DNA of 64,000 nucleotides from NCBI RefSeq assembly GCF_029625215.1, contig NZ_CP121197.1, forward strand, positions 186,001 through 250,000, in the 5' to 3' direction. The notes under the pieces are model-generated. The model was given only the letters and a program-made list of their open reading frames with translations, ran no database searches and was not told where the DNA came from. The translations under genes and the position numbers were made by a program. Of this stretch, positions 1 through 64,000 are shown one piece after another. The DNA comes from Aurantibacillus circumpalustris (GTDB lineage: Bacteria; Bacteroidota; Bacteroidia; B-17B0; Aurantibacillaceae). Each line of letters starts with the position of its first letter. Within the stretch, counting starts at the first letter, position 1.

Positions 1-2
1 AG

Positions 3-27
3 CCGCTGAAAGCTTGCTTTCAAGCGG
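3..27. terminator. Hairpin, possible terminator
   Basis: CCGCTGAAAGC pairs with GCTTTCaAGCGG (one bulged A) around a 2-base loop. It probably ends a gene lying left of the window. The following bases (ATTTATG) are only weakly T-rich, so termination is uncertain. Bases 28-197 hold no gene that I can see. A TATTTTTG element at 146-153 fits the Bacteroidota -7 box for the next gene, but I see no clear -33 partner. Confidence 0.3.
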
Positions 28-197
28 ATTTATGAAAATATAAATAACTTGTTGCATGGTAAAAAGTTTTGTAAAGTAATTCTGAGTTAAGAGAGATCAA
101 TATTTCATTCATCAAATTATGTTAACGGGTTAGCCTGCTTCAAGATATTTTTGTACCTTATCCATAGAAGTTATTTATTCACCTCTTAAAAATTACT

Positions 198-512
198 ATG
201 ATAATACAATTGAACGCAGACAAAAATCTAACCATCCACGAAGAGTATAGAAATAAGTTAGAATCTTTATTAACCGAAGAATTAAGTCGGTACAGTGATC
301 ACATAACAAGACTTGAAGTTCATCTATCAGATGAAAATGGAAGTAAAAGCGGAGTAAACGATAAAAGATGTTTACTCGAAGCGCGTCTTGCTGGTAGAAA
401 ACCAATTGCTGTTATAGACATAGCAAACACGCATGATTTGTCGGTAATCGGAGCTATTAGCAAATTAAAACCTTCGTTAGAAACCATATTTGGGAGGTTA
501 AGGAGTCATTAA
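198..512 (+). CDS. HPF/RaiA-family ribosome-associated protein
   Basis: A 104-residue protein resembling the S30AE/HPF ribosome-hibernation family. These proteins bind the 30S decoding region and silence or dimerise ribosomes in stationary phase or stress. The N-terminal pattern (MIIQLNADKNL, then a long helix with EEYRNKLESLLTEEL) and the strand LEVHLSDEN fit the beta-alpha-beta-beta-beta-alpha fold. It is a short form without the C-terminal dimerisation domain of long HPF. The ATG at 198 is followed directly by the expected first strand. The family call rests on pattern recognition. The gene stands alone, with a possible -7 box at 146-153. Confidence 0.6.
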   Translation: MIIQLNADKNLTIHEEYRNKLESLLTEELSRYSDHITRLEVHLSDENGSKSGVNDKRCLLEARLAGRKPIAVIDIANTHDLSVIGAISKLKPSLETIFGRLRSH

Positions 513-614
513 TAATTTTAACATAAAGCCCTTTAAATTCGTTGTTTAATGGATTAGAATTTTTAATACCTTCATATAACAAGGTCAAAAGTGCAAACAA
601 AAAAAATCTTTCGC

Positions 615-1250
615 ATGAAACACTTAAAGCCCATAATTACGTGTTTAATACTTTTAGTTAGTTTTATTGCACGAGGACAAAAAGACTTTTCTAAATATGC
701 TGTTGGTGTGAATTTTGTTCCGCTTTATTCAGGAACTCCCGAATTGCAATTGGATTATTTCCCAACAAAGTACTTTGGATTTTCTGCAAGCGGTGGTTAT
801 ACCTATAAAGCATTGCGGGGAGGTTTTGTAAAAGTAGGTGATTACTCAAAAATTGATGATCTGAAAGGCAGTTATTTTAAAATTGGGTTAAAATATAGAA
901 CCCCATCAAAACCTAGAAAACATATTTTTATTGCTTTTGCTCAATTGAGTTATATATACTCTTATTTTAATGAAACAGGGCGTCGTTATTTTGAGGAAGG
1001 CCAAAAAAATATTCGCATTACAGGTTTTGCAAATGCTTTTGCAGCTGCTTTTGGGTTTGAGTGTCGTTTATTAAATCACGTTTTTTTAAGAGGTGGTTTG
1101 CAATATGCAATTTCATTTCGAAATGAGCACCTTGGATATCCTGGTCATACCTTCCAGCCTGGAATTGGCGCGTCTGGTCTACTTTTTAATAATCAAATTG
1201 CACTTGGACTCGTGTTTAAATTTTCTGATTTGAAATGTAAATCCGATTAA
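615..1250 (+). CDS. Predicted outer membrane beta-barrel protein
   Basis: About 211 residues with a cleavable signal peptide (MKHLKPIITCLILLVSFIARGQ, cut after the Gly-Gln typical of Bacteroidota exports). The mature part has alternating aromatic/glycine strands such as KYFGFSASGGYTYKALRGG and ends in a strand rich in F and L (IALGLVFKFSDL), as in small outer membrane barrels. I chose the ATG at 615 because it opens the signal peptide. A GTG at 591 is in frame and would add eight residues before the positive N-region. No specific family or function is recognised. It converges on the next gene. Confidence 0.55.
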   Translation: MKHLKPIITCLILLVSFIARGQKDFSKYAVGVNFVPLYSGTPELQLDYFPTKYFGFSASGGYTYKALRGGFVKVGDYSKIDDLKGSYFKIGLKYRTPSKPRKHIFIAFAQLSYIYSYFNETGRRYFEEGQKNIRITGFANAFAAAFGFECRLLNHVFLRGGLQYAISFRNEHLGYPGHTFQPGIGASGLLFNNQIALGLVFKFSDLKCKSD

Positions 1251-1254
1251 AGTC

Positions 1255-1273
1255 AGTCCATTGGAATTGGACT
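1255..1273. terminator. Weak hairpin between convergent genes
   Basis: AGTCCA at 1255-1260 pairs with TGGACT at 1268-1273, followed by AATTTT. It sits exactly between two convergent stop codons and may end transcription from the left. The stem is short, so the call is tentative. Confidence 0.3.
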
Positions 1274-3113
1274 AATTTTCCCTAGTTATTCCTACAATTT
1301 TTTCATAGTTACTTCGTCTTTCTGAATCATGCATTAAAGAATTTAGCCAAAAAGTCGCTGTCTTAAAATCATTAGCATTAATGTACATAGCCGCCAAATT
1401 CAATTTAGGTTCATCGAAACGAGGACTAATTCTTGCCGCTTCTTCATAAAATTTTTTCGCTGAAAGCACTTCGTTAGTAAACACAAACGATGAAGCTAAA
1501 TCGTTGAGTACATTTTTATTGTACGGCGCAAGTTCATAGGCTTTTAAAAAATCTTGCTGTGCTTCCTTATAATTTCCCATTGAAGCTTTTGCATTACCCG
1601 TGTACCAATAGATTGGGATCGAAGTTGGATCAACCGAATAGGCATAACTCATTGCGGAATTACCTGAGCTGATCAGATCTGGTAGCTGATTACTGTTTTT
1701 ATAATTGTACATTCTTCTTGTATAATACTCTCCATTAAAGCGCTTTATTCCAGTAAATACAATTCCCAGCAATACAAGTAGGGAGGCGAAAACTGCTACA
1801 TCATTCACTCTTATTTCTCCGAACTTTTTAAGAGGTAGATACTTTTTTATATGATAATAAATCATTCCGTAAAGTATGCTAATCCAAAGTCCATGTTCAA
1901 TACGCTCCTTTGGAAAATCGAAAAAGGAAATTGCCGCGTAACCTGTTATAAATGCTATACACAAAATCAAATCTAAACGAAGCCATTTATCTCGCGGTAT
2001 TAACCACAAAATTTTTATTGCCGAAAATATTAAGCCAAATAGAAAAAGTAAATAAAAATTAAAACCTATAAAACCTAATTCCGAAAGAATCCACAAAAAA
2101 TCATTGTGTGGTCGCTGAAATGTATAATTAAGTTCTTCGCCACGCCAAAGTCCACTTAGGGTTGCATCAGGTAAGTATGTCTGCCAATTACCAGCTCCTA
2201 CTCCTATTAAAGATTTTTGCCTTATCAGGTGATATGTTTTATCCCAAAGAACCAAGCGTTCCTCCTCTACCTTAAGAATGTTTGAGGTAGCGTTGGCACC
2301 TCCTTCTAAATTAGAAGTAAAACTTTCACTTTTCTGAATAAGCGGCTGAAGAAAAACGAAGAAAAAAACATTCGTAAAAACAAGTACTGAGATTAGAAGA
2401 ATTGGCAGTTTAACTTTAATTAATGGCACCTTAAAATAGTTTATAAATAAATAAAGCGTGACTGTAACTGCAACACTAACGCTTATTCCTAACCATACTG
2501 CTTTTGTTTTCAAAAAAATTAAAAGTAATGTGCTAAGCAAAATACAAGCCAACGCAAGCAATGACCAGGGTTGTTTCAATTTATAAAAAGAAGCAATCAG
2601 AAAAAAAAGATTTAAAAACAAAAAACTTGCAAGAAGATTTTTATGACCGTTTACTCCCGTAATACGATATAAAGCATCTTTATTAAAATTCTGAAGCTCA
2701 CTCAGTTGAAAACAAACAACTAAAAAAATAATTAAAAAAAGTGCGATCGAACACTTTAAAAGTACTTTGAGGAAATAGTCGTAGGATTGCTTTAAAAAGA
2801 AGTAAGTAAACGCAAACGTAAAAAAGAACAGAATTTGTTTCGAGGCTTCAAACAGTGATTCAGATTTTGAAGTTGCCCAGAGAATCGATGTAAAAGCAAA
2901 TATAGAATAGCCAGCGCCTGCAAGAAAAATAAAATCAAGTTTTAGGCTAAATTTTAAATCTGACTGCAAACAAAAATAAAAAACAAGGGCGATACTCACG
3001 CCGAGACTAATAAATCTTGGGAGAAGCGTTAAATCAAGAATAAATGGGAAAACAAGCGAAGAAGAAAAAATAATGCCGAAAATAAATGTGTTTATAACTG
3101 ATCTGTTTTTCAT
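1272..3113 (-). CDS. O-antigen ligase-like (Wzy/WaaL) membrane protein with C-terminal TPRs
   Basis: About 613 residues. Residues 1-430 are strongly hydrophobic with roughly eleven to twelve membrane segments. They include the large periplasmic loop expected in O-antigen ligase/polymerase proteins (PF04932), with the conserved stretch RPHNDFLWILSELGFIG. Residues 450-600 are soluble and contain TPR-like helices (GNYKEAQQDFLKAYELAP, then ARISPRFDEPKLNLAAMYI). The likely role is ligation or polymerisation of surface polysaccharide at the inner membrane. An in-frame ATG at 3170 exists, but that extension would be translated from the terminator of the upstream gene (3144-3167), so I start at MKNRSVINTF, the ATG at 3113. 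The exact substrate cannot be read from sequence. Confidence 0.75.
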   Translation of the reverse strand: MKNRSVINTFIFGIIFSSSLVFPFILDLTLLPRFISLGVSIALVFYFCLQSDLKFSLKLDFIFLAGAGYSIFAFTSILWATSKSESLFEASKQILFFFTFAFTYFFLKQSYDYFLKVLLKCSIALFLIIFLVVCFQLSELQNFNKDALYRITGVNGHKNLLASFLFLNLFFLIASFYKLKQPWSLLALACILLSTLLLIFLKTKAVWLGISVSVAVTVTLYLFINYFKVPLIKVKLPILLISVLVFTNVFFFVFLQPLIQKSESFTSNLEGGANATSNILKVEEERLVLWDKTYHLIRQKSLIGVGAGNWQTYLPDATLSGLWRGEELNYTFQRPHNDFLWILSELGFIGFNFYLLFLFGLIFSAIKILWLIPRDKWLRLDLILCIAFITGYAAISFFDFPKERIEHGLWISILYGMIYYHIKKYLPLKKFGEIRVNDVAVFASLLVLLGIVFTGIKRFNGEYYTRRMYNYKNSNQLPDLISSGNSAMSYAYSVDPTSIPIYWYTGNAKASMGNYKEAQQDFLKAYELAPYNKNVLNDLASSFVFTNEVLSAKKFYEEAARISPRFDEPKLNLAAMYINANDFKTATFWLNSLMHDSERRSNYEKIVGITREN

Positions 3114-3143
3114 GTTATAACGATGAAGATAGGTATTTGGGAA

Positions 3144-3167
3144 TAAAAAAACCGGCCGAAGCCGGTT
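3144..3167 (-). terminator. Rho-independent terminator of the T9SS cargo gene at 3186-4037
   Basis: AACCGGC at 3150-3156 and GCCGGTT at 3161-3167 form a perfect 7-bp stem with a 4-base loop. Read on the minus strand the stem is followed by a run of Ts. It lies 19 bp past the stop of the 3186-4037 gene and rules out the far-upstream start for the membrane protein downstream. Confidence 0.85.
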
Positions 3168-3185
3168 CATTTAATAAAAAATTAA

Positions 3186-4037
3186 TTAACGTGTTATAAT
3201 TATCTTCTTCTTAAAATCGTCAGAAAGAACGAAATAAATACCCGCGTTTAATCCAGAGACCTGCGTTTCAGAATTTGGCTCTAGATAGATTGTTTTAACA
3301 ATTTGTCCAAGTTCATTCCTTATAACCGCAGTTCTGCTTTTAGTTGATTTGATTACAAAAGATCCATTATTCGGATTAGGATATATATTTAAAGAAAAAG
3401 GAGAAGCATCGTCCTTATATTCGATTATTCCAACACATGGATCGGCAATCACAGTGATTTGACTTGTAGCAGTGCAAGGTCCATTTGTTACCAGTACCGA
3501 ATAGTTGGTTGAAACCAATGGGTTAGCAATCACAGAATACGAATTCGTTGAACTTAACCCTGTTGGCGGCGACCAATTATAGGAAATTGTGGTAGAACTC
3601 GCTTGAAAAATAGTGGAGCTGGCCGAAAGATGAGTTGAGGAGCCCTGACAAAAAACCTGGGCACCAGAAAAACTAACAACAGGCGTTTCATAGGCATTAA
3701 TAACTAAAGAAACCGTAGCACTATTTCCGGAGCTATTAGTTGCATAACAATACAAAGTATATGTAGTACCAGAAGGGGACGGTGGGAAAACAATTCCACA
3801 GACAGCGCCATTGCCAACTGTGGTCAAAACAATACCAGAAGGGCCAGCGTAACTCCATGAATAAGAGCCTGGCGAATTTGACGCTGTTACAGAATAAACT
3901 GTCGCAGAGGCATTAGGAGTGCATATAACTGGCGATCCTTGAATAGGACTAATTGTTGGCACCTGCCCGAAATTTTTGACAGTAAACATGCTAAATAGCA
4001 ATACGAATAAGAATGTTTTTGGGAGTACGGTTTTCAT
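3186..4037 (-). CDS. T9SS type A sorting domain-containing secreted protein with PKD/Ig-like domains
   Basis: A 283-residue secreted protein. The signal peptide is at residues 1-24 (MKTVLPKTFLFVLLFSMFTVKNFG). Two beta-sandwich PKD/Ig-like modules follow: about 28-112, with SYSWSYAGPSG, and about 117-200, with SYNWSPPTGLSSTNSYSV. The C-terminal type A sorting tail is at about 208-283 (SLNIYPNPNNGSFVIKS, then GIYFVLSDDFKKKIIITR). The tail directs export by the type IX system and usually surface anchoring. No enzyme domain is present, so the function is unknown; binding or adhesion is possible. The gene is monocistronic, with a strong terminator at 3144-3167. Confidence 0.85.
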   Translation of the reverse strand: MKTVLPKTFLFVLLFSMFTVKNFGQVPTISPIQGSPVICTPNASATVYSVTASNSPGSYSWSYAGPSGIVLTTVGNGAVCGIVFPPSPSGTTYTLYCYATNSSGNSATVSLVINAYETPVVSFSGAQVFCQGSSTHLSASSTIFQASSTTISYNWSPPTGLSSTNSYSVIANPLVSTNYSVLVTNGPCTATSQITVIADPCVGIIEYKDDASPFSLNIYPNPNNGSFVIKSTKSRTAVIRNELGQIVKTIYLEPNSETQVSGLNAGIYFVLSDDFKKKIIITR

Positions 4038-4289
4038 TTAAGAGTAATTTATGGGTTAACTAAACGAAGATAAGCAAATAAACCGGCAAATTGAAATTTG
4101 AATCTTAAAGATTCAGAGAATATGTAGAAAATATGATTTAGATACCCGTTAAATGTTTAATTTAGGTTCAGCAAATTTTCTCACTTTGTCATTCCTTGCT
4201 TTTCTAACAAAAGTTATTTTTGCTAACTAATTAAACTTCCTCTATTTTTTGAAGTCTAACAACAACACTTACAATTTAAATATGACCAA

Positions 4290-6002
4290 ATGATACATTC
4301 AAAATTAGTTTCAAAAATTTTAGGAAGTTTACTAATTTTCCTTTCGGTTTCAGCTTTTTGCCAGACGGTGCCTTTGGCGAATTTTTCAATTAGCCCGAAT
4401 CCTATATGTTCTGGTTCTGCCAATGTTGTCCAAATATCAGATCACTCTTCAGGCTCGCCAACATCTTGGTCTTACGTGATCAATTCAGCAGGGCCTGGCC
4501 CGGGCGGCTCAACTACACTCACCGTTCAAAATCCCACACTAATATTTAATGGTCAAGGCACTTATACAGTTACACTTATTACAACAAATGCTTCAGGTGC
4601 CAGTATTCCGTATACTCAGACTCTTTCAGTGCTTCCATCTCCTAATGCTCAAATTAATCCCGGCAATCAAACAAGTTGTTTAGGCGGAAATCCTTTATCC
4701 ATAGCAGTTTTAGCGGGAGGTCCTGGTAGCAATGGTAATACTTACCTTTGGTCAACAAGTGCTACATCTTCGTCTATATCGGTTTCACCGAGCGTTACTA
4801 CAACTTATTCATGTGTTATAACCGCAACGAATGGTTGCAGTGTTGAACGAACAGCCATTGTAAATATTTCACAACCAACAATTGTTATCAATAGCAATCC
4901 TGCAAACATTTGTCCTGGTACCTCAAGCACATTGACAGCCACTGGAACGAATCCTGGACCTTTCACCTATTCTTGGTCAACAAGTGCAACAACGCGAACC
5001 ATTTCAACAAACTTAGCTGCTGTATATGATGTTACGGTAACTAACGGTAACGGATGTACTGCAACACAATCATACACCTTAGGAACATCCACAACTTTAT
5101 CGCTCACGGCAACATCAAATCCGTCGGTATTGTGCGCTGGAAATACAGCAACTCTTCGTGTTACCGGAGCATCATCTTATTCCTGGAACACGGGTGCCAC
5201 AAGCCCTAATATGACAGTTAATCCCACAAGTCAGGCAAGTTACACTGTTATGGGGCAAACGGGCACGTGTACAGGAACAACATCTATTACGCTCAATGTT
5301 AGTTTAACGCCAACACTCGTTATTACCACAAGCAATGCTTCTGTTTGCAGTGGAAATTCTACTACACTTAGTGCTAATGGAGCCACCAGCTACACCTGGC
5401 TACCCTCAACTTTTTCCTCAAGTACAACCGTTACACCATTGCAAAATACAACATACACCGTGAGAGGGAATAATGTTGGTTGTCCCAATCGTACCGCTAC
5501 AATTTCAATCAGCGTGTTGCCAAATCCAAATGTTAGTATAAGTTCAAGTTCGAGTTTATCATGCGCTGGTGAAGTAGTTGCAATAGCAGCTAGTGGCGCC
5601 TCTAACTACACATGGAGCACCGGAATAAACACAGCCATTTTAATTGTTACACCCACAGTAACAAGTACATATTCAGTAACTGCAAGCGACCTAAACAATT
5701 GTTATAACTCCGCTACAATTGTGCAAAACGTTTCAGACTGCGTAGGGATTACACAATTAGATAAGGATGTACATTCATTGAAAATATATCCAAACCCCAG
5801 CGAAGGAAGGCTTACAATTACATCAACGAGTAACATGGAAATAAATATTTATGATCTCAACGGACGATTAGTAAAAACAATTGTTCTTTCAGAAGGCAAC
5901 AATAAAACCTACTTCATTACTGATCTTTCTAAAGGTTTGTATTATGTCTATGGAAAAAATGAAGACGAACTAGTGAAACAAAAAATACTTATTTTAAACT
6001 AG
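4290..6002 (+). CDS. T9SS type A sorting domain-containing protein with repeated PKD/Ig-like domains
   Basis: A 570-residue secreted protein. The signal peptide (MIHSKLVSKILGSLLIFLSVSAFC) is followed by a PKD-like domain at about 28-120 and then about five Ig-like repeats of 70-80 residues. Each repeat carries a cysteine-containing opening (VCSGNSTTLSANGATSYTW, LSCAGEVVAIAASGASNYTW) and a TTYTV or STYSVT ending. The type A T9SS tail begins at about 493 (SLKIYPNPSEGRLTITS) and ends KGLYYVYGKNEDELVKQKILILN. It is probably an adhesive or structural surface protein; no catalytic motif is seen. It is transcribed away from the related gene at 3186-4037, with a 252-bp promoter region between them (4038-4289) where I found no clear operator. 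Confidence 0.85.
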   Translation: MIHSKLVSKILGSLLIFLSVSAFCQTVPLANFSISPNPICSGSANVVQISDHSSGSPTSWSYVINSAGPGPGGSTTLTVQNPTLIFNGQGTYTVTLITTNASGASIPYTQTLSVLPSPNAQINPGNQTSCLGGNPLSIAVLAGGPGSNGNTYLWSTSATSSSISVSPSVTTTYSCVITATNGCSVERTAIVNISQPTIVINSNPANICPGTSSTLTATGTNPGPFTYSWSTSATTRTISTNLAAVYDVTVTNGNGCTATQSYTLGTSTTLSLTATSNPSVLCAGNTATLRVTGASSYSWNTGATSPNMTVNPTSQASYTVMGQTGTCTGTTSITLNVSLTPTLVITTSNASVCSGNSTTLSANGATSYTWLPSTFSSSTTVTPLQNTTYTVRGNNVGCPNRTATISISVLPNPNVSISSSSSLSCAGEVVAIAASGASNYTWSTGINTAILIVTPTVTSTYSVTASDLNNCYNSATIVQNVSDCVGITQLDKDVHSLKIYPNPSEGRLTITSTSNMEINIYDLNGRLVKTIVLSEGNNKTYFITDLSKGLYYVYGKNEDELVKQKILILN

Positions 6003-6093
6003 GGATTTAGCATCTTTTACCGTTAAATTCCTTTAACTCTGTACTTTTGCTATTGGCTAAAAAGAATTTGTTTTTATCAATTAAAATTGCTGC

Positions 6094-6375
6094 ATGGAAA
6101 TTAAACACGAACAGCTTGGCAAAAAAGGAGTTTTCTTTGTTGAAGAAAACTCCTCACGCATTGCAGAACTAGTGTACGTTTTTGCTGGCACCGATAAATT
6201 TATTATTGAACATACCAAAGTAAATCCTGGCAACGAGGGCAAAGGTCTAGGCCGAAAACTTGTTGATGCAGCCGCTGCTTTCGCAAGAGAAAATAGTTAC
6301 AAAATTCTTCCGCTGTGTCCTTATGCTAAAAAAGTCATGCAAAATTCTGACATTTATCAAGACATCTTATTTTAA
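6094..6375 (+). CDS. Small GNAT-family N-acetyltransferase (YjdJ/GCN5-related type)
   Basis: A 93-residue protein of the minimal GNAT type (PF14542-like). The acetyl-CoA loop is visible as VNPGNEGKGLGRKLVDAAAAFARE (residues about 49-72), followed by ILPLCPYAKKVMQNSDIYQDIL, a C-terminal signature of this subfamily. The substrate is unknown in most members. A perfect TACTTTTG -7 box lies at 6042-6049, so the gene is probably transcribed alone. The 218 bp after it (6376-6593) hold the promoter of the next gene and no small ORF that I trust. Confidence 0.85.
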   Translation: MEIKHEQLGKKGVFFVEENSSRIAELVYVFAGTDKFIIEHTKVNPGNEGKGLGRKLVDAAAAFARENSYKILPLCPYAKKVMQNSDIYQDILF

Positions 6376-6543
6376 CCTCTTATCTAATAAACCTAGGCGG
6401 AATTTTGGTTCGTAAATATCTGGAATTTTTGGAATTTTGAGATGTTAAAACTATACCGACTCGCTTAGCTTGCCGTATTTGGAAGCGTTTTAGTAGAATA
6501 CTGTTAATTTTTTAGCTGTTTTATAATTATATTTTAAAAAGGA

Positions 6544-6573
6544 TTGGGTATTCATTGCCGACTCATTATATTG
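6544..6573 (+). promoter_or_regulatory. Candidate promoter for the M4 metalloprotease
   Basis: TTG at 6544-6546, a 20-bp spacer, then TATATTG at 6567-6573, close to the Bacteroidota TTG-N20-TAnnTTTG pattern. Transcription would start near 6580. This excludes the in-frame upstream start at 6555 and favours the ATG at 6594. Confidence 0.4.
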
Positions 6574-6593
6574 CAAGATTGATTTTAATACAC

Positions 6594-9500
6594 ATGAAAA
6601 AAACCATCATTACCGTTTGCATTGCTTTTCTGTCTAATGTTCTTTTTGGACAGACTTTTTCAAAGATTATTCCTTACGCGGAAAACGTAACTTATACTTC
6701 TGAAAATAAAATTAATTTTATTCGTTTTCAAGAAAATAATACTCTTAATGAAACCACAATTTCCGAATTTATCAATCAGCATATTTTTAATAATGGACTA
6801 AACAAAGTGGTTGCTCTTAAAAAAGAAAAAGATGAATTAGGTTTCACGAACATAAAATTTTCAATATTTCAAAATGGCATTCTAATTTCAAACAAAGTAA
6901 TCATAGCGCATTTTTTAAATAACAAATTAGTTTCACTTAATGGCGATCTTTATGCACCTGCCATAGCTAAAAATAACTTTTCTATTTCAGAAAAAAAGGC
7001 GTTAACCTATGCACTTTCGAAGGTAAATGCAAAAAAATATAAATGGGACAACAAAGCCGAAGAAGAGCATATGCGGACTATTCTTAACGAACCAAATTTT
7101 AGCTATTATCCGCATGGTTCAAAAGTTGTTTTTGAAAAAGAAGGAATTAACTTTAACGCTTATCAGTTTAATATTTATGCAGAAGATCCACTATACCGTG
7201 CAAATGTATTTGTTGATGCGTCCACCGGGATGATTCTCGATGAACAGAATTTAATTTGTACCACAGATGTTCCTGCTACCTGTAACACCAAATTTAGTGG
7301 TCCGCAAACATTCACGGTAGACTATACCGGATCGCTTTACCGTTTAAGAGAAACACAAAGAGGTCAAGGCATAGAAACCTATAATTTGCACAATAGTAGC
7401 AGTTATTTAACTGCTACTGACTTTACAAATTCAAGTACAAGTTGGACTACCACAGGTTTTGACCAGGCTGCAACTGATGCCCATTGGGGTGCAGAAAAAA
7501 CATACGACTACTATCTTCTGCAGCATAATAGAAATAGTATAAACAATAATGGTTTCAAACTTTATAGTTACGTACACTACCAAACAAATTACGCGAATGC
7601 TTTTTGGGATGGTCAGCGCATGACGTACGGCGATGGCAATTCAAGTGGGTCTATGAAAATTTTTACCGCATTGGATGTTTGTGGGCATGAAATTACTCAT
7701 GGTTTAACGTCAAACACCGGGGCTATGGTATACAGCAATGAATCAGGTGCTCTGAACGAGAGTTATTCGGATATTTTTGGAACGGCTATCGAAAACTTCG
7801 GACGACCTAGCAATTGGAACTGGAAAATTGGTGAAGATATCACTAATAATGGCAATGGATTAAGAAGTATGTCAAACCCAAATGCTTATGGCGATCCCGA
7901 CACCTACGGTGGCACATACTATTACAACGGTACAGCGGATAATGGCGGCGTTCATACAAACAGTGGCGTGAGTAACTTTTGGTTTTACTTACTCACAAGT
8001 GGAGGTTCAGGAACGAATGATTTATCAAACGCATACTCAGTGAGTGGAATTGGAATAACCAGCGCAGCGAAAATTGCATTTAGGGCATTAACGGTATATT
8101 ATACTCCTACTACCAATTATGCAATGGCAAGACAATTAACCATACAGGCAGCTATAGATCTTTTTGGAAGCTGTAGTAATGAGCTTATACAGACTACGAA
8201 AGCTTGGTATGCTGTAGGTGTTGGTGCGAATTATATCACTGGACTTGTTGGACCTAATTTCACATCTAACATTACAAACTTTTGTTCAGCCCCTGCCAAC
8301 GTTACATTCAATAACACCACAACAAATGGCTTTACATATAATTGGAGTTTTGGCGATGGTGCCACTGCTAGCACAACTAACGCCGTTCATACCTACTCAG
8401 CGGTAGGGGTTTATGCTGTAAAACTAAAAGCCACTGGTTGTGCTAGTGCTCTTGATAGTATAACAAAAACTGCTTTTATTGTTGTTAACGGGCCAATTGC
8501 TAGTCCCCTTGTGACATCTTCCGCAGTAGCTTGCGAGAATACTCCTATCACATTAGTTGGCTCAGGAAACGCTACCTTAAAATGGTATGATAGTGCAACT
8601 GGTGGAACAGAACTAGGCGTTGGTAGTCCCTTTGCCACTTCTGGTTTATCAACATCTACTACATTTTATGCTGCCAATACAATTACACTCGCTCCTGTTT
8701 ATGGAGGTCTCTCATCGTTCACAGGTGGTGGTTATTCAAATGTAAATACAAATTATCTCCTCTTTAACGTATTTCAAAATAGCATTCTAAATTCAGTTGT
8801 TGTTAAATCCCAATCTATTTCAGACCGCGTAATTGAATTAAAAAATGCTTCTAATGTGGTATTATACACAACTACTGTAAATATTGGTATCGGTACAACA
8901 ACAGTAATCTTAAATTATAACCTTACCCCTGGAACTAATTATAAACTCGGGTTAAATAGTGCCTCAGCGTCTAGTTTATACAGAACAAATACAGGTGTCA
9001 CATTTCCATACAACATTGGTGGTGCGGCAGAAATAACTAACTCTAGCACGGGTACCAATGCATACTATTTTTTCTACGATTGGAAAATATCTAAAGAAGA
9101 ATGCGCAAGTACCAGGGTTCCAGTTTCAGTTTCAGTTCATCCAGCACCATCTGTAACGATGACCGCTCCAGATAGTCCGGTTTGTGTTGGAGATGTTATT
9201 GATTTGCAAGGCACGCCAAGTGGAGGTGCATACATTGGCAATACAGTAACTGGTTCTATGTTTAGTGCTTCCAATGGCGCTGGAACGTACAGTGTATCTT
9301 ATAAGTATACCGATGCTTACTCATGCAGCAGTACTGTTGAATCAACATTAATTGTTGAAGAATGTACCAGCGTTTCAAATTCAGTTCTTTCAAGTAGTTC
9401 TGTTCAGATTTATCCAAGTCCTGTTCAGGATAACTTAATGATTAAGGGAGTTAATGTATATTCTAAACTAATTATATGTGATGCATTAGGGCGTGTAACG

Positions 9501-9629
9501 CTTACCAAGGAACTTTATAATTCTGAAGAAAAAATAAATATTGCTGATTTCGTTAATGGCATCTATGTGTTAAGCATACAAGATGAGACTGGTAAAACAA
9601 TTAAAACCAGCAAGATAATCAAGAACTAA
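6594..9629 (+). CDS. Secreted M4 (thermolysin-like) metalloprotease with PKD domain and T9SS type A tail
   Basis: About 1011 residues from the ATG at 6594, which opens a signal peptide (MKKTIITVCIAFLSNVLFGQ). Domains in order: FTP/PepSY-type propeptide (about 25-210); M4 peptidase (about 230-545) with the zinc motif HEITH at 365-369, the third ligand Glu389 in NESYSD (24 residues after the first His, as in thermolysin) and the downstream catalytic His in DNGGVHTNSG; PKD domain (about 555-630, YNWSFGDGA); Ig-like regions; type A tail (VQIYPSPVQDNLMIKG onward). All key catalytic residues are present. It should be an extracellular neutral protease activated by propeptide removal. Its stop overlaps the convergent glycosyltransferase end by 4 bp. 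Confidence 0.92.
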   Translation: MKKTIITVCIAFLSNVLFGQTFSKIIPYAENVTYTSENKINFIRFQENNTLNETTISEFINQHIFNNGLNKVVALKKEKDELGFTNIKFSIFQNGILISNKVIIAHFLNNKLVSLNGDLYAPAIAKNNFSISEKKALTYALSKVNAKKYKWDNKAEEEHMRTILNEPNFSYYPHGSKVVFEKEGINFNAYQFNIYAEDPLYRANVFVDASTGMILDEQNLICTTDVPATCNTKFSGPQTFTVDYTGSLYRLRETQRGQGIETYNLHNSSSYLTATDFTNSSTSWTTTGFDQAATDAHWGAEKTYDYYLLQHNRNSINNNGFKLYSYVHYQTNYANAFWDGQRMTYGDGNSSGSMKIFTALDVCGHEITHGLTSNTGAMVYSNESGALNESYSDIFGTAIENFGRPSNWNWKIGEDITNNGNGLRSMSNPNAYGDPDTYGGTYYYNGTADNGGVHTNSGVSNFWFYLLTSGGSGTNDLSNAYSVSGIGITSAAKIAFRALTVYYTPTTNYAMARQLTIQAAIDLFGSCSNELIQTTKAWYAVGVGANYITGLVGPNFTSNITNFCSAPANVTFNNTTTNGFTYNWSFGDGATASTTNAVHTYSAVGVYAVKLKATGCASALDSITKTAFIVVNGPIASPLVTSSAVACENTPITLVGSGNATLKWYDSATGGTELGVGSPFATSGLSTSTTFYAANTITLAPVYGGLSSFTGGGYSNVNTNYLLFNVFQNSILNSVVVKSQSISDRVIELKNASNVVLYTTTVNIGIGTTTVILNYNLTPGTNYKLGLNSASASSLYRTNTGVTFPYNIGGAAEITNSSTGTNAYYFFYDWKISKEECASTRVPVSVSVHPAPSVTMTAPDSPVCVGDVIDLQGTPSGGAYIGNTVTGSMFSASNGAGTYSVSYKYTDAYSCSSTVESTLIVEECTSVSNSVLSSSSVQIYPSPVQDNLMIKGVNVYSKLIICDALGRVTLTKELYNSEEKINIADFVNGIYVLSIQDETGKTIKTSKIIKN

Positions 9630-10369
9630 AAAAACTGTAATATTTTACGCAATGGCTTTAAGTACAAGGTATAAAACCTTGGCTTAAGGCCATTTTCTTC
9701 CCAGGCTTTACGGTCTTCCATATTGGCCTTAAACCGATTTAATACACTTACATTACTCTTACCTCCAACACGCATTTTCACAGTGTACTCTGGTAAATAA
9801 GAAATGCTTATTTTGTTTTTTTTTATGAACCGCAACATCAATTCGTAATCAGCAGCACTTTTAAACTGGATATTAAATTTTCCGAGTTTTTGATAGATTT
9901 CCCTTTTTACAAAAAAAGTTGGGTGTGGAGGCATCCAACCGTTGATGAAAGAACCAGCTTTGTATTCTCCACTCTTCCATTTACGAATTATTTTATCAGC
10001 ATTTGTTTTATCCACGTAATACAAATCGCTGTATACAGAATCAGACTTATTTTTTAAAAAACAATCGGCATATTTTTGAATAACATTATTATCAATATAA
10101 AAATCATCAGAATGTATCATACCAATAACATCACCGGTAGCCATTTCAATTCCCTTATTTAACGCGTCATACAAACCATTGTCACTTTCCGAAACAATTT
10201 TATGAATGTTAGGTTTATATTTTTCAATGACGTTTAATGTGTTGTCAGTTGACCCTCCATCTACAATGATGTATTCAATGTTCTTATATGTTTGTTCAAT
10301 CACCGAACGAATAGTTTGTTCGATGGTGGACTCAGAATTAAAAGTAATTGTTATGATAGAAATTTTCAA
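9626..10369 (-). CDS. Glycosyltransferase family 2
   Basis: A 247-residue GT-A glycosyltransferase of family 2. The N-terminus MKISIITITFNSESTIEQTI, the nucleotide-binding stretch IIVDGGSTDNT (about residues 33-43), SESDNGLYDALNKG and the metal-binding motif HSDD (about 85-88) are all present. No membrane segment follows, so it is cytosolic or peripheral. It probably transfers a sugar during lipooligosaccharide or other surface glycan assembly. Its ATG overlaps the stop of the upstream HAD phosphatase by 4 bp, making it the last gene of the gmhA-hddC-gmhB-like operon. The donor and acceptor cannot be told from sequence. Confidence 0.85.
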   Translation of the reverse strand: MKISIITITFNSESTIEQTIRSVIEQTYKNIEYIIVDGGSTDNTLNVIEKYKPNIHKIVSESDNGLYDALNKGIEMATGDVIGMIHSDDFYIDNNVIQKYADCFLKNKSDSVYSDLYYVDKTNADKIIRKWKSGEYKAGSFINGWMPPHPTFFVKREIYQKLGKFNIQFKSAADYELMLRFIKKNKISISYLPEYTVKMRVGGKSNVSVLNRFKANMEDRKAWEENGLKPRFYTLYLKPLRKILQFF

Positions 10370-10920
10370 TGCGCGTTTTGTAAATTTATAACTAAGTCAT
10401 TTAATGACTTAAAATGAAAATCTATTTTTAAGTCTTCTTTTTTTTCTTCGGATATGAAAATAGTTTTCATGCCTGCTGTTCTTCCAAACTCCATATCACT
10501 CATGCTATCACCAATAATAATGCTTTTTTTAAAATCTATTTCTGGAAAATCTTTTTGAGCATTCAAGGCCATTCCAATACCAGGTTTACGTGTTGGATGA
10601 TTTTCAGCATTTAAATAAGGTGAAAAATAAACTTTATCAATTTTTCCTCCGTGATATGCAATTTCATAGAGCATGTTTTTATGAATGAGCTCCAAATCCT
10701 CAACTCTATAAAGACGTTTGCCAATTCCCTGTTGATTGGTAACGATAACTAATTTCCCAAACACAGAACTTAAATATTTAATAGCGTCAATACTCCCCTC
10801 TAAAAATTCGAACTCAATCCAATGTTTCACGTAGTCGTTCTCCAGCTTTTTATTTATAACGCCATCGCGATCTAAAAAAAGAGTCCAACTTCTATCTATA
10901 TTTAAATTCTTTAAAGTCAT
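10366..10920 (-). CDS. gmhB: HAD-IIIA phosphatase, GmhB-like (heptose bisphosphate phosphatase)
   Basis: About 184 residues from the ATG at 10920. HAD motif I is LFLDRDGVIN, motif II VTNQQGIGK, motif III the Lys in TRKPGIGM, motif IV IIIGDSMSDMEFG. Position in an operon with gmhA and hddC indicates D-glycero-D-manno-heptose 1,7-bisphosphate 7-phosphatase. The zinc-binding cysteine loop of enterobacterial GmhB is absent here (YFSPYLNAENHPTRKPG contains no Cys), so this belongs to a non-zinc subgroup. An in-frame start at 10980 would overlap hddC by 89 bp. The chosen start overlaps it by 29 bp and places motif I about 15 residues in, the usual spacing. Confidence 0.75.
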   Translation of the reverse strand: MTLKNLNIDRSWTLFLDRDGVINKKLENDYVKHWIEFEFLEGSIDAIKYLSSVFGKLVIVTNQQGIGKRLYRVEDLELIHKNMLYEIAYHGGKIDKVYFSPYLNAENHPTRKPGIGMALNAQKDFPEIDFKKSIIIGDSMSDMEFGRTAGMKTIFISEEKKEDLKIDFHFKSLNDLVINLQNAH

Positions 10921-11605
10921 CTTGCGCTTTTTTGTAATCCTCTGGCACTCCAATATCAATGAAATAGCCATTAAATTCAAATCCTTTTATTTTAAGTTTA
11001 TTAAGTTGTTTTTCGAAAAAATCTTTTTCAATCGAGAAATTGGTATTTGAGGGATTTGTTTTTAGATATACTTCTTTATTCAAAATATAAACTCCTCCGT
11101 TTATAAGACCTTTACTTTCAACGTTCACCTTTTCTTTAAAGGAAATAATTCGGTCATTTTTATCTGTTTCTATGGCACCGTAACGAGAAGCGTTTTCGAC
11201 TTTTCTAAGGGCAATAGAAAATTGCGATAATTCGTTTACATGTAATCTAAAAAACTCGTGAATATCCACATCAAATAAAGAATCACCGTTGAGCACCAAA
11301 GCATAGTCGTCCTTGCAGCTTTCCATCCCGAGACGAATGCCGCCACCTGTTCCCAGAGCTATCTCTTCAACTACATATTTAATTTGAAGTCCATTGTACT
11401 CCGATTTGTAATATTCCTTTATTTTATCTGAAAGATATCCAACCGAAAGAATTATATTTTTTATACCATAGTGCTTTAAATAATTTAATTGATAATTGAG
11501 AAAGGGATGCTGATTGATTGGTGCCATTGGCTTTGGTAAATCAGAGACAACGCTTTGTAGGCGTGTGCCAAATCCTCCGGCGAGTATGATAGCGGTTCGA
11601 AGCAT
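10892..11605 (-). CDS. hddC: Heptose-1-phosphate guanylyltransferase-like nucleotidyltransferase (HddC)
   Basis: A 237-residue NTP-transferase (PF00483). The nucleotide-binding motif LAGGFGTRLQSVVSDLPKPMAPI sits at residues 8-30, with LNGDSLFD (metal-binding Asp, about 107-114) and INGGVYILN later. The KPMAPI variant is typical of sugar-1-phosphate guanylyl/cytidylyltransferases such as HddC. Between gmhA (7 bp upstream gap) and the GmhB-like gene, the expected reaction is D-glycero-alpha-D-manno-heptose 1-phosphate plus GTP to GDP-heptose. Substrate choice is inferred from context; a mannose-1-phosphate guanylyltransferase is an alternative. Confidence 0.75.
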   Translation of the reverse strand: MLRTAIILAGGFGTRLQSVVSDLPKPMAPINQHPFLNYQLNYLKHYGIKNIILSVGYLSDKIKEYYKSEYNGLQIKYVVEEIALGTGGGIRLGMESCKDDYALVLNGDSLFDVDIHEFFRLHVNELSQFSIALRKVENASRYGAIETDKNDRIISFKEKVNVESKGLINGGVYILNKEVYLKTNPSNTNFSIEKDFFEKQLNKLKIKGFEFNGYFIDIGVPEDYKKAQDDFKEFKYR

Positions 11606-11611
11606 TCTGAA

Positions 11612-12193
11612 TTATTTCTTAGGAAATAAATTCATTTCAACCATCTCACAAATTGTATGTCCTAAAAGCATATGACACTCTTGTATCCTAGGGGTATCTT
11701 TACTTGGAATATTAATCAAGTATTTGCACAAGTCTTTCATTTTCCCTCCCGTTTCTCCAGTAAACCCAATAGTAATTACACCCAGTTCATTCGCTTTTTC
11801 AAAAGCTTTAACAACGTTTGCACTGTTGCCGCTAGTACTAAGACCAAAAAGAATATCTCCCTTTTTACCCATGGCTTCAACTAAGCGACTATATATAACA
11901 TCGTAACTATAATCATTTGCAACAGCCGTTGTATAGCTTGTATTTACGTGTAAGGCTTCTGAAAATAAAGGTGGGCGGTCGTAATAAAACCTGCCACTTA
12001 ATTCAGCCGCTAAATGCTGGCAGTCGGCTGCACTGCCTCCATTTCCGCACCAAAGAACTTTTCCTCCCTGCTTATAGCTTGAGCAAATGTCCTGAACAAT
12101 AGCGTCGATCAAAGAAAGTAAAGCTGTGTTAGATAATAAAGATGTTTTCAGATCAATCGAGGTCTGAATCTTTGATTTAATGAAATCTATCAT
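11612..12193 (-). CDS. gmhA: Sedoheptulose-7-phosphate isomerase (GmhA), SIS domain
   Basis: A 193-residue SIS-domain protein of normal GmhA length. The motifs VLWCGNGGSAADCQHLAAELSGRF (about 45-68), ANDYSYDVIYSRLVEAMG and GLSTSGNSANVVKA match the isomerase active site. It converts sedoheptulose 7-phosphate to D-glycero-D-manno-heptose 7-phosphate, the first committed step of heptose synthesis for LPS or S-layer glycans. It is the first gene of the operon. The upstream 247 bp (12194-12440) are very AT-rich and contain the promoters for this gene and the divergent comB, but I could not assign boxes confidently. Confidence 0.88.
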   Translation of the reverse strand: MIDFIKSKIQTSIDLKTSLLSNTALLSLIDAIVQDICSSYKQGGKVLWCGNGGSAADCQHLAAELSGRFYYDRPPLFSEALHVNTSYTTAVANDYSYDVIYSRLVEAMGKKGDILFGLSTSGNSANVVKAFEKANELGVITIGFTGETGGKMKDLCKYLINIPSKDTPRIQECHMLLGHTICEMVEMNLFPKK

Positions 12194-12440
12194 GGCTTAA
12201 ATTTATGTTTTTTTAAGCACAAATAATTATACAAACTTTTAATTTTTAAATGTTCAAGTTCATTTAATAATCTTGTACAAACACACGTATTTACTTTGTT
12301 ATAACAATTCTGAATTGGAAACTGGAAGTATAAAAATAAGAATTTCAGAATAATCAATAAAAATGTTATGTTTGTTAGAGAAATAAGCATTCTTCTGTCG
12401 TGCACTTAAAGGAATGATTATTCATCTATAAAAACTGAAT

Positions 12441-13151
12441 ATGAATATCGAAGTTTGTTTTAGTCCCCAGGCCTACCCTCTATTTCACAATCCCGATTCT
12501 GTTGTTGTTGTTATTGATATTTTGCGGGCGTCTTCTGCAATCACTACCGCTTTTTTTAACGGAGTTGCTAAAATGATTCCGGTATCTACAATTGAAGAAG
12601 CGCAAAAATATAAGAATGATGGATTTTTAGTAGCAGCCGAGCGGAATGCAGAAATCGTAGAAGGATTTGATTTAGGGAACAGTCCGTTTGGTTATATGAG
12701 TTCCAAGTTAAAAGGCAAAACAATTGCAATAACTACTACGAATGGCACCCAAGCGATTGAAGCAGCAAAAGATGCACATAAGGTAATAATTGGAAGCTTC
12801 TTAAATCTTGATGCCGTAATTGCTTTTCTTAAAAAAGAAAATAGAGATATTGTTTTTTTATGTGCAGGCTGGAAAAACAAATTTAATCTTGAAGATACAC
12901 TTTATGCTGGTGCTGTGGCTGAGGAGTTAATTCACAAATACGACTTTAGCTCTAACTGCGACTCTGCCATTGCCGCAATGGAATTGTATAAAATTGCAAA
13001 GCACGACCTATACGGATTCTTAGCCAATTCTTCGCACCGAAACAGATTAGAAAAACTAAACCTCGAACGTGATATCCGTTACTGCTTAAGCTCTAATCAG
13101 TGCCCTGTAGTGCCAGTAATGGAAAACGGTGTACTAATTAAAGGATCTTAA
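12441..13151 (+). CDS. comB: 2-phosphosulfolactate phosphatase (ComB)
   Basis: A 236-residue ComB-family enzyme: Mg-dependent hydrolysis of 2-phosphosulfolactate to sulfolactate. Family features seen are VVVVIDILRASSAITTAF (about 20-37), AAERNAEIVEGFDLGNSPF and TIAITTTNGTQAIEAA (about 94-109). It is the second enzyme of the sulfolactate route known from coenzyme M biosynthesis. Bacteroidota do not make coenzyme M by that archaeal route, so here it probably feeds another sulfonate. The partner comA lies 9 kb away on the other strand (21814-22605). It stands alone on the plus strand. Confidence 0.88.
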   Translation: MNIEVCFSPQAYPLFHNPDSVVVVIDILRASSAITTAFFNGVAKMIPVSTIEEAQKYKNDGFLVAAERNAEIVEGFDLGNSPFGYMSSKLKGKTIAITTTNGTQAIEAAKDAHKVIIGSFLNLDAVIAFLKKENRDIVFLCAGWKNKFNLEDTLYAGAVAEELIHKYDFSSNCDSAIAAMELYKIAKHDLYGFLANSSHRNRLEKLNLERDIRYCLSSNQCPVVPVMENGVLIKGS

Positions 13152-13172
13152 AGGAATATTTCTTCTATACGA

Positions 13173-13335
13173 TTATATTTTATAAAGTTCGCTAATGATT
13201 AATTCACCAGTAACACGCGAATCTTTTTCGATACCTATAATTGATTTTCGATCATAATAGCATTCTCCATTTATAAAACCAGAGCTTTGAATTAGCTTTA
13301 AATGCTACAGTCTTTAATTCTTTTCGTTTATTCAT
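13173..13335 (-). pseudogene. Possible frameshifted small gene (about 53 residues)
   Basis: The ATG at 13335 opens MNKRKELKTVAFKANSK. The reading then continues coherently in the next frame as SSGFINGECYYDRKSIIGIE and KDSRVTGELIISELYKI, ending at TAA 13173-13175. The span of 163 bp is one base off a multiple of three, so a single-base indel near 13285-13295 would join the halves. I do not recognise the family. It could be a relic, a sequencing error in a real small gene, or chance. Confidence 0.3.
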
Positions 13336-13516
13336 AGTCCTATTCGGACAATTTAAAAATCCGTCGATTATTACGGCTGTTTAAGTAAGGATATTCACTC
13401 TGTTTCACCGTAAAAATCTATCTATAATATTCTGATTTAGAGCAATATCTGTAGCAATAGAAGAGCAACTGTGAGTATTAGTGAATACTTGATAAATCTG
13501 TAATTGATCTAAATCG

Positions 13517-13548
13517 TTGTTTACTTATTCTTTAAATGAATAGTTTTG
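13517..13548 (+). promoter_or_regulatory. Promoter of the LytTR response regulator
   Basis: TTG at 13517-13519, a 21-bp spacer and a perfect TAGTTTTG at 13541-13548 match the Bacteroidota housekeeping promoter. Transcription should start near 13555, so translation cannot start at the in-frame ATG at 13546 and must use the ATG at 13573. Confidence 0.6.
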
Positions 13549-13572
13549 ACATACCTAAATACCCTTAAATTA

Positions 13573-14310
13573 ATGAAAGCCTTAATAATTGACGATAACA
13601 AGATTAACCGTCTTTATCTTAAAACACTTTTAGAAAAAAGTTTTCCAGTAATAAAAAAAATTGATGAAGCCGGAACCGTTTCTGCGTCTAAACTCTTAAT
13701 TGAAAGCACTGATTACGATGTTATATTTTTAGAAATCGAATTAAAAGACGGAATGGGCTTTGAAGTTTTAAAAGAAATAAAAGATTTCGTTCATGTAGTT
13801 GTAGTTACTAACCGAAAAGAACATGCCATACAAGCTATTAAGCATAGTGTTATCGATTATCTTCTTAAGCCAGTTGACTTAAATGAAATGAAAATTGCTC
13901 TATCAAGGATTGTAAAACTTGCAGGAAAACAAGAAACATCAAAAAAACCAAGTTCTGGTAGTGACTACCCAAGAACGAGTGTCTTTGAGGAAAGTGCCAT
14001 TATGATCAACTTTAAGAATCAGTGTAAAGCTTTAAATAAAAAAGATATTTTATTTATTAAAGCGCTCGGAAAATATTCAGAAATTCATGTAATAAATAAA
14101 TCACACTACACCTCGTATAAAAACTTAAAAGAATTTGAATATGCCATGACCGATACTTTTGTTCGTACACATCATTCTTACTTAGTGAATTTAGAGTCTA
14201 TTGTCTCATACTCCCGTGAAACATCGCAGGTAGAGCTTTGTAATGGCATTTTTATTCCAGTATCTGTTCGCAAAAGAGAAGAATTGTTTAAGAAATTTAA
14301 AGTATTTTAA
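13573..14310 (+). CDS. LytTR-family response regulator with atypical receiver (Asp to Glu)
   Basis: About 245 residues. The receiver domain (1-120) has the acidic pair Asp7-Asp8 (IIDDNK), Thr79 (VVVVTN) and Lys99 (YLLKPVD). At the phospho-acceptor position, normally FLD, the codon is GAA: Glu54 in DVIFLEIELKDG. Glu often mimics phospho-Asp, so the protein may be locked on or controlled by something other than phosphorylation. Residues about 145-245 are a LytTR DNA-binding domain (ILFIKALGKYSEIHV, FVRTHHSYLVNL, FIPVSVRKREEL). No histidine kinase is adjacent. The start is chosen from the promoter and from the MKALIIDDNK opening. Confidence 0.85.
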   Translation: MKALIIDDNKINRLYLKTLLEKSFPVIKKIDEAGTVSASKLLIESTDYDVIFLEIELKDGMGFEVLKEIKDFVHVVVVTNRKEHAIQAIKHSVIDYLLKPVDLNEMKIALSRIVKLAGKQETSKKPSSGSDYPRTSVFEESAIMINFKNQCKALNKKDILFIKALGKYSEIHVINKSHYTSYKNLKEFEYAMTDTFVRTHHSYLVNLESIVSYSRETSQVELCNGIFIPVSVRKREELFKKFKVF

Positions 14311-14323
14311 TCTCTTCTGTAAT

Positions 14324-15523
14324 TTACTTTCTTGTCATTGTATCTGGATTCTTGGAAGCTTTTTTACTTCCATCGTACAATTCAAATTTTAAGTACCTGC
14401 ATTCTAAAGACCCATTAAAAACATGTATACGTCTTGAAGGCCGTAATCCTATACTTTTTATAGCCTCAGGACTACTTGTGATTATCCAGGCATTAAATCC
14501 TTTAAAATCTTTTTTAAGCTTGTTTCCGATTTCTTTATAGAGGTTTTCTATTTCAGCAACAGGTATTCTTTCCCCATAAGGCGGATTCAAAATTACAACG
14601 CCTGCTTGTCTTGGAGGCGTTATATCGAAAAACGATTCTTGAGTACAAGTAATTACATCATCTACCTTTGCGTTTTTTGTATTAATCTTTGCCTTTTTAA
14701 GTGTAGGGAAATCAATGTCGTTCGCGATAATTTCTACCTTATCGTTTCTAATTTTGTTGATACTACTTTCGTAGATGGTATCATATGTTTTCTCATCAAA
14801 ATTTCGCCAGCGCATAAAACCAAATTCATTTCTATAATAACCTGGAGGAATATTGTTTGCCCAAAGAGCTGCTTCAATAGCAATAGTGCCCGCACCACAC
14901 ATACCATCCACTAAAAGATGATGTTTTTCCCAACCGCTTAATTTTACTAAACCCGCAGCAAGAACCTCTTTCATTGGTGCTTCATTAATATCGGAACGGT
15001 AACCACGCTTGTATAAAGGATCCCCACTACTATCAATGTTTAACGAGACTTCGTTCTTATAAATATGTACATACAATTTAAAAGCAGGGTGTAATAAATC
15101 TACATCGGGTCGACTACCAGTTTTATCACGGAAACGGTCAACAATTCCATCTTTCACTTTTTGCGATACAAACTGGCTGTGTGTAAAATTCTCAGAGTTA
15201 AGAACACTTTCCACCATTAAGGTATCACTATTCGAAATAAAACGTTCCCAGTCGATTAATTTAATGTTATCGTATAACTCCTGTTCGTTATTCGCCTCAA
15301 ATTTTGCGATTGGAACAATAACTTTTAATGCTGTGTGCAAACAAAGATTAGCCTTATATAAAAAACCAATATCACCTACAACCGAAACGCCACGTTTGAA
15401 TTCAGTAATGTCTTTGCCTCCTAATTGCAATAGCTCTTTTGCAAGAATTTCTTCCAATCCGAAAAAAGTAGTGACCTTCATTTCAAAATCACCTGTATGC
15501 GTATAATCGTAACTAATCTTCAT
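14324..15523 (-). CDS. THUMP-domain class I SAM-dependent RNA methyltransferase (RlmL/YpsC type)
   Basis: A 399-residue protein with an N-terminal ferredoxin-like/THUMP region (about 15-165, FFGLEEILAKELLQLG and HPAFKLYVHIYKNEVSLNID) and a Rossmann methyltransferase (about 185-385). The SAM loop is DGMCGAGTIAIEAAL and the catalytic motif NPPYGERIP, the N-P-P-Y form used by base N2-methyltransferases. The expected product is m2G in 23S rRNA or another RNA. The ATG at 15523 overlaps the upstream bestrophin stop by 11 bp. An internal Met at 15481 (MKVTTFFG) is an alternative start that fits family length slightly better. It is the last gene of the rocD-bestrophin-methyltransferase operon. Confidence 0.85.
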   Translation of the reverse strand: MKISYDYTHTGDFEMKVTTFFGLEEILAKELLQLGGKDITEFKRGVSVVGDIGFLYKANLCLHTALKVIVPIAKFEANNEQELYDNIKLIDWERFISNSDTLMVESVLNSENFTHSQFVSQKVKDGIVDRFRDKTGSRPDVDLLHPAFKLYVHIYKNEVSLNIDSSGDPLYKRGYRSDINEAPMKEVLAAGLVKLSGWEKHHLLVDGMCGAGTIAIEAALWANNIPPGYYRNEFGFMRWRNFDEKTYDTIYESSINKIRNDKVEIIANDIDFPTLKKAKINTKNAKVDDVITCTQESFFDITPPRQAGVVILNPPYGERIPVAEIENLYKEIGNKLKKDFKGFNAWIITSSPEAIKSIGLRPSRRIHVFNGSLECRYLKFELYDGSKKASKNPDTMTRK

Positions 15524-16394
15524 CTCCTAATAATATTTCACGTACGTTTTCTTTTATCTTAACAGACAATTCATCTGTTGGTAAATCGTTAGAGTCTGTT
15601 CCAAAAGGATCTTCAATTTCTTCACTAATTAATTCGAGTGATGCAAAAGCGTAAAACATTATCATTACAATGGGTATTGACCAGTACCCAATGGTCAATC
15701 CAAAAGAAACTGGCATCGTAATAATATAAAGAAAAATCATTTTCTTTATAAAAATACTATATGAATATGGAATTGGAGTGTTTTTAATTCGCTCGCAAGC
15801 CCCACAAATATCAGTGAATTGATTTAAGTTTTCACTGAGTACCAAATAATCGTTTTGTGTGTGAGAATTTTTTTTTGTGATTTCCAGACAGTATTCTGTT
15901 AGTTGGCGAGCTATGTAATTTGGCTTATGCGAAACTTTTTTAAAATTTTCTTCCGTTAATACGGGACTAAATTTTATATCCTCTAGAGTATTTCTATTTC
16001 TTAAATGCTCTTTTAAAGCGAATGGAAAATTGCTGATGAGGCTATGTAATTGAGATCGGGAGGCTATATCACTTTTTGACACCAACGCATTTAACTTAAT
16101 AGCAAGATTTCTGGTATTGTTAACCAAAGCCCCCCAAAGTTTGCGACCTTCCCACCAACGGTCGTAAGCAGTATTGATTCTGAAAACCAATACCATTGAA
16201 ATTATAAAACCTGCTATTTGATGAAAAATTGTTAAGGTTGGAATCTCTAAATCCAAATATTTTTTTTCAATAAAACAAACCGCCCAGGTTACAATACCCA
16301 AAAGGCTCATAGTAGGAAACAGAATACGAAAGGTATCCGACTTATGAAATTGAACGATAAGTTTGAACCAATCTTTCGGATTATAGCTTACCAT
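15513..16394 (-). CDS. Bestrophin-family (UPF0187) anion channel
   Basis: A 293-residue membrane protein of the bestrophin/RFP-TM family (PF01062). The N-terminal helix DWFKLIVQFHKSDTFRILF, the following hydrophobic segments, FRINTAYDRWWEGRKLWGALVNNTRNLA (about 72-99) and the C-terminal motif ISEEIEDPFGTDSNDLPTDEL (about 256-276) are hallmark features. Prokaryotic members form pentameric ion channels in the inner membrane; ion choice varies. It is 5 bp downstream of rocD and overlaps the next gene, so the three genes are probably co-transcribed. Confidence 0.88.
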   Translation of the reverse strand: MVSYNPKDWFKLIVQFHKSDTFRILFPTMSLLGIVTWAVCFIEKKYLDLEIPTLTIFHQIAGFIISMVLVFRINTAYDRWWEGRKLWGALVNNTRNLAIKLNALVSKSDIASRSQLHSLISNFPFALKEHLRNRNTLEDIKFSPVLTEENFKKVSHKPNYIARQLTEYCLEITKKNSHTQNDYLVLSENLNQFTDICGACERIKNTPIPYSYSIFIKKMIFLYIITMPVSFGLTIGYWSIPIVMIMFYAFASLELISEEIEDPFGTDSNDLPTDELSVKIKENVREILLGDED

Positions 16395-16399
16395 TTAAA

Positions 16400-17632
16400 T
16401 TAATCGAAGGATAAAATAACTTTTCTAATAATAGCAACACATTCCATTAATTGCTCTTTGGTAATAACAAGTGGTGGCGCAAAACGAATAATATCTCCAT
16501 GTGTAGGTTTCGCTAAAAGTCCATTCTCTGCAAACTTCACACACACATCCCAAGCCGTTTTGCCATTTTTTTCTTTTATTACGATGGCATTGAATAAACC
16601 TCTTCCTCGCACTAAAGTAACAATATCCGTTTCCTTAACTAGTTTATTCATTTCCTCGCGAAAAATAATTCCAAGTTTTTCTGAGTTTTCAGCAAGCTTT
16701 TCGTCTTTTAAAACTTTTAATGCTTCCATGGCAACGGCACAAGCTAATGGATTTCCACCATAGGTACTTCCATGCTCACCCGGCTTAATAGTTAACATAA
16801 CTTCATCGTTTGCTAACACGGCACTAACTGGTAACAAACCTCCGCTTAATGCCTTGCCTAAAATTAAAATGTCTGGTTTTACATCTTCGTGATCGCAAGC
16901 TAACATTTTTCCCGTTCTTGCTAAACCGGTTTGCACTTCGTCGGCAATAAACAAGACGTTATACTTATCACAAAGAGCTCTTACGCCTTTCAAATACCCT
17001 TCATTTGGCACAACAACTCCCGCTTCACCTTGTATTGGCTCTACCATAAAAGCCGCAGTATTCGGATCTTTAATAGATGCCTCCAAAGCTGCAAGGTCAT
17101 TGTACTCTACTAATTCATAGCCTGGTAAAAAAGGCCCGAAACCATTCGTACTGCTTGGATCGCTGCTTGCAGAAATTGCAGCTAAAGTTCTTCCCCAAAA
17201 ATTTCCTTTTGCGAAAACCATTTTTGCTTGATTTTCTTTAACACCTTTAACATCATAGGCCCAACGACGCGCTAATTTTAAAGCCGTTTCACCACCTTCA
17301 ACACCTGTATTCATTGGTAAAACTTTATCGTAACCAAAATAAGAAGTAATGTATTTTTCGTATTCACCCAAAACCGAATTATAAAACGCACGAGATGTTA
17401 ACGTAAGTTTTTGAGCTTGCGTAGTTAAGGCTTTGATAATACGGGGATGACAATGTCCTTGGTTTACCGCACTATACGCAGCCAAAAAATCGAAGTACTT
17501 TTTTCCGTCAACATCCCAAACGTAAACACCCTCCCCCCTATCTAATACAACCGGAATAGGATGGTAATTGTGTGCTCCGAAAGTATCTTCTAATTCCATT
17601 AAATGGGTACTCTTTGTCCCTGTCTCAATCAT
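16400..17632 (-). CDS. rocD: Ornithine aminotransferase
   Basis: A 410-residue class III PLP-dependent aminotransferase. Ornithine-specific features include [38 protein letters not shown] near the N-terminus, [19 protein letters not shown], and [18 protein letters not shown] followed by [12 protein letters not shown], with the PLP lysine at about 258. It interconverts ornithine plus 2-oxoglutarate with glutamate semialdehyde plus glutamate, linking arginine and proline metabolism in the cytosol. Length matches the family. It is the first gene of an operon with a bestrophin and an RNA methyltransferase, to which no functional link is obvious. Confidence 0.93.
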
Positions 17633-17736
17633 GCTAATAATTTTAGTACGTAAATATACTAAAAAAGGCTAGGAATTTAAACCATTAAAGGCTTGTGTTT
17701 TAACCGTAATACCAACAAAATAAGGCTAATTACACT

Positions 17737-18105
17737 TTATGAAGCGCAAGCTAACTTCATAAAATATAACAGTTCTTCGTTTACATCTTCGGTATAGAGC
17801 ATTCTAAAATGATGATTAAATTGAAGGTTATCTCCAGGCACCTGCGCTATTCTCCAGAAACACAAATTGTCGCTATAAGATTCTTTAAAAGGAAACACTA
17901 CGTGAATAAAATTTTTCCCTATTTGCGTTATCCAGGCAATCCGTCTTTTTTCATTAGATACACCTATCATTGTTTTGGTTGCATGCAGCTTTATTTCGCC
18001 AACTTTATTAAATTTTTTTACAAAGTGATTTAATAAAACAAGGCTGAATTCTGATTTTCCAACTATGAATTTTGCAATTTCTTTTTCATTCAATTGTTTT
18101 TCCAT
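17737..18105 (-). CDS. Small conserved-type protein, DUF5655-like
   Basis: A 122-residue soluble protein. The pattern of a helical start, LNHFVKKFNKVGEIKLHATKTMIGV and the strand-rich middle (RRIAWITQIGKNFIHVVFPF) resembles DUF5655, often found in proteins of unknown or DNA-transport-related function. I am unsure of that match. It is rich in basic and aromatic residues, with no signal peptide or membrane segment. It is single-gene and divergent from the DUF1624 gene, with 77 bp between the starts. Confidence 0.55.
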   Translation of the reverse strand: MEKQLNEKEIAKFIVGKSEFSLVLLNHFVKKFNKVGEIKLHATKTMIGVSNEKRRIAWITQIGKNFIHVVFPFKESYSDNLCFWRIAQVPGDNLQFNHHFRMLYTEDVNEELLYFMKLACAS

Positions 18106-18182
18106 TATTTTCTTAGCCTTGTTTAAAAGTAGTAAATGATTTTATAATCCGTTCAAGATTCAAATTCATTATATTTATAAGA

Positions 18183-19364
18183 ATGGAAAAACCAAACCTC
18201 AACTCGCGAATTATTTCAATTGATTTTATGCGTGGTTTAGTTATCGCTATTATGGCGATTGATCATATTCGCGATCTTTTACATACAACAGCTTTAATCA
18301 ACGATCCACTTGATCTCAACACTTCTAGTCCGGCTCTTTTCATGACACGTTGGATAACACATATTTGCGCTCCCGTTTTTGTTTTTCTTGCAGGTACCTC
18401 AGCTTATCTTACTTTAATAAATCAAAACCATCTTGCCAAAACAAAACAGTTTTTGCGTAGCAGAGGTTTATTACTTATGTTTTTAGAAATTACAGTCGTT
18501 GGCTTTGGTGTTTGGTTTGATATTTATTTTCGAACTTTTTTGTTTCAAGTAATTTTTGCAATAGGCGCCGGCTTCCTTATTTTATCTTTTCTTTTAAAAA
18601 TTCACGCGAAGTATCTAGGTGTTCTAGGTGTGTGTATTCTTATTTTTCACAACCTCACACCTTTGGTGCATATTGATAAGGGAACAGCTCTTGGTTTTGT
18701 TTGGAGCCTGTTGTTTGATCGTGGATTTTTTAAACTTGGCGATGACCGCGCGTTAATGATTGGTTATGCCATTGTCCCTTGGCTAGGAATTTTATTATGT
18801 GGTTTTAGTTTCGGAAAGGTTTTTTCTCTAAGCAATGAAAAACGTTCCAGAATACTTGTGTTATTAGCACTTATAAGTCTCTTTACTTTTATTCTCCTAC
18901 GCAGTTTTAATTTATATGGAGATCAAAATCCATGGTCTGTACAATCAACATTTATCAATTCATTCTTCTCCTTTATTAATCTTACTAAATACCCGCCATC
19001 CTTATTATATGCATGCGCTACTTTATCTATTATGTTTTTTATTATGTGGTTGGCTGACAATAAAAACAATCGCTTTATGCGAATTTTTGTTGTTTACGGC
19101 AGAGTACCTATGTTTTTTTATATTCTGCATTGGTACATCATTCATATTTCTATGTTTGTGATGATTCGTATTCAAGGTGTTGAATGGAAAGATATGCCTT
19201 TTGGGATTATGCAATTTGGAAGACCTGATTCGGGTGTTGGATTGCATTTACCTTACATTTATATTTATTGGATTTGCTTGATAATTTTAATGTATCCTTT
19301 GTGTAATTGGTATGGAAATTACAAGGCCAAAAACAGACAAATCAGGTGGCTAAAATACTTCTAA
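18183..19364 (+). CDS. DUF1624 / heparan-alpha-glucosaminide acetyltransferase-like membrane protein
   Basis: A 393-residue polytopic membrane protein with about ten hydrophobic segments. The opening RIISIDFMRGLVIAIMAIDHIRDLLHTT is the signature of the DUF1624/HGSNAT (acyltransferase 3-like) family, with a conserved His in MAIDH. The stretch MTRWITHICAPVFVFLAGTSAYL is also typical. Relatives acetylate sugars across membranes using acetyl-CoA, but bacterial members are mostly uncharacterised, so the substrate is unknown. No operon partners. Confidence 0.82.
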   Translation: MEKPNLNSRIISIDFMRGLVIAIMAIDHIRDLLHTTALINDPLDLNTSSPALFMTRWITHICAPVFVFLAGTSAYLTLINQNHLAKTKQFLRSRGLLLMFLEITVVGFGVWFDIYFRTFLFQVIFAIGAGFLILSFLLKIHAKYLGVLGVCILIFHNLTPLVHIDKGTALGFVWSLLFDRGFFKLGDDRALMIGYAIVPWLGILLCGFSFGKVFSLSNEKRSRILVLLALISLFTFILLRSFNLYGDQNPWSVQSTFINSFFSFINLTKYPPSLLYACATLSIMFFIMWLADNKNNRFMRIFVVYGRVPMFFYILHWYIIHISMFVMIRIQGVEWKDMPFGIMQFGRPDSGVGLHLPYIYIYWICLIILMYPLCNWYGNYKAKNRQIRWLKYF

Positions 19365-19474
19365 AAATTCTCCTAAATCCATTTAATAATGCGGCTTACA
19401 GACTAAAAATTAAATCTAAAACAATTTAGCTAAAATTTTAGATTTTTGGAATTATTTATTGGCTATATTCGTCC

Positions 19475-19879
19475 ATGCAAGTGCTACAAGAAATAAAATT
19501 TAACCATTCAAAACTCCAATTATTGGATTCAAAATTAGTTCGAATTGAAATCTTTGGTGGTGCGCCAATTGGTGAAAAGGAGGCTAAAGAGATGAACAAC
19601 GCTGTAGGCGTTTTATCTAAAGGAAAAGAAATACTCGTTTTAATGTTGGCAGATGAAATAGCTCAATTTAGCAAAGAAGCCATGGCTTTTTCGGCAGGTG
19701 ATGAAGGTCTAATGTATACAATTGCAGATGCCATGGTAGTGAAATCAACCGCACAACGCATTACTGCGAATTTTTATTTAAAGATTAGCAAACCAAAAAA
19801 ACCAAGTAAGATTTTTAACTCTGAAAAAGATGCTATAAAGTGGCTTCGTGCAGTGGAAAGTAATTTAATTCCCGCTTAA
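19475..19879 (+). CDS. Hypothetical STAS/SpoIIAA-like protein
   Basis: A 134-residue soluble protein seen widely in Bacteroidota. The alternation of strands and helices (LQLLDSKLVRIEIFGGAPIGEKEAKEMNNAVGVLSKGKEILVLMLADE, then VVKSTAQRITANFYLKISKP and DAIKWLRAV) resembles STAS/SpoIIAA-type folds. The resemblance is structural intuition, not a motif match. Position before an XRE/S24 regulator (84 bp gap, same strand) may or may not be meaningful. Confidence 0.6.
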   Translation: MQVLQEIKFNHSKLQLLDSKLVRIEIFGGAPIGEKEAKEMNNAVGVLSKGKEILVLMLADEIAQFSKEAMAFSAGDEGLMYTIADAMVVKSTAQRITANFYLKISKPKKPSKIFNSEKDAIKWLRAVESNLIPA

Positions 19880-19924
19880 ATTGATTTTAAACACTCTTTT
19901 CTTCAAAAATACCACTTGCAAATA

Positions 19925-19961
19925 ACTATAATTAATAGTAATTTTAAACTATAAATTATAG
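19925..19961. promoter_or_regulatory. Possible autoregulatory operator pair before the XRE/S24 regulator
   Basis: Two related inverted repeats sit just before the ATG at 19964. ACTAT-N5-ATAGT is at 19925-19939, and CTATAAATTATAG at 19949-19961 is preceded by A, so both carry ACTATAA. Tandem half-palindromes directly upstream of an XRE gene are usual for autoregulation. The AT-richness makes chance matches likely. Confidence 0.3.
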
Positions 19962-19963
19962 CA

Positions 19964-20743
19964 ATGAGCAAAATATCCTCCAACATCCGTTTTTTACGTC
20001 AGCTAAAAGGCTTGTCACAAGAGCAATTAGCCGATGAATTACAAGTTACCCGTTCACGTATTGGCGGTTACGAAGAAGCGCGTAATGAACCGCCTATTGA
20101 TCTTCTTATACGGCTTTCGGAATATTTTCACATTGCCATTGATGCTCTTGTAAGAGGTGATCTTAAAAAAACAAATCTCGATGGTTTAATGAAAATTGGT
20201 AAAAACCGTATTTTATTTCCGATTCTTTTAGATCCGGATGGAAATAACATGGTAGAATTAATTCCACTAAAAGCTTCTGCTGGTTATGTGAGAGGTTATG
20301 CTGATCCCGAATACATTGAACGTTTACCTCAAATGCGATTACCTTTTTTACCAACTGGTAAACACCGTGCTTTTCCTATTAAAGGAGATAGTATGCCGCC
20401 TATAAAAGAAGGATCATTTGTTATCGGAAAATACTTAGAAAAATTTGATGAAGTTAAATTTGGTCAAACTTATATTGTTGTAACTAAAGAAGACGGCTTA
20501 ATGTATAAACGCATTATGTCATACAATAAAAAGGAAGCTGCTTTTGAATTACATTCTGATAACACCGCTTACCAACCGTTTAAAGTAAAAGCAGAAGATA
20601 TTTTAGAAATATGGGAATACACATGCAGTATTAACATGAATCAATATCAAAATGAAGAGCTAAATCTCGACAGTATTATGAATATGTTGCGCGGTTTAAA
20701 AGTAGAGTTGGCGGAAATTAAGAAAGAGAAAAAAATTAATTGA
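19964..20743 (+). CDS. XRE-family regulator with S24 (LexA/CI-type) peptidase domain
   Basis: A 259-residue protein. Residues 5-65 are an HTH_XRE domain (IRFLRQLKGLSQEQLADELQVTRSRIGGYEEARNEPPI). Residues about 105-225 are an S24 domain with the nucleophile in KGDSMPP and the general-base lysine in LMYKRIM. A short helical tail follows (about 232-259). Such proteins repress genes and either self-cleave or use the S24 fold to dimerise. I cannot point to a confident Ala-Gly/Cys-Gly cleavage site. No phage genes are nearby, so it is a chromosomal regulator rather than a prophage repressor. Confidence 0.85.
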   Translation: MSKISSNIRFLRQLKGLSQEQLADELQVTRSRIGGYEEARNEPPIDLLIRLSEYFHIAIDALVRGDLKKTNLDGLMKIGKNRILFPILLDPDGNNMVELIPLKASAGYVRGYADPEYIERLPQMRLPFLPTGKHRAFPIKGDSMPPIKEGSFVIGKYLEKFDEVKFGQTYIVVTKEDGLMYKRIMSYNKKEAAFELHSDNTAYQPFKVKAEDILEIWEYTCSINMNQYQNEELNLDSIMNMLRGLKVELAEIKKEKKIN

Positions 20744-20781
20744 TACTTTTTGAATCTAAAGCGAAGTTCTATATATAATTG

Positions 20782-20810
20782 AAAAAGCTATGCAGTATGC
20801 ATAGCTTTTT
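20782..20810. terminator. Bidirectional Rho-independent terminator
   Basis: A perfect 13-bp stem (AAAAAGCTATGCA and its complement) around GTA, with A- and T-tracts on both sides. It serves both the regulator ending at 20743 (+) and the dedA gene ending at 20834 (-). Confidence 0.88.
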
Positions 20811-20833
20811 ATTTTCTTAATTGATTACTAAAA

Positions 20834-21481
20834 TCAAGCAGGTTTTTTATCCAGTTTACTTTTTACTGCCGAAAATAAGATTGGAAGAACGGATACAAAA
20901 ATGATTCCTAATATCACTTTTTCAAAATTGTTCTTAATTACCGGAATACCGCCTAAATAATACCCTGCAAGAGAAAGAAGGCTTACCCATAAAATTCCGC
21001 CAAATAAACAGAAAGAAATGTATTTTGAGTAATTCATTTTACCTAAGCCAGCCGCAAAAGGAGCAAAGGTTCTTACAATGGGCACAAAACGAGCCATAAT
21101 AATTGTTTTACCGCCATGTTTTTCGTAGAAAGCATGTGTCTTATCAAGATACTCACGTTTAATAAAGCGTTCTAAAAATTTGATTTCAAAAACCTTTTCT
21201 CCAAAAAAACGTCCAACAAAATAATTTACATTATCACCAAGAATGGCGGAAATAATTAATAAAGGAATCAACAACCAAATATTCAAAATACCTGTACTGG
21301 CGGTTAGCATACCTGCTGCAAAAAGAAGAGAGTCGCCAGGTAAAAACGGAGTTGCTACCAAACCCGTTTCGCAAAATATAATTAGGCACAAAATAAAATA
21401 GGTAGTTGTTTGATAATTCTGCATTATTTCAGCAAGATGTTTATCTAAATGAAGAAAGAAATCGATGAACGTGTGTAACAT
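20834..21481 (-). CDS. DedA-family membrane protein
   Basis: A 215-residue DedA/SNARE-associated family protein (PF09335). Family marks are ETGLVATPFLPGDSLLFAAG (about 37-56), GDNVNYFVGRFFGEKVFE, FYEKHGGKTIIMARFVPIVRTFAPFAAGLGKM (the conserved R-x-x-P region) and a final hydrophobic helix. DedA proteins are flippases/transporters linked to membrane lipid recycling and proton-motive-force homeostasis. It ends the operon TPR protein-comA-rhodanese-dedA, with a terminator just beyond. Confidence 0.9.
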   Translation of the reverse strand: MLHTFIDFFLHLDKHLAEIMQNYQTTTYFILCLIIFCETGLVATPFLPGDSLLFAAGMLTASTGILNIWLLIPLLIISAILGDNVNYFVGRFFGEKVFEIKFLERFIKREYLDKTHAFYEKHGGKTIIMARFVPIVRTFAPFAAGLGKMNYSKYISFCLFGGILWVSLLSLAGYYLGGIPVIKNNFEKVILGIIFVSVLPILFSAVKSKLDKKPA

Positions 21482-21496
21482 AGTTTTTGTTTTATT

Positions 21497-21796
21497 TTAA
21501 ATTCCTACTTCGTCAATATAGGCAAGTATTCCACCTTTTAAATTATATAAATTAGTATAGCCTTGGCCTTCAAGTGCATTAATAACAGTTGCGCTGCGTT
21601 TACCACTGCGACAATGAATGACAACTTGTTTATCCTTTGAAATTTCACTCGCACGATCAAGTGCTTCACCCATAGGAATTAAGGTGCCATCAATGTTCAC
21701 TTCATCAAACTCATGTTCTTCACGAACATCAATCAATTGAAAATCGGTTTTATCGTCGATGAGTTTTTTTAATTCAGTAGCTGTAATTTCTTTCAT
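21497..21796 (-). CDS. Rhodanese-like domain protein
   Basis: A 99-residue single rhodanese domain. The loop VVIHCRSGKRSATVINAL carries the active-site Cys at about 71 in the CRSGKR form typical of sulfurtransferases (GlpE/PspE-like). LIDVREEHEFDEVNIDGTLIPMGE is the N-terminal signature. It transfers sulfane sulfur to a thiophilic acceptor. It lies 17 bp after comA, a sulfonate-forming enzyme, so a sulfur-supply link is possible but unproven. It is cytosolic, with no signal peptide. Confidence 0.88.
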   Translation of the reverse strand: MKEITATELKKLIDDKTDFQLIDVREEHEFDEVNIDGTLIPMGEALDRASEISKDKQVVIHCRSGKRSATVINALEGQGYTNLYNLKGGILAYIDEVGI

Positions 21797-21813
21797 GCTT
21801 TAAAATTTATAAT

Positions 21814-22605
21814 TTAAATAGGTTGTTTCATTTCTTCCGGTAAAAAGCTAAAAAAAGTATCTCCCCGCAATCCTAAGCGTAAAGTTTCAAGTGGTATAAC
21901 ATCATCAACGCCAATATTACCAAGGTTTACATCACATCCAAAAAGTTTTATAAAATAGGCTTGTTGACTTTTTTGTGGGGTTTCCCAAATAATATTTTCA
22001 ATTTTTACTTTGTTTACAATGCGATTAATAAGCATGTTATGTGCGCTACCGTTTTTGTGATAAATTCCCACTGTGCCACTTTCACGAGCTTCAGCTATTA
22101 CTTTAAAAGCGCCAGCTTCCAATTCGTTTAACATCATGTTAATCCAACGTGCCGGATGAATAATGACACCTTCTTCTTTGCTTCCTACCTCACTTAATAC
22201 TGTATAATTCTTTGCTAACGTTCTAATATATTCGCATTTCTTATCATGTTCCAATTCTATACTTCCATCACTCACTTCTGCACAATTCATTCCCAGATCT
22301 GCAATATATTTCAGATAGTCATCAAACTTATTTCGAACAACAAAGGCTTCAAACAAAGTTCCACCCACATACACCTGCATGCCAGCATCGCGGTATAGTT
22401 TGACTTTCTTCTTTACATCTTTAGTTATTAAGGACGTACCGAAACCTAATTTAATAAAGTCAACATAATCTGCCGACACGCTTAAAAAATCTTCAGCCTG
22501 CCTAAGACTAATACCTTTATCCATAACCATGGTTACACCATTTTTACGTGGTCTGATAGTGCGCTCAGGTAAATGCGACAGATTAAAATTATATTTATTT
22601 GCCAT
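21814..22605 (-). CDS. comA: Phosphosulfolactate synthase (ComA)
   Basis: A 263-residue TIM-barrel enzyme of the ComA family: sulfite plus phosphoenolpyruvate to (R)-phosphosulfolactate. Characteristic stretches are RKNGVTMVMDKGISLRQAEDF (about 19-39), DYVDFIKLGFGTSL, VGGTLFEAF, MNCAEVSDGSIEL and EARESGTVGIYHKNG. It starts 2 bp after the stop of the TPR gene and is followed by a rhodanese and a DedA gene. comB, the next enzyme, is at 12441-13151, so both steps to sulfolactate are encoded within 10 kb. Confidence 0.9.
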   Translation of the reverse strand: MANKYNFNLSHLPERTIRPRKNGVTMVMDKGISLRQAEDFLSVSADYVDFIKLGFGTSLITKDVKKKVKLYRDAGMQVYVGGTLFEAFVVRNKFDDYLKYIADLGMNCAEVSDGSIELEHDKKCEYIRTLAKNYTVLSEVGSKEEGVIIHPARWINMMLNELEAGAFKVIAEARESGTVGIYHKNGSAHNMLINRIVNKVKIENIIWETPQKSQQAYFIKLFGCDVNLGNIGVDDVIPLETLRLGLRGDTFFSFLPEEMKQPI

Positions 22606-22607
22606 AG

Positions 22608-24020
22608 TTATTTTTTAAAACCGGAGATTAAATTTAAAATTTCCTTATCGTTTTTTAAAACGGGTGCGTATTCAAAAATTTCATCGTGTTTAGAGTAGTC
22701 CATATCCATAGCTCTCGTCAATACGTCCAAGGATTCTTTACGACGATTCTTTTCCAACAATATTATTCCCAAACGGTAATAAAGTTCTGCAACATCCGGA
22801 AATTTTTTAATGCCCTCATTTAAATTTTTAATTGCGTCGTCAATATACCCATTCTGATGCAAAAGTTTAGCATAATCTAGCCATACATCAAAATCAGGAT
22901 ACTCTAGCTCTATTACGCGTTGATAAGCCATAGCTGCTTCTTCTATGAATCCAAGTTTTTCCTGCAATTCTGCAAAAACATACCAATACTCAGGTTCGTT
23001 GGGATTTATTTCAATGGCTTTTTTAATGTAATGTACACCTTCGGTTAAACGATTCATAGCGTCTAACACAACGCCAATTCCCAACCAGGCGTCTGCATTC
23101 GCTGGATCTAATTTCACACATTTGTTATAGTTCACAAGCGACTCTTCAAAACGATCAAGGTTCTCGTAACATTCGCCTATGTAATAATAAGTCGTTGGTT
23201 CTTGTTCTTCGTATTTAAAGGTTTCTTTATAAACTTCTATGGCCGCTTCAAATTTATTTAACTGAGCTAAAGAGTTAGCTTTATTAAAATAGGCAGAACT
23301 AAATTGTTCGTTAATGGCAATGGCATAATCATAGGCTTCAATTGCTTTTTCAAACAAACCAATGCGTCCATAACCCAAACCTAAGTTAAACCAAGCAAAA
23401 TAACTGTATGGGTGGTTATCAATATACTGTCCAAAGAACGCGATAGCCTCATCTGATTTTCCGGTAAGATCAAAACAAAGAGAAAGTTCGTTTAAGGCAA
23501 CTTCATTTTTAGGATTTAATTTAATTGCTTTTTTAAGATAATACAAAGCGTCATCGGCTTTATCGTCATTTAAAAACTCAACACCTAAAGCCACGTATAC
23601 CTCATCTTTTTGTTCAGCAAGTGGAATAGCGTTTTTAAAATTTTCGATTGCTTGCTCGCCAAGACCCATTTGGCTGTAAATAAACCCGCGTGCCATATAA
23701 AGTTCGAAGTTGCTGCGCTCAATTTGTTCTACTTCGTTGAGAATAGCAAGCGCTTCATATGTGTAATGCTGACTTGAAAGATATTGGGCATAGCGTATTT
23801 TAATAATGGAAGAAAACGGATAGCGTTCTAAACCATAGTCTATGGCTTTTTTAGCCAGCTCATAATTTAACCATTGAAGATAATAATCAATTATTTCTTC
23901 AATATCATCCGCATCAAAAAAATGAACCTGACCAGTAGCCAGCATATCTTCGAAAAGCCTTAAGTTCTCTTCAAATTCCTTATCATTCAATCCATCAGCA
24001 TCGTCGTCAAACTCACTCAT
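22608..24020 (-). CDS. Tetratricopeptide repeat protein
   Basis: A 470-residue soluble protein made almost wholly of TPRs, about eleven to twelve 34-residue units. Examples are ALYYLKKAIKLNPKNEVAL, FAWFNLGLGYGRIGLFEKAI and ADAWLGIGVVLDAMNRLTEG. The N-terminus is acidic (MSEFDDDADGLNDKEFEENL). It is likely a scaffold for protein interactions in the cytosol. It is the first gene of the operon with comA 2 bp downstream, so it may be tied to that pathway, although this TPR type is also common beside unrelated genes in Bacteroidota. Confidence 0.85.
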   Translation of the reverse strand: MSEFDDDADGLNDKEFEENLRLFEDMLATGQVHFFDADDIEEIIDYYLQWLNYELAKKAIDYGLERYPFSSIIKIRYAQYLSSQHYTYEALAILNEVEQIERSNFELYMARGFIYSQMGLGEQAIENFKNAIPLAEQKDEVYVALGVEFLNDDKADDALYYLKKAIKLNPKNEVALNELSLCFDLTGKSDEAIAFFGQYIDNHPYSYFAWFNLGLGYGRIGLFEKAIEAYDYAIAINEQFSSAYFNKANSLAQLNKFEAAIEVYKETFKYEEQEPTTYYYIGECYENLDRFEESLVNYNKCVKLDPANADAWLGIGVVLDAMNRLTEGVHYIKKAIEINPNEPEYWYVFAELQEKLGFIEEAAMAYQRVIELEYPDFDVWLDYAKLLHQNGYIDDAIKNLNEGIKKFPDVAELYYRLGIILLEKNRRKESLDVLTRAMDMDYSKHDEIFEYAPVLKNDKEILNLISGFKK

Positions 24021-24097
24021 ACCTATAAATACTAATTCTTAAAATTACGCCAATAATTTCAGAAAAAAGGGTTGATTTTATTAAACTTTTTTATAAC

Positions 24098-24130
24098 AAA
24101 AAAGCCCGTTTTTTAACAAAACAGGCTTTA
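24098..24130 (-). terminator. Terminator after the acyl-CoA dehydrogenase gene
   Basis: AAAGCCcGTTTT pairs with AAAACaGGCTTT around TTAAC, with flanking A- and T-runs. It lies 28 bp past the acd stop on the minus strand and separates acd from the TPR-comA operon. Confidence 0.8.
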
Positions 24131-24157
24131 CTTAGAAATAAAAATATATTCTAAACT

Positions 24158-25297
24158 TTAAGCTAAAACCGAACGTGAAATCACTATACGCTGAACCTCA
24201 CTCGTTCCTTCATAAATCTGTGTAATCTTAGCATCGCGCATTAAACGCTCGACGTGATATTCTTTTACATAGCCGTAACCACCGTGAATTTGAACTGCTT
24301 CTGTAGTTACCCACATAGCTGTTTCGCTAGCAAAAACTTTTGCCATGGCGCTTTCTTTATCCAATGGTAAATGCTGGTCTTTTAACCAAGCTGAACGGAA
24401 AATTAATAAACGAGAGGCTTCAATTTTAGTAGCCATATCGGCCAATTTAAATTGAATAGCTTGGTGTTGACTAATTTCTTTACCAAACGCTTTACGCTCT
24501 TTTGAATAAGCCAATGCTAATTCGTAAGCACCACTAGCAATTCCTAAAGCTTGAGAGGCAATACCAATACGGCCACCACTTAAGGTTTTCATGGCAAATT
24601 TAAAGCCAAATCCATCTTCACCAATACGATTTGCTTTCGGAACTTTTACGTTATCAAACATTAAAGAGTGCGTATCGCTTGCACGGATACCCATTTTATT
24701 TTCCTTTGGCCCCACTGTAAAACCAGGCATTCCCTTTTCTACAATAAGAGCGTTGATTCCACGGTGACCAGCTTCTACATTCGTTTGCGCAATAACTAAA
24801 TATGTAGACGCACTATTTCCATTAGTAATCCAGTTTTTTGTCCCGTTTAATAGATAATGGTCCCCCATATCTTTCGCGGTAGTTCTTTGAGAAGTAGCGT
24901 CACTTCCAGCCTCCGGCTCACTCAAACAAAAGGCTCCGATTTTTTCTCCTTTAGCTAAAGGCACTAAATATTTTTGTTTTTGTTCTTCGTTACCAAACGT
25001 TTCTAGTCCCCAGCAAACTAAAGAATTGTTTACACTCATTACCACACTACATGAGGCGTCTACTTTTGAAATTTCTTCCATCGCTAACACATAAGAAACA
25101 GCATCCATGCCACCTCCACCGTATTTAGGATCTACCATCATACCCATAAATCCTAACTCGCCCATTTTTTTAATTTGTTCTGTAGGAAATTTTTGGTGTT
25201 CATCCCGCTCAATCACTCCGGGCTTTAATTCATTCTGAGCGAACTCGCGCGCCGCTTTTTGAATCATTAAATGTTCTTCAGATAAATCGAAATGCAT
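24158..25297 (-). CDS. Acyl-CoA dehydrogenase (short-chain/butyryl type)
   Basis: A 379-residue FAD-dependent acyl-CoA dehydrogenase of standard length. The three-domain order is visible: N-terminal helices (DLSEEHLMIQKAAREFAQ), beta domain with FCLSEPEAGSDATSQRTTA and NWITNG, and a C-terminal helical domain with RKAFGKEISQHQAIQFKLADM and the catalytic Glu in QIYEGTSEVQRIVISR. It introduces a 2,3-double bond into short-chain acyl-CoAs, passing electrons to ETF. With icmF in the same window it could serve butyryl/isobutyryl-CoA oxidation; chain length is not certain. The promoter carries a palindromic operator candidate. Confidence 0.9.
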   Translation of the reverse strand: MHFDLSEEHLMIQKAAREFAQNELKPGVIERDEHQKFPTEQIKKMGELGFMGMMVDPKYGGGGMDAVSYVLAMEEISKVDASCSVVMSVNNSLVCWGLETFGNEEQKQKYLVPLAKGEKIGAFCLSEPEAGSDATSQRTTAKDMGDHYLLNGTKNWITNGNSASTYLVIAQTNVEAGHRGINALIVEKGMPGFTVGPKENKMGIRASDTHSLMFDNVKVPKANRIGEDGFGFKFAMKTLSGGRIGIASQALGIASGAYELALAYSKERKAFGKEISQHQAIQFKLADMATKIEASRLLIFRSAWLKDQHLPLDKESAMAKVFASETAMWVTTEAVQIHGGYGYVKEYHVERLMRDAKITQIYEGTSEVQRIVISRSVLA

Positions 25298-25339
25298 AGG
25301 GATTATTTTTATGGTTTATACTATTTTTTTGTAACCTTG

Positions 25340-25391
25340 CAAATATAATGGTATAGTACCATTGCTGCAATTAAAAGAATAATTTATTTTG
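25340..25391. promoter_or_regulatory. Overlapping divergent promoters and palindromic operator between acd and anmK
   Basis: Minus strand (acd): TTG, 20-bp spacer, perfect TATATTTG at 25347-25340. Plus strand (anmK): TTG at 25362-25364, 20-bp spacer, TATTTTG at 25385-25391. A 17-bp palindrome AATGGTATAGTACCATT (7-3-7) at 25347-25363 fills the spacer of the acd promoter and touches the -33 box of the anmK promoter. A repressor bound there would block acd and could affect both genes. TetR-type acyl-CoA-responsive repressors bind sites of this size, but the regulator is not identified. Confidence 0.55.
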
Positions 25392-25409
25392 CCAAATACC
25401 GGGAATAAA

Positions 25410-26456
25410 ATGATTGTTTTAGGCTTAATGAGCGGAACCTCACTAGATGGTTTAGATCTTGCCTTTTGTTCGTTTGATAAGTCAGATGAGACATATTCCT
25501 ATAAAATACTTGACGCCAAAACAGTAAACTATACTTCTATTTGGAAAGAACGATTAATCGCCGTTAAAGACGCAAGCGCAGAAGACTATTTTCGTTTGCA
25601 TGTTTTGTACGGAAAATTTCTCGCTGAAGAAGTAAATGTTTTCAGCAAGGCTTCCGGCATTAAAGCTGATATCATAGCATCTCACGGACACACCATTTTT
25701 CACCAACCAAATTCTGGTTTCTCTACTCAAATAGGTTGCGGGGCAACAATAGCCGCTGAAACACAAATTACAACTGTTTGCGATTTTAGAAGTCTGGACG
25801 TTGCTTTGGGTGGGCAAGGTGCGCCACTGGTGCCAATTGGTGATAAACTTTTGTTTGGAGAGTATGCTGCTTGTTTAAATATTGGCGGCATTGCAAATAT
25901 TTCATTTGATGAAAAAGGAAAACGTATTGCTTATGACGTTTGCGAAGCGAATATGTTATTAAATCTTTTAGCTGAACGTTCAGGTAAGGCATTTGACAAA
26001 GGCGGAGAAATGGCTAGAGCTGGAAAAATTAATACGGAGCTCTTACAAAAATTAAACAGCTTAAGTTATTATTCTGAAAAAGGCGCTAAATCAATAGGTA
26101 GAGAATGGTTTGAGCAACATATTGAAATTCTGTTAGACAAAAACATTAATGTAAATGATTTATTAGCGACCGGTACCGAGCACATTGCAGAAATAATAGC
26201 ACAAGAATTAAATAAACATTATTTAAAAAACATTCTTATTACCGGTGGTGGTGCGTTTAATACTTTTTTAATTGAAAAAATAATTTCTAAAACATCTTGC
26301 GAAATTATTCTACCAGAAGAAGAAGTCATTAATTATAAAGAAGCTTTGATCTTTGCTTTTCTTGGTTATCTGCGTGTTCTTAACAAAACAAATACTCACA
26401 AATCAGTAACAGGCGCCACTAAGGATAGCATTGCCGGTGCGGTGTATCTTCCATAA
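25410..26456 (+). CDS. anmK: Anhydro-N-acetylmuramic acid kinase
   Basis: About 348 residues. The N-terminal phosphate loop LGLMSGTSLDGLDLAF, HGHTIFHQP, ALGGQGAPLVPIGD and ITGGGAFNTFLIEKI mark the AnmK family (ASKHA fold). It phosphorylates and opens 1,6-anhydro-MurNAc to MurNAc-6-phosphate in cell-wall recycling; MurQ would act next but is not in the window. I start at the ATG at 25410 because transcription from the predicted promoter begins near 25397, after the in-frame TTG at 25389. Confidence 0.92.
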   Translation: MIVLGLMSGTSLDGLDLAFCSFDKSDETYSYKILDAKTVNYTSIWKERLIAVKDASAEDYFRLHVLYGKFLAEEVNVFSKASGIKADIIASHGHTIFHQPNSGFSTQIGCGATIAAETQITTVCDFRSLDVALGGQGAPLVPIGDKLLFGEYAACLNIGGIANISFDEKGKRIAYDVCEANMLLNLLAERSGKAFDKGGEMARAGKINTELLQKLNSLSYYSEKGAKSIGREWFEQHIEILLDKNINVNDLLATGTEHIAEIIAQELNKHYLKNILITGGGAFNTFLIEKIISKTSCEIILPEEEVINYKEALIFAFLGYLRVLNKTNTHKSVTGATKDSIAGAVYLP

Positions 26457-26545
26457 ATATAAATTTTCTGAACCAAGCTGGCATTATTTTTTTTTGCCAT
26501 GTGCGTTTATTTTCTATCTTAGATTAAATTTTAAACCCAACAAGC

Positions 26546-28069
26546 ATGAAAAAATTTTACAGCCTTATTTTTATAGCCTTATTTCTTTTTTGCGGAAAAG
26601 CTTTTGCGCAATGTATAACACCAACTAACACGCCATACTACGAAGATTTTTCTTCCATAACCGCTAACACACAATTACCACCGTGTTGGGCTATTAGTAA
26701 CCCTTCTACCTGTTTAACTTTTACTAGTCCCGGTTCTCCCGGAAATGGAGCTGTGTTTTATCACACTCCTGGCGGCACCAGTTATTTTTATTCTAAAGCT
26801 ATTCAACTCAGTGCCGGAGTTACGTATTCATCCTCGGTATGGTATAAAGTAAATCCAAACTTAAGTGGCACTTGGACCAATTTATCATTGTCCGTGGGAA
26901 CGTCACAAAACAATACTGGACTTTTACCGATTGCAAGCACGACTGGAAATATTTTAAATTCAAGCTACAGTGCTTTGAGCAACACATTCACAGTGCCAAG
27001 CTCCGGTGTTTATTATTTAGTAGTGAGTGCTACCAGCAATGGATCAGGAACGGATTATTTGATGTGGGATGATCTTAGCGTTATTATTCCCTGTACCCCT
27101 ACCCTGAATACTCCGACTGTAAACATAACAACAAGCTCAACTGTTTTGTGTTCGGGTAATGGCTTTACAGCAACCGCATCTGGGGCTAGTACATATACAT
27201 GGAGCAATGGCACAACTGGTTCTTCAATAACTGGAACTCCGTCTGCTGGCCCGAATCTTTTTATTGTTCTGTGCGGAGATAACCTTACAGGGTGTACTGC
27301 CACGGCGAGTGTGCAAATATTAGTCAACCCGTCCCCGGTAGTTCTTGCGGTCACTAGCAAAACTTCCGTTTGCCTTGGCTCTAGTGCTATCTTAAGTGCA
27401 TTAGGAGCTTCTACCTACACTTGGAGTAATAATCAAACGGGCTCTACGCTCATAGTAACACCAACTGTAACAACCACGTATTCTGTTACATACTCAGTTA
27501 TAGGAACTGGCACCAATGGCTGCACCGCTGCGAACTCAGTTTCAATAGGAGTGGAACCATTACCGAGTATTAGTTACACCAGTTCTGCATCCACTTCAAC
27601 CGTTTGTAAAGGGGATTTGGTAACGTATAACGCTTATTTTATTCCTGGATTTTGGTATATATGGAATGCAAACCCAATCGGGGGAATGTCGGGAAATTCT
27701 ACTCGTTCGTTCAGTATTTCGCCGATTGCTACAACTACAATTAGTTTAGGGGGTTCAGACGAAGGTGGATGTATGAATTTTGTTAGTATTATACTTTATG
27801 TAGATGAATGTACTGGTTTGCCAAAGACAAACGCACTGTCAACAATCAAAATTTATCCGAATCCTGGAAAAGGCGTTTATGTTCTTGAGGCAATAAATTC
27901 AGAAACAAAAAATATTGTAGTTACCGATGTCGTTGGAAAAATTATATACTCAGAAAAAATAACGAGTGAAATTTCACGAATTGACATAAGCAATTTTGCA
28001 AATGGAGTTTATCATGTTCTTATTTCCAGTGAATCAGGAAAAGAACATTTGAAAATAATAAAGCAGTAA
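26546..28069 (+). CDS. T9SS type A sorting domain protein with MAM/jellyroll-like and Ig-like domains
   Basis: A 507-residue secreted protein. The signal peptide is MKKFYSLIFIALFLFCGKAFA. Residues about 25-180 look like a jellyroll carbohydrate-binding or choice-of-anchor type domain (TPYYEDFSSITANTQLPPCWAIS, then SNGSGTDYLMWDDLSVI). Three Ig/PKD-like repeats follow (STYTWSNGTTGSSITG, STYTWSNNQTGSTLIV and others). The type A tail starts at about 435 (STIKIYPNPGKGVYVLEA). The likely role is surface adhesion or glycan binding; no catalytic residues are visible. It converges on the amidohydrolase with 8 bp between stops. Confidence 0.82.
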   Translation: MKKFYSLIFIALFLFCGKAFAQCITPTNTPYYEDFSSITANTQLPPCWAISNPSTCLTFTSPGSPGNGAVFYHTPGGTSYFYSKAIQLSAGVTYSSSVWYKVNPNLSGTWTNLSLSVGTSQNNTGLLPIASTTGNILNSSYSALSNTFTVPSSGVYYLVVSATSNGSGTDYLMWDDLSVIIPCTPTLNTPTVNITTSSTVLCSGNGFTATASGASTYTWSNGTTGSSITGTPSAGPNLFIVLCGDNLTGCTATASVQILVNPSPVVLAVTSKTSVCLGSSAILSALGASTYTWSNNQTGSTLIVTPTVTTTYSVTYSVIGTGTNGCTAANSVSIGVEPLPSISYTSSASTSTVCKGDLVTYNAYFIPGFWYIWNANPIGGMSGNSTRSFSISPIATTTISLGGSDEGGCMNFVSIILYVDECTGLPKTNALSTIKIYPNPGKGVYVLEAINSETKNIVVTDVVGKIIYSEKITSEISRIDISNFANGVYHVLISSESGKEHLKIIKQ

Positions 28070-28077
28070 TTCTTGCT

Positions 28078-29067
28078 TTATAAACTCAACCAAGTTTTAG
28101 CGGCTGAGCCCATGATGATTTCTTTATTTTCATTGCTAAGAGGAGCTGTTCTCACCAGTTCGCCGGGAACCGCTTCGCCTAAAGGAAACGGATAATCGCT
28201 TCCTTGCACAACTTTATCTGCGCCAACAAGGTCAATAATGTATTGTAACATTTTGTGATCGCATACATGACTATCTACCCAAAATTTCCCCAAGTATTCT
28301 TTTGGATTAATTGGATTATCGATAGCAACCAAATCAGGGCGACAATCCCAACCATGTTCAATACGACTAATGGTTGGAAGAAAAGAACCTCCACCATGCG
28401 CGAAACATACTTTTAGATTTTTATATTTTTCAAAAACACCACCAAAAATCATACTGCAAATAGCGCGACTAATTTCTGCCGGCATACCGACTAACCAAGG
28501 CAACCAGTATTTGGCCATGTGTTCTTGCCCCATCATTTGCCAAGGGTGAACAAGAATTGCCGCATTTAATTTTTCACAAGCCGCAAAAAATTCATCAAAC
28601 TGAGGCTCACTTAAATTAAGGTCGTTTACATTACTTCCAATTTGAACACCCTTATAACCGTTCTTCATGCACCGTTCGAGCTCTTTTATAGCTAGACTTG
28701 CATCTTGCATGGGAACGGTAGCTAAACCAATAAATTTATCAGGATGATTATTCACTGTCGTTGCTATATCATCATTTAAAAACTGACTTACCTCTAAACA
28801 ATCTTTTGCTTTAGCCCAGTAACTAAACATAACAGGAATCGTGCAAATAACTTGCATGTCTGCTTTGTGCTGTTTCATTTCTTCAATCCGCACTAAAGGA
28901 TCCCAACAATTATCTGTTATTTCTCTAAAACGTTTATTCCCTTGAACCATCCAGGCGCGGCCTTGAGCGTGATGATCTAATGTTATAAATTCTCCGTAAC
29001 CAAATTTTTTCGAAAAATCAGGTAAGTTTTTTGGAATAATATGGGTATGGGTATCAATTGTAAACAT
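28078..29067 (-). CDS. ACMSD-like amidohydrolase (aminocarboxymuconate-semialdehyde decarboxylase)
   Basis: A 329-residue metal-dependent TIM-barrel enzyme. Zinc ligands appear in IDTHTHIIP (residues 4-12), HPWQMMG (about 178) and FAHGGGSF, with the catalytic Asp in QGSDYPFPLGE. The middle (GNKRFREITDNCWDPLVRIEEMKQHKADMQVICTIPVMFSYWA) is typical of ACMSD, which decarboxylates 2-amino-3-carboxymuconate-6-semialdehyde in tryptophan/kynurenine breakdown. No other kynurenine gene is in the window. It is the third gene behind a lipoprotein and a serine hydrolase, 5 bp from the latter. Confidence 0.85.
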   Translation of the reverse strand: MFTIDTHTHIIPKNLPDFSKKFGYGEFITLDHHAQGRAWMVQGNKRFREITDNCWDPLVRIEEMKQHKADMQVICTIPVMFSYWAKAKDCLEVSQFLNDDIATTVNNHPDKFIGLATVPMQDASLAIKELERCMKNGYKGVQIGSNVNDLNLSEPQFDEFFAACEKLNAAILVHPWQMMGQEHMAKYWLPWLVGMPAEISRAICSMIFGGVFEKYKNLKVCFAHGGGSFLPTISRIEHGWDCRPDLVAIDNPINPKEYLGKFWVDSHVCDHKMLQYIIDLVGADKVVQGSDYPFPLGEAVPGELVRTAPLSNENKEIIMGSAAKTWLSL

Positions 29068-29072
29068 AATTT

Positions 29073-30260
29073 CTATTCTTTTGAGATTTTCTTTCTATTG
29101 ATTTCGTAATTATAAAATTGTCTTCCTAATTCTGCTAAATAAGGTAAAGCAACAGTTATGTAATCGTACTTTCCATCATTTAAAACTTCGTCTTCGTTTG
29201 CATAAATAACTGCACTTAGCATAAATGAAATATTATTTTTCTTATCCAAAAAATAGGCGCAGTCAGACATAAAGCCATAGGACTGCCCTACAATATTAGT
29301 AATAATTAGATTAGTATCGTTAATTATCGCCTTTGAGTCTCCATAAAAAAGGTATTTTTTATAGCTATCATAATATATTTTTGAATTATAGCGAGGACTA
29401 GAACTTTGTCGTGGATAATGACTCAAATAGCGAATTAAAAATTCATTTTGATCTTTTGTGATTTTAAATTTTTTTGTAGAATTAAAAATAAGCTCTTGCA
29501 ACATATTGTGGCAATCTAACAAACTCAAATAATTCGATCCTGCAAAACTTTTTGGTTTATTAATGAATTTATTCTTTTCATTATAATAAGCTTTACCAAC
29601 ATTCATACTAATTTTAAGTGGTGACGGCGCATGACTTGAATTTAATTCTTCTTGTCTGTAAATTACTTTTAAATCTTTACTTAAAAATATAATCGGATTA
29701 CTTATTAAATTATTCTTCCCAAAACAATTACCATCGTAACGATTTACAATTCTAACTTCAGGATATCCTTTCTCATGAAGGTTTTTCTGAATATAATCTA
29801 CACCTAAAAATTCGTAAACCCTACTATAAGATTCGTTGTCACTTACAAGGAGCATCCTTTTAATGTAATTTTCTATTGACGGATAATTATTTAAAGAGCT
29901 TGTATCGCTATTTACTTTTTTGTGGCAAGCAATTGAACTATCCGTAAACATTATTGCATCAAAGGGAATGGTAATTTCGTTTAGTTTTTCGAGAGCTAAA
30001 ATACTTACTGGTAATTTTACAAGACTAGCGCAATAAAAATAATTTTCGGGATTTACATTAAAGTAATAATTCTTAAAGTTTGGTTTCCCATCCACAGAAT
30101 CAATTTGTGTATATATAACTTGCGTATGATATTTTACAGGTGAAGAACTGATTTTTTTTAACAAAACGCTGCCTGAAAAAATAGAATCAAAATTGAACTG
30201 GCTAAACGAAAACGTGAATGCGGAAAAATAAAATAGTATAAAAAAATCTATTCTTCGCAT
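29073..30260 (-). CDS. Class A beta-lactamase-like serine hydrolase, secreted
   Basis: A 395-residue protein with a signal peptide (MRRIDFFILFYFSAFTFSFSQ). The SxxK motif is in YFYCASLVKLPVSILALEKL (Ser about 83) and the SDN motif in LVSDNESYSRVYEFLG. The usual KTG is replaced by VGQSYG before the last strands. It belongs to the beta-lactamase/D-Ala-D-Ala-peptidase fold; true lactamase activity is doubtful with the altered KTG and the long C-terminus. It is periplasmic and sits between the lipoprotein gene (4 bp gap) and the ACMSD gene. Confidence 0.72.
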   Translation of the reverse strand: MRRIDFFILFYFSAFTFSFSQFNFDSIFSGSVLLKKISSSPVKYHTQVIYTQIDSVDGKPNFKNYYFNVNPENYFYCASLVKLPVSILALEKLNEITIPFDAIMFTDSSIACHKKVNSDTSSLNNYPSIENYIKRMLLVSDNESYSRVYEFLGVDYIQKNLHEKGYPEVRIVNRYDGNCFGKNNLISNPIIFLSKDLKVIYRQEELNSSHAPSPLKISMNVGKAYYNEKNKFINKPKSFAGSNYLSLLDCHNMLQELIFNSTKKFKITKDQNEFLIRYLSHYPRQSSSPRYNSKIYYDSYKKYLFYGDSKAIINDTNLIITNIVGQSYGFMSDCAYFLDKKNNISFMLSAVIYANEDEVLNDGKYDYITVALPYLAELGRQFYNYEINRKKISKE

Positions 30261-30264
30261 TGCT

Positions 30265-31461
30265 CTATTTTCTTTTTACAATCATTAAGTTACTGTTTTT
30301 ATCTTTAAAATTATAACCAATACCAAAGCCTAAGGGCGTTGCGCCATTTTTTTTGTAAAGCGTATCAAGATTTTTTTGATAAGCATTTCTAAACAATGAA
30401 ACTGGTTTAGTGTACTCTCCGTACAATTTAAAATCCCAGGCTCTTTTACTTTTTGTGAAATAACGCAAAGCAATTCCGCTATCATCTTGAACAATTGTGT
30501 TAGCATTATTAAGAATAATATTTCTTACGAATGAAAAATATGACTTATGCAAAAGATAAGAGGCTCCTTTTAAATACGCATTAAAATTTTTTAAATTCTC
30601 AAGATAAGCAGTAAATCCTTTATCTCTCTCTAATGCATCGTCTATAAGGTTTAATGAGTAATAATTCAATTCTTTTATTTTATTTTCAGGACTCATAAAA
30701 ACAATTTCTACACCTTTAGATTTGTATTTTGAAAGTTTTAATTCTTTAAAAGACGAAACGTATTCCTTATTTCCAAGAGAATCAATTGAAATTGGTTTTG
30801 CTGAAATAAGACCATTTCCGGTTTTACTTAAAAATAAAAAGAGCAAGTGAATCGTTCCATCTACCTCCTGATTTTTTAAATCCTTTCGCATGCTCTCAGT
30901 TCTAAAAAAACTAAATTTAAGTATGGCGTTTAAAGACGTATTTAATTTTTCGTAATACTGTTTTAATGAATCTCCTTCTTGTAACTTAAAGTCCGGAAGA
31001 GTTCCAACAGGCTCTAATCCAATCAGAATATATTTTTCGACATCCGGAAAAAATAAATTAGCGTATAAAATATCAGGTCCTGAAAAAGGGTAAAACAGTG
31101 TTGTTTGTTTTATTATTTCATTATTGAGCTCGTTTTCACTAAACTTCTTTAATTTTTGAATGCGCGAAGAGTCAAAATTTGCCCAACGTTTAGAAAATTT
31201 TTCTGAAAAATTCTTATAAGATTTATTTTCTGTAACATTTAAATAAAGAGATCCGTTATATTGACCACTAATTAATTGCGCAATACAATTTAAAGAATCG
31301 TTTGCCTCCACTTTAACAACAGGAATGACACTTATTACACTATCAGAAACTATTTTAATAGAATCCTCCTTTACAATATCGATTGCACTTACTTCTTGGT
31401 TTTTATTTTGTTTTGTTGTGCATGTAGTAATTAAAAGTAGCAGAACAAAGACTTTTTTCAT
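30265..31461 (-). CDS. Hypothetical lipoprotein
   Basis: About 398 residues starting MKKVFVLLLLITTCTTKQN, a short lipoprotein-type signal with Cys at about 14. The mature part contains FYPFSGPDILYANLFFPDVEKYILIGLEPVGTLPD (about 122-156) and is otherwise rich in Lys and Asn. I do not recognise a family; it has been seen only as an unnamed Bacteroidota protein type. The in-frame start at 31539 is rejected because that stretch contains the terminator of the MerR gene (31491-31512). It is the first of three tightly packed genes. Confidence 0.65.
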   Translation of the reverse strand: MKKVFVLLLLITTCTTKQNKNQEVSAIDIVKEDSIKIVSDSVISVIPVVKVEANDSLNCIAQLISGQYNGSLYLNVTENKSYKNFSEKFSKRWANFDSSRIQKLKKFSENELNNEIIKQTTLFYPFSGPDILYANLFFPDVEKYILIGLEPVGTLPDFKLQEGDSLKQYYEKLNTSLNAILKFSFFRTESMRKDLKNQEVDGTIHLLFLFLSKTGNGLISAKPISIDSLGNKEYVSSFKELKLSKYKSKGVEIVFMSPENKIKELNYYSLNLIDDALERDKGFTAYLENLKNFNAYLKGASYLLHKSYFSFVRNIILNNANTIVQDDSGIALRYFTKSKRAWDFKLYGEYTKPVSLFRNAYQKNLDTLYKKNGATPLGFGIGYNFKDKNSNLMIVKRK

Positions 31462-31490
31462 GCTGGCAAAAGTAATTAATTCTTTTATGC

Positions 31491-31512
31491 AAAAAAAGCG
31501 GGAAATCCCGCT
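31491..31512 (-). terminator. Terminator of the MerR gene
   Basis: AGCGGG at 31497-31502 pairs with CCCGCT at 31507-31512 (loop AAAT). On the minus strand a run of seven Ts follows. It lies about 30 bp past the MerR stop. Confidence 0.8.
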
Positions 31513-31542
31513 CTCATAACCTATTATTTTCTCACCCACAAC

Positions 31543-31893
31543 CTACTCTTCGCGATCTCTTATTTCAATGAGTTTGGCTTTAATTTCTTTTAGTTTATCA
31601 ATTACCTCTGCGTTTGAGGTTCCACCAACTTTTCCGCTATTTTTATGTTTAAGCTGCTCCTTCGCACCTTGAATAGTATATCCTTTTTGTTTTACTAGTT
31701 CCACAATACTCGAAATGTGTTCAATATCCTTTTTGGTAAATAAACGATTTCCTTTTTTGTTTTTGGTTGGTTTTAGCATATCAAATTCCTTTTCCCAAAA
31801 CCTTAAAGTGCTTGCATTTAAGTCAAACAATTCGGAAACCTCGCTAATTGAATAATATAGCTTTTCGGTTTCTTCTTTTTCGTTTATACTCAT
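31543..31893 (-). CDS. MerR-family transcriptional regulator
   Basis: A 116-residue protein. The winged HTH at residues about 11-80 reads YYSISEVSELFDLNASTLRFWEKEF and NKKGNRLFTKKDIEHI, followed by a short coiled coil (KLKEIKAKLIEIRDREE). The metal- or ligand-binding C-terminal domain of classic MerR proteins is absent. This short form is common in Bacteroidota. It is a single gene with its own terminator; the target is unknown. Confidence 0.88.
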   Translation of the reverse strand: MSINEKEETEKLYYSISEVSELFDLNASTLRFWEKEFDMLKPTKNKKGNRLFTKKDIEHISSIVELVKQKGYTIQGAKEQLKHKNSGKVGGTSNAEVIDKLKEIKAKLIEIRDREE

Positions 31894-31990
31894 AGTTGTG
31901 AATTTAATATTGAAATAAAAGTAAATCTATTTGTTAAAAAGTCAACCTTTAGTTTTCAACAGAAAATAGCCGATTTAAACAGACTCAGAT

Positions 31991-32021
31991 AAAAAAGCCC
32001 CTCTTGTGGAGCGGCTTTTTT
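31991..32021 (-). terminator. Terminator of the 32040-33011 lipoprotein gene
   Basis: AAAAAAGCCcCTC pairs with GAGcGGCTTTTTT (one C-C mismatch) around TTGTG. It lies 18 bp past the stop on the minus strand and ends the sigma-factor gene cluster. Confidence 0.75.
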
Positions 32022-32039
32022 AAATTATCATCTTAAAAT

Positions 32040-33011
32040 TTAAGGTAAATTGATGGTGAATACTTTATTTCTTATGGTAACGGTAGCAGTCATATCGCAA
32101 GCACCATTGCCATAGTCGATTGTTCTAACTGGACGACTACCGGGAGTATAGACAACTGTTCCACTAATAAATGGGTGACGATGAGGTCTTAAAACAGGCT
32201 CTGGGGCGCAATTAAAATCTCTCACTAAATCTGTTGCAACGGAAGTATAGTTTTCTGCCTTAGCATTAACGCCGCTAGCATTTCCATTCAACTTCACAAT
32301 AGCTTTTTTCCAATCAATAGGAAAAGCCTGCCCTCTATAACAATTAGTGTCATTGGTATTTGTAAGCTCTTTAGTACGATTACACGTCCAAGTAACGGTT
32401 CCAGCGTTATTAGGTTTTACAATGGAAATATTTGCTGCTATCGACCATTTTAAATTTGAAGTTGAATTCGGTGTAATATTGCTAATTGTTTTATTAGTGA
32501 TATTTACAGTGTAATCGTTCACCACATAGTTTTGAGAACTAACACTCATATTAAATCCAGGATTTCTATAACGTATTGCTCCTGAAGTTGAGCCAGAAAA
32601 ATCATAAATAAGTTTACCGGTCCTAGATCGACCATCTTTACCAACACAAGGAGTGGTTCCAAAATCAACGGTGATAATTTGCCCTACAACTGTTATAACA
32701 GCACATCCTGCAGCTTCCATTGCTTCAATACCGGCTGAGCCACTTGTGCGGTATGTTTCTAAAGATCCGTTTTCAGAAACCTGGCTTCCAATGGATTCAA
32801 TATCTGACACATAACTTTCCGCTACATTGTTATCATTAGCAGTGCTTTGTTCAGTGTCTTCTACCTCAACGACTTCTTTTTCTTTTTTGCGACAAGAACT
32901 TAAAAACAATGCAGTAACAACAAACATAATTGCTAAGAAAGAAGAAATTCCAGAAATATTCTTCCTTAATGTTACGGAACCTTTCGGTTGATTTTTTATT
33001 TGAGTTTTCAT
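32040..33011 (-). CDS. Hypothetical lipoprotein
   Basis: A 323-residue protein. After a long basic N-region, the hydrophobic segment ISSFLAIMFVVTALFLSSC ends in a lipobox with Cys at about 40. The mature part starts with a charged linker (RKKEKEVVEVEDTEQS) and then beta-rich sequence with even cysteines (GCAVITVVGQIITVDFGTTPCVGKDGR, YGNGACDMTATVTIRNKVF). No family is recognised. It lies 90 bp after the DUF2279 gene, on the same strand as the sigma-factor cluster. Confidence 0.7.
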   Translation of the reverse strand: MKTQIKNQPKGSVTLRKNISGISSFLAIMFVVTALFLSSCRKKEKEVVEVEDTEQSTANDNNVAESYVSDIESIGSQVSENGSLETYRTSGSAGIEAMEAAGCAVITVVGQIITVDFGTTPCVGKDGRSRTGKLIYDFSGSTSGAIRYRNPGFNMSVSSQNYVVNDYTVNITNKTISNITPNSTSNLKWSIAANISIVKPNNAGTVTWTCNRTKELTNTNDTNCYRGQAFPIDWKKAIVKLNGNASGVNAKAENYTSVATDLVRDFNCAPEPVLRPHRHPFISGTVVYTPGSRPVRTIDYGNGACDMTATVTIRNKVFTINLP

Positions 33012-33101
33012 TTTTATTATTTTAGTTTATTTACTTCTTTGACTAGGAACAATGGCAAAAGTTTAATTTAAAAAAAGATTTTACTATAATTTAACACTTC
33101 A

Positions 33102-34013
33102 CTAATAGTACAAACCATAAAAACGGACACCTTTACTACTAAATTGAATTGCCGGTGCCGGGAACTTCAAAATATTCACCAAAGAAAATAATCCCTTTAG
33201 TACTTTAGATTTTGTTTTAATCTTTGTGAGATCCACATCTAAGCTAAAATACAATCTTCTTTCTCTGTCAATTTTTAACACATTGCCTTTATTATCAACA
33301 GCAAGAACTTCGTTGGAATATCCTCCTAGCATACCATAAGCGCTATAACCAAAAGCAATATTTAACCATTTCGGAAACTTGTTTTCTTTTTTCAAAAATG
33401 AACTTGGGTTCACACTTAACCAATATGTTTGTCCATTATAATCTTTAAGTATTTGAGAATATTTATTTTTTCCCAATAATGACGGATTATACTGTGTAAG
33501 TCCGCTCTGCGAATATGAAAATTTCAATTGAACGCGCTGTTCGTTCCAATAGGCATTCTGTAAAATTGCAATTCCACTTCCAACAACATCTGCTAACTGA
33601 TCGCCCCACGAATAACCCCAACCACGACTATAGCCATCCATTATTTCAATTGCTGTCATGTAGACAAAACCAATTCCACCACCTATAAATAATTTTTGTT
33701 TTCTCGAATATCCCGCCCAATTAAAAGCCTCCATCATTAAACGTGAAGTTTGATAAGTTGTATATACGTGCCCTACCTTGTCCATTTGCAGCCATTCTTT
33801 GTTGTCATTAAATAAATGGAATTTGCCAGTGTTATATTCACTGTACCATGTTTGATTTAAAACCAACAAAGATGCAACCGTAACAGCGCCAGTTGTAGAT
33901 GCAAGAATTATTTTTCTTCTTTTGGAATGTGGCGGCACTAATGAATCATTTTGACCATAAATGACATGACACAGAAACACGAAGAAAATAATAAATGAAA
34001 CTGCTCTGTGCAT
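33102..34013 (-). CDS. DUF2279 (YfiM-like) lipoprotein/outer membrane-associated protein
   Basis: A 303-residue protein with a signal peptide (MHRAVSFIIFFVFLCHVIYGQ). The DUF2279 core is clear: QMDKVGHVYTTYQTSRLMMEAFNWAG (about 77-102) and AIEIMDGYSRGWGYSWGDQLADVVGSG (about 121-147). The C-terminal part ends in KGVRFYGLYY, aromatic as in envelope proteins. Function is unknown; relatives are envelope proteins with a conserved Asp-Lys-x-x-His motif. It is 19 bp from the preceding gene and so likely in the sigma-factor operon. Confidence 0.82.
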   Translation of the reverse strand: MHRAVSFIIFFVFLCHVIYGQNDSLVPPHSKRRKIILASTTGAVTVASLLVLNQTWYSEYNTGKFHLFNDNKEWLQMDKVGHVYTTYQTSRLMMEAFNWAGYSRKQKLFIGGGIGFVYMTAIEIMDGYSRGWGYSWGDQLADVVGSGIAILQNAYWNEQRVQLKFSYSQSGLTQYNPSLLGKNKYSQILKDYNGQTYWLSVNPSSFLKKENKFPKWLNIAFGYSAYGMLGGYSNEVLAVDNKGNVLKIDRERRLYFSLDVDLTKIKTKSKVLKGLFSLVNILKFPAPAIQFSSKGVRFYGLYY

Positions 34014-34032
34014 CTTCCAAAGATACTACATT

Positions 34033-35211
34033 TTAGAAATCATTATAGTCTACTAAATCTTGTATCGATTTAAGATTAAAGTCTGACTTCTTCCTTGGGG
34101 TTAAAGGAATTTGAACATTACCATTGCCGTTATTATCCAGCGTGCTATTCATATTAGCAGCATCTAAAATATTTTTATTGTTATAGTAAGCTCGGGTTTT
34201 ACCCAATTTTAATACTAGACCGAAATTAAAAAACAAAGATGCGGGCACTTTTTCCGAGTAAAAATATTTATTATAAGAGCCACTTAACGTTTTATTGGCA
34301 TTTTCGGAATAAAAAGTAATGTTGTTCCTTGTACTTAAACCACTGGCGAGATAAAAGTTGAAATTTTTACTGACACGAAAATCGAAACGAAACCCCGAAT
34401 TAAGTTCGCTGCGTGTAAAATGAAAAGTACCCACATCGTATTTAGCATAAAGCGAATCAGCATTCGAAAAATTAAACATTCCTCCTTGCACTTTTGAATA
34501 TAAACTAAAAAATATCTTTGATCCCATAGGAATATTTAAACTTACATTTCTTGGAAACTGAATACTCAAATTTATTTTATCCAGACGACCAATTCTCAAA
34601 CCAATAAACGGTAAGTAAAGTCGATTGCCCCACATGAATGACTTAGTAACACCTAAACGTAAATTAAATTTATCATTGAAATTATGGCTATAAACAATGG
34701 TGCTCGCCAGTCGGTAATAGGGGCTTGATTTTGGGTATGCAATATCCCTGGTTACAAAGGGAGAAACATCAACAAACCAAACGCCTTTTTCACCAGTATT
34801 GTAAATAAAACGCATTCCAATTCCGAATTTAATAAGGTTATGTTTGCTAATGCCATCAAAGCTTGGCTGTAGTGACAAGAAATTTCCGGTAAGCAAAAGA
34901 TGCGTGTTCCTTATACTGTTATCCTTGTTAGTTTTATCTTTTGTATATAATGGCGCGTGAAACGAAAACCCAAATTGTTTGACACCATAACTCTTAAGAC
35001 GTTTGTTTATTTCATCAGTTGATGAATTAAGCTTTTTGTTTGGTTTGTAATAAGCGTCTAAAACAATCACTGTATTAAAGTAATGTTTAGGAAGTTTTAC
35101 TTCTAAACTATCAAACGCGTCTTGTGCCTTTATTCCGATTGGAAATAAAAAAATTATACCGAAACAAAACGGTATGTAAATAGTATTTCGAAGTATATTC
35201 AAATTAATCAC
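34033..35211 (-). CDS. Predicted outer membrane beta-barrel protein (DUF6268-like)
   Basis: A 392-residue protein with a signal peptide ending GIKAQ, then many amphipathic strands: FGFSFHAPLYTKDKTNKDN, NLIKFGIGMRFIYNTGEKGVWFVDVSPFVTRD and KFNLRLGVTKSFMWGNRLYLP. SLFFNFGLVLKLGKTRAYYN lies near the end of the barrel region. The layout resembles DUF6268 barrels, though I am not certain. Its ATG overlaps the preceding gene by 8 bp, placing it in the ECF sigma operon. Confidence 0.65.
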   Translation of the reverse strand: MINLNILRNTIYIPFCFGIIFLFPIGIKAQDAFDSLEVKLPKHYFNTVIVLDAYYKPNKKLNSSTDEINKRLKSYGVKQFGFSFHAPLYTKDKTNKDNSIRNTHLLLTGNFLSLQPSFDGISKHNLIKFGIGMRFIYNTGEKGVWFVDVSPFVTRDIAYPKSSPYYRLASTIVYSHNFNDKFNLRLGVTKSFMWGNRLYLPFIGLRIGRLDKINLSIQFPRNVSLNIPMGSKIFFSLYSKVQGGMFNFSNADSLYAKYDVGTFHFTRSELNSGFRFDFRVSKNFNFYLASGLSTRNNITFYSENANKTLSGSYNKYFYSEKVPASLFFNFGLVLKLGKTRAYYNNKNILDAANMNSTLDNNGNGNVQIPLTPRKKSDFNLKSIQDLVDYNDF

Positions 35212-35632
35212 TATCCCCCTTTATGCTCTTCATTACTTTCATTCTAAACTCTTCCTCTGCAACATGCAATTTTACTGTCTTTTTTGCCCCAATGATTGAT
35301 TTAATTTTTTCATTGTACTGTTTATGTACATCCGCTTCGGCTTGTTTCGACTGAACAAAAAGATAATACAATTGCTCTGCTTCTTTTTCACTTAAGTCGT
35401 CTGTTTTATTCCTATAACCGTGACGAAGATTTTTTCTTATAGCTCTAATCTTATCGTTGTATTCATTATAAACCGGCCAGAATTTCTCGTACTCAGAGTT
35501 TGTTAGTTCTAAACTTTTCGAAATAAATTCCACCCGCAACGCTTCAACCTTATCCCTTCCAGTTTGCGATAAACTAAATTCAGCCTTTGTGAGGAATAAT
35601 AAAATTACAAATATGCGAATCGTCCAAGTCAT
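35204..35632 (-). CDS. Periplasmic Spy/CpxP-like protein of the sigma operon
   Basis: A 142-residue protein. A signal peptide (MTWTIRIFVILLFLTKAEFSLSQ) is followed by an all-helical, charged mature region. EFISKSLELTNSEYEKFWPVYNEYNDKIRAIRKN is the standard start of small periplasmic proteins found behind ECF sigma/anti-sigma pairs in Bacteroidota. It may act as a periplasmic sensor or chaperone. Its ATG is the base next to the anti-sigma stop, which indicates translational coupling. Confidence 0.72.
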   Translation of the reverse strand: MTWTIRIFVILLFLTKAEFSLSQTGRDKVEALRVEFISKSLELTNSEYEKFWPVYNEYNDKIRAIRKNLRHGYRNKTDDLSEKEAEQLYYLFVQSKQAEADVHKQYNEKIKSIIGAKKTVKLHVAEEEFRMKVMKSIKGDSD

Positions 35633-36406
35633 TTATATACCATCTAAAAGATCTTCAACGGAAATTTCTTTGAAGCTTGTGTCTTTCGTTTTACTGTTAG
35701 AATTCTTTGTGTCTGTATTCTGTATTTTTTCTTCAAGAAGACTTGGGTCTACTAAATCATATAACTCGTCATCATCTAAGCGTTCTAAGGTTTTAGTTTT
35801 AACCAAATCCTTTTTATCCAAACAGGCAATGGTGCCACAATCTTCAGCCTGAAGGCCAGTGAAATAAATATTATAAATCCATAGTCCCAAAACTACAACA
35901 AGTATTGCTGCAACAGCATATCCTAATCGGCGAGAAAATAAATTTACAATCTTACCCGATTGAGGTTGGAGCTTTTGTGCAATAGCTTTACTTTTTTCTT
36001 CAAAATAATTTTCAGGTATTCTAAACGAATTCGTTTTCTCAAGAGAGTCCAATGTTGCAAAAGTCTCTAAAGTATTAATATCGTTAGCTACAAGTGTTGT
36101 TAACTCATCAATTCCTTTTTCTTCGAAATAATGTTGTGGCACTTCAAAAACACCTTTATTTCTTAAACCTACAAGTATTGGAAAGTAAATTAATTCTAAC
36201 TCACTTTCCTTTCTAACGAAATAACTTTCTGGAACTTTAAAATTATCGGCTTGTTTAAACTTTAGTAATTGAGGAAATTCCTTATGCTCATCCTGCCACT
36301 CAATTTTATTAAAAATAGATCCGGCGGACTTTTGAAAATAACCCTCCGGCAGACCAAAATTAGTTGACCCTTCTCCAAATTGATTATTTTTATTCCACTC
36401 TTTCAT
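35633..36406 (-). CDS. Anti-sigma factor-like membrane protein
   Basis: A 257-residue protein with a cytoplasmic region, one membrane segment at about 169-188 (LGYAVAAILVVVLGLWIYNIYF) and a periplasmic tail. The cytoplasmic part has four repeats of the form F-x-V/I-P-E/x-x-Y-F (LPEGYF, VPESYF, VPQHYF, IPENYF), a motif known from Bacteroidota genes next to ECF sigma factors. No zinc-binding anti-sigma motif is seen. Role as the sigma inhibitor is inferred from position: 35 bp after the sigma gene. Confidence 0.7.
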   Translation of the reverse strand: MKEWNKNNQFGEGSTNFGLPEGYFQKSAGSIFNKIEWQDEHKEFPQLLKFKQADNFKVPESYFVRKESELELIYFPILVGLRNKGVFEVPQHYFEEKGIDELTTLVANDINTLETFATLDSLEKTNSFRIPENYFEEKSKAIAQKLQPQSGKIVNLFSRRLGYAVAAILVVVLGLWIYNIYFTGLQAEDCGTIACLDKKDLVKTKTLERLDDDELYDLVDPSLLEEKIQNTDTKNSNSKTKDTSFKEISVEDLLDGI

Positions 36407-36441
36407 TTATCTTTCTTTAGACTTTACTTTATGCAAAAAGT

Positions 36442-36990
36442 TTAAACCCCAACCAGTAGTTCTTCTATTTTTTTTGCCGCTATATGATAACTAGCTTTTA
36501 AGGCTCCAACCGAAGTTTCGAGTATTTGGGACATTTCTTCATAAGGAGTTTCATCATAATAACGCATGTTAAATACAATTCGTTGTTTTTCCGGAAGTGT
36601 TAAAATGGCCTGCTGTAATTTTAATTGAATCTCGTCACCCGAAAAATAATTATCACTTTCTAAATTCTTACTCAATTCATACTCAATCGGATGAATGGAA
36701 GTTGTATTTTTCTTTTGCTTCTGTCTTAAAAAAGTAAGCGCTTCGTTTGTTGCTATTCTATACACCCAGGTATACAGCTGACTTTCTTCTTTAAAATTTT
36801 CGAGACCCTTCCAAACTTTAATAAAAGTATTTTGTAATACGTCGTCGCTATCATCATGATTAATCACGATCTTTCGAATATGCCAATACAAGCGTTGTTG
36901 ATACTTTGAGATCAAGTGGCTCAATGAGGTGTTGCGTGTTTTTTCGTCACGAAACAAATCCAAAATCATTTTATCGTCAACTTGAGCCAA
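36442..36990 (-). CDS. ECF (extracytoplasmic function) RNA polymerase sigma factor
   Basis: A 182-residue sigma-70 family ECF factor. Region 2 includes DDVLQNTFIKVWKGLENF and LYTWVYRIATNEALTFLRQKQ (about 48-93). Region 4 is LTLPEKQRIVFNMRYYDETPYEEMSQILETSVGALKASYHIAAKKI (about 131-176). It begins the operon with the anti-sigma, Spy-like and barrel genes, and probably controls an envelope stress regulon. Candidate promoter on the minus strand: TTTG at 37041-37038, 21-bp spacer, TATTTTTA at 37016-37009. Confidence 0.9.
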   Translation of the reverse strand: MAQVDDKMILDLFRDEKTRNTSLSHLISKYQQRLYWHIRKIVINHDDSDDVLQNTFIKVWKGLENFKEESQLYTWVYRIATNEALTFLRQKQKKNTTSIHPIEYELSKNLESDNYFSGDEIQLKLQQAILTLPEKQRIVFNMRYYDETPYEEMSQILETSVGALKASYHIAAKKIEELLVGV

Positions 36991-37001
36991 TTTTTTGTTT
37001 G

Positions 37002-37041
37002 TTTGACGTAAAAATAGAGTAAAAGTTTAATTTTGGTCAAA
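37002..37041. promoter_or_regulatory. Overlapping divergent promoters (sigma factor and 37048 gene)
   Basis: Minus strand: TTTG (37041-37038), 21-bp spacer, TATTTTTA (37016-37009), one base off TAnnTTTG. Plus strand: TTTG 37002-37005, 22-bp spacer, perfect TAATTTTG at 37028-37035; the plus transcript would start near 37042 with a very short leader before the ATG at 37048. The two promoters interlock and would compete for polymerase. Confidence 0.4.
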
Positions 37042-37047
37042 AAATAA

Positions 37048-37392
37048 ATGGACCTTCTCGATAAATTAAGAAAATACGAAAACCTCCACATCATTTTTTG
37101 GCTAATTAAGGACACATGCTGGATGCTTGAATTTAAGTGGTTAGGCACGTTTGTTATGATTCCCACACTTTTTCTTGCCCTATTTATCATCTTTAAGAGC
37201 ATAAAAACGAAGGAGCTATTTTTAAATACAGCCATATTCTTTTGGATATCCGCAAACAGCTTCTGGATGATGATGGAGTTTTTCAACCACGATCATTACA
37301 AGAATTTCGCGGGAATTCCTTTTGGTTTAGGTTTTATTTTTATTGGCGTTTTTTACTGGAAAACATACAAATTAAACCAAAGCATTTCCTAA
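37048..37392 (+). CDS. Small hypothetical membrane protein
   Basis: A 114-residue protein with three predicted membrane helices: about 31-49 (WLGTFVMIPTLFLALFIIF), about 58-74 (FLNTAIFFWISANSFWM) and about 85-103 (FAGIPFGLGFIFIGVFYW). The N-terminus is charged. No family is recognised. It is divergent from the sigma factor gene and 155 bp before icmF, with no terminator between, so it may be read through into icmF. Confidence 0.6.
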   Translation: MDLLDKLRKYENLHIIFWLIKDTCWMLEFKWLGTFVMIPTLFLALFIIFKSIKTKELFLNTAIFFWISANSFWMMMEFFNHDHYKNFAGIPFGLGFIFIGVFYWKTYKLNQSIS

Positions 37393-37547
37393 ACATTTTT
37401 ATCTTAAAACTCAATGCTACGGTTGAGTTTTGTTGCAATCCTCTTTTCATGGAGCTCGAACTGAATAAATTCACGTTTAATAGCGTGTTTTGGCTAAAAA
37501 AAGTCGAAAAATTGCCTTAATTCTGTTAAATTTATGGCTCTAAAAGA

Positions 37548-40500
37548 TTGATGATGATAGAAACAAAACCTTACCAAACTAAACATAAAATTCGTATAGT
37601 AACCGCTGCTGCTTTATTTGATGGGCATGATGCGGCAATAAATATTATGCGCCGCGTAATGCAAAGTACAGGTGCTGAAATTATACATTTAGGTCACGAT
37701 CGCAGCGTACAAGAAATTGTTGATTGCGCTATTCAGGAAGATGCCAATGCTATTGCCATTACAAGTTATCAAGGTGGACACAATGAGTATTTTAAATACA
37801 TGTACGATCTTTTAAAAGAAAGGGGTTGTAGTCATATTAAAATCTTCGGTGGTGGTGGTGGAACCATTTTACCTTCAGAAATAGAAGAACTTCATAATTA
37901 TGGAATCACACGCATTTATCATCCTGATGATGGACGTTCTCTTGGGCTTCAAGGCATGATAAACGATGTTCTAAAACAAAGTGATTATGCAACAGGAACT
38001 AACCTTAACGGCGAGGTAAAACATTTAAAGTCTAGTGATCATAAATCAATAGCAAAATTAATTTCGGCAGCAGAAAATTTTAATGAAGAAAGTAAAGCGG
38101 TTTTAGATCCTATTCGTAAAGAAGCAAAAACTTCTACAACTCCTGTTATTGGTATCACAGGTACTGGAGGTGCGGGAAAATCTTCGTTAGTCGATGAGTT
38201 AGTTCGTCGTTTCTTGTTAGATTTTCCTGATAAAAAAATCGGAATCGTTTCCGTTGATCCAAGTAAACGTAAAACTGGCGGCGCACTTTTAGGCGATAGA
38301 ATTCGCATGAATTCAATAAAGAACCAACGTGTTTACATGCGCTCCTTAGCAACTCGTCAGAGTAATTTGGCCTTGTCTAAATACGTTCAGGATGCTATTG
38401 ATATTCTTAAGGTTTCTGGTTTTGATTTAGTAATTATCGAAACAGCTGGTATTGGTCAAAGTGATACAGAAATTATTGAACACAGTAATATGAGTCTGTA
38501 TATCATGACTCCAGAGTTTGGCGCCGCATCTCAGTTAGAAAAAATTGACATGCTTGAATTTGCCGACATTGTTGCCATAAACAAATTTGATAAACGTGGT
38601 GCGCTTGATGCCTTGCGTGATGTAAAAAAACAATACAAACGCAATCATAATTTGTGGGAAGCAAAAGACGAAGAGCTACCAGTATATGGTACCATTGCAT
38701 CTCAGTTCAACGACCCGGGAACCAACACGCTTTACAAAGCTTTAATGGATAAACTGGTTGAAAAAACTGGTGCGAAATTAAAATCCACTTTTAAAGTAAC
38801 GGATGAAATGAGCGAGAAGATTTACATTATTCCGCCGAACCGTACGCGCTATTTAAGTGAAATTTCAGAAGCGTCACGCACCTACGATAAATGGGTAAAC
38901 GATCAAGCTACAATCGCTATTCAAATTCAGAGTATTCGTAATACGATTGATACACTTAAAACTTCTAAAATGGAAGATAAGGATCGTGTCATTAAAAGTT
39001 TAGAAGAGCAATCAGAAATTATTCGTTTGGATTTGGATCCACGCAATTTAAAAACACTAGAAACCTTTGACGAAAAGAAAAAACTTTACATCGATGAGTA
39101 TTACATTTTTAAAGTTCGTAACAAAGAAATAAAAATTAAAACCCATTATGAGAGTTTATCACATTCTCAAATACCAAAAGTCTCTGTACCAAAATATTCT
39201 GGCTGGGGAGATATTTTAAAATGGAGTTTGCGCGAAAATTTTCCAGGAGAATTTCCATACACCTCAGGAATTTATCCTTTCAAGCGTGAAGGAGAAGATC
39301 CTACACGTATGTTTGCTGGTGAAGGTGGACCCGAAAGAACCAACAAACGTTTTCATTATGTAAGTAAAGGTTTGCCTGCCGCACGTCTCAGCACAGCGTT
39401 TGACAGTGTAACGCTTTACGGAAACGATCCCGATCACCGTCCAGATATTTATGGTAAAGTTGGAAATAGCGGCGTAAGCGTTTGTTGTTTAGATGATGCC
39501 AAAAAATTATATAGCGGTTTTAATTTAGCAGATCCAAAAACATCCGTATCCATGACCATTAATGGTCCAGCTGCCACCATTGCTGCTTTCTTTATGAACG
39601 CCGCCATTGATCAGCAGTGTGAGCTTTACATCAAAGAAAATAAACTCGAAAAAGAAATCGAAAAAAAGATTGCCGATATCTATAAAGCTAAAGGAACAAA
39701 GCGTCCTAAATATAATTTGGATGAATTACCGGAAGGCAATAACGGTCTAGGCTTAATGTTGTTGGGTGTTACTGGTGATATGGTTTTACCGAAAGATGTT
39801 TACGAAAAAATTAAAGTTCATACCTTATCACAAGTGCGTGGAACGGTGCAGGCTGACATCTTAAAAGAAGATCAAGCGCAAAATACTTGCATTTTTAGTA
39901 CTGAATTTAGTTTACGCGTAATGGGTGACGTGCAGCAATACTTTATCGATAACAACGTTCGTAATTTCTACTCTGTTTCCATAAGCGGTTATCATATTGC
40001 GGAAGCAGGTGCTAATCCTATTTCGCAGCTCGCCTTTACACTATCAAATGGATTTACATTTGTAGAATATTACTTAAGTCGTGGCATGAACATCAATGAC
40101 TTTGCTCCAAACTTATCTTTCTTTTTCAGTAATGGAATTGATCCAGAGTACAGTGTGATTGGTCGTGTATCGCGTCGGATCTGGGCTAAAGCCATGAAAC
40201 AAAAATACGGTGCTAACGATAGAAGTCAAATGTTGAAATACCATATTCAAACTTCAGGGCGGTCGTTACACGCTCAGGAAATTGATTTTAACGATATTCG
40301 TACAACACTTCAAGCCTTGTATGCGATCTACGACAACTGTAATTCTTTACACACAAACGCTTACGACGAGGCTATTACAACACCAACAGAAGAATCGGTT
40401 CGTCGTGCAATGGCTATTCAATTAATTATTAACCGCGAGTTAGGTTTAGCTAAAAACGAAAATCCTTTGCAAGGAGCGTTTATTATTGAAGAATTAACCG

Positions 40501-40937
40501 ACTTAGTGGAAGAAGCTGTGTTAAGCGAATTTGACCGCATCACAGAACGTGGTGGCGTGTTGGGCGCAATGGAAACTATGTACCAACGCAGCAAAATACA
40601 AGAAGAAAGCTTGTACTACGAAACATTAAAACACAACGGAGAGTATCCTTTAATTGGTGTGAACACATTCTTAAATTCTAAAGGTAGTCCAACTGTATTA
40701 CCGCGTGAAGTCATTCGTTCTACAACCGAAGAAAAAGAAGATCAGATTAATACACGAAACAGTTTATGGGAAACCAATAAAGATAAAAGTGCTGCTATTC
40801 TAAAAACGCTTCAACACAAAGCCATTCAAAATGAAAATTTATTTGAAGGTTTGATGGAAGCTGTGAAGTATTGTTCTTTAGGGCAAATCACCAACGCGCT
40901 TTTTGAAGTCGGAGGACAGTACAGAAGGAACATGTAA
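37548..40937 (+). CDS. icmF: Fused isobutyryl-CoA mutase IcmF (B12 domain, G-protein chaperone, mutase)
   Basis: A 1129-residue single-chain mutase. Order: adenosylcobalamin-binding domain (about 13-150, [19 protein letters not shown], with the cobalt-ligand His in DGHD); MeaI-like GTPase (P-loop G205-S212, TGTGGAGKS); then the TIM-barrel substrate domain (about 560-1129). Two residues set substrate class: Phe589 in TRMFAGEGG and Gln778 in DQAQNTCIF. Methylmalonyl-CoA mutase has Tyr and Arg there, so this is the isobutyryl/butyryl-CoA type. It isomerises isobutyryl-CoA and n-butyryl-CoA, linking valine breakdown to fatty acid metabolism. The C-terminus is [11 protein letters not shown] strong terminator follows. 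Confidence 0.93.
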
Positions 40938-40956
40938 AGTCAAAAGTCTAAAATAT

Positions 40957-40983
40957 AAACCCTGCTATTTAGCAGGGTTTTTT
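40957..40983 (+). terminator. Terminator of icmF
   Basis: AAACCCTGCT pairs perfectly with AGCAGGGTTT around ATTT, followed by a T-run. It overlaps an in-frame TTG at 40982 that could otherwise be read as the start of the next gene, so that gene starts at the ATG at 40997. Confidence 0.9.
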
Positions 40984-40996
40984 GTTATATTTAATT

Positions 40997-42892
40997 ATGA
41001 TTAAAGCAATAAATATTTCAGAAGATGTCTTTAGTAGTTATAACTACAATCCAGAAAAAGAACTCGACAATCTTTCCAAGGTAAATATCTTTATTGGGCC
41101 AAATAATTCTGGTAAAAGTAGGTTTTTGCGGCATTTATTCGCACTAGAAAACCTAAAATTTACGTCAGACAACTATGACCTTAAGACCATTTCTTTAAAA
41201 CTAAAACTCTTTAAAGAGAAAATTCTCATGGAAGTAGAAAACAATGGCGCGCTTCCAGATGCATTTTCCAAAAAATATTTAGACAATTTAGAAATTCCCG
41301 AGCTCTCAAATTTTGAAATTAAAGTTAACCTTGATAAATTAATAACTTTTCTTAATGATATCCTAAAAATTAAACAAGAAAATTTTCAATTGAGTTTTCG
41401 AGTACATGCACCAAATACTAATTACTTGTTAAAGTTTTTTATTGAGAAGACCGGCGAACTACTATTGGATATTGAAAAAATAATAGGCACTAATGAAGGA
41501 GAATTCTACGAAAGGGCTTACATTCCAATATTAAGAGGCCTAAGGCCGATTCAGTTAGACCAAACCGGAAAGAATTTGTATAAGGCTGAGGGTACTGATA
41601 ACTACCTTATTAGGACAGTGGAAGATTATTTTTCAGATAAAACCGTTAACGGAAAAGTTAACATCAATGTTTATAGCGGTCTCAATATTTACAGTGACAT
41701 AAAATCACAATTACTTAATAGCAGAGAACAGCGGGAAAACATCAAACAGTTCGAGAATTTCTTGCAGAAAAATTTTTTTGAAAACCGAACGGTAACATTA
41801 ATACCTCAAAAAGGAAAAGACGTTCTGCTTGTAGGGATTGGAGAAACTGAAAAACTAATCCACGAATTAGGAGACGGTATCCAAGCTTTGATTTTATTAC
41901 TTTATCCAATATTTATAAACCGTGGCCGGAAATTTATGTTTTTTATAGAAGAGCCTGAGCTATTTATGCATCCTGGTATGCAAAGGGTCTTTTTGGAGAC
42001 ACTGCTTAGCGATGAATTTAAAGATATGCAATTCTTCCTAACAACACACTCACATCATTTTTTGGATTTAACTTTCGACAATAAAAACATTTCAATTTAT
42101 AGCTTTGCATTTAAAGATGATAAATTTAAAATTAAAAATCTCTTAAGTCCTGCACATTTTATTTTATCTGAACTAGGAATAAGAAACTCATCTTTATTTC
42201 TTTCGAATTGTACCATTTGGGTTGAGGGGGTAACGGATCGAAAATACATTAGGAAATTTTTGGAAATGTACAGCAATAATAACTCAAATTACAAAAGGTT
42301 TTTAGAGGATTTACACTATTCTTTCATCGAGTATGCAGGAAGCAATATTACCCACTGGAACTTTGAGGAAGAAAGTGATGATGAAAAAATTGGTGCTTTA
42401 AAAATTAACCATAATATCTTTTTAATAGTTGACAGTGATGTTCTTTCTAATGGACAAAAGCCTACTGTAAAGGAATTAAGGCATGAAAATTTAAAAAAAG
42501 CACTTGGTGATAAATTATATATTACCGAAGGCAAAGAAATAGAAAATATGCTTTCCTTTGATACAATTAAAAATGTAGTTGCTTATTATGAAAAGAAAAA
42601 TACTCGTGATCTAAAATTTAAAAAAGGATTTGTTGGAAAATCAAAAGTAATAAGCCAAAATAGCGGTTTGGAAATTGAAAAACCTATTTATTGGAATAAA
42701 AACATTGGCGAACTAATTGACAAAACTTTGGATGGTCGCACGAGAGACTACAAGGATGGAAATACAATCATGGGAAAAGATACTTTTTGCCACAAGGCAA
42801 TAGAATCTATTAAAAAATATGAAGATCTGTCTGAAGAGGCAAAAGATTTAAGTAGAAGAATCTTTGAATTTATTGCAAACTGCAACAAATAA
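40997..42892 (+). CDS. OLD-like AAA ATPase with C-terminal TOPRIM nuclease domain
   Basis: About 631 residues. N-terminal SMC/ABC-type ATPase: Walker A in IFIGPNNSGKSRFLRHL (about 31-47), signature-like LIHELGDGIQALILLLYP, Walker B in KFMFFIEEPELFMHPG with the His-loop FLTTHSHHFLDL. From about 405 a TOPRIM-type region begins: IWVEGVTDRKYIRKFLEMY (Glu), then LIVDSDVLSN (Asp-x-Asp) and GKEIENMLS. This architecture matches overcoming-lysogenisation-defect nucleases and related defence ATPases (GajA, fused AriA-AriB). No GajB helicase or other known partner follows, so a stand-alone (class 1) OLD protein is the simplest reading. It lies between icmF and a duplicated icmF tail, so it was probably acquired. 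Confidence 0.8.
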   Translation: MIKAINISEDVFSSYNYNPEKELDNLSKVNIFIGPNNSGKSRFLRHLFALENLKFTSDNYDLKTISLKLKLFKEKILMEVENNGALPDAFSKKYLDNLEIPELSNFEIKVNLDKLITFLNDILKIKQENFQLSFRVHAPNTNYLLKFFIEKTGELLLDIEKIIGTNEGEFYERAYIPILRGLRPIQLDQTGKNLYKAEGTDNYLIRTVEDYFSDKTVNGKVNINVYSGLNIYSDIKSQLLNSREQRENIKQFENFLQKNFFENRTVTLIPQKGKDVLLVGIGETEKLIHELGDGIQALILLLYPIFINRGRKFMFFIEEPELFMHPGMQRVFLETLLSDEFKDMQFFLTTHSHHFLDLTFDNKNISIYSFAFKDDKFKIKNLLSPAHFILSELGIRNSSLFLSNCTIWVEGVTDRKYIRKFLEMYSNNNSNYKRFLEDLHYSFIEYAGSNITHWNFEEESDDEKIGALKINHNIFLIVDSDVLSNGQKPTVKELRHENLKKALGDKLYITEGKEIENMLSFDTIKNVVAYYEKKNTRDLKFKKGFVGKSKVISQNSGLEIEKPIYWNKNIGELIDKTLDGRTRDYKDGNTIMGKDTFCHKAIESIKKYEDLSEEAKDLSRRIFEFIANCNK

Positions 42893-42962
42893 GTAACTCA
42901 GATTCTTTTAGCGATATTCGTAGACAGTTTCAGTTTATCCGATATGTATTCATTTTTAGTAT

Positions 42963-43015
42963 AAATCACCAACGCGCGTTTTGAAGTGGGAGGACAATAC
43001 CGCCAGAATATGTAA
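42963..43015 (+). pseudogene. Degenerate duplicate of the icmF 3' end
   Basis: These 53 bp match icmF 40885-40937, up to and including its stop, at 45 of 53 positions. In frame it reads [16 protein letters not shown]-stop against [16 protein letters not shown]-stop in the intact gene. Most of the differing codons are synonymous (GTC/GTG, CAG/CAA, AGA/CGC, AAC/AAT), so the copy evolved under selection in a related icmF before it arrived here, rather than decaying from the local gene. An in-frame TAA sits directly before it. It marks one edge of an inserted segment carrying the OLD-like gene. Confidence 0.8.
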
Positions 43016-43100
43016 AAGTAGTGTCCGTAGATACTGCGCTTATCGAAGTATGGTGGGCAATCCAGTAGGAACCCGTATTTTTTCCACATCATTTTCTCTT

Positions 43101-43123
43101 AACCCCTTTATAATTAAGGGGTT
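43101..43123 (+). terminator. Hairpin, possible terminator
   Basis: AACCCCTT pairs with AAGGGGTT around TATAATT, with a T-rich stretch ten bases later. It may end transcription of the OLD-like gene or of the former icmF copy. Confidence 0.5.
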
Positions 43124-43178
43124 TCAGGTTATTTTTTAATGAAATAAAAGACTGTCTTTCAATCAAAAAATGTAAATT

Positions 43179-43274
43179 CTGTCAACGTAATGACAATTTT
43201 TATATAAATTTTGTCAATACAATGACAATTTTTACACTAATTTAGTCAATACAATGACAAAATTTGTATATTTG
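43179..43274. repeat. Three 32-bp direct repeats, each with an 18-bp palindrome
   Basis: Units start at 43179, 43211 and 43243, exactly 32 bp apart (about three helical turns). Each opens with an inverted repeat; the central copy is TTGTCAATACAATGACAA (arms of 6, spacer of 6), and the others differ at one to four positions. The rest of each unit is an AT-rich spacer. The array ends four bases before the ATG at 43279. The shape suggests a cooperative operator for the downstream ATPase gene, or a recognition site for it. Too few and too short to be a CRISPR array. Confidence 0.85.
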
Positions 43275-43278
43275 AGGT

Positions 43279-44412
43279 ATGGAAATTCAAAGGGTTCAAT
43301 TAAACGAATTGCTTAAGAACCTAAAACCACAAAAAGTTACATTACTTCTAGGCGCGCGTAGGGTAGGAAAATCTATTCTCATAGAAACTTTATTACAAGA
43401 TTATAAACGTCCATACCTATACCTCAATGGAGAAGATGAAGACACACATCTATTACTTGCTCAAAGAACAGTAAGTAATTATACACGTGTTTTAAATGGC
43501 AACGACCTGCTAGTAATTGATGAAGCGCAAGGTATACCCGAAATTGGAAAAAAACTCAAACTAATGGTTGATTCCATTAAAGGTCTAAAAGTATTAGTTA
43601 CCGGTTCTTCTTCTTTTGATATTCTAAATATTTCCGGAGAACCTCTTACCGGAAGAAGCATTACCATTAACCTCTACCCTATTTGGCAAGGAGAATTAAA
43701 GGAAAATGCTTTGCAAATAAAACAAAACCTTGAAGACCGTCTTATATACGGCTCTTATCCTGAACTATGGCACTTAAAAACTAAGGATGAGAAACAACAT
43801 TACTTGAACGATCTTGCAAATTCATACCTCTTAAAAGATATCTTAATTCTCGACGGACTCAGAAATGCTTCTGTAGTTTTTAGTTTGCTGAAAATGATTG
43901 CTTATCAAATTGGAAAAGAAGTTTCATACAACGAACTAGGAAATTCACTTGGCATTAGTAAAAACACCGTGGAAAAATATTTAAACTTACTTACAAAAGT
44001 ATTTGTGTTATATAAAGTTTCCGCTTACAGTAATAATCTTCGAAAAGAAATTTCGAAAAGCCAACGCTGGTATTTTATCGATAACGGCATACGTAACGCG
44101 GTAGTAGGAGACTTCCAACCTCTAGCATTAAGGCGTGAAGACGACAAAGGCATGCTTTGGGAAAATTATTTATTCATGGAAAGATTGAAACGTAACACGT
44201 ATAAAAAAAGCAATCCCGATTATTATTTTTGGCGAACTTACGATCAACAAGAAATAGATTTACTCGAAGTAAAAACAAAAAAAATACAAGCCTTTGAATT
44301 TAAATATAGCTCAAAGAAAACACCAAAAGTGCCAATAGCCTTTGCAAAAGCATACCCTACTGCCACATTCCAAGTTGTGAACGATAAAAGCTATCTTGAT
44401 TTTATTTTATAA
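43279..44412 (+). CDS. AAA_14/DUF4143 ATP-binding protein
   Basis: A 377-residue protein. AAA_14 ATPase: Walker A LLLGARRVGKSILIETLL (about 22-39), Walker B NDLLVIDEAQGIPEIG (about 74-89), sensor region VLVTGSSSFDI (about 105-115). A winged-helix segment follows (ISKNTVEKYLNLLTKVFVLYKV, about 229-250). The DUF4143 C-terminal domain has the PD-(D/E)XK-like pattern QEIDLLEVKTKKIQAFEFKYS (about 329-349), with the Asp and Glu-x-Lys present. Members are widespread, often in accessory regions, and mostly uncharacterised; nuclease activity is possible but unproven. It sits 4 bp behind the palindromic repeat array. Confidence 0.85.
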   Translation: MEIQRVQLNELLKNLKPQKVTLLLGARRVGKSILIETLLQDYKRPYLYLNGEDEDTHLLLAQRTVSNYTRVLNGNDLLVIDEAQGIPEIGKKLKLMVDSIKGLKVLVTGSSSFDILNISGEPLTGRSITINLYPIWQGELKENALQIKQNLEDRLIYGSYPELWHLKTKDEKQHYLNDLANSYLLKDILILDGLRNASVVFSLLKMIAYQIGKEVSYNELGNSLGISKNTVEKYLNLLTKVFVLYKVSAYSNNLRKEISKSQRWYFIDNGIRNAVVGDFQPLALRREDDKGMLWENYLFMERLKRNTYKKSNPDYYFWRTYDQQEIDLLEVKTKKIQAFEFKYSSKKTPKVPIAFAKAYPTATFQVVNDKSYLDFIL

Positions 44413-44458
44413 AAAGCTAGTTTTAGTGGCCTTCTTATAACTATTAACCTAAGTTTTG

Positions 44459-45094
44459 TTATTCCACAAGATTATAAATCTTTTGTATGTCCTTTAGAAT
44501 TTTCACGAAATCTAATTTTAAATCAATTATTTTTCCTGTGTGAATATCAAATACCCAGCCATGCACTTGGGGGAAGCTTTTTTTATAATATTCTTGCTGA
44601 ACACTTGCAAGTTTTATCACATTGATACATTGCTCTTGAACGTTTAACTCGACAAGCCTGTTGTATCGCTGATGCTCGTCCTTAATTGCGTCTAACTCAT
44701 CCATATGTAAACGGTAAACATCGCGAATGTTTCGTAGCCATGGATTTAATATTCCCATATCCTTAGGCTGCATGGCAGCTTTAACACCTCCACAATTATA
44801 ATGTCCACATACAACAATGTGTTTTACACCTAAGTGTCTAACCGCATAATTAATAACGGACATTACATTTAAATCTGTTGCATTTACAAGGTTCGCAATA
44901 TTACGGTGTACAAAAACCTCGCCCGGCTCAGCACCCATCAAATCTTCTGCGGTTACGCGACTATCGCTGCAGCCAATGTATAAATACTCAGGGTGTTGAT
45001 CAGTTGAGAGCTTCTCAAAAAAAGAAACGTCCGTTTGTTTTTTCTTTTCTAACCACTTAAGGTTGTTTTCAAATACTTCTTTGTAAGTTGGCAT
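44459..45094 (-). CDS. can: Beta-class carbonic anhydrase
   Basis: A 211-residue beta-carbonic anhydrase. Zinc ligands: Cys in YIGCSDSRV (about 42, with the catalytic Asp-Arg pair), His and Cys in VVCGHYNCGGVKAAM (about 98-101). EVFVHRNIANLV is also family-typical. It interconverts CO2 and bicarbonate in the cytosol. Length fits the type. It stands 129 bp after the neighbouring Rossmann gene and may have its own promoter. It is convergent with the DUF4143 gene, so it marks the right edge of the accessory island. Confidence 0.93.
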   Translation of the reverse strand: MPTYKEVFENNLKWLEKKKQTDVSFFEKLSTDQHPEYLYIGCSDSRVTAEDLMGAEPGEVFVHRNIANLVNATDLNVMSVINYAVRHLGVKHIVVCGHYNCGGVKAAMQPKDMGILNPWLRNIRDVYRLHMDELDAIKDEHQRYNRLVELNVQEQCINVIKLASVQQEYYKKSFPQVHGWVFDIHTGKIIDLKLDFVKILKDIQKIYNLVE

Positions 45095-45223
45095 ATTTCA
45101 TAGTTTTAGTTGTTATAACTTATTGAGCTTTTGTTTAAGTATACTCTCATAATGTCTATTCACAATTCTTTTAGATTAATCCTAAAATAAACACTCTTGC
45201 TAAAATAAAATAAATGGCGGGAA

Positions 45224-45886
45224 TTATTGTTTTGCAGCTTTTACAATATCTTTTACTTCAAGAATAGACTTGTCATAACCCTTCGCTGCAGAATTAATCA
45301 TAGCTAGTCCCAATTCTTTTAAAGTTGAAACTGCTGAAGGAAAAGCGAAACGCAAGAACGGATACATCCAAGATATGTACTTATAATATTTGAGGGGGTT
45401 TTTTAATCCCTCGGTTGGCTGCATATAACCAGGGCGGAATAAATACACTTTTTTAAAAGACAGTTTCTTTAAATCGTTTTCTGTTTTTCCTTTCACGCGT
45501 GCCCACATACTTCTTCCCTTTTCAGTTGAATCGGTCGCTGCTCCAGAGATATAACCAAATATCATTCCTTCATTAATCTTGCAAAGAGTTTCTGCAACAT
45601 GAATGGTAAGTGTATGGGTCATTTTTGTATAATTGGCTTCATTCATTCCAACCGAAGAAACGCCCAAACAAAAGAAACAGGCATTGTAACCGTGTAATTT
45701 GTTTTCTATAGAAGACAGATTAAAAAAATCTGAATGGACAATTTCCTTTATTTTTGGATTTATGTATCCAGAAGACTTTCGTGTCAATACAAGAATTTCT
45801 TCAACTTCTGGGTGCAAAACACATTCGTGTAAAACACCTTCACCCACCATGCCTGTTGCACCGGTTAAAATTACTTTTAATTTCAT
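45224..45886 (-). CDS. NAD(P)-binding Rossmann protein (HTATIP2/TIP30-like)
   Basis: A 220-residue atypical SDR. The N-terminal dinucleotide loop VILTGATGMVGEGVLHECVLHP (about 5-26) is followed by ILVLTRKSSGYINPKIKEIVH, CFFCLGVSSVGMNEANYTKMTH and LFRPGYMQPTEG. This arrangement resembles the HTATIP2-like group. The usual YxxxK catalytic pair is not obvious, as in that group, so it may bind cofactor without classic reductase activity. It lies 6 bp after the Fe-S protein gene, making a three-gene operon. Confidence 0.8.
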   Translation of the reverse strand: MKLKVILTGATGMVGEGVLHECVLHPEVEEILVLTRKSSGYINPKIKEIVHSDFFNLSSIENKLHGYNACFFCLGVSSVGMNEANYTKMTHTLTIHVAETLCKINEGMIFGYISGAATDSTEKGRSMWARVKGKTENDLKKLSFKKVYLFRPGYMQPTEGLKNPLKYYKYISWMYPFLRFAFPSAVSTLKELGLAMINSAAKGYDKSILEVKDIVKAAKQ

Positions 45887-45892
45887 AGTTTA

Positions 45893-46330
45893 TTATCCCT
45901 CAAAATTATGCTTAACATGGCTGCCATCACAAAATGGTTTGTTGTCTGATTTACCGCAACGACAAAGGGCTGTAACATTATTTTTACGAATCTCAGTTCC
46001 TTTAGAGTCCTTGATAAGAACATTGCCATAAACAAGAAGAGGTCCGTTGACCGCGGCTTCAATTTTCGTTTCCGCACTTACCTGTGTAGAACCTTCTACT
46101 TCGTTATTGTAATAAAAACTTAAGGCACCGCTTGGGCACTTCTTTACATGCTCTATAACTTTATCTGTATTTGCTCCTTCCGGCATTATCCAAGGTTTTA
46201 ATTGAGGGTTAAATACTTCTGGTAAGCCAGTAGACCCTTTCCAACATAAGGTAGAATGAATGCAAGTAGAAGGTTTCCAAACAATGGTAATCTCACCATT
46301 TGTGTATTTCTTGGTTATATCTCTTTCCAT
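45893..46330 (-). CDS. Fe-S protein: Fer4_19-like domain fused to CDGSH domain
   Basis: A 145-residue cytosolic protein with two cluster domains. Residues about 12-75 are a divergent mono-cluster ferredoxin-like domain (WKPSTCIHSTLCWKG, then HVKKCPSGALSF). Residues about 115-143 are CDGSH/mitoNEET-type: NNVTALCRCGKSDNKPFCDGSH, with the 3-Cys-1-His ligand set. It is likely an electron carrier or redox sensor. It is 17 bp from the small upstream gene and 6 bp from the Rossmann gene downstream, which suggests a redox role for the trio. Confidence 0.88.
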   Translation of the reverse strand: MERDITKKYTNGEITIVWKPSTCIHSTLCWKGSTGLPEVFNPQLKPWIMPEGANTDKVIEHVKKCPSGALSFYYNNEVEGSTQVSAETKIEAAVNGPLLVYGNVLIKDSKGTEIRKNNVTALCRCGKSDNKPFCDGSHVKHNFEG

Positions 46331-46347
46331 ACTTTAATACGTCTAAA

Positions 46348-46644
46348 TTATTTGAGTTTATCTAAAAGTTCATTCGTTAAAGTATCTGAATATATTCCGT
46401 AACCATTTACAAGGAGTCCTTTTATTTTATGATCATGAGAGGAGATAGCGTAGAGAACAGATTGATCGGAAGGATCCTCGTTGACGTCGAATCGAAAAGA
46501 TTTATCAATCTCAAACTCAGATGGAGAAAAGTTATGCTTCCCTTCGCTACAAATAATTCCATTTTTCTTTAGATTAAAGTCAATTGTATAACCTTGTTTT
46601 TTTAGTGCTGCAATAGCAACACTCAGCGTTTCGTAACTTTCCAT
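46348..46644 (-). CDS. Small conserved Bacteroidota protein (often misnamed phosphoribosylpyrophosphate synthetase)
   Basis: A 98-residue soluble protein. Features are SYETLSVAIAALKKQGYTIDFNLKKNGI (1-29), FSPSEFEIDKSFRFDVNEDPSDQSVLYAISS and HKIKGLLVNGYGIYSD. Such proteins have been called phosphoribosylpyrophosphate synthetase in annotations, but it has none of the PRPP motifs and is a third of the length of that enzyme. Function unknown. It is the first gene of the operon with the CDGSH and Rossmann proteins. Confidence 0.7.
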   Translation of the reverse strand: MESYETLSVAIAALKKQGYTIDFNLKKNGIICSEGKHNFSPSEFEIDKSFRFDVNEDPSDQSVLYAISSHDHKIKGLLVNGYGIYSDTLTNELLDKLK

Positions 46645-46731
46645 AACAATGTCTTAATAAATGTTTACGAATATTTCTTATAATAAAAGTAATCATTTTA
46701 TAGAAAGAAGTAAAGTCACACTTTGTTACAT

Positions 46732-46764
46732 AAAAAAAGGCCCCTTAAATAAGGGACCTTTTTT
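46732..46764 (-). terminator. Terminator of the ACIII-oxidase operon
   Basis: AAAGGcCCCTTA pairs with TAAGGGaCCTTT, flanked by A- and T-runs on both sides. It lies 16 bp past the coxA stop on the minus strand, ending the eight-gene respiratory operon. Confidence 0.85.
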
Positions 46765-46779
46765 ATTAAGATTTAAATC

Positions 46780-48603
46780 TTAGTGTGCGCCACCGTCTTC
46801 TTCTCCTTCTTCCAAAGGAACAGTTTGCGGAACAAAATCTTTTTCTTTACCAGGCTTGCTGTAGTCATAAGCCCAACGGTGCACAGTTGGTAATTCTCCA
46901 GGCCAGTTACCGTGAATGTGAGCCATTGGTGTAGTCCATTCAAGTGTATTTGAATTCCAAGGATTTTGTGGTGCTTTTTCTCCGCGGAAAATACTATAAA
47001 AGAAATTGAATAAGAATATACCTTGCCCTAAAGCTCCTATAATTGCACAAATAGTTACAATTTCATTAATGTCAACTAAGTTGTCAAACATCGGAAAATT
47101 GCTATTGGTGTAATATCTACGGGGAACGCCTGCTAATCCTAAAAAGTGCATAGGGAAGAAAACACCGTAAGCCATTGTAATGGTAACCCAGAAATGTGCA
47201 AAACCTAATTTTTTATTCATCATGCGTAAGAACAATTTCGGGAACCAATGATACACACCAGCAAACATACCGAAGATCGCACTTAATCCCATAACGATAT
47301 GGAAGTGGGCTACCACAAAATACGTATCATGTACGTTAATATCTAATGTAGAATCGGCTAAGATAATCCCTGTTACACCACCAGTAATAAAAGAGGACAC
47401 CAATCCAATCGCAAATAACATTGCAGGAGTAAATTGAATATTACCTTTCCACATTGTAGTAATATAGTTAAACGCCTTTACCGCTGAAGGAATGGCAATT
47501 AATAAAGTAGTAAATACAAACACAGAACCTAAGAAAGGATTCATCCCGGTCATAAACATATGGTGACCCCAAACGATGAAAGACAAGAAACCAATTGCTA
47601 AAATTGAACCAATCATTGCACGGTAACCAAAAATAGGTTTACGAGAACTTGTAGCAATAACCTCTGATGCAATACCCAATGCTGGTAATAAAACGATGTA
47701 CACCTCTGGGTGACCGAGAAACCAGAACAAGTGTTCAAATAATACCGGACTTCCACCCACATTATCTAATGGGCGGCCACCAATGTAAATGTCAGAAAGG
47801 TAAAATGAAGTATTAAAACTTCTATCGAAAATTAATAATAGTGCGCATGAAAATAATACAGGGAAAGAAAGTACACCTAAAATAGCCGTAATTAAGAAAG
47901 CCCAAATAGATAATGGCAATCTTGTCATTTTCATTCCTTTCGCTCTTAAATTAATAACTGTAATGATGTAATTTAAACTTCCTAATAAAGAAGATATAAT
48001 AAATATTGCCATTGACACTAACCACATTGTCATCCCTAATTTTGAACCAGGAATAGCTTCTGGAAGAGCTGATAAAGGAGGGTAAATTGTCCACCCAGCA
48101 GAAGCAGGACCGTCTTCAATAAAACAAGAAGCAAGCATGATAGAACTTGATGCAAAGAAAAACCAATACGATAACATGTTTAAGAATCCAGAGGCCATAT
48201 CACGTGCACCAACTTGATAAGGAATCAACAGGTTACTGAAAGTTCCACTTAATCCACCTGTTAAAACGAAGAACACCATAATTGTTCCGTGAATCGTAAC
48301 AAGCGCTAGATACATATTTGGATCAAGAATTCCATCTTTGCCCCATTTATCGCCTAATAGTGCATTAATAAATCCGAATTTTTCTCCCGGCCATGCTAAT
48401 TGTAAACGAAAGATAACGGACATTGTCATTGCAACAACAGCCATAATTATCGCAGTAATTAAAAACTGACGCGAGATCATTTTGTGATCCATACTGAAAA
48501 CGTACTTACTCACAAAACTTTCATGATGATCGTCATGATCATGCACGTGATCATGGTGAACTAAATGTTCTTTTTCTAATCCTGTATTCATCGGGGTAGC
48601 CAT
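46780..48603 (-). CDS. coxA: Cytochrome c oxidase subunit I
   Basis: A 607-residue heme-copper oxidase, the catalytic subunit, with about 12 membrane helices. Heme a/CuB ligands are present: His in TIHGTIMVFF, His and Tyr in GHPEVYIVLLPA (the cross-linked His-Tyr pair), His-His in VWGHHMFMTGM, and HDTYFVVAHFH. The Glu in HPEVY marks the type A proton channel. The N-terminus is unusually His-rich (HLVHHDHVHDHDDHH, residues 11-26) and may bind metal. It reduces oxygen to water and pumps protons. Last gene of the operon, 27 bp after coxB. Confidence 0.95.
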   Translation of the reverse strand: MATPMNTGLEKEHLVHHDHVHDHDDHHESFVSKYVFSMDHKMISRQFLITAIIMAVVAMTMSVIFRLQLAWPGEKFGFINALLGDKWGKDGILDPNMYLALVTIHGTIMVFFVLTGGLSGTFSNLLIPYQVGARDMASGFLNMLSYWFFFASSSIMLASCFIEDGPASAGWTIYPPLSALPEAIPGSKLGMTMWLVSMAIFIISSLLGSLNYIITVINLRAKGMKMTRLPLSIWAFLITAILGVLSFPVLFSCALLLIFDRSFNTSFYLSDIYIGGRPLDNVGGSPVLFEHLFWFLGHPEVYIVLLPALGIASEVIATSSRKPIFGYRAMIGSILAIGFLSFIVWGHHMFMTGMNPFLGSVFVFTTLLIAIPSAVKAFNYITTMWKGNIQFTPAMLFAIGLVSSFITGGVTGIILADSTLDINVHDTYFVVAHFHIVMGLSAIFGMFAGVYHWFPKLFLRMMNKKLGFAHFWVTITMAYGVFFPMHFLGLAGVPRRYYTNSNFPMFDNLVDINEIVTICAIIGALGQGIFLFNFFYSIFRGEKAPQNPWNSNTLEWTTPMAHIHGNWPGELPTVHRWAYDYSKPGKEKDFVPQTVPLEEGEEDGGAH

Positions 48604-48630
48604 CTTGTAATTTATTTAGAAATTTTTAAA

Positions 48631-49665
48631 TTAGTTTTTTGAAGCAACAGTTTTAAATGCCTTTTGTTTAGCGATCCAGGCTTGATAATCCTCCTCTGTA
48701 TCAACAATCACGTTCATTTGCATGTTAAAATGAGATACACCACAAATCTTATTACACAAAAGTAAATAATCAAATTCAATTGGTTCTTTGTTCTCTAAAG
48801 CACGCGCCTTGTTAATTCCCGCCATCATCATTATTGTATAAGGATCTTTACGCATTTCTGCAGTAGTTTTTGTTGGCTTAAATTTAAAGTACGTTATCAT
48901 TCCTGGTACGCAATTCATTTGAGCCCGAAAGTGAGGAAGGTAAGCACTATGAATAACATCTCGGCTACGCATAACCAATTCAATCTCACGTCCTACAGGA
49001 ATATGAAATTCATTCTTAACAATTTGATCATCGAATCCTGCAACATCTGTAGTATCCATGCCAACAGAGTTTCCTCCGTCAATTTGTCTGTAATCAGTTT
49101 CGCCTAACTTACCGTCTTTACCTGTATAGCGCGCAGACCAATCAAATTGTTTTGCATAAAGCTCAATAGTAACACGGTTAGGTTCTTTCGCATCATCCAT
49201 AATTTCATTCCAGTATTTTAAACCGAAAATAATGATGAAAGTTAAAGCCACTGCAGGAACAACCGTCCAGAGCATTTCTAACTTATTATTGTGCGGATAA
49301 TAAACTGCTTTGTTTTTAGAATTACCACGGTACTTATAGGCAAACCAGAATAAAACAAAATTAGTAATAATGAAAATAACTGTAATTAACCACATGTTTG
49401 CGTCCCACAAATCATCAATTAAAACGCCATGCTCAGATGCAGCGGGTGGTAATGAACGATCCATCCAACGTTCAACTTGCCAGAAGAAAAACACAAAGAA
49501 AAGAATCATGAATGCCAGCATTGCTTTTCCCATCATATTATTATCGGTGTCAGTTATCTGCCACTCTTTTGTTTTCTTTAAACCACGACTTAACTCGATA
49601 ATCCTTAATAACTGATGTCCCGCAATTATTAATAACACTATGGCTAACAGAACTAATAAACTCAT
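48631..49665 (-). CDS. coxB: Cytochrome c oxidase subunit II
   Basis: A 344-residue subunit with a short N-terminal hydrophobic stretch and two classical helices (about 48-68 and 95-115), then a periplasmic cupredoxin domain. CuA ligands: His in SAYLPHFRAQ (about 245) and the set in LLCNKICGVSHFNMQMNV (Cys-x3-Cys-x3-His-x2-Met). It accepts electrons from cytochrome c. There is no heme-c fusion. It is preceded by actF, 43 bp away. Confidence 0.93.
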   Translation of the reverse strand: MSLLVLLAIVLLIIAGHQLLRIIELSRGLKKTKEWQITDTDNNMMGKAMLAFMILFFVFFFWQVERWMDRSLPPAASEHGVLIDDLWDANMWLITVIFIITNFVLFWFAYKYRGNSKNKAVYYPHNNKLEMLWTVVPAVALTFIIIFGLKYWNEIMDDAKEPNRVTIELYAKQFDWSARYTGKDGKLGETDYRQIDGGNSVGMDTTDVAGFDDQIVKNEFHIPVGREIELVMRSRDVIHSAYLPHFRAQMNCVPGMITYFKFKPTKTTAEMRKDPYTIMMMAGINKARALENKEPIEFDYLLLCNKICGVSHFNMQMNVIVDTEEDYQAWIAKQKAFKTVASKN

Positions 49666-49708
49666 CTTTTATTTATTTAAAATTTTTAATTTCCTTATTT
49701 AATTAATA

Positions 49709-50941
49709 CTAAATTGAATGGTGTAAACTCTCCTGAATAAAAGGATGGTTTTTTACACGCAGTGGCACTTTTGCAAGAGCGTTCAATACAACATAAATAA
49801 ATAAACCTAAAAAGAAAAAGAAACAACCAAATTCCATCCAGCTTAACCCTGTCCAGTGGTGTCCAACTGTTCCTGGCATAACAATCATAATAACATCTAA
49901 ATAATGCCCAATGAAAATTATAGTTCCAACAAACATTAAGAAAAAGAAATTACGTTTTGAATCGCGGCTCATTAACATCACCATTGGAAGTGCAAAGTTG
50001 ATGAAGAACACTGTCCACATTAACGCTTTGTAATTTTCCCAACGTGCTGTAAAGTAAACAACTTCCTCAGGAATATCAGCATACCAAATCAACATGAATT
50101 GCGAGAAATATAAATAAGTCCATAAGAAAGAAATTGCAAACATCCACTTACCCATATCATGAATTGTGCTTTCCGTTACAAATTCCATATAACCTTCCTT
50201 TTTCAACCAAATTACTAGGATTGTAATTGCTGTTAATGCGCTAATCCACATTCCAGAGAATATATACCATCCAAATAAAGTTGAGAACCAATGTGTATCA
50301 ATACTCATCACCCAATCCCATGAAGCTGTTGAAGAGGTTACTGCGAATAACACCATAAACCAGGCTCCTATTTTAATATTTTTCCAGTGGTAACTGTTGT
50401 TAATATCAACATCTAATTTATCTGCTTCGATTGAATTATTACGTAATTTAAAAGTAAACCATAACCATCCAATCATATACAGAATAGTTCTTACCCACCA
50501 AAACACTCCAAAGTATCCCATTTTACCGGCAATAATTTTATCGTAATTTTCACTTGTTGCATCAGCAATTCCAGGAGTCATCCAATGATAAATATGGTGT
50601 ACTTGAAATTGCCCCAACAAAAATAGTAGCATCATGAAAGATAAACCCCAAGGTAAATACATAGTCACTGCCTCAATAACACGCTTAATTGTTGTAGACC
50701 AACCCGCTTCAGCAGCATATTGCAATCCTAAAAAGAAAGCGGCAGCTAAAGATAAAGCCATAAAGAAAAATGCTCCTGAAAACACATTGCTCCAAGCTCT
50801 TGTATTATGATAATCAGGATCTCCATCCACGTGATCGGTTAAGAACATCAAAATAATTGATATTAAACCCACGGCCATTAGCCCAAAAGAGAACATCCTG
50901 GCTTTTGACGGAACTGTAAAATTTAATTTTTCGGTATTCAT
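49709..50941 (-). CDS. actF: ACIII quinol:cytochrome c oxidoreductase membrane subunit ActF
   Basis: A 410-residue polytopic membrane protein with about ten helices; the NrfD-like quinone-binding subunit 2 of alternative complex III. Recognised from position as the last act gene before coxB and from family stretches such as SNVFSGAFFFMALSLAAAFFLGLQYAAEAGW, SASWDWVMSIDTHWFSTLFGWY (motif in this family) and MLIWYADIPEEVVYF. It pairs with ActC to hold menaquinol sites. Confidence 0.9.
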   Translation of the reverse strand: MNTEKLNFTVPSKARMFSFGLMAVGLISIILMFLTDHVDGDPDYHNTRAWSNVFSGAFFFMALSLAAAFFLGLQYAAEAGWSTTIKRVIEAVTMYLPWGLSFMMLLFLLGQFQVHHIYHWMTPGIADATSENYDKIIAGKMGYFGVFWWVRTILYMIGWLWFTFKLRNNSIEADKLDVDINNSYHWKNIKIGAWFMVLFAVTSSTASWDWVMSIDTHWFSTLFGWYIFSGMWISALTAITILVIWLKKEGYMEFVTESTIHDMGKWMFAISFLWTYLYFSQFMLIWYADIPEEVVYFTARWENYKALMWTVFFINFALPMVMLMSRDSKRNFFFLMFVGTIIFIGHYLDVIMIVMPGTVGHHWTGLSWMEFGCFFFFLGLFIYVVLNALAKVPLRVKNHPFIQESLHHSI

Positions 50942-50970
50942 ATGTTAGTCTCTCTTAATTCTAATAAATA

Positions 50971-51600
50971 TTAATGTTTAGCTGGCATAGTTTTCGAACT
51001 ATCCGCTGCTGCCGTAACTTTAGGTCCTTGTAATTTTTGAACAAAATAAACAAGCTTCCAACGCTCTTCCTGTGTTAACTGACTAGCGTGAGAACCCATT
51101 GTGCCTTTACCATAAGTAAGCGTATGAAATATTTTACCTTCTGGTAAATCCTTTAAAGCTCCATCGTAAGCAGGTGGTGGGCCAGGTAACTTAGCGCCAA
51201 CTTTTCCATCACCAGCGCCTGTAACACCGTGACAGTGAACGCAAAACTTACCATATAATACTTCACCCTCATTTTCCCATTTCTCTCTATTAGAAACTGA
51301 AAGTGGGTTATGCAAGTTTGCACCAGCTTGAGTATATCCTTCAGCTGTATTCGGATATGCATACGGAAGGAAACCACGTGCAACACTACCCTTTACAGGC
51401 TTCATGGCGTTATTCAATGTGTCACCATCAACAGTGTGAACTTGATAATATTCTAATGAAGGAGAACGGTACATGTCAGGCATAAATTCAACACCAGGAC
51501 TATTTTCATCTTTCTTACCACATGATGTAAAACTAGCCAATACGAGTGATGCAAAAGCAACACTAAAAGCAAATTTTATGGTTCTATAATTTTTTTTCAT
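50971..51600 (-). CDS. actE: ACIII mono-heme cytochrome c subunit ActE
   Basis: A 209-residue lipoprotein-type cytochrome. The signal peptide ends in a lipobox (VLASFTSC, Cys about 27). One heme-binding motif is in YGKFCVHCHGVTGAGDGKVG (about 121), with the axial Met probably in YGKGTMGSHASQL. It carries electrons from ActA/B toward the oxidase. 29 bp precede actF and 9 bp follow actD, so translation is probably coupled. Confidence 0.92.
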   Translation of the reverse strand: MKKNYRTIKFAFSVAFASLVLASFTSCGKKDENSPGVEFMPDMYRSPSLEYYQVHTVDGDTLNNAMKPVKGSVARGFLPYAYPNTAEGYTQAGANLHNPLSVSNREKWENEGEVLYGKFCVHCHGVTGAGDGKVGAKLPGPPPAYDGALKDLPEGKIFHTLTYGKGTMGSHASQLTQEERWKLVYFVQKLQGPKVTAAADSSKTMPAKH

Positions 51601-51609
51601 TGTATAATA

Positions 51610-52179
51610 CTAGTGTGTTTCTTCTAAAATGTATTTCGGTTCAACTACATAAGAGTTAATCAGATTAACTTCTTCAGCGCCGCTGTCTTTTAAAATTGTT
51701 TTTGCTTTTTCAGATTGAGCATCATTCAAGTCTAATAAAAGCATGAACTTATCATCGGTTGTACGAGGATCAGGATTCTTAGCTTTTGCGCCTGGCACAA
51801 GCATACAACGTAACAAATAAGTTAATGCCATTCCATGAGCAGCACAAAAAACAGTAGATTCAAATGTGATTGGAATAAATGCAGGAATATTGAAATAATA
51901 TGCCCAATTTGGTTTACCACCAATATCATTCGGCCAATCAGAAACCATCATGTACCACATCATTAATGTAGCCAAACCAATACCAGTAAGACCATAAATA
52001 AATGCACAAATAGCCAAACGTGTACGAGGAACTCCGATTAATGAATCTAAACCGTGAATCGGCATAGGAGTGTAAGCTTCTTTGACACGAATACCAGAAG
52101 CTCTTAATTTTTTACACGCTTCCATCATTGGCACTTCATCGCCAAAAATTCCGTGAATGATATGTTTATTAGTTGCCAT
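51610..52179 (-). CDS. actD: ACIII subunit ActD (DUF3341)
   Basis: A 189-residue protein of the DUF3341 family. HIIHGIFGDEVPMMEACKKLRASGIRVKEAYTPMPIHGLD is the family opening. Two membrane helices follow (about 58-78 and 92-118). It carries no cofactor and links the ACIII membrane arm. Gene order matches other act operons. Confidence 0.93.
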   Translation of the reverse strand: MATNKHIIHGIFGDEVPMMEACKKLRASGIRVKEAYTPMPIHGLDSLIGVPRTRLAICAFIYGLTGIGLATLMMWYMMVSDWPNDIGGKPNWAYYFNIPAFIPITFESTVFCAAHGMALTYLLRCMLVPGAKAKNPDPRTTDDKFMLLLDLNDAQSEKAKTILKDSGAEEVNLINSYVVEPKYILEETH

Positions 52180-52209
52180 ATTATAATTTAAATATCTATT
52201 ACTTTATTA

Positions 52210-53595
52210 TTAGTGATGCGCTTCTGCAGCCGCCTTCTTTTGTGATTCTCCTGAAGCTTTTAAAATCGTTTTTAATTCTGCTTGAGCAATTACAGGGAAA
52301 TAACGAGAAAATAATAAAAAGAACGTTCCAAACATCCCAATCGTTCCAACAAAAATACCCACATCAATAAATGATGGAGTATACGTACTCCAAGTAGATG
52401 GAACATAAGTACGACATAACGTTGTAACAATGATTACGAAACGCTCAAACCACATACCAATGTTTACCACAATCGATAAAATGAAAGTTGCAACGATAGA
52501 AGTACGAATTTTTTTGAACCAAAATAATTGAGGAGACACAACATTACAGCCCATCATGATCCAATAAGACCACGCAAGAGGACCCGTTGCACGATTTAAG
52601 AAAGCGTATTGTTCCCATTCAACACCAGAGTACCAGGCAACGAATAATTCAGTTAAATAGGCTACACCAACGATTGACCCTGTAACAATAATCACAATGT
52701 TCATGTACTCAATGTGTTTGATAGTAAGATAATGTTCTAATTTATAAATCTTACGTACAACTAACATTAGCGTTAATACCATTGCAAACCCGGAAAACAC
52801 GGCACCCGCAACGAAATAAGGAGGAAAGATAGTTGTATGCCAACCTGGAACAATAGAAGTAGCAAAGTCAAATGATACAATTGAGTGAACTGAAAATACA
52901 AGTGGTGTAGATAAACCAGCCAGTACTAAAGATACTTCTTCAAAACGACTCCAGTGACGAGCACTTCCACCCCAACCAAAAGATAAAAAACCGTACATTT
53001 TCTTTTGCCATGGCTTAATAACGCGATCACGAATCATTCCAAAATCAGGAATTAAACCAATGTACCAGAATACTAAGGACACAGTAAAATAAGTTGATAC
53101 CGCGAACACGTCCCAAAGTAGAGGAGAGTTAAAGTTTGGCCACAAAGAACCAAATTGATTTGGTAAAGGGAATAACATATAATCTAACCAAGGACGACCG
53201 GTATGAAGCAACACGAAAATTGCAGCACACATAACGGCGAAAATTGTCATCGCCTCAGCAGAACGGTTAATAGCCATACGCCATTTTTGACGAAACAATA
53301 ATAATACCGCAGATATAAGAGTACCAGCGTGACCAATACCGATCCACCAAACGAAGTTGGTAATATCCCAAGCCCAGTCAACATTATTACTACTACCCCA
53401 AGAACCAATACCAGTTCCGATAGTATACGCTAAACTACAAATTCCCCATAAAAAACATAAGGCACAAATAGTCGTTAATGTGTACCAGCCTCTTGCTGCT
53501 TTACCTTCTATCGGCGCAATAATATCATCAGTAATCTGGCGATAACTTTTATTGCCGATTATTAACGGTAATCTAATTTCTGATTCTGCGTGCAT
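52210..53595 (-). CDS. actC: ACIII NrfD/PsrC-like membrane subunit ActC
   Basis: A 461-residue protein with about ten helices. NrfD/PsrC features include DITNFVWWIGIGHAGTLISAVLLLFRQKWR (about 76-105) and SFDFATSIVPGWHTTIFPPYFVAGAVFSG. It provides a quinol-oxidation site in ACIII facing the periplasm and may have a proton-transfer path. It lies 36 bp after actB. Confidence 0.93.
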   Translation of the reverse strand: MHAESEIRLPLIIGNKSYRQITDDIIAPIEGKAARGWYTLTTICALCFLWGICSLAYTIGTGIGSWGSSNNVDWAWDITNFVWWIGIGHAGTLISAVLLLFRQKWRMAINRSAEAMTIFAVMCAAIFVLLHTGRPWLDYMLFPLPNQFGSLWPNFNSPLLWDVFAVSTYFTVSLVFWYIGLIPDFGMIRDRVIKPWQKKMYGFLSFGWGGSARHWSRFEEVSLVLAGLSTPLVFSVHSIVSFDFATSIVPGWHTTIFPPYFVAGAVFSGFAMVLTLMLVVRKIYKLEHYLTIKHIEYMNIVIIVTGSIVGVAYLTELFVAWYSGVEWEQYAFLNRATGPLAWSYWIMMGCNVVSPQLFWFKKIRTSIVATFILSIVVNIGMWFERFVIIVTTLCRTYVPSTWSTYTPSFIDVGIFVGTIGMFGTFFLLFSRYFPVIAQAELKTILKASGESQKKAAAEAHH

Positions 53596-53631
53596 ATTAT
53601 CTTATTAATTTTTTATTCTTAATTATTTAAA

Positions 53632-56600
53632 CTATGAATGTTTCTCTTCGTGGTGAGCTTCTTCTTTTTTAACAGAATGTCCTACAACATCGTCATGAAA
53701 AATAATCTGCTCATCTTGATTTCTAACTTTTACTTTGTAAGAAGTAGTTGGCTTAATACCCACATCTTCCAATAAGAAATAAGTTCTTTCGTCATTTCTT
53801 TCTTTTGTTACTTGAGATTCTGAATCATTCAAGTCACCAAAAATAATCGCATCTGTTGAACACGCCGATTGACAAGCTGTTTTAATAGCACCATCTTTAA
53901 CTGGCATTCCTGCTTTTTTAGCTTCTAATTTACCAGCTTGTAATTTTTGCTGACACATAGAACATTTTTCCATCACACCACGACTACGAACAACTACGTC
54001 TGGATTTAACACCATACGCCCTAATTCTTGTTGTGCAGGATTTACATCAGCAAATAAATCGTTGCCGTTATAATTAAACCAATTGAAACGACGTACTTTG
54101 AAAGGACAGTTGTTAGCGCAGTAACGTGTACCAATACAACGGTTATAAGTCATCATATTTAAACCTTCAGTACTGTGACTAGTAGCTAAAACTGGACAAA
54201 CAGTTTCACAAGGAGCATGATTACAATGTTGACACATCATTGGTTGGAAAGTAACCTGCGGGTTAGCCGAAGGATTTTCCATATCGATGTACATTTTTTT
54301 AGTCTCCATTAACCCTTCTGCCTGAGCGCTGTGCTTAGTAACATCAGAACTGTAATAGCGATCAATGCGTAACCAATGCATTTCACGTACTCTGCTTACT
54401 TCTAACTTACCTACAACAGCAACGTTATTTTCAGACGTACATGCTACGACACAAGCACCGCAACCAAAACAAAGGTTCATGTCGATGCTCATTCCCCACT
54501 TGTGTCCAGGACGTGGATGTTCCGCCCAAAGATCTACTTCACTTACTGGTTTTTTACCACCACCGTGAACCGCCATTTCTACGGCAGGATTCCAATAATC
54601 TTTATCTTTTTCTTTAAATTCTTTTAAGGATACCTCACGTAATAAAAACTCTTCTCTACCCATTATGGTATGTTGAATCTGCGTAGCAGCAAACATATGG
54701 GTTTCAGAAGTTTTTATGACACTTACATTTGTTGCAATTGGTTGAATGGTATTGTTAATCATCCCTTGGAAAGGGAACGCATTCACACCTACTCCGTTTG
54801 CAACTTTTAAAGATTCTGCATTTCTACCATAACCAAGCGCTAAACCAATAGATCCAGGAGCTTGACCTGGTTGAGGATACACAGGAACTTTAATCGTAAT
54901 ACCGTTAACCGTTAGGTCTACAATACTACCATCAATATCCTGACGTAACATCTCATTTAATCCCATCGCTTTAACATCGATTGGACTCATTGTAATATAA
55001 TTGTCCCAAGTAACTTTAGAAATAGGATCAGGCAATTCCATTAACCATGGGTTATTGGCGTATGTACCATTTCCTAAACCTACTTTTTCGTAAACAAATA
55101 ATTCAAGCGCGCTTCCTTTAACTGAAGTTGCCATTGAGGCTGCCTTATTATAATCGGGAGTTGGAATGGATTCGGTTGCAACAACCATTTTTCCTTTTGG
55201 TTGTTCAGCAGCAACTGTTTGTGTTGAGTCAGAAACTTCTGCCATAGCAGTAGCTACACCAACCATTAGAGGTCTACCTAAAGAATCTTTTTCCATTGGA
55301 GCAACTGGCGCATCTTTGTACACGGCAACTTTTACTGCACCATCATGCAATGCATGCGCCCAGAAACTTGGGAAATCTAAGAACTTACCTTGATTCGGGA
55401 ATACGTGATTATTCCAGTACCCTTGTAAATAAGTTAAATAATCAGATTTAATACCTGACCATTTTAATAAAGTATCTTGAAACTGACGCGTACCTTCTTG
55501 ACGAGGTTGAGCGAAAATTGGATTAATAGTTGCTTGTTGCAAAGTGAACATTCCAACCTTTGGATTTGCATCACCCCACGACTCTAAATAGTGATGATCT
55601 GGACAAACGATTGTTGCCATTTGTGATGTTTCATCCATTACTTGAGAGAATGAAATACGAGTAGCTACTTTTTTATAAGCATCTGCAAATTTTAAAGAAG
55701 CAGGAGCTGTATAAACAGGATTACAATTGTAAGTCATTAATACATTTACTTTACCAGAAGCCATATCAGCAACTAATTCAGCAAATTCTTTGTCATCACT
55801 TTGTTTGAAATTTAAATGTTTCTCAACATCTACAGTTTTACCATAGTTGTCAAGCATTGCATTAATTCCATTCACTAAAGTTTGAACACCTTCGTCGTTT
55901 AAGCCTGAAACAACCAAAGATTTTCCTTTATTATTAGCTAACTTTTCAGCTGCTTTTTTAATAGCGGTTACAGCCGCAGCACTTTCAATTTTAGTATCTC
56001 CACTTACTTTTGAGTTTCCTGTAATTGCAGCAATTTCATTAAATAATGAAACAGTTACTTTACCCAGTTCACTAGGTTTTACCATGAAACGGTAATCAGC
56101 ATTCGCCCCTGTAAGAGACAAGTTACTTTCGAAATGAAAGTGTTGACTCATTTCAGGATTTGCTTTAGAAACCTTACGGTTTTTAGCATATTGTTTTGAG
56201 AACTCTTCACCTGCAATCCAGTTGCCTAAGAAGTCGCAAGCAATACCTACAACAATTTTAGCTTTACTGAAATCGTAAGAAGAAACAACTGCTTTACCAA
56301 ATGTGTTTTTATTTGCAAGCGTTAAAGCGTTATGAGAAATAGCATCGTAAGTAACGTGCTTAGTATTTGGATGTTTATCCGTAAACTCAGCAATAACCGC
56401 TTTTGTAGAAGGGCTTATTATTGTTGACGTAAGAATACGAATAGTTGCTCCGTTTAAAGCGGTTGCTGCTGCATCGTCTGCTGTTTTCCAGGTGGACTCT
56501 GCACCCTTTACCCATGGTCCTTTCAAACGTGCACCGTCATATAAGCCTAGTACAGATGCTTGAACACGTGCGTTAGTTCCACTATGTGTAATTCCACCCA

Positions 56601-56970
56601 AATCATTTCCTTCGATTTTGATGGGACGACCTTCACGTGTCTTAACTAAAATAGATGCATAATCATGTCCGTCGTAAAATGTTGTTGCATAAAAGTTAGC
56701 AACACCAGGAGTAACCTCCTCAGGCTTTACAACATAAGGAATAGAACGCATAACCGGTGTTTCGCAAGCTGCTAAAGCTACCGCGGCAGTTGAGAAACCC
56801 ATTACTTTTAAGAAATCACGGCGTGAGGTTCCGGAAGTTTCAGCATCGTTACCGCTCAAAAACTCGTCCATTGGAAGAGACTCGGCGAACTCATTTTTTT
56901 GCTGCGCTTGGAATTCAGGGCTATTATGTAACTCTGGTAATCCTTTCCAGTATTTTTTTGACATAGACAT
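53632..56970 (-). CDS. actB: ACIII molybdopterin-oxidoreductase-like/Fe-S subunit ActB
   Basis: A 1112-residue protein fusing a molybdopterin-oxidoreductase-like domain (no pterin bound in known ACIII) to a ferredoxin domain. The Tat-variant signal SRRDFLKVMGFSTAAVALAAC is at about 49-69. Iron-sulfur motifs near the C-terminus: CFGCGACVVACTSEN, CQHCNHAPCETVCPV, CIGTRYCANNCPFKVRR, and the set starting CSMCQQKLQ and ending TACQSACSTD. This gives three [4Fe-4S] and one [3Fe-4S] by family knowledge. It sits on the periplasmic face and passes electrons from quinol to the heme subunits. Confidence 0.94.
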   Translation of the reverse strand: MSMSKKYWKGLPELHNSPEFQAQQKNEFAESLPMDEFLSGNDAETSGTSRRDFLKVMGFSTAAVALAACETPVMRSIPYVVKPEEVTPGVANFYATTFYDGHDYASILVKTREGRPIKIEGNDLGGITHSGTNARVQASVLGLYDGARLKGPWVKGAESTWKTADDAAATALNGATIRILTSTIISPSTKAVIAEFTDKHPNTKHVTYDAISHNALTLANKNTFGKAVVSSYDFSKAKIVVGIACDFLGNWIAGEEFSKQYAKNRKVSKANPEMSQHFHFESNLSLTGANADYRFMVKPSELGKVTVSLFNEIAAITGNSKVSGDTKIESAAAVTAIKKAAEKLANNKGKSLVVSGLNDEGVQTLVNGINAMLDNYGKTVDVEKHLNFKQSDDKEFAELVADMASGKVNVLMTYNCNPVYTAPASLKFADAYKKVATRISFSQVMDETSQMATIVCPDHHYLESWGDANPKVGMFTLQQATINPIFAQPRQEGTRQFQDTLLKWSGIKSDYLTYLQGYWNNHVFPNQGKFLDFPSFWAHALHDGAVKVAVYKDAPVAPMEKDSLGRPLMVGVATAMAEVSDSTQTVAAEQPKGKMVVATESIPTPDYNKAASMATSVKGSALELFVYEKVGLGNGTYANNPWLMELPDPISKVTWDNYITMSPIDVKAMGLNEMLRQDIDGSIVDLTVNGITIKVPVYPQPGQAPGSIGLALGYGRNAESLKVANGVGVNAFPFQGMINNTIQPIATNVSVIKTSETHMFAATQIQHTIMGREEFLLREVSLKEFKEKDKDYWNPAVEMAVHGGGKKPVSEVDLWAEHPRPGHKWGMSIDMNLCFGCGACVVACTSENNVAVVGKLEVSRVREMHWLRIDRYYSSDVTKHSAQAEGLMETKKMYIDMENPSANPQVTFQPMMCQHCNHAPCETVCPVLATSHSTEGLNMMTYNRCIGTRYCANNCPFKVRRFNWFNYNGNDLFADVNPAQQELGRMVLNPDVVVRSRGVMEKCSMCQQKLQAGKLEAKKAGMPVKDGAIKTACQSACSTDAIIFGDLNDSESQVTKERNDERTYFLLEDVGIKPTTSYKVKVRNQDEQIIFHDDVVGHSVKKEEAHHEEKHS

Positions 56971-57001
56971 TAATATATAAATTCTTTAATGATTCTTAAT
57001 T

Positions 57002-58285
57002 TTAATAATGGCACTTAGCGCATTCTAATCCGCCAATCTTCTCAACAGTAAACTTAACATCATACTGTCCAGCATATTTTTCTTTTAATGCTTTGTGCAA
57101 ACGATCGTAGTATGCGTTGCCTTGCATAACCACTTCTGTTTTGCGGTGGCACTCGATGCACCATTTCATTGTTAAAGGTGCTTTTTGCTCTGCAACTGTC
57201 ATAGCTTTTACATCACCGTGACAAGTAGCACAATCAATTTTACCAACCACAACGTGTTGTGAGTGATTAAAATAAACATGATCAGGAAGATTATGAACCT
57301 TAATCCATTTTAATGGATTTTGTTTGCTGTCATCATAGGTTCCTGTTTTGAAATCAAAACCTGCTGCTTCGTAGATTTTAGCTATTTCTTTTTCTTTGTA
57401 AACTGGACCAGTATTAATTCCTTTATGGCAATTCATACAAATGTTTACTGAAGGAATTCCTGCGTGACGTGATTTCTCAACTGAGCTATGGCAATATTGA
57501 CAAGCAATTTCATTATCACCGGCGTGTAATTTATGTGAGAATTTTATTGGTTGTTCTGGCTTATAACCTTTTTGTGTTCTATAATCATAGTAAACTCCAA
57601 TGTTGAAACAAGCATCCCAACAGCCCTTCATCCCTATACAAAGTACAATAACACTCAAAACACCAACTAAACGACGATTTCCAGAAATCCAATTTCTAAC
57701 TTCTTGCCAAAAAGTAATATCAGGATTTTCTTCTTTTCCTTCAGCACGGTTAGATGTATTTTGTAAAGCTGTTCTAACGCTACGTAATGCTACTAATAAG
57801 ATTGCCAGGATAACGATGGAACCAAGAATTAAATATAAGGGATCAATACCTGGTTTAACTTCTGTAACTTCTCCACCTGGAGTTGAACCACCTGGAGCAG
57901 CCGGACCTGTAACAGGAAGTGGCGCTTTAATAAAAGCTATGACAGCATCAACGTCTTTGTCAGTAAGTGTACCTTCAAACACAGTCATAGAAGCCTTCCC
58001 GTTCTCACCGTATATTTTGTTGGCGTAAGCGTCACCAGACTTAATCATTTTCTCGCTGTTAAGGATCCATTTATGCATCCAATCTCCTTTTGGAGTGCGA
58101 TCGAAAACACCTTTTAAGCCGGGACCCGTTAACTTTTGATCGGTGTGAGACGCGTGACAAACAGCACAATTTTGTTTAAACAATTTTGCCCCATCCTGGG
58201 CTTGCACATTTGACGTGAAGATAAAAACCGTGAAAACGAACGCTATCACTGCTTTTAATGGAATCCTGGTTATTTGGTTTTTCAT
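57002..58285 (-). CDS. actA: ACIII multiheme cytochrome c subunit ActA, with N-terminal extra heme domain
   Basis: A 427-residue protein. The signal peptide ends in NVQAQ. Residues about 30-115 are a mono-heme cytochrome c domain (NCAVCHASHTDQ). A membrane helix lies at about 150-168 and a second hydrophobic segment at about 204-220. The C-terminal part is class III-like, with CQYCHSS, CMNCHKG, CATCHGD, CIECHRK and CAKCHY as the last residues. That makes six CxxCH motifs; the classic ActA has five. First gene of the operon. A low-confidence promoter (TAAATTTG at 58362-58355 on the minus strand) and a 27-bp palindrome lie upstream. Confidence 0.93.
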   Translation of the reverse strand: MKNQITRIPLKAVIAFVFTVFIFTSNVQAQDGAKLFKQNCAVCHASHTDQKLTGPGLKGVFDRTPKGDWMHKWILNSEKMIKSGDAYANKIYGENGKASMTVFEGTLTDKDVDAVIAFIKAPLPVTGPAAPGGSTPGGEVTEVKPGIDPLYLILGSIVILAILLVALRSVRTALQNTSNRAEGKEENPDITFWQEVRNWISGNRRLVGVLSVIVLCIGMKGCWDACFNIGVYYDYRTQKGYKPEQPIKFSHKLHAGDNEIACQYCHSSVEKSRHAGIPSVNICMNCHKGINTGPVYKEKEIAKIYEAAGFDFKTGTYDDSKQNPLKWIKVHNLPDHVYFNHSQHVVVGKIDCATCHGDVKAMTVAEQKAPLTMKWCIECHRKTEVVMQGNAYYDRLHKALKEKYAGQYDVKFTVEKIGGLECAKCHY

Positions 58286-58386
58286 ATAAAAATGAGAAAA
58301 ATTTGCTTCTGTTTAGTGTTTCTCTTATGACAAATTAATGACACAAAATGATGGCAAATTTAATAGAAGATTGAGACTTATTTAGG

Positions 58387-58413
58387 GAATTCGTTAAAAT
58401 TTTTAACGAATTC
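58387..58413. promoter_or_regulatory. Perfect 27-bp inverted repeat upstream of the ACIII-oxidase operon
   Basis: GAATTCGTTAAAA and its exact complement flank one T: 13-1-13 with no mismatch. It is about 100 bp before the actA start. If the TAAATTTG at 58362-58355 is the -7 box (no clear -33 partner seen), the palindrome lies at about -39 to -65, the usual place for an activator. It also sits 120 bp past the porP stop, but no T-run follows on either strand, so it is a poor terminator. Confidence 0.55.
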
Positions 58414-58533
58414 TATAATTTATAATGATTCTAAATAAGGCTTTTTGGCACAAAACGATTTCATATTTTGAGAAAAGATTTCTTTCAAAATAAAAACGCA
58501 GTTAACTGAAAAAATAAGTTTATTTAACGGGAA

Positions 58534-59454
58534 CTATTTTGTGTTACCTTCCCAAGTGGAAGACTGTTTACGGGAAAACTTCAGTCCAAGCATTAACTCA
58601 TGAGTCCCTGAACTGTATTTACGAACTTGTGTAGTAGTAATATCATACGAATATCCTATAGTCAAATAATCTTTAAACATATAACCTAAAAGAACTGAGA
58701 TAGCATCCTTGTGGCGATACACTATACCTGCCCAGATCTGCTTTTTGTAGATTACACGTCCACCAATGTCTAATTTAACAGGTGCCGGCTTTTCATACTT
58801 AATCAAAAATGAAGGTTCAACAGTAAATTCTTCATTAATGTCAATCTTATAAGCTCCATTAATATTAATTTGGCTCGCTAACTTACTTTTCTTAGAAGAC
58901 CCATCGTACAAACCAATTGGAGCTTGGTACATTTGAGGTAAACTAAAGCCAAAATAAAATTTATCTTTTTTGTAAAAATATATTCCAGCACCCAAATCAG
59001 GTAAAGGCTTAGTTCTATAAGATGAAAGTAATTGCTGATCTCCTTCTTCCCGAAGTGTTATTTTACTTCCGTCAACTCCCCATTGCTGCAATCCAGCGGA
59101 TAAACCCAAAGACAAATGCATATCTCTTTGTAGTTTTATGTGGTAAGCGTAAGAAAAGCTAATTCCAGTTCGGCGAGTTGGTCCAACAATATCCGTATAA
59201 ATATTTACCCCAAGCCCCATATTTTTTCCTCTTATTGGTCCCTGAAGTGTTAACATATAGGTTCTTGGCGCATCTGTTATACCAACCCACTGTCTGCGAT
59301 TGTTTGACCTCACTTCAGAGAAATCATCTCTACCAGCCACGGCAGGATTAATTGCCATCTCATTGAGCATATACTGAGAATATTGTGGTAATTGTTGAGA
59401 AAGCCCACAAAATGCAGTGATTAAAAATATGAATATGTATAGCTGCTTTATCAT
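58534..59454 (-). CDS. PorP/SprF-family T9SS outer membrane protein
   Basis: A 306-residue beta-barrel of the PorP/SprF family. The signal peptide ends in CGLSQQ. The mature start LPQYSQYMLNEMAINPAVAGRDDFSEVRSNNRRQWVGI is the hallmark of the family. The last strands (HELMLGLKFSRKQ) are barrel-like. SprF/PorP proteins bind and help export or anchor a partner type B cargo. The neighbouring gene, overlapping by 4 bp, encodes exactly such a cargo. Confidence 0.92.
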   Translation of the reverse strand: MIKQLYIFIFLITAFCGLSQQLPQYSQYMLNEMAINPAVAGRDDFSEVRSNNRRQWVGITDAPRTYMLTLQGPIRGKNMGLGVNIYTDIVGPTRRTGISFSYAYHIKLQRDMHLSLGLSAGLQQWGVDGSKITLREEGDQQLLSSYRTKPLPDLGAGIYFYKKDKFYFGFSLPQMYQAPIGLYDGSSKKSKLASQININGAYKIDINEEFTVEPSFLIKYEKPAPVKLDIGGRVIYKKQIWAGIVYRHKDAISVLLGYMFKDYLTIGYSYDITTTQVRKYSSGTHELMLGLKFSRKQSSTWEGNTK

Positions 59455-62400
59455 CTGAATATAGTCAATGGTCCGGTAAATGGTTTAGGATAGCCTGGAT
59501 GGTTTAAATTAATTATGTAATAGTAGGTTCCAACTGGTAAGTCAGTACCTTTATATTTTCCATTAAAAGGTTCGTTATATCCATTTTTAGCTGAGAAAAT
59601 TACATCACCCCAGCGGTTAAATATTTCAACAGTAGTCTCCGGAAACTGATCGATATAATCAATGATCCATAAATCGTTTTTACCGTCACCATTAGGCGTA
59701 AATCCACTAGTTATATTAAGTTCAGGATATAAAAACACATGGACCGAATCCGTAGTTATACAACCATTCATATCACTAGCCGTTACTATAAAAGTAGTGT
59801 TAACCGTATTTGATGTTATAGGATTGCTAGAGTTCGGATCATTTAAATATTGAGCAGGTGACCAGGTTAGTGTAAGCGCTCCCCAATTAGTTGGGTAACC
59901 ACCAATTGTAACGCTAGAATGCACTGGTACTGTAATATCCCTACCTGCATCTAGAGCTGATAAAATATGAACGTTTACCATAACTGTATCTTTCGCATAA
60001 CATGCAGCAACCGGAGAGATAGATTTGAGTACAAAGCTTCTTGCCTTTTTAATGTTACTAACAAAAAGTTGAGGGCCAACTGCCAGTGCGTTTGTAGTAT
60101 CCGTTAACGAAAACCATTTGTATGTGGAATTAGATGAACCGGTTGCGTTAAGAACTACTGAACCTGTTTCTGGACAAATAATTTGATCTGGACCAGCGTT
60201 TGCCATGATAGTAATAGAGGGGCTAATACTAATTGCAGTGTCTTTTTTACATCCCAAACTATCGAGAACACTTAAGCTATAATTACCTGAAAAAATATTA
60301 GATACGTTTTGTGACGAAGCTGCATAATTCGACGGGCCTTTCCAGGTGTAGGTATATGTTCCTAATCCACCGGTTGTATTGACACTAATTGAAGCGTCAG
60401 AAACTGAACCACAAGAAGCCTTGGTTGAGTTAACAGCTAAAGAAATTGAACTAGCGCTTTTTATTGTATAAGAAGGAGATGTAAGCGCACAGCCTTTACT
60501 ATCTGTAATAGTTGCAACATAGACACCATCGCAAAGTGAATCTATCGGATTAAAAGTCGCATTAGTATTGGTCCAAGTATAGGTATACGGTAAACTTCCA
60601 CCACTTGGTACCAATTTAATTTCACCACTGCAGTCACCAAAACAATTTGCGTTTTTTACATTCTCCTTACTCAGCTGCAGCAAAGGGTTATCTGTGATGG
60701 TGAAAGATTGAATTGTATTACATGGAATTCCATCTGATACCGTCAGAGTTACAACTCCCTTACAAAGATTAGTTACAACACTGGAGGTAATGGCTGACCC
60801 GCTACTCCATGAGTAGGTTAGAGGTGGATTCGCAGAAGTAACCGTTGTGGATATAAGCCCAGTACACTGGCCAAAACAATTAATGTTTGTTTGATCAGCG
60901 ACAATTATCGGACCGTTATTGTTGCTCACATTGATAGTGTTAGAAATAGAACAAGCATTTATTCCGCTTTCAGTAACTGTATAAGAATAAACACCGCTAT
61001 TTAAATTTGTTAGGGACGTAGTTAATCCTGCCGGCGGATTCCAAACAATATTGTATGTTGGGGTGCCACCAGCTATAGCAATACTTATTGAACCGTCACT
61101 TGCTCCACAAGCAGGTTGGTAAACAAAAGGAGAAACAGAAAGGGTTACGAGAGGGTTAATGGTTGCCGAAGTTGTTCTAATACAACCTGCAGCATCCACC
61201 ATTTGAACAAAATAGGTACCAGAGCACAAATTACTAATAACCGAACCACTTGTTGCCGGACTTAACCAATTGTATGTAATTGGTGCTGTACCTCCAAAGG
61301 CTGTTACAGAAGCTCCCCCAATACATGAACCAGAACAAGAAATTTGTTTCGTATTAACGCGGGCTGAATCAATGCCATTTGAGTTATTTACAATAATAGT
61401 TTCTGTTTTAGTACAAGATAATACATCGGAAATAATTACCTGATATACTCCAGCGCATAAATTTGCTACTGTTGGACTTGTTGCAGAATTCGACCAACTA
61501 AAATTAAAAGGGCCTGTTCCAGTAGCTGCAACAGTAGCCGCGCCACTGCATAAGCCACAAGCTGGAGAGAATATTGAAGTAGTAGACGTTATTTGAGCGC
61601 CAGAAGTAATAGAAGTGGTTTCAGTATTACTACAACCATTAATGTCAGTAACAACAACTGTATAGGTTCCGTTTACAAGATTATTTATATTTAAACCATT
61701 TTGGCCATTACTCCAACCCGCAACATACGGTGAAGATCCACCACTCACTGAAACCGAAGCTTTAGCGGTAGAAGTTCCGAAACAAATATTATTAGTAACA
61801 GTTGGTGCGATCGCAATAACGGTTTGAACTGGAAGATTTATTCGGGAAGTATCTGTACACACATTGTTATAACCTACAACCAAGGTATAATCGCCAGCGC
61901 ATAAATTGGTAATGCTTGTGCCATTTGAAAACATCGGCATCCAAGTGTATGTATAAGGTGCATTGCCACCGGACGAGGACACGCTAATATTTCCATCACA
62001 TATTCCAGGACACAACGGGAAACCAATATTTGTTGTATTTGATATTGGAGATGGTTCAGCAATTGTAACGGTGGTAAAACCAAGACAACCGGTTGCATCC
62101 GTAATTTGCGCGTTGTATACTCCAGCACATAAACCTGTTATTTCATTAGTACCTGAAGGTGCGGGTGATAACCAGGTCGCCGTGTAAGGTTGTGTGCCTC
62201 CTGTAACTGTAGTAACCGCAACAGATGCTGCACCAGTACACTGCGAATTACAAGTAATACTCGATGAAACAATCGGCATGTAAGTCGGCCCACTAGAATT
62301 TGGCAAAATTATACTAACAGTTGTTGTGCAACTGTGTGAATCAGAAACTGTAATTGAATAAACACCTGCAGGAATACCAGATGCGGAGAAAGAAGTGCTT

Positions 62401-64000
62401 ATACCACCTGGCCAAACATATGTATAGCCTGGCACGCCACCAGTTGGGCTAAGGAAAACAGCTCCGTTAGATTGAGAACAGCTTGCGGGGCTAATTGCGT
62501 TGTTTACCGTCATACTGGAGGGGCTGCTCAAGGAGAACGTTTGTGTGATTTTACAAAGATTATTATCTCTTACAGTGAGAGTATAAATTATACCGCCTGG
62601 AAGACCGGTAACCGCTTGAGTGGTTTTTGTGGGAGGACCTGTCGGCTGCCAAGTATATTGAAGCGGGCCTGCATTATTTGTGACCGTGACAGATGCATCA
62701 CCATTAGCTTGACCGAAACAAGTAGGCTGAGTGGTAAAAATGGTAGCTTGCATTAACAGAGGGTTAGTTAGTGTGGTTACTGCGGTAAGGGAGCAAGAAT
62801 TTTGATCGCTTATTACTACGGTATAGTTGGGATTTGGCGTTGCACATAAAAGGGTTGGATTTTGTCCTGCACCTGCGGGAGACCAAGAGTATGTTAATGA
62901 TCCTTGCGCGCCCGAAACCTGCGTAGAAATACTACCATCACAAGCAGCGTTACATTTTGGATTTGTAGGAATAAGTGTAGCGCTTAAGGGCGCTACTGCA
63001 TTTGTGGTAAAAGGTTTTAACAAAACGCAACCATTAGCATCGGTAACAGATGCTGTATATTGGGTTGCGGCGCATAAGGAATTTTCAGTTGAGAGCGTAT
63101 TGGTACTTGAAGACCAGCTGTATATATAACCAGGTACCCCGCCGGCGGCGTTCAAAGTAGCAGTAGCATTACACGAATTGGAGCAGGTTGCATTAAGTGC
63201 CGTCACTGTTCCAGTTAAAGCAGGGGGTTGTAAAATAGGGAATGTGGCTGTTGTACTGCAACTTTGAGCATCTGTTACTGTAACTGTATAAACTGTTGCA
63301 CTTGTTGCACATAAATTGGTAACTGTTTGCGTATTGCCGCCAATAGGCGTCCAAGAATAGCCTAGTGCACCTATACCACCTGTTGCACCAACCACAATGG
63401 ATCCTGTACAAGCATTATTACATTTAACATTACTCGTAGCAACTGGAGATATAACAATCGGAGAAGGTTGTGTAATGGCAAAGGTATACTGCGTTGGACA
63501 ATTCAAGGCATCCGTTAAGTTAAGAGTGTATGGGTTTGCACACAAAGCTGCTACCGTCTTTGTTCCCTGACCCGTTATAGGTGGAGTTAGAGACACCCAG
63601 TTATAAACGAATGTTGGTGACGGTAAGCTTCCTTGCGTTGGCGCTACCGTAATAGAGCCGGTGCAAATTCCATTACATCGGGTTGGTGTAACAGAAGGGT
63701 TTAACGTTACCGAAGGGGATTGAGTTATCGGAATTGAGGTACTTGTGACACACCCATTAATATCGGTACAATTAAAAGCGTAAGTTCCGCTACTGAGACC
63801 AGTTGCCACAACTCCTGAAGCAATAGTACTTGTTGGAGCAACAGGTGATACAACAAAAGCAAAAGTTCCACTACCGACAGCAGTAACCGTTGCGGCACCA
63901 GTAGAGGCTCCAAAACAGTTAACTGCACTCGAAACAGCAGTAAGTGTGGGACCTGTTGCATTGAATAAATTTATTGTGACAGAGTTAGAGCAACCAGCAC
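59451..64000 (-). CDS. SprB-like repeat adhesin with T9SS type B C-terminus (5' end outside window)
   Basis: At least 1516 residues. The reading frame is open to the window edge, past a GTG at 63809, so the true start is not visible. About 16 repeats of roughly 75-85 residues carry a Cys pair near their start (RCNGICTGSITV, KCNNACTGSIVV, CFGQCTGLIST, NCFGDCSGEIKL) and end in YTVTVTD-like strands: the SprB repeat. The last 90 residues are a gliding-motility-type C-terminal domain (LNITSGFTPNGDGKNDLW, then TTVEIFNRWGDVIFSA), the type B sorting signal. It is probably a surface adhesin moved by gliding machinery or anchored by the PorP partner downstream. Confidence 0.92.
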   Translation of the reverse strand, partial: AGCSNSVTINLFNATGPTLTAVSSAVNCFGASTGAATVTAVGSGTFAFVVSPVAPTSTIASGVVATGLSSGTYAFNCTDINGCVTSTSIPITQSPSVTLNPSVTPTRCNGICTGSITVAPTQGSLPSPTFVYNWVSLTPPITGQGTKTVAALCANPYTLNLTDALNCPTQYTFAITQPSPIVISPVATSNVKCNNACTGSIVVGATGGIGALGYSWTPIGGNTQTVTNLCATSATVYTVTVTDAQSCSTTATFPILQPPALTGTVTALNATCSNSCNATATLNAAGGVPGYIYSWSSSTNTLSTENSLCAATQYTASVTDANGCVLLKPFTTNAVAPLSATLIPTNPKCNAACDGSISTQVSGAQGSLTYSWSPAGAGQNPTLLCATPNPNYTVVISDQNSCSLTAVTTLTNPLLMQATIFTTQPTCFGQANGDASVTVTNNAGPLQYTWQPTGPPTKTTQAVTGLPGGIIYTLTVRDNNLCKITQTFSLSSPSSMTVNNAISPASCSQSNGAVFLSPTGGVPGYTYVWPGGISTSFSASGIPAGVYSITVSDSHSCTTTVSIILPNSSGPTYMPIVSSSITCNSQCTGAASVAVTTVTGGTQPYTATWLSPAPSGTNEITGLCAGVYNAQITDATGCLGFTTVTIAEPSPISNTTNIGFPLCPGICDGNISVSSSGGNAPYTYTWMPMFSNGTSITNLCAGDYTLVVGYNNVCTDTSRINLPVQTVIAIAPTVTNNICFGTSTAKASVSVSGGSSPYVAGWSNGQNGLNINNLVNGTYTVVVTDINGCSNTETTSITSGAQITSTTSIFSPACGLCSGAATVAATGTGPFNFSWSNSATSPTVANLCAGVYQVIISDVLSCTKTETIIVNNSNGIDSARVNTKQISCSGSCIGGASVTAFGGTAPITYNWLSPATSGSVISNLCSGTYFVQMVDAAGCIRTTSATINPLVTLSVSPFVYQPACGASDGSISIAIAGGTPTYNIVWNPPAGLTTSLTNLNSGVYSYTVTESGINACSISNTINVSNNNGPIIVADQTNINCFGQCTGLISTTVTSANPPLTYSWSSGSAITSSVVTNLCKGVVTLTVSDGIPCNTIQSFTITDNPLLQLSKENVKNANCFGDCSGEIKLVPSGGSLPYTYTWTNTNATFNPIDSLCDGVYVATITDSKGCALTSPSYTIKSASSISLAVNSTKASCGSVSDASISVNTTGGLGTYTYTWKGPSNYAASSQNVSNIFSGNYSLSVLDSLGCKKDTAISISPSITIMANAGPDQIICPETGSVVLNATGSSNSTYKWFSLTDTTNALAVGPQLFVSNIKKARSFVLKSISPVAACYAKDTVMVNVHILSALDAGRDITVPVHSSVTIGGYPTNWGALTLTWSPAQYLNDPNSSNPITSNTVNTTFIVTASDMNGCITTDSVHVFLYPELNITSGFTPNGDGKNDLWIIDYIDQFPETTVEIFNRWGDVIFSAKNGYNEPFNGKYKGTDLPVGTYYYIINLNHPGYPKPFTGPLTIFR

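Follow-up and report, generated by a model that had tools for sequence, protein, structure and literature searches.

The means by which small defence genes and toxin-antitoxin genes spread without the help of recombinases are poorly understood. Some elements use the 3' end of a gene as attachment site, as e14 does in icd, and a restored gene end accompanied by a displaced end that differs from it synonymously is the signature of integrase islands. Insertion with long target duplication, reported for restriction-modification genes, places small defence genes between long direct repeats of the host's own sequence. A further route is represented by the T6SS effector genes of Vibrio cholerae, which form displacement arrays. 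As described by Kirchberger et al. (2017, PMC5361080), successive imports share a conserved upstream region as their anchor and drive older 3' ends, with the genes behind them, further back; the proposed mechanism is akin to homology-facilitated illegitimate recombination, and orphan 3' regions of Rhs genes are cited beside this displacement. Homology-facilitated illegitimate recombination itself is characterized by one homologous anchor, one non-homologous joint and a gain of DNA, and is described in PMC2884548 and PMC3240628 from experiments and within-species comparisons.

Here we describe displaced 3' ends of icmF, the gene of a fused isobutyryl-CoA mutase/GTPase, first in one genome and then across Bacteroidota. 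The locus resembles the T6SS arrays in that older 3' ends and downstream genes lie pushed back behind a conserved anchor. In the T6SS case, however, the displaced gene is a variable effector and its immunity genes are what is retained, whereas icmF is metabolic, conserved and still encodes an intact product, and the cargo behind it, found in several genera, is unrelated and of defence, toxin-antitoxin or efflux type. Compared to the described cases of homology-facilitated illegitimate recombination, icmF represents a repeated site at one housekeeping gene. Small cargo between long direct repeats is shared with long target duplication, but the icmF repeats differ mainly at synonymous sites and are thus mostly not copies of one target. 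While the displacement array is a known kind of locus from T6SS and Rhs genes, the housekeeping anchor and the cargo look new; among the titles and abstract openings searched, with subscription journals mostly outside the scope, none treated icmF as an insertion site.

Results

The window analysed here is a 64,000-nt stretch of the genome of Aurantibacillus circumpalustris (G000; G labels denote genomes, L labels denote loci outside the genus set). Its features around the icmF 3' end are summarized in Table 1. The domain matches agree with the gene identities given in a preliminary description of the window, namely icmF, carbonic anhydrase (Pro_CA) and an AAA_15/AAA_21 ATPase, and the only gene between the icmF end and its displaced copy (relic) is, as claimed there, an OLD-type ATPase/Toprim gene. 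The second icmF tail (around 43033-43072) and the AAA_14/DUF4143 gene were both absent from that description. By eye, none of the 33 other genus loci carries a hairpin with T run behind icmF (200-nt listings, 34 loci). The three GTCA-N6-TGAC boxes keep their 32-nt spacing exactly and look like an operator array. Two to three such boxes precede the AAA_14/DUF4143 gene in 8 of 8 genus genomes that have this gene behind icmF, and the number of boxes in front of these genes equals all 22 boxes found across 398 kb of icmF-downstream DNA.

Table 1. Features at the 3' side of icmF in the window (positions within the window).
Feature	Position	Strand	Evidence or remark
icmF, fused isobutyryl-CoA mutase/GTPase, anchor gene	37548..40937	+	NCBIfam IsobCoAmut_IcmF, 1770 bits; Pfam MM_CoA_mutase, MeaB, B12-binding
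Present 3' end (tail) of icmF	40885..40937	+	direct repeat D1; 6/53 differences to tree sister G001
Terminator-like hairpin and T run, directly 3' of icmF	40957..40986	+	fold z -3.9
OLD-type ABC-ATPase/Toprim gene, 631 aa, stand-alone cargo	40997..42892	+	AAA_15 (E 1e-17), AAA_21
Right spacer, OLD stop to relic	42893..42962	+	no stable fold (z 0.66)
Displaced icmF tail 1 (relic)	42963..43015	+	direct repeat, profile score, codon comparison
Spacer motif GATACTG..CTT.T.GAAGTATGG	43030..43053	+	within the genus common only to the icmF 3' flank of G031
icmF tail 2, older and more decayed, overlapping the spacer motif	43033..43072	+	profile 27.9 versus reverse-strand maximum 23.4
Three GTCA-N6-TGAC boxes, 32-nt spacing, 5' of the AAA_14/DUF4143 gene	43181..43258	+	
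AAA_14/DUF4143 ATPase gene (PADLOC PDC-S01), marks the empty site	43279..44412	+	domain and PADLOC matches

The OLD protein contains GPNNSGKS (residues 34-41), EEPE (318-321) and H351, which we take to be the Walker A motif, the acidic pair of Walker B and the H-loop, respectively. In the alignment the Walker A residues, E319 and H351 are invariant, and the Toprim residues E410, G411, D414, D479 and D481 are so in 11 of 11 aligned sequences. In a predicted model (mean pLDDT 74), residues 1-397 are nearest to PtuA/AriA structures (Z ~15), followed by SMC heads (Z 14); most structure matches span these residues and barely cover the C-terminal Toprim half. PADLOC lists AriA, GajA and Old among 55 weak matches. 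The gene stands alone between icmF and the AAA_14/DUF4143 gene, without an adjacent helicase or retron reverse transcriptase, and by eye no constant partner gene accompanies it across 10 relatives. Class 1 OLD nucleases, as reviewed in PMC10568477, are likewise single genes with an N-terminal ABC ATPase and C-terminal Toprim residues. In its layout and motifs the OLD gene of the window fits this class, and a role against phages may be presumed; the best sequence match of its product to a solved structure, OLD-family entry 6p74, covers no more than 71 residues.

A match to the OLD protein occurs in 12 of 395 class-sample genomes including G000 (whole-genome search, best identity 42%), and peptide patterns retrieved no relatives from genome_contigs and viral_contigs. 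Relatives on plasmids and phages are distant, the best being a Vibrio phage record with 33% identity over 96% of the protein; this relative adjoins a gene noted as DUF3427. Another relative, at L326:119-3912 (34% identity), has genes that look nucleotidyltransferase-like by eye on both sides. Alien codon use, which was to be compared between 40997-42892 and the flanks as a sign of import, is not clear: the gene has a value of 0.185, within the range of 0.06-0.264 of 12 nearby genes that themselves mostly form the reference, and its GC content is 0.309 compared to 0.355 for the window.

To evaluate the insertion itself we compared the locus with its relatives. The OLD match is found in 1 of 40 genus genomes and in 1 of 87 family genomes, G000 alone. 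An AAA_14/DUF4143 gene lies at most 1.6 kb behind icmF in seven other genus members, directly behind it in four, and in the empty sites of G001, G014, G038 and G039 it follows icmF after 141-215 nt with no gene in between. In a tree of the icmF 3' part, from which the tail was left out, G001 is sister to G000 (support 99/97). Contrary to the tree, the raw distance to G000 over the last 2 kb of icmF is smaller for G009 (0.156) than for G001 (0.178), and G009 likewise lacks the OLD gene. The layout of the four genomes, the position of G001 in the tree and the absence of the gene from G009 thus show that the empty site is real. Together with the sporadic occurrence of the OLD gene this shows, as the preliminary description had proposed, that the OLD-bearing segment was inserted behind icmF; relatives sharing OLD gene and relic with no empty site, which would have spoken against it, are the opposite of what is seen in these four genus members.

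Over its 53-nt core the relic shares, as first described, 45 bases with the 3' end of icmF, and direct repeat D1 (40868-40938 versus 42946-43016) reaches 80% over 71 nt. The 17 nt in front of the core are AT-rich and match weakly; they may represent more decayed homology. With a leave-one-out profile of icmF tails the relic scores 61.2 against a reverse-strand maximum of 23.4 over 34 genomes, and the match is therefore not due to chance. The relic comprises 16 codons and the stop. Six of these 17 codons differ, four synonymously and two not (L>R, R>Q), so that the claim of mostly synonymous changes holds for the core; with the preceding 17 nt the ratio is 4:6.

Among 244 icmF tails the relic is nearest to its own icmF (45/53, next best 43), a result which had been named as arguing against a foreign donor. 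This affinity is, however, confined to the first 33 nt, which are own-like at 31 of 33 positions (two differences), whereas the last 20 nt agree at 14 of 20 (six differences) and are matched at 18 of 20 by some other icmF genes. Such a mosaic, built on eight sites, could stem from a crossover inside the tail. Allowing one mismatch, the spacer motif occurs once in G000, once in G031 and in none of the 38 other genus genomes, and relic plus spacer match the icmF end and flank of G031 with an E value of 2e-13. A dispersed REP element as source of the repeat was rejected, since in the genus the spacer motif is seen nowhere but at icmF. Shorter core motifs resembling CTGAGCTTGTCGAAG and REP-family-like in appearance are, however, scattered through 31 of 40 genus genomes (1-47 copies, almost none in the reversed control).

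We then surveyed 248 icmF loci (245 distinct), comprising the genus (34 of 37 with icmF), named loci (79 of 80), other genera of the family (37) and the class (98 of 100 fetched); the named relatives found belong nearly all to Bacteroidota. The tail profile was run over the first 4 kb downstream in the genus and 6 kb in the other sets, 12 of the 248 loci having less than 1500 nt downstream. Displaced tails were detected in 12 of 248 loci from at least four genera: 5 of 34 in the genus (G000, G006, G008, G031 and G033), 2 of 79 among the named loci (L130, L150), 0 of 37 in other genera of the family and 5 of 98 in the class (L242, L243, L250 and L255 by profile, L212 by long alignment rather than by profile). 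G008 is marginal (24.1 versus 23.4) and was kept. The bearers belong to search genera g1, g18, g52 and g92, to Hymenobacter (L150, perhaps one of these) and to an unplaced MAG (L130). More than one tail is present in G000, G006, L130, L150, L212 and L243. The tails lie on the icmF strand, the reverse strand serving as control, and end at or near the stop; a 400-nt alignment up to 12 kb downstream revealed no further clear tail. Dropped were L208 (26.9, internal 22 nt), L284 (28.2, internal 15 nt), G009 (27 versus a reverse maximum of 23 in the 400-nt alignment, internal), L165 (no gene end), L213 (icmF split in two ORFs) and L214 (partial).

The cargo differs from locus to locus, where the labels 'toxin-antitoxin' and 'defence' follow family names. 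In G000 it consists of the terminator and the stand-alone OLD gene. In L130 three units, namely a 123-aa gene, a DUF2281-PIN pair and a 125-aa gene, are each followed by a tail, and L243 has a DUF2281-PIN pair between tails, with Vsr and a C5 methylase behind the last tail. The two DUF2281-PIN pairs (L130:11692-12290 and L243:517-1154) look alike by eye, and an icmF tail lies directly in front of both. In L250 a tail is followed by an AAA_21/AAA_15 ATPase and a C5 methylase; in L255 a pair of NTase_sub_bind protein and nucleotidyltransferase precedes the tail (HepT-like just below the cut-off); and L150 (Hymenobacter terrenus) shows DUF6000, a PDDEXK_2 nuclease, a tail, a PD-(D/E)XK protein and another tail. 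In L212 a metal-efflux block, roughly 11 kb long and including an E1-E2 ATPase as well as an AcrB-type pump, is followed by an icmF 3' end that is open over 235 aa. Only short spacers are present in G006, G008, G031 and L242, and G033 has about 650 nt without a clear gene. With displaced tails in 12 of 248 loci, several of them with cargo, the earlier suggestion that the icmF 3' side is a landing site is borne out and can be extended: as a landing site for cargo in Bacteroidota, the icmF 3' end is real and fairly well-founded.

The codon differences give information on the origin of the tails. Pooled over 18 tails, the codons differing from the resident icmF are synonymous in 175 and nonsynonymous in 66 cases (73% synonymous; for G000 the 53-nt core only was counted and the second tail left out, and the rows are not independent). 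When the decay of a local copy is simulated with the protein of the gene itself held constant, 27-37% of the changes are synonymous for four icmF ends. Most tails thus diverged as working icmF ends elsewhere. The ratio is 15:2 in L250, 13:2 in L243 and 12:2 in L130; G008 has 0:1. The proposal that the relic stems from a diverged icmF and not from local decay is hence supported for most tails by the pooled count, while G000 on its own is weak (4:2). Farther from icmF the nonsynonymous share rises from 5/16 to 7/15 in L150 and, after the first tail, in L130 (2/14, 7/14, 4/10). In these two loci the order of decay suggests that the newest cassette adjoins icmF.

The stranded tail of G031 is continued by the sequence found downstream in the close relatives G002 and G013, and the last 27 nt of the present icmF show six differences to G002 (mean 2.4; 4.3% of windows are as high). 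In G031, the stranded end is native and the present icmF end imported. The same applies by layout to G008, where the deviation of the present end is not significant. The preliminary description had regarded the relic of the window as the foreign end, which is the reverse of what G031 and G008 show; in G000, with a layout like G031 and with present tail and relic differing from G001 at 6/53 and 13/53 positions, the sequence does not decide. The existence of the event in the window is accordingly more secure than its direction.

To rule out that such tails are equally common behind other genes, we used 123 instances of 10 other orthologue groups, mostly near icmF, from the same genus regions. 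One clear tail reaching the stop and one weak internal case were found; G012 was dropped (26.8, short of the stop; reverse maximum 25.3 in that run). Compared to these controls the icmF count of 5/34 gives P 0.002 (one case) or 0.006 (two cases), and 0.008 or 0.02 without G008. The control gene with the clear tail, from G014 (L055), is presumably alanine dehydrogenase-like; its insert contains a large ORF. A cruder own-tail test gave 6 of ~231 icmF loci and 9 of ~2263 other genes (P 0.0015), or P 0.003 when two L144 rows are kept, which we took to be recurring secreted-protein C-termini and left out; copies of about 200 nt or longer were counted as paralogues in this test. The nine other genes with tail-only repeats speak against specificity for icmF: tail stranding is general and concentrated at icmF. 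Another gene with a stranded tail (90 nt, about 5 kb downstream) is seen at L096:14015-14927.

Discussion

We consider it probable, at roughly 0.6, that the arrays arise when recombination takes icmF as its anchor and the far joint is made illegitimately, which pushes the former gene end downstream. Hereby, incoming DNA of another species would bring its own icmF 3' part together with whatever follows. The incoming icmF part would pair with the resident icmF as a long anchor, and the other end would join illegitimately, as we infer, at a short microhomology located up to tens or hundreds of bases before the end of the resident icmF. Thereafter the cell would have a complete icmF that ends in donor sequence, would have gained the downstream cassette of the donor and would carry the earlier 3' end, now stranded, behind this cassette. 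Further rounds of the process would yield a last-in-first array of the form icmF, newest cassette, former tail, older cassette, older tail, in which the terminator and the stand-alone OLD nuclease gene would be the newest cassette of the window. Entry could occur by natural transformation, which is reported for some Flavobacteriaceae, or by other DNA import.

The stretches matching icmF start between about 14 and about 750 nt before the stop in alignments, and at about 800 nt in L212 by protein match; break points varying over ~14-800 nt argue against a single recombinase core. Within one genus, one and the same spacer end meets icmF at either of two TTCG sites, as would be expected of joining by microhomology. 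The spacer, that of G135, G197 and G169, matches at icmF only in these genomes, bar one 26-nt match (E 0.001). A donor was found for no event, and the far-end joints thus stand without comparison to parent sequences. Against icmF-anchored joining speak the weak synonymous excess in G000, the first 33 nt of the relic being nearest to the own icmF, the lack of tails in the 37 family loci and the raw distances, by which G009 and not the tree sister G001 is nearest to G000. The raw distances and the decay order have slightly lowered the figure given above.

The main rival is a two-sided homologous exchange, by which a block of icmF, OLD gene and relic, prebuilt elsewhere, entered through two crossovers, one within icmF and the other on the AAA_14/DUF4143 side; in a sub-form the stranded tail itself is the second homology arm, and the cassette enters any icmF by homology alone. 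The mosaic of the relic would fit such an exchange, as would the DUF2281-PIN pairs between icmF tails in both L130 and L243. The mosaic consists of eight differences, however, and the first origin of the tails is left unexplained, so that we regard this route as unlikely. Site-specific integration, in which an element carries the icmF 3' end as attachment site, is inserted by a tyrosine or serine recombinase and later loses it, accounts for a restored gene end with a synonymously differing displaced end and for the order of the tails. It is nevertheless quite unlikely in view of break points that share no common core and of insert sizes of ~0.03-2 kb (bar the 11-kb block of L212), most of which are too short to hold an integrase gene; in the next longest, those of G000 and L150, the space is taken up by other ORFs. 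Moreover, no Phage_integrase match (PF00589) lies within 100 kb on the icmF contig in the 10 tail-bearing genomes searched (all of the 12 but L130 and L150), and a search of 50,697 phage records with the C-terminus of icmF gave no match. Six plasmid records match this C-terminus, at least three of them in annotated mutase genes.

Duplication of the icmF end on insertion, either as a local tandem or as a long target repeat, with later decay of the copy, would explain why the relic is nearest to its own icmF, and insertion with long target duplication is named in papers on restriction-modification genes. The pooled share of 73% synonymous differences, compared to the 27-37% expected, and G031, where the native tail is the displaced one and the present tail deviates, make this origin very unlikely.

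Each import anchored in icmF would leave a stub of the anchor gene, and the stubs would form a stratigraphic record in which order, donor distance and break point can be read; stubs of former gene ends can be searched for in any genome. Tentatively, and with the odds against it, the stranded tail and the front icmF might in addition serve as two homology arms fitting nearly every icmF of Bacteroidota, which would turn the locus into an integrase-free cassette array, an 'integron without integrase', whose cassettes spread between species by homologous recombination and add defence and toxin-antitoxin genes in last-in-first order without harming the housekeeping gene. If tail-flanked cassettes do travel by homology alone, defence hotspots would need no mobile element.
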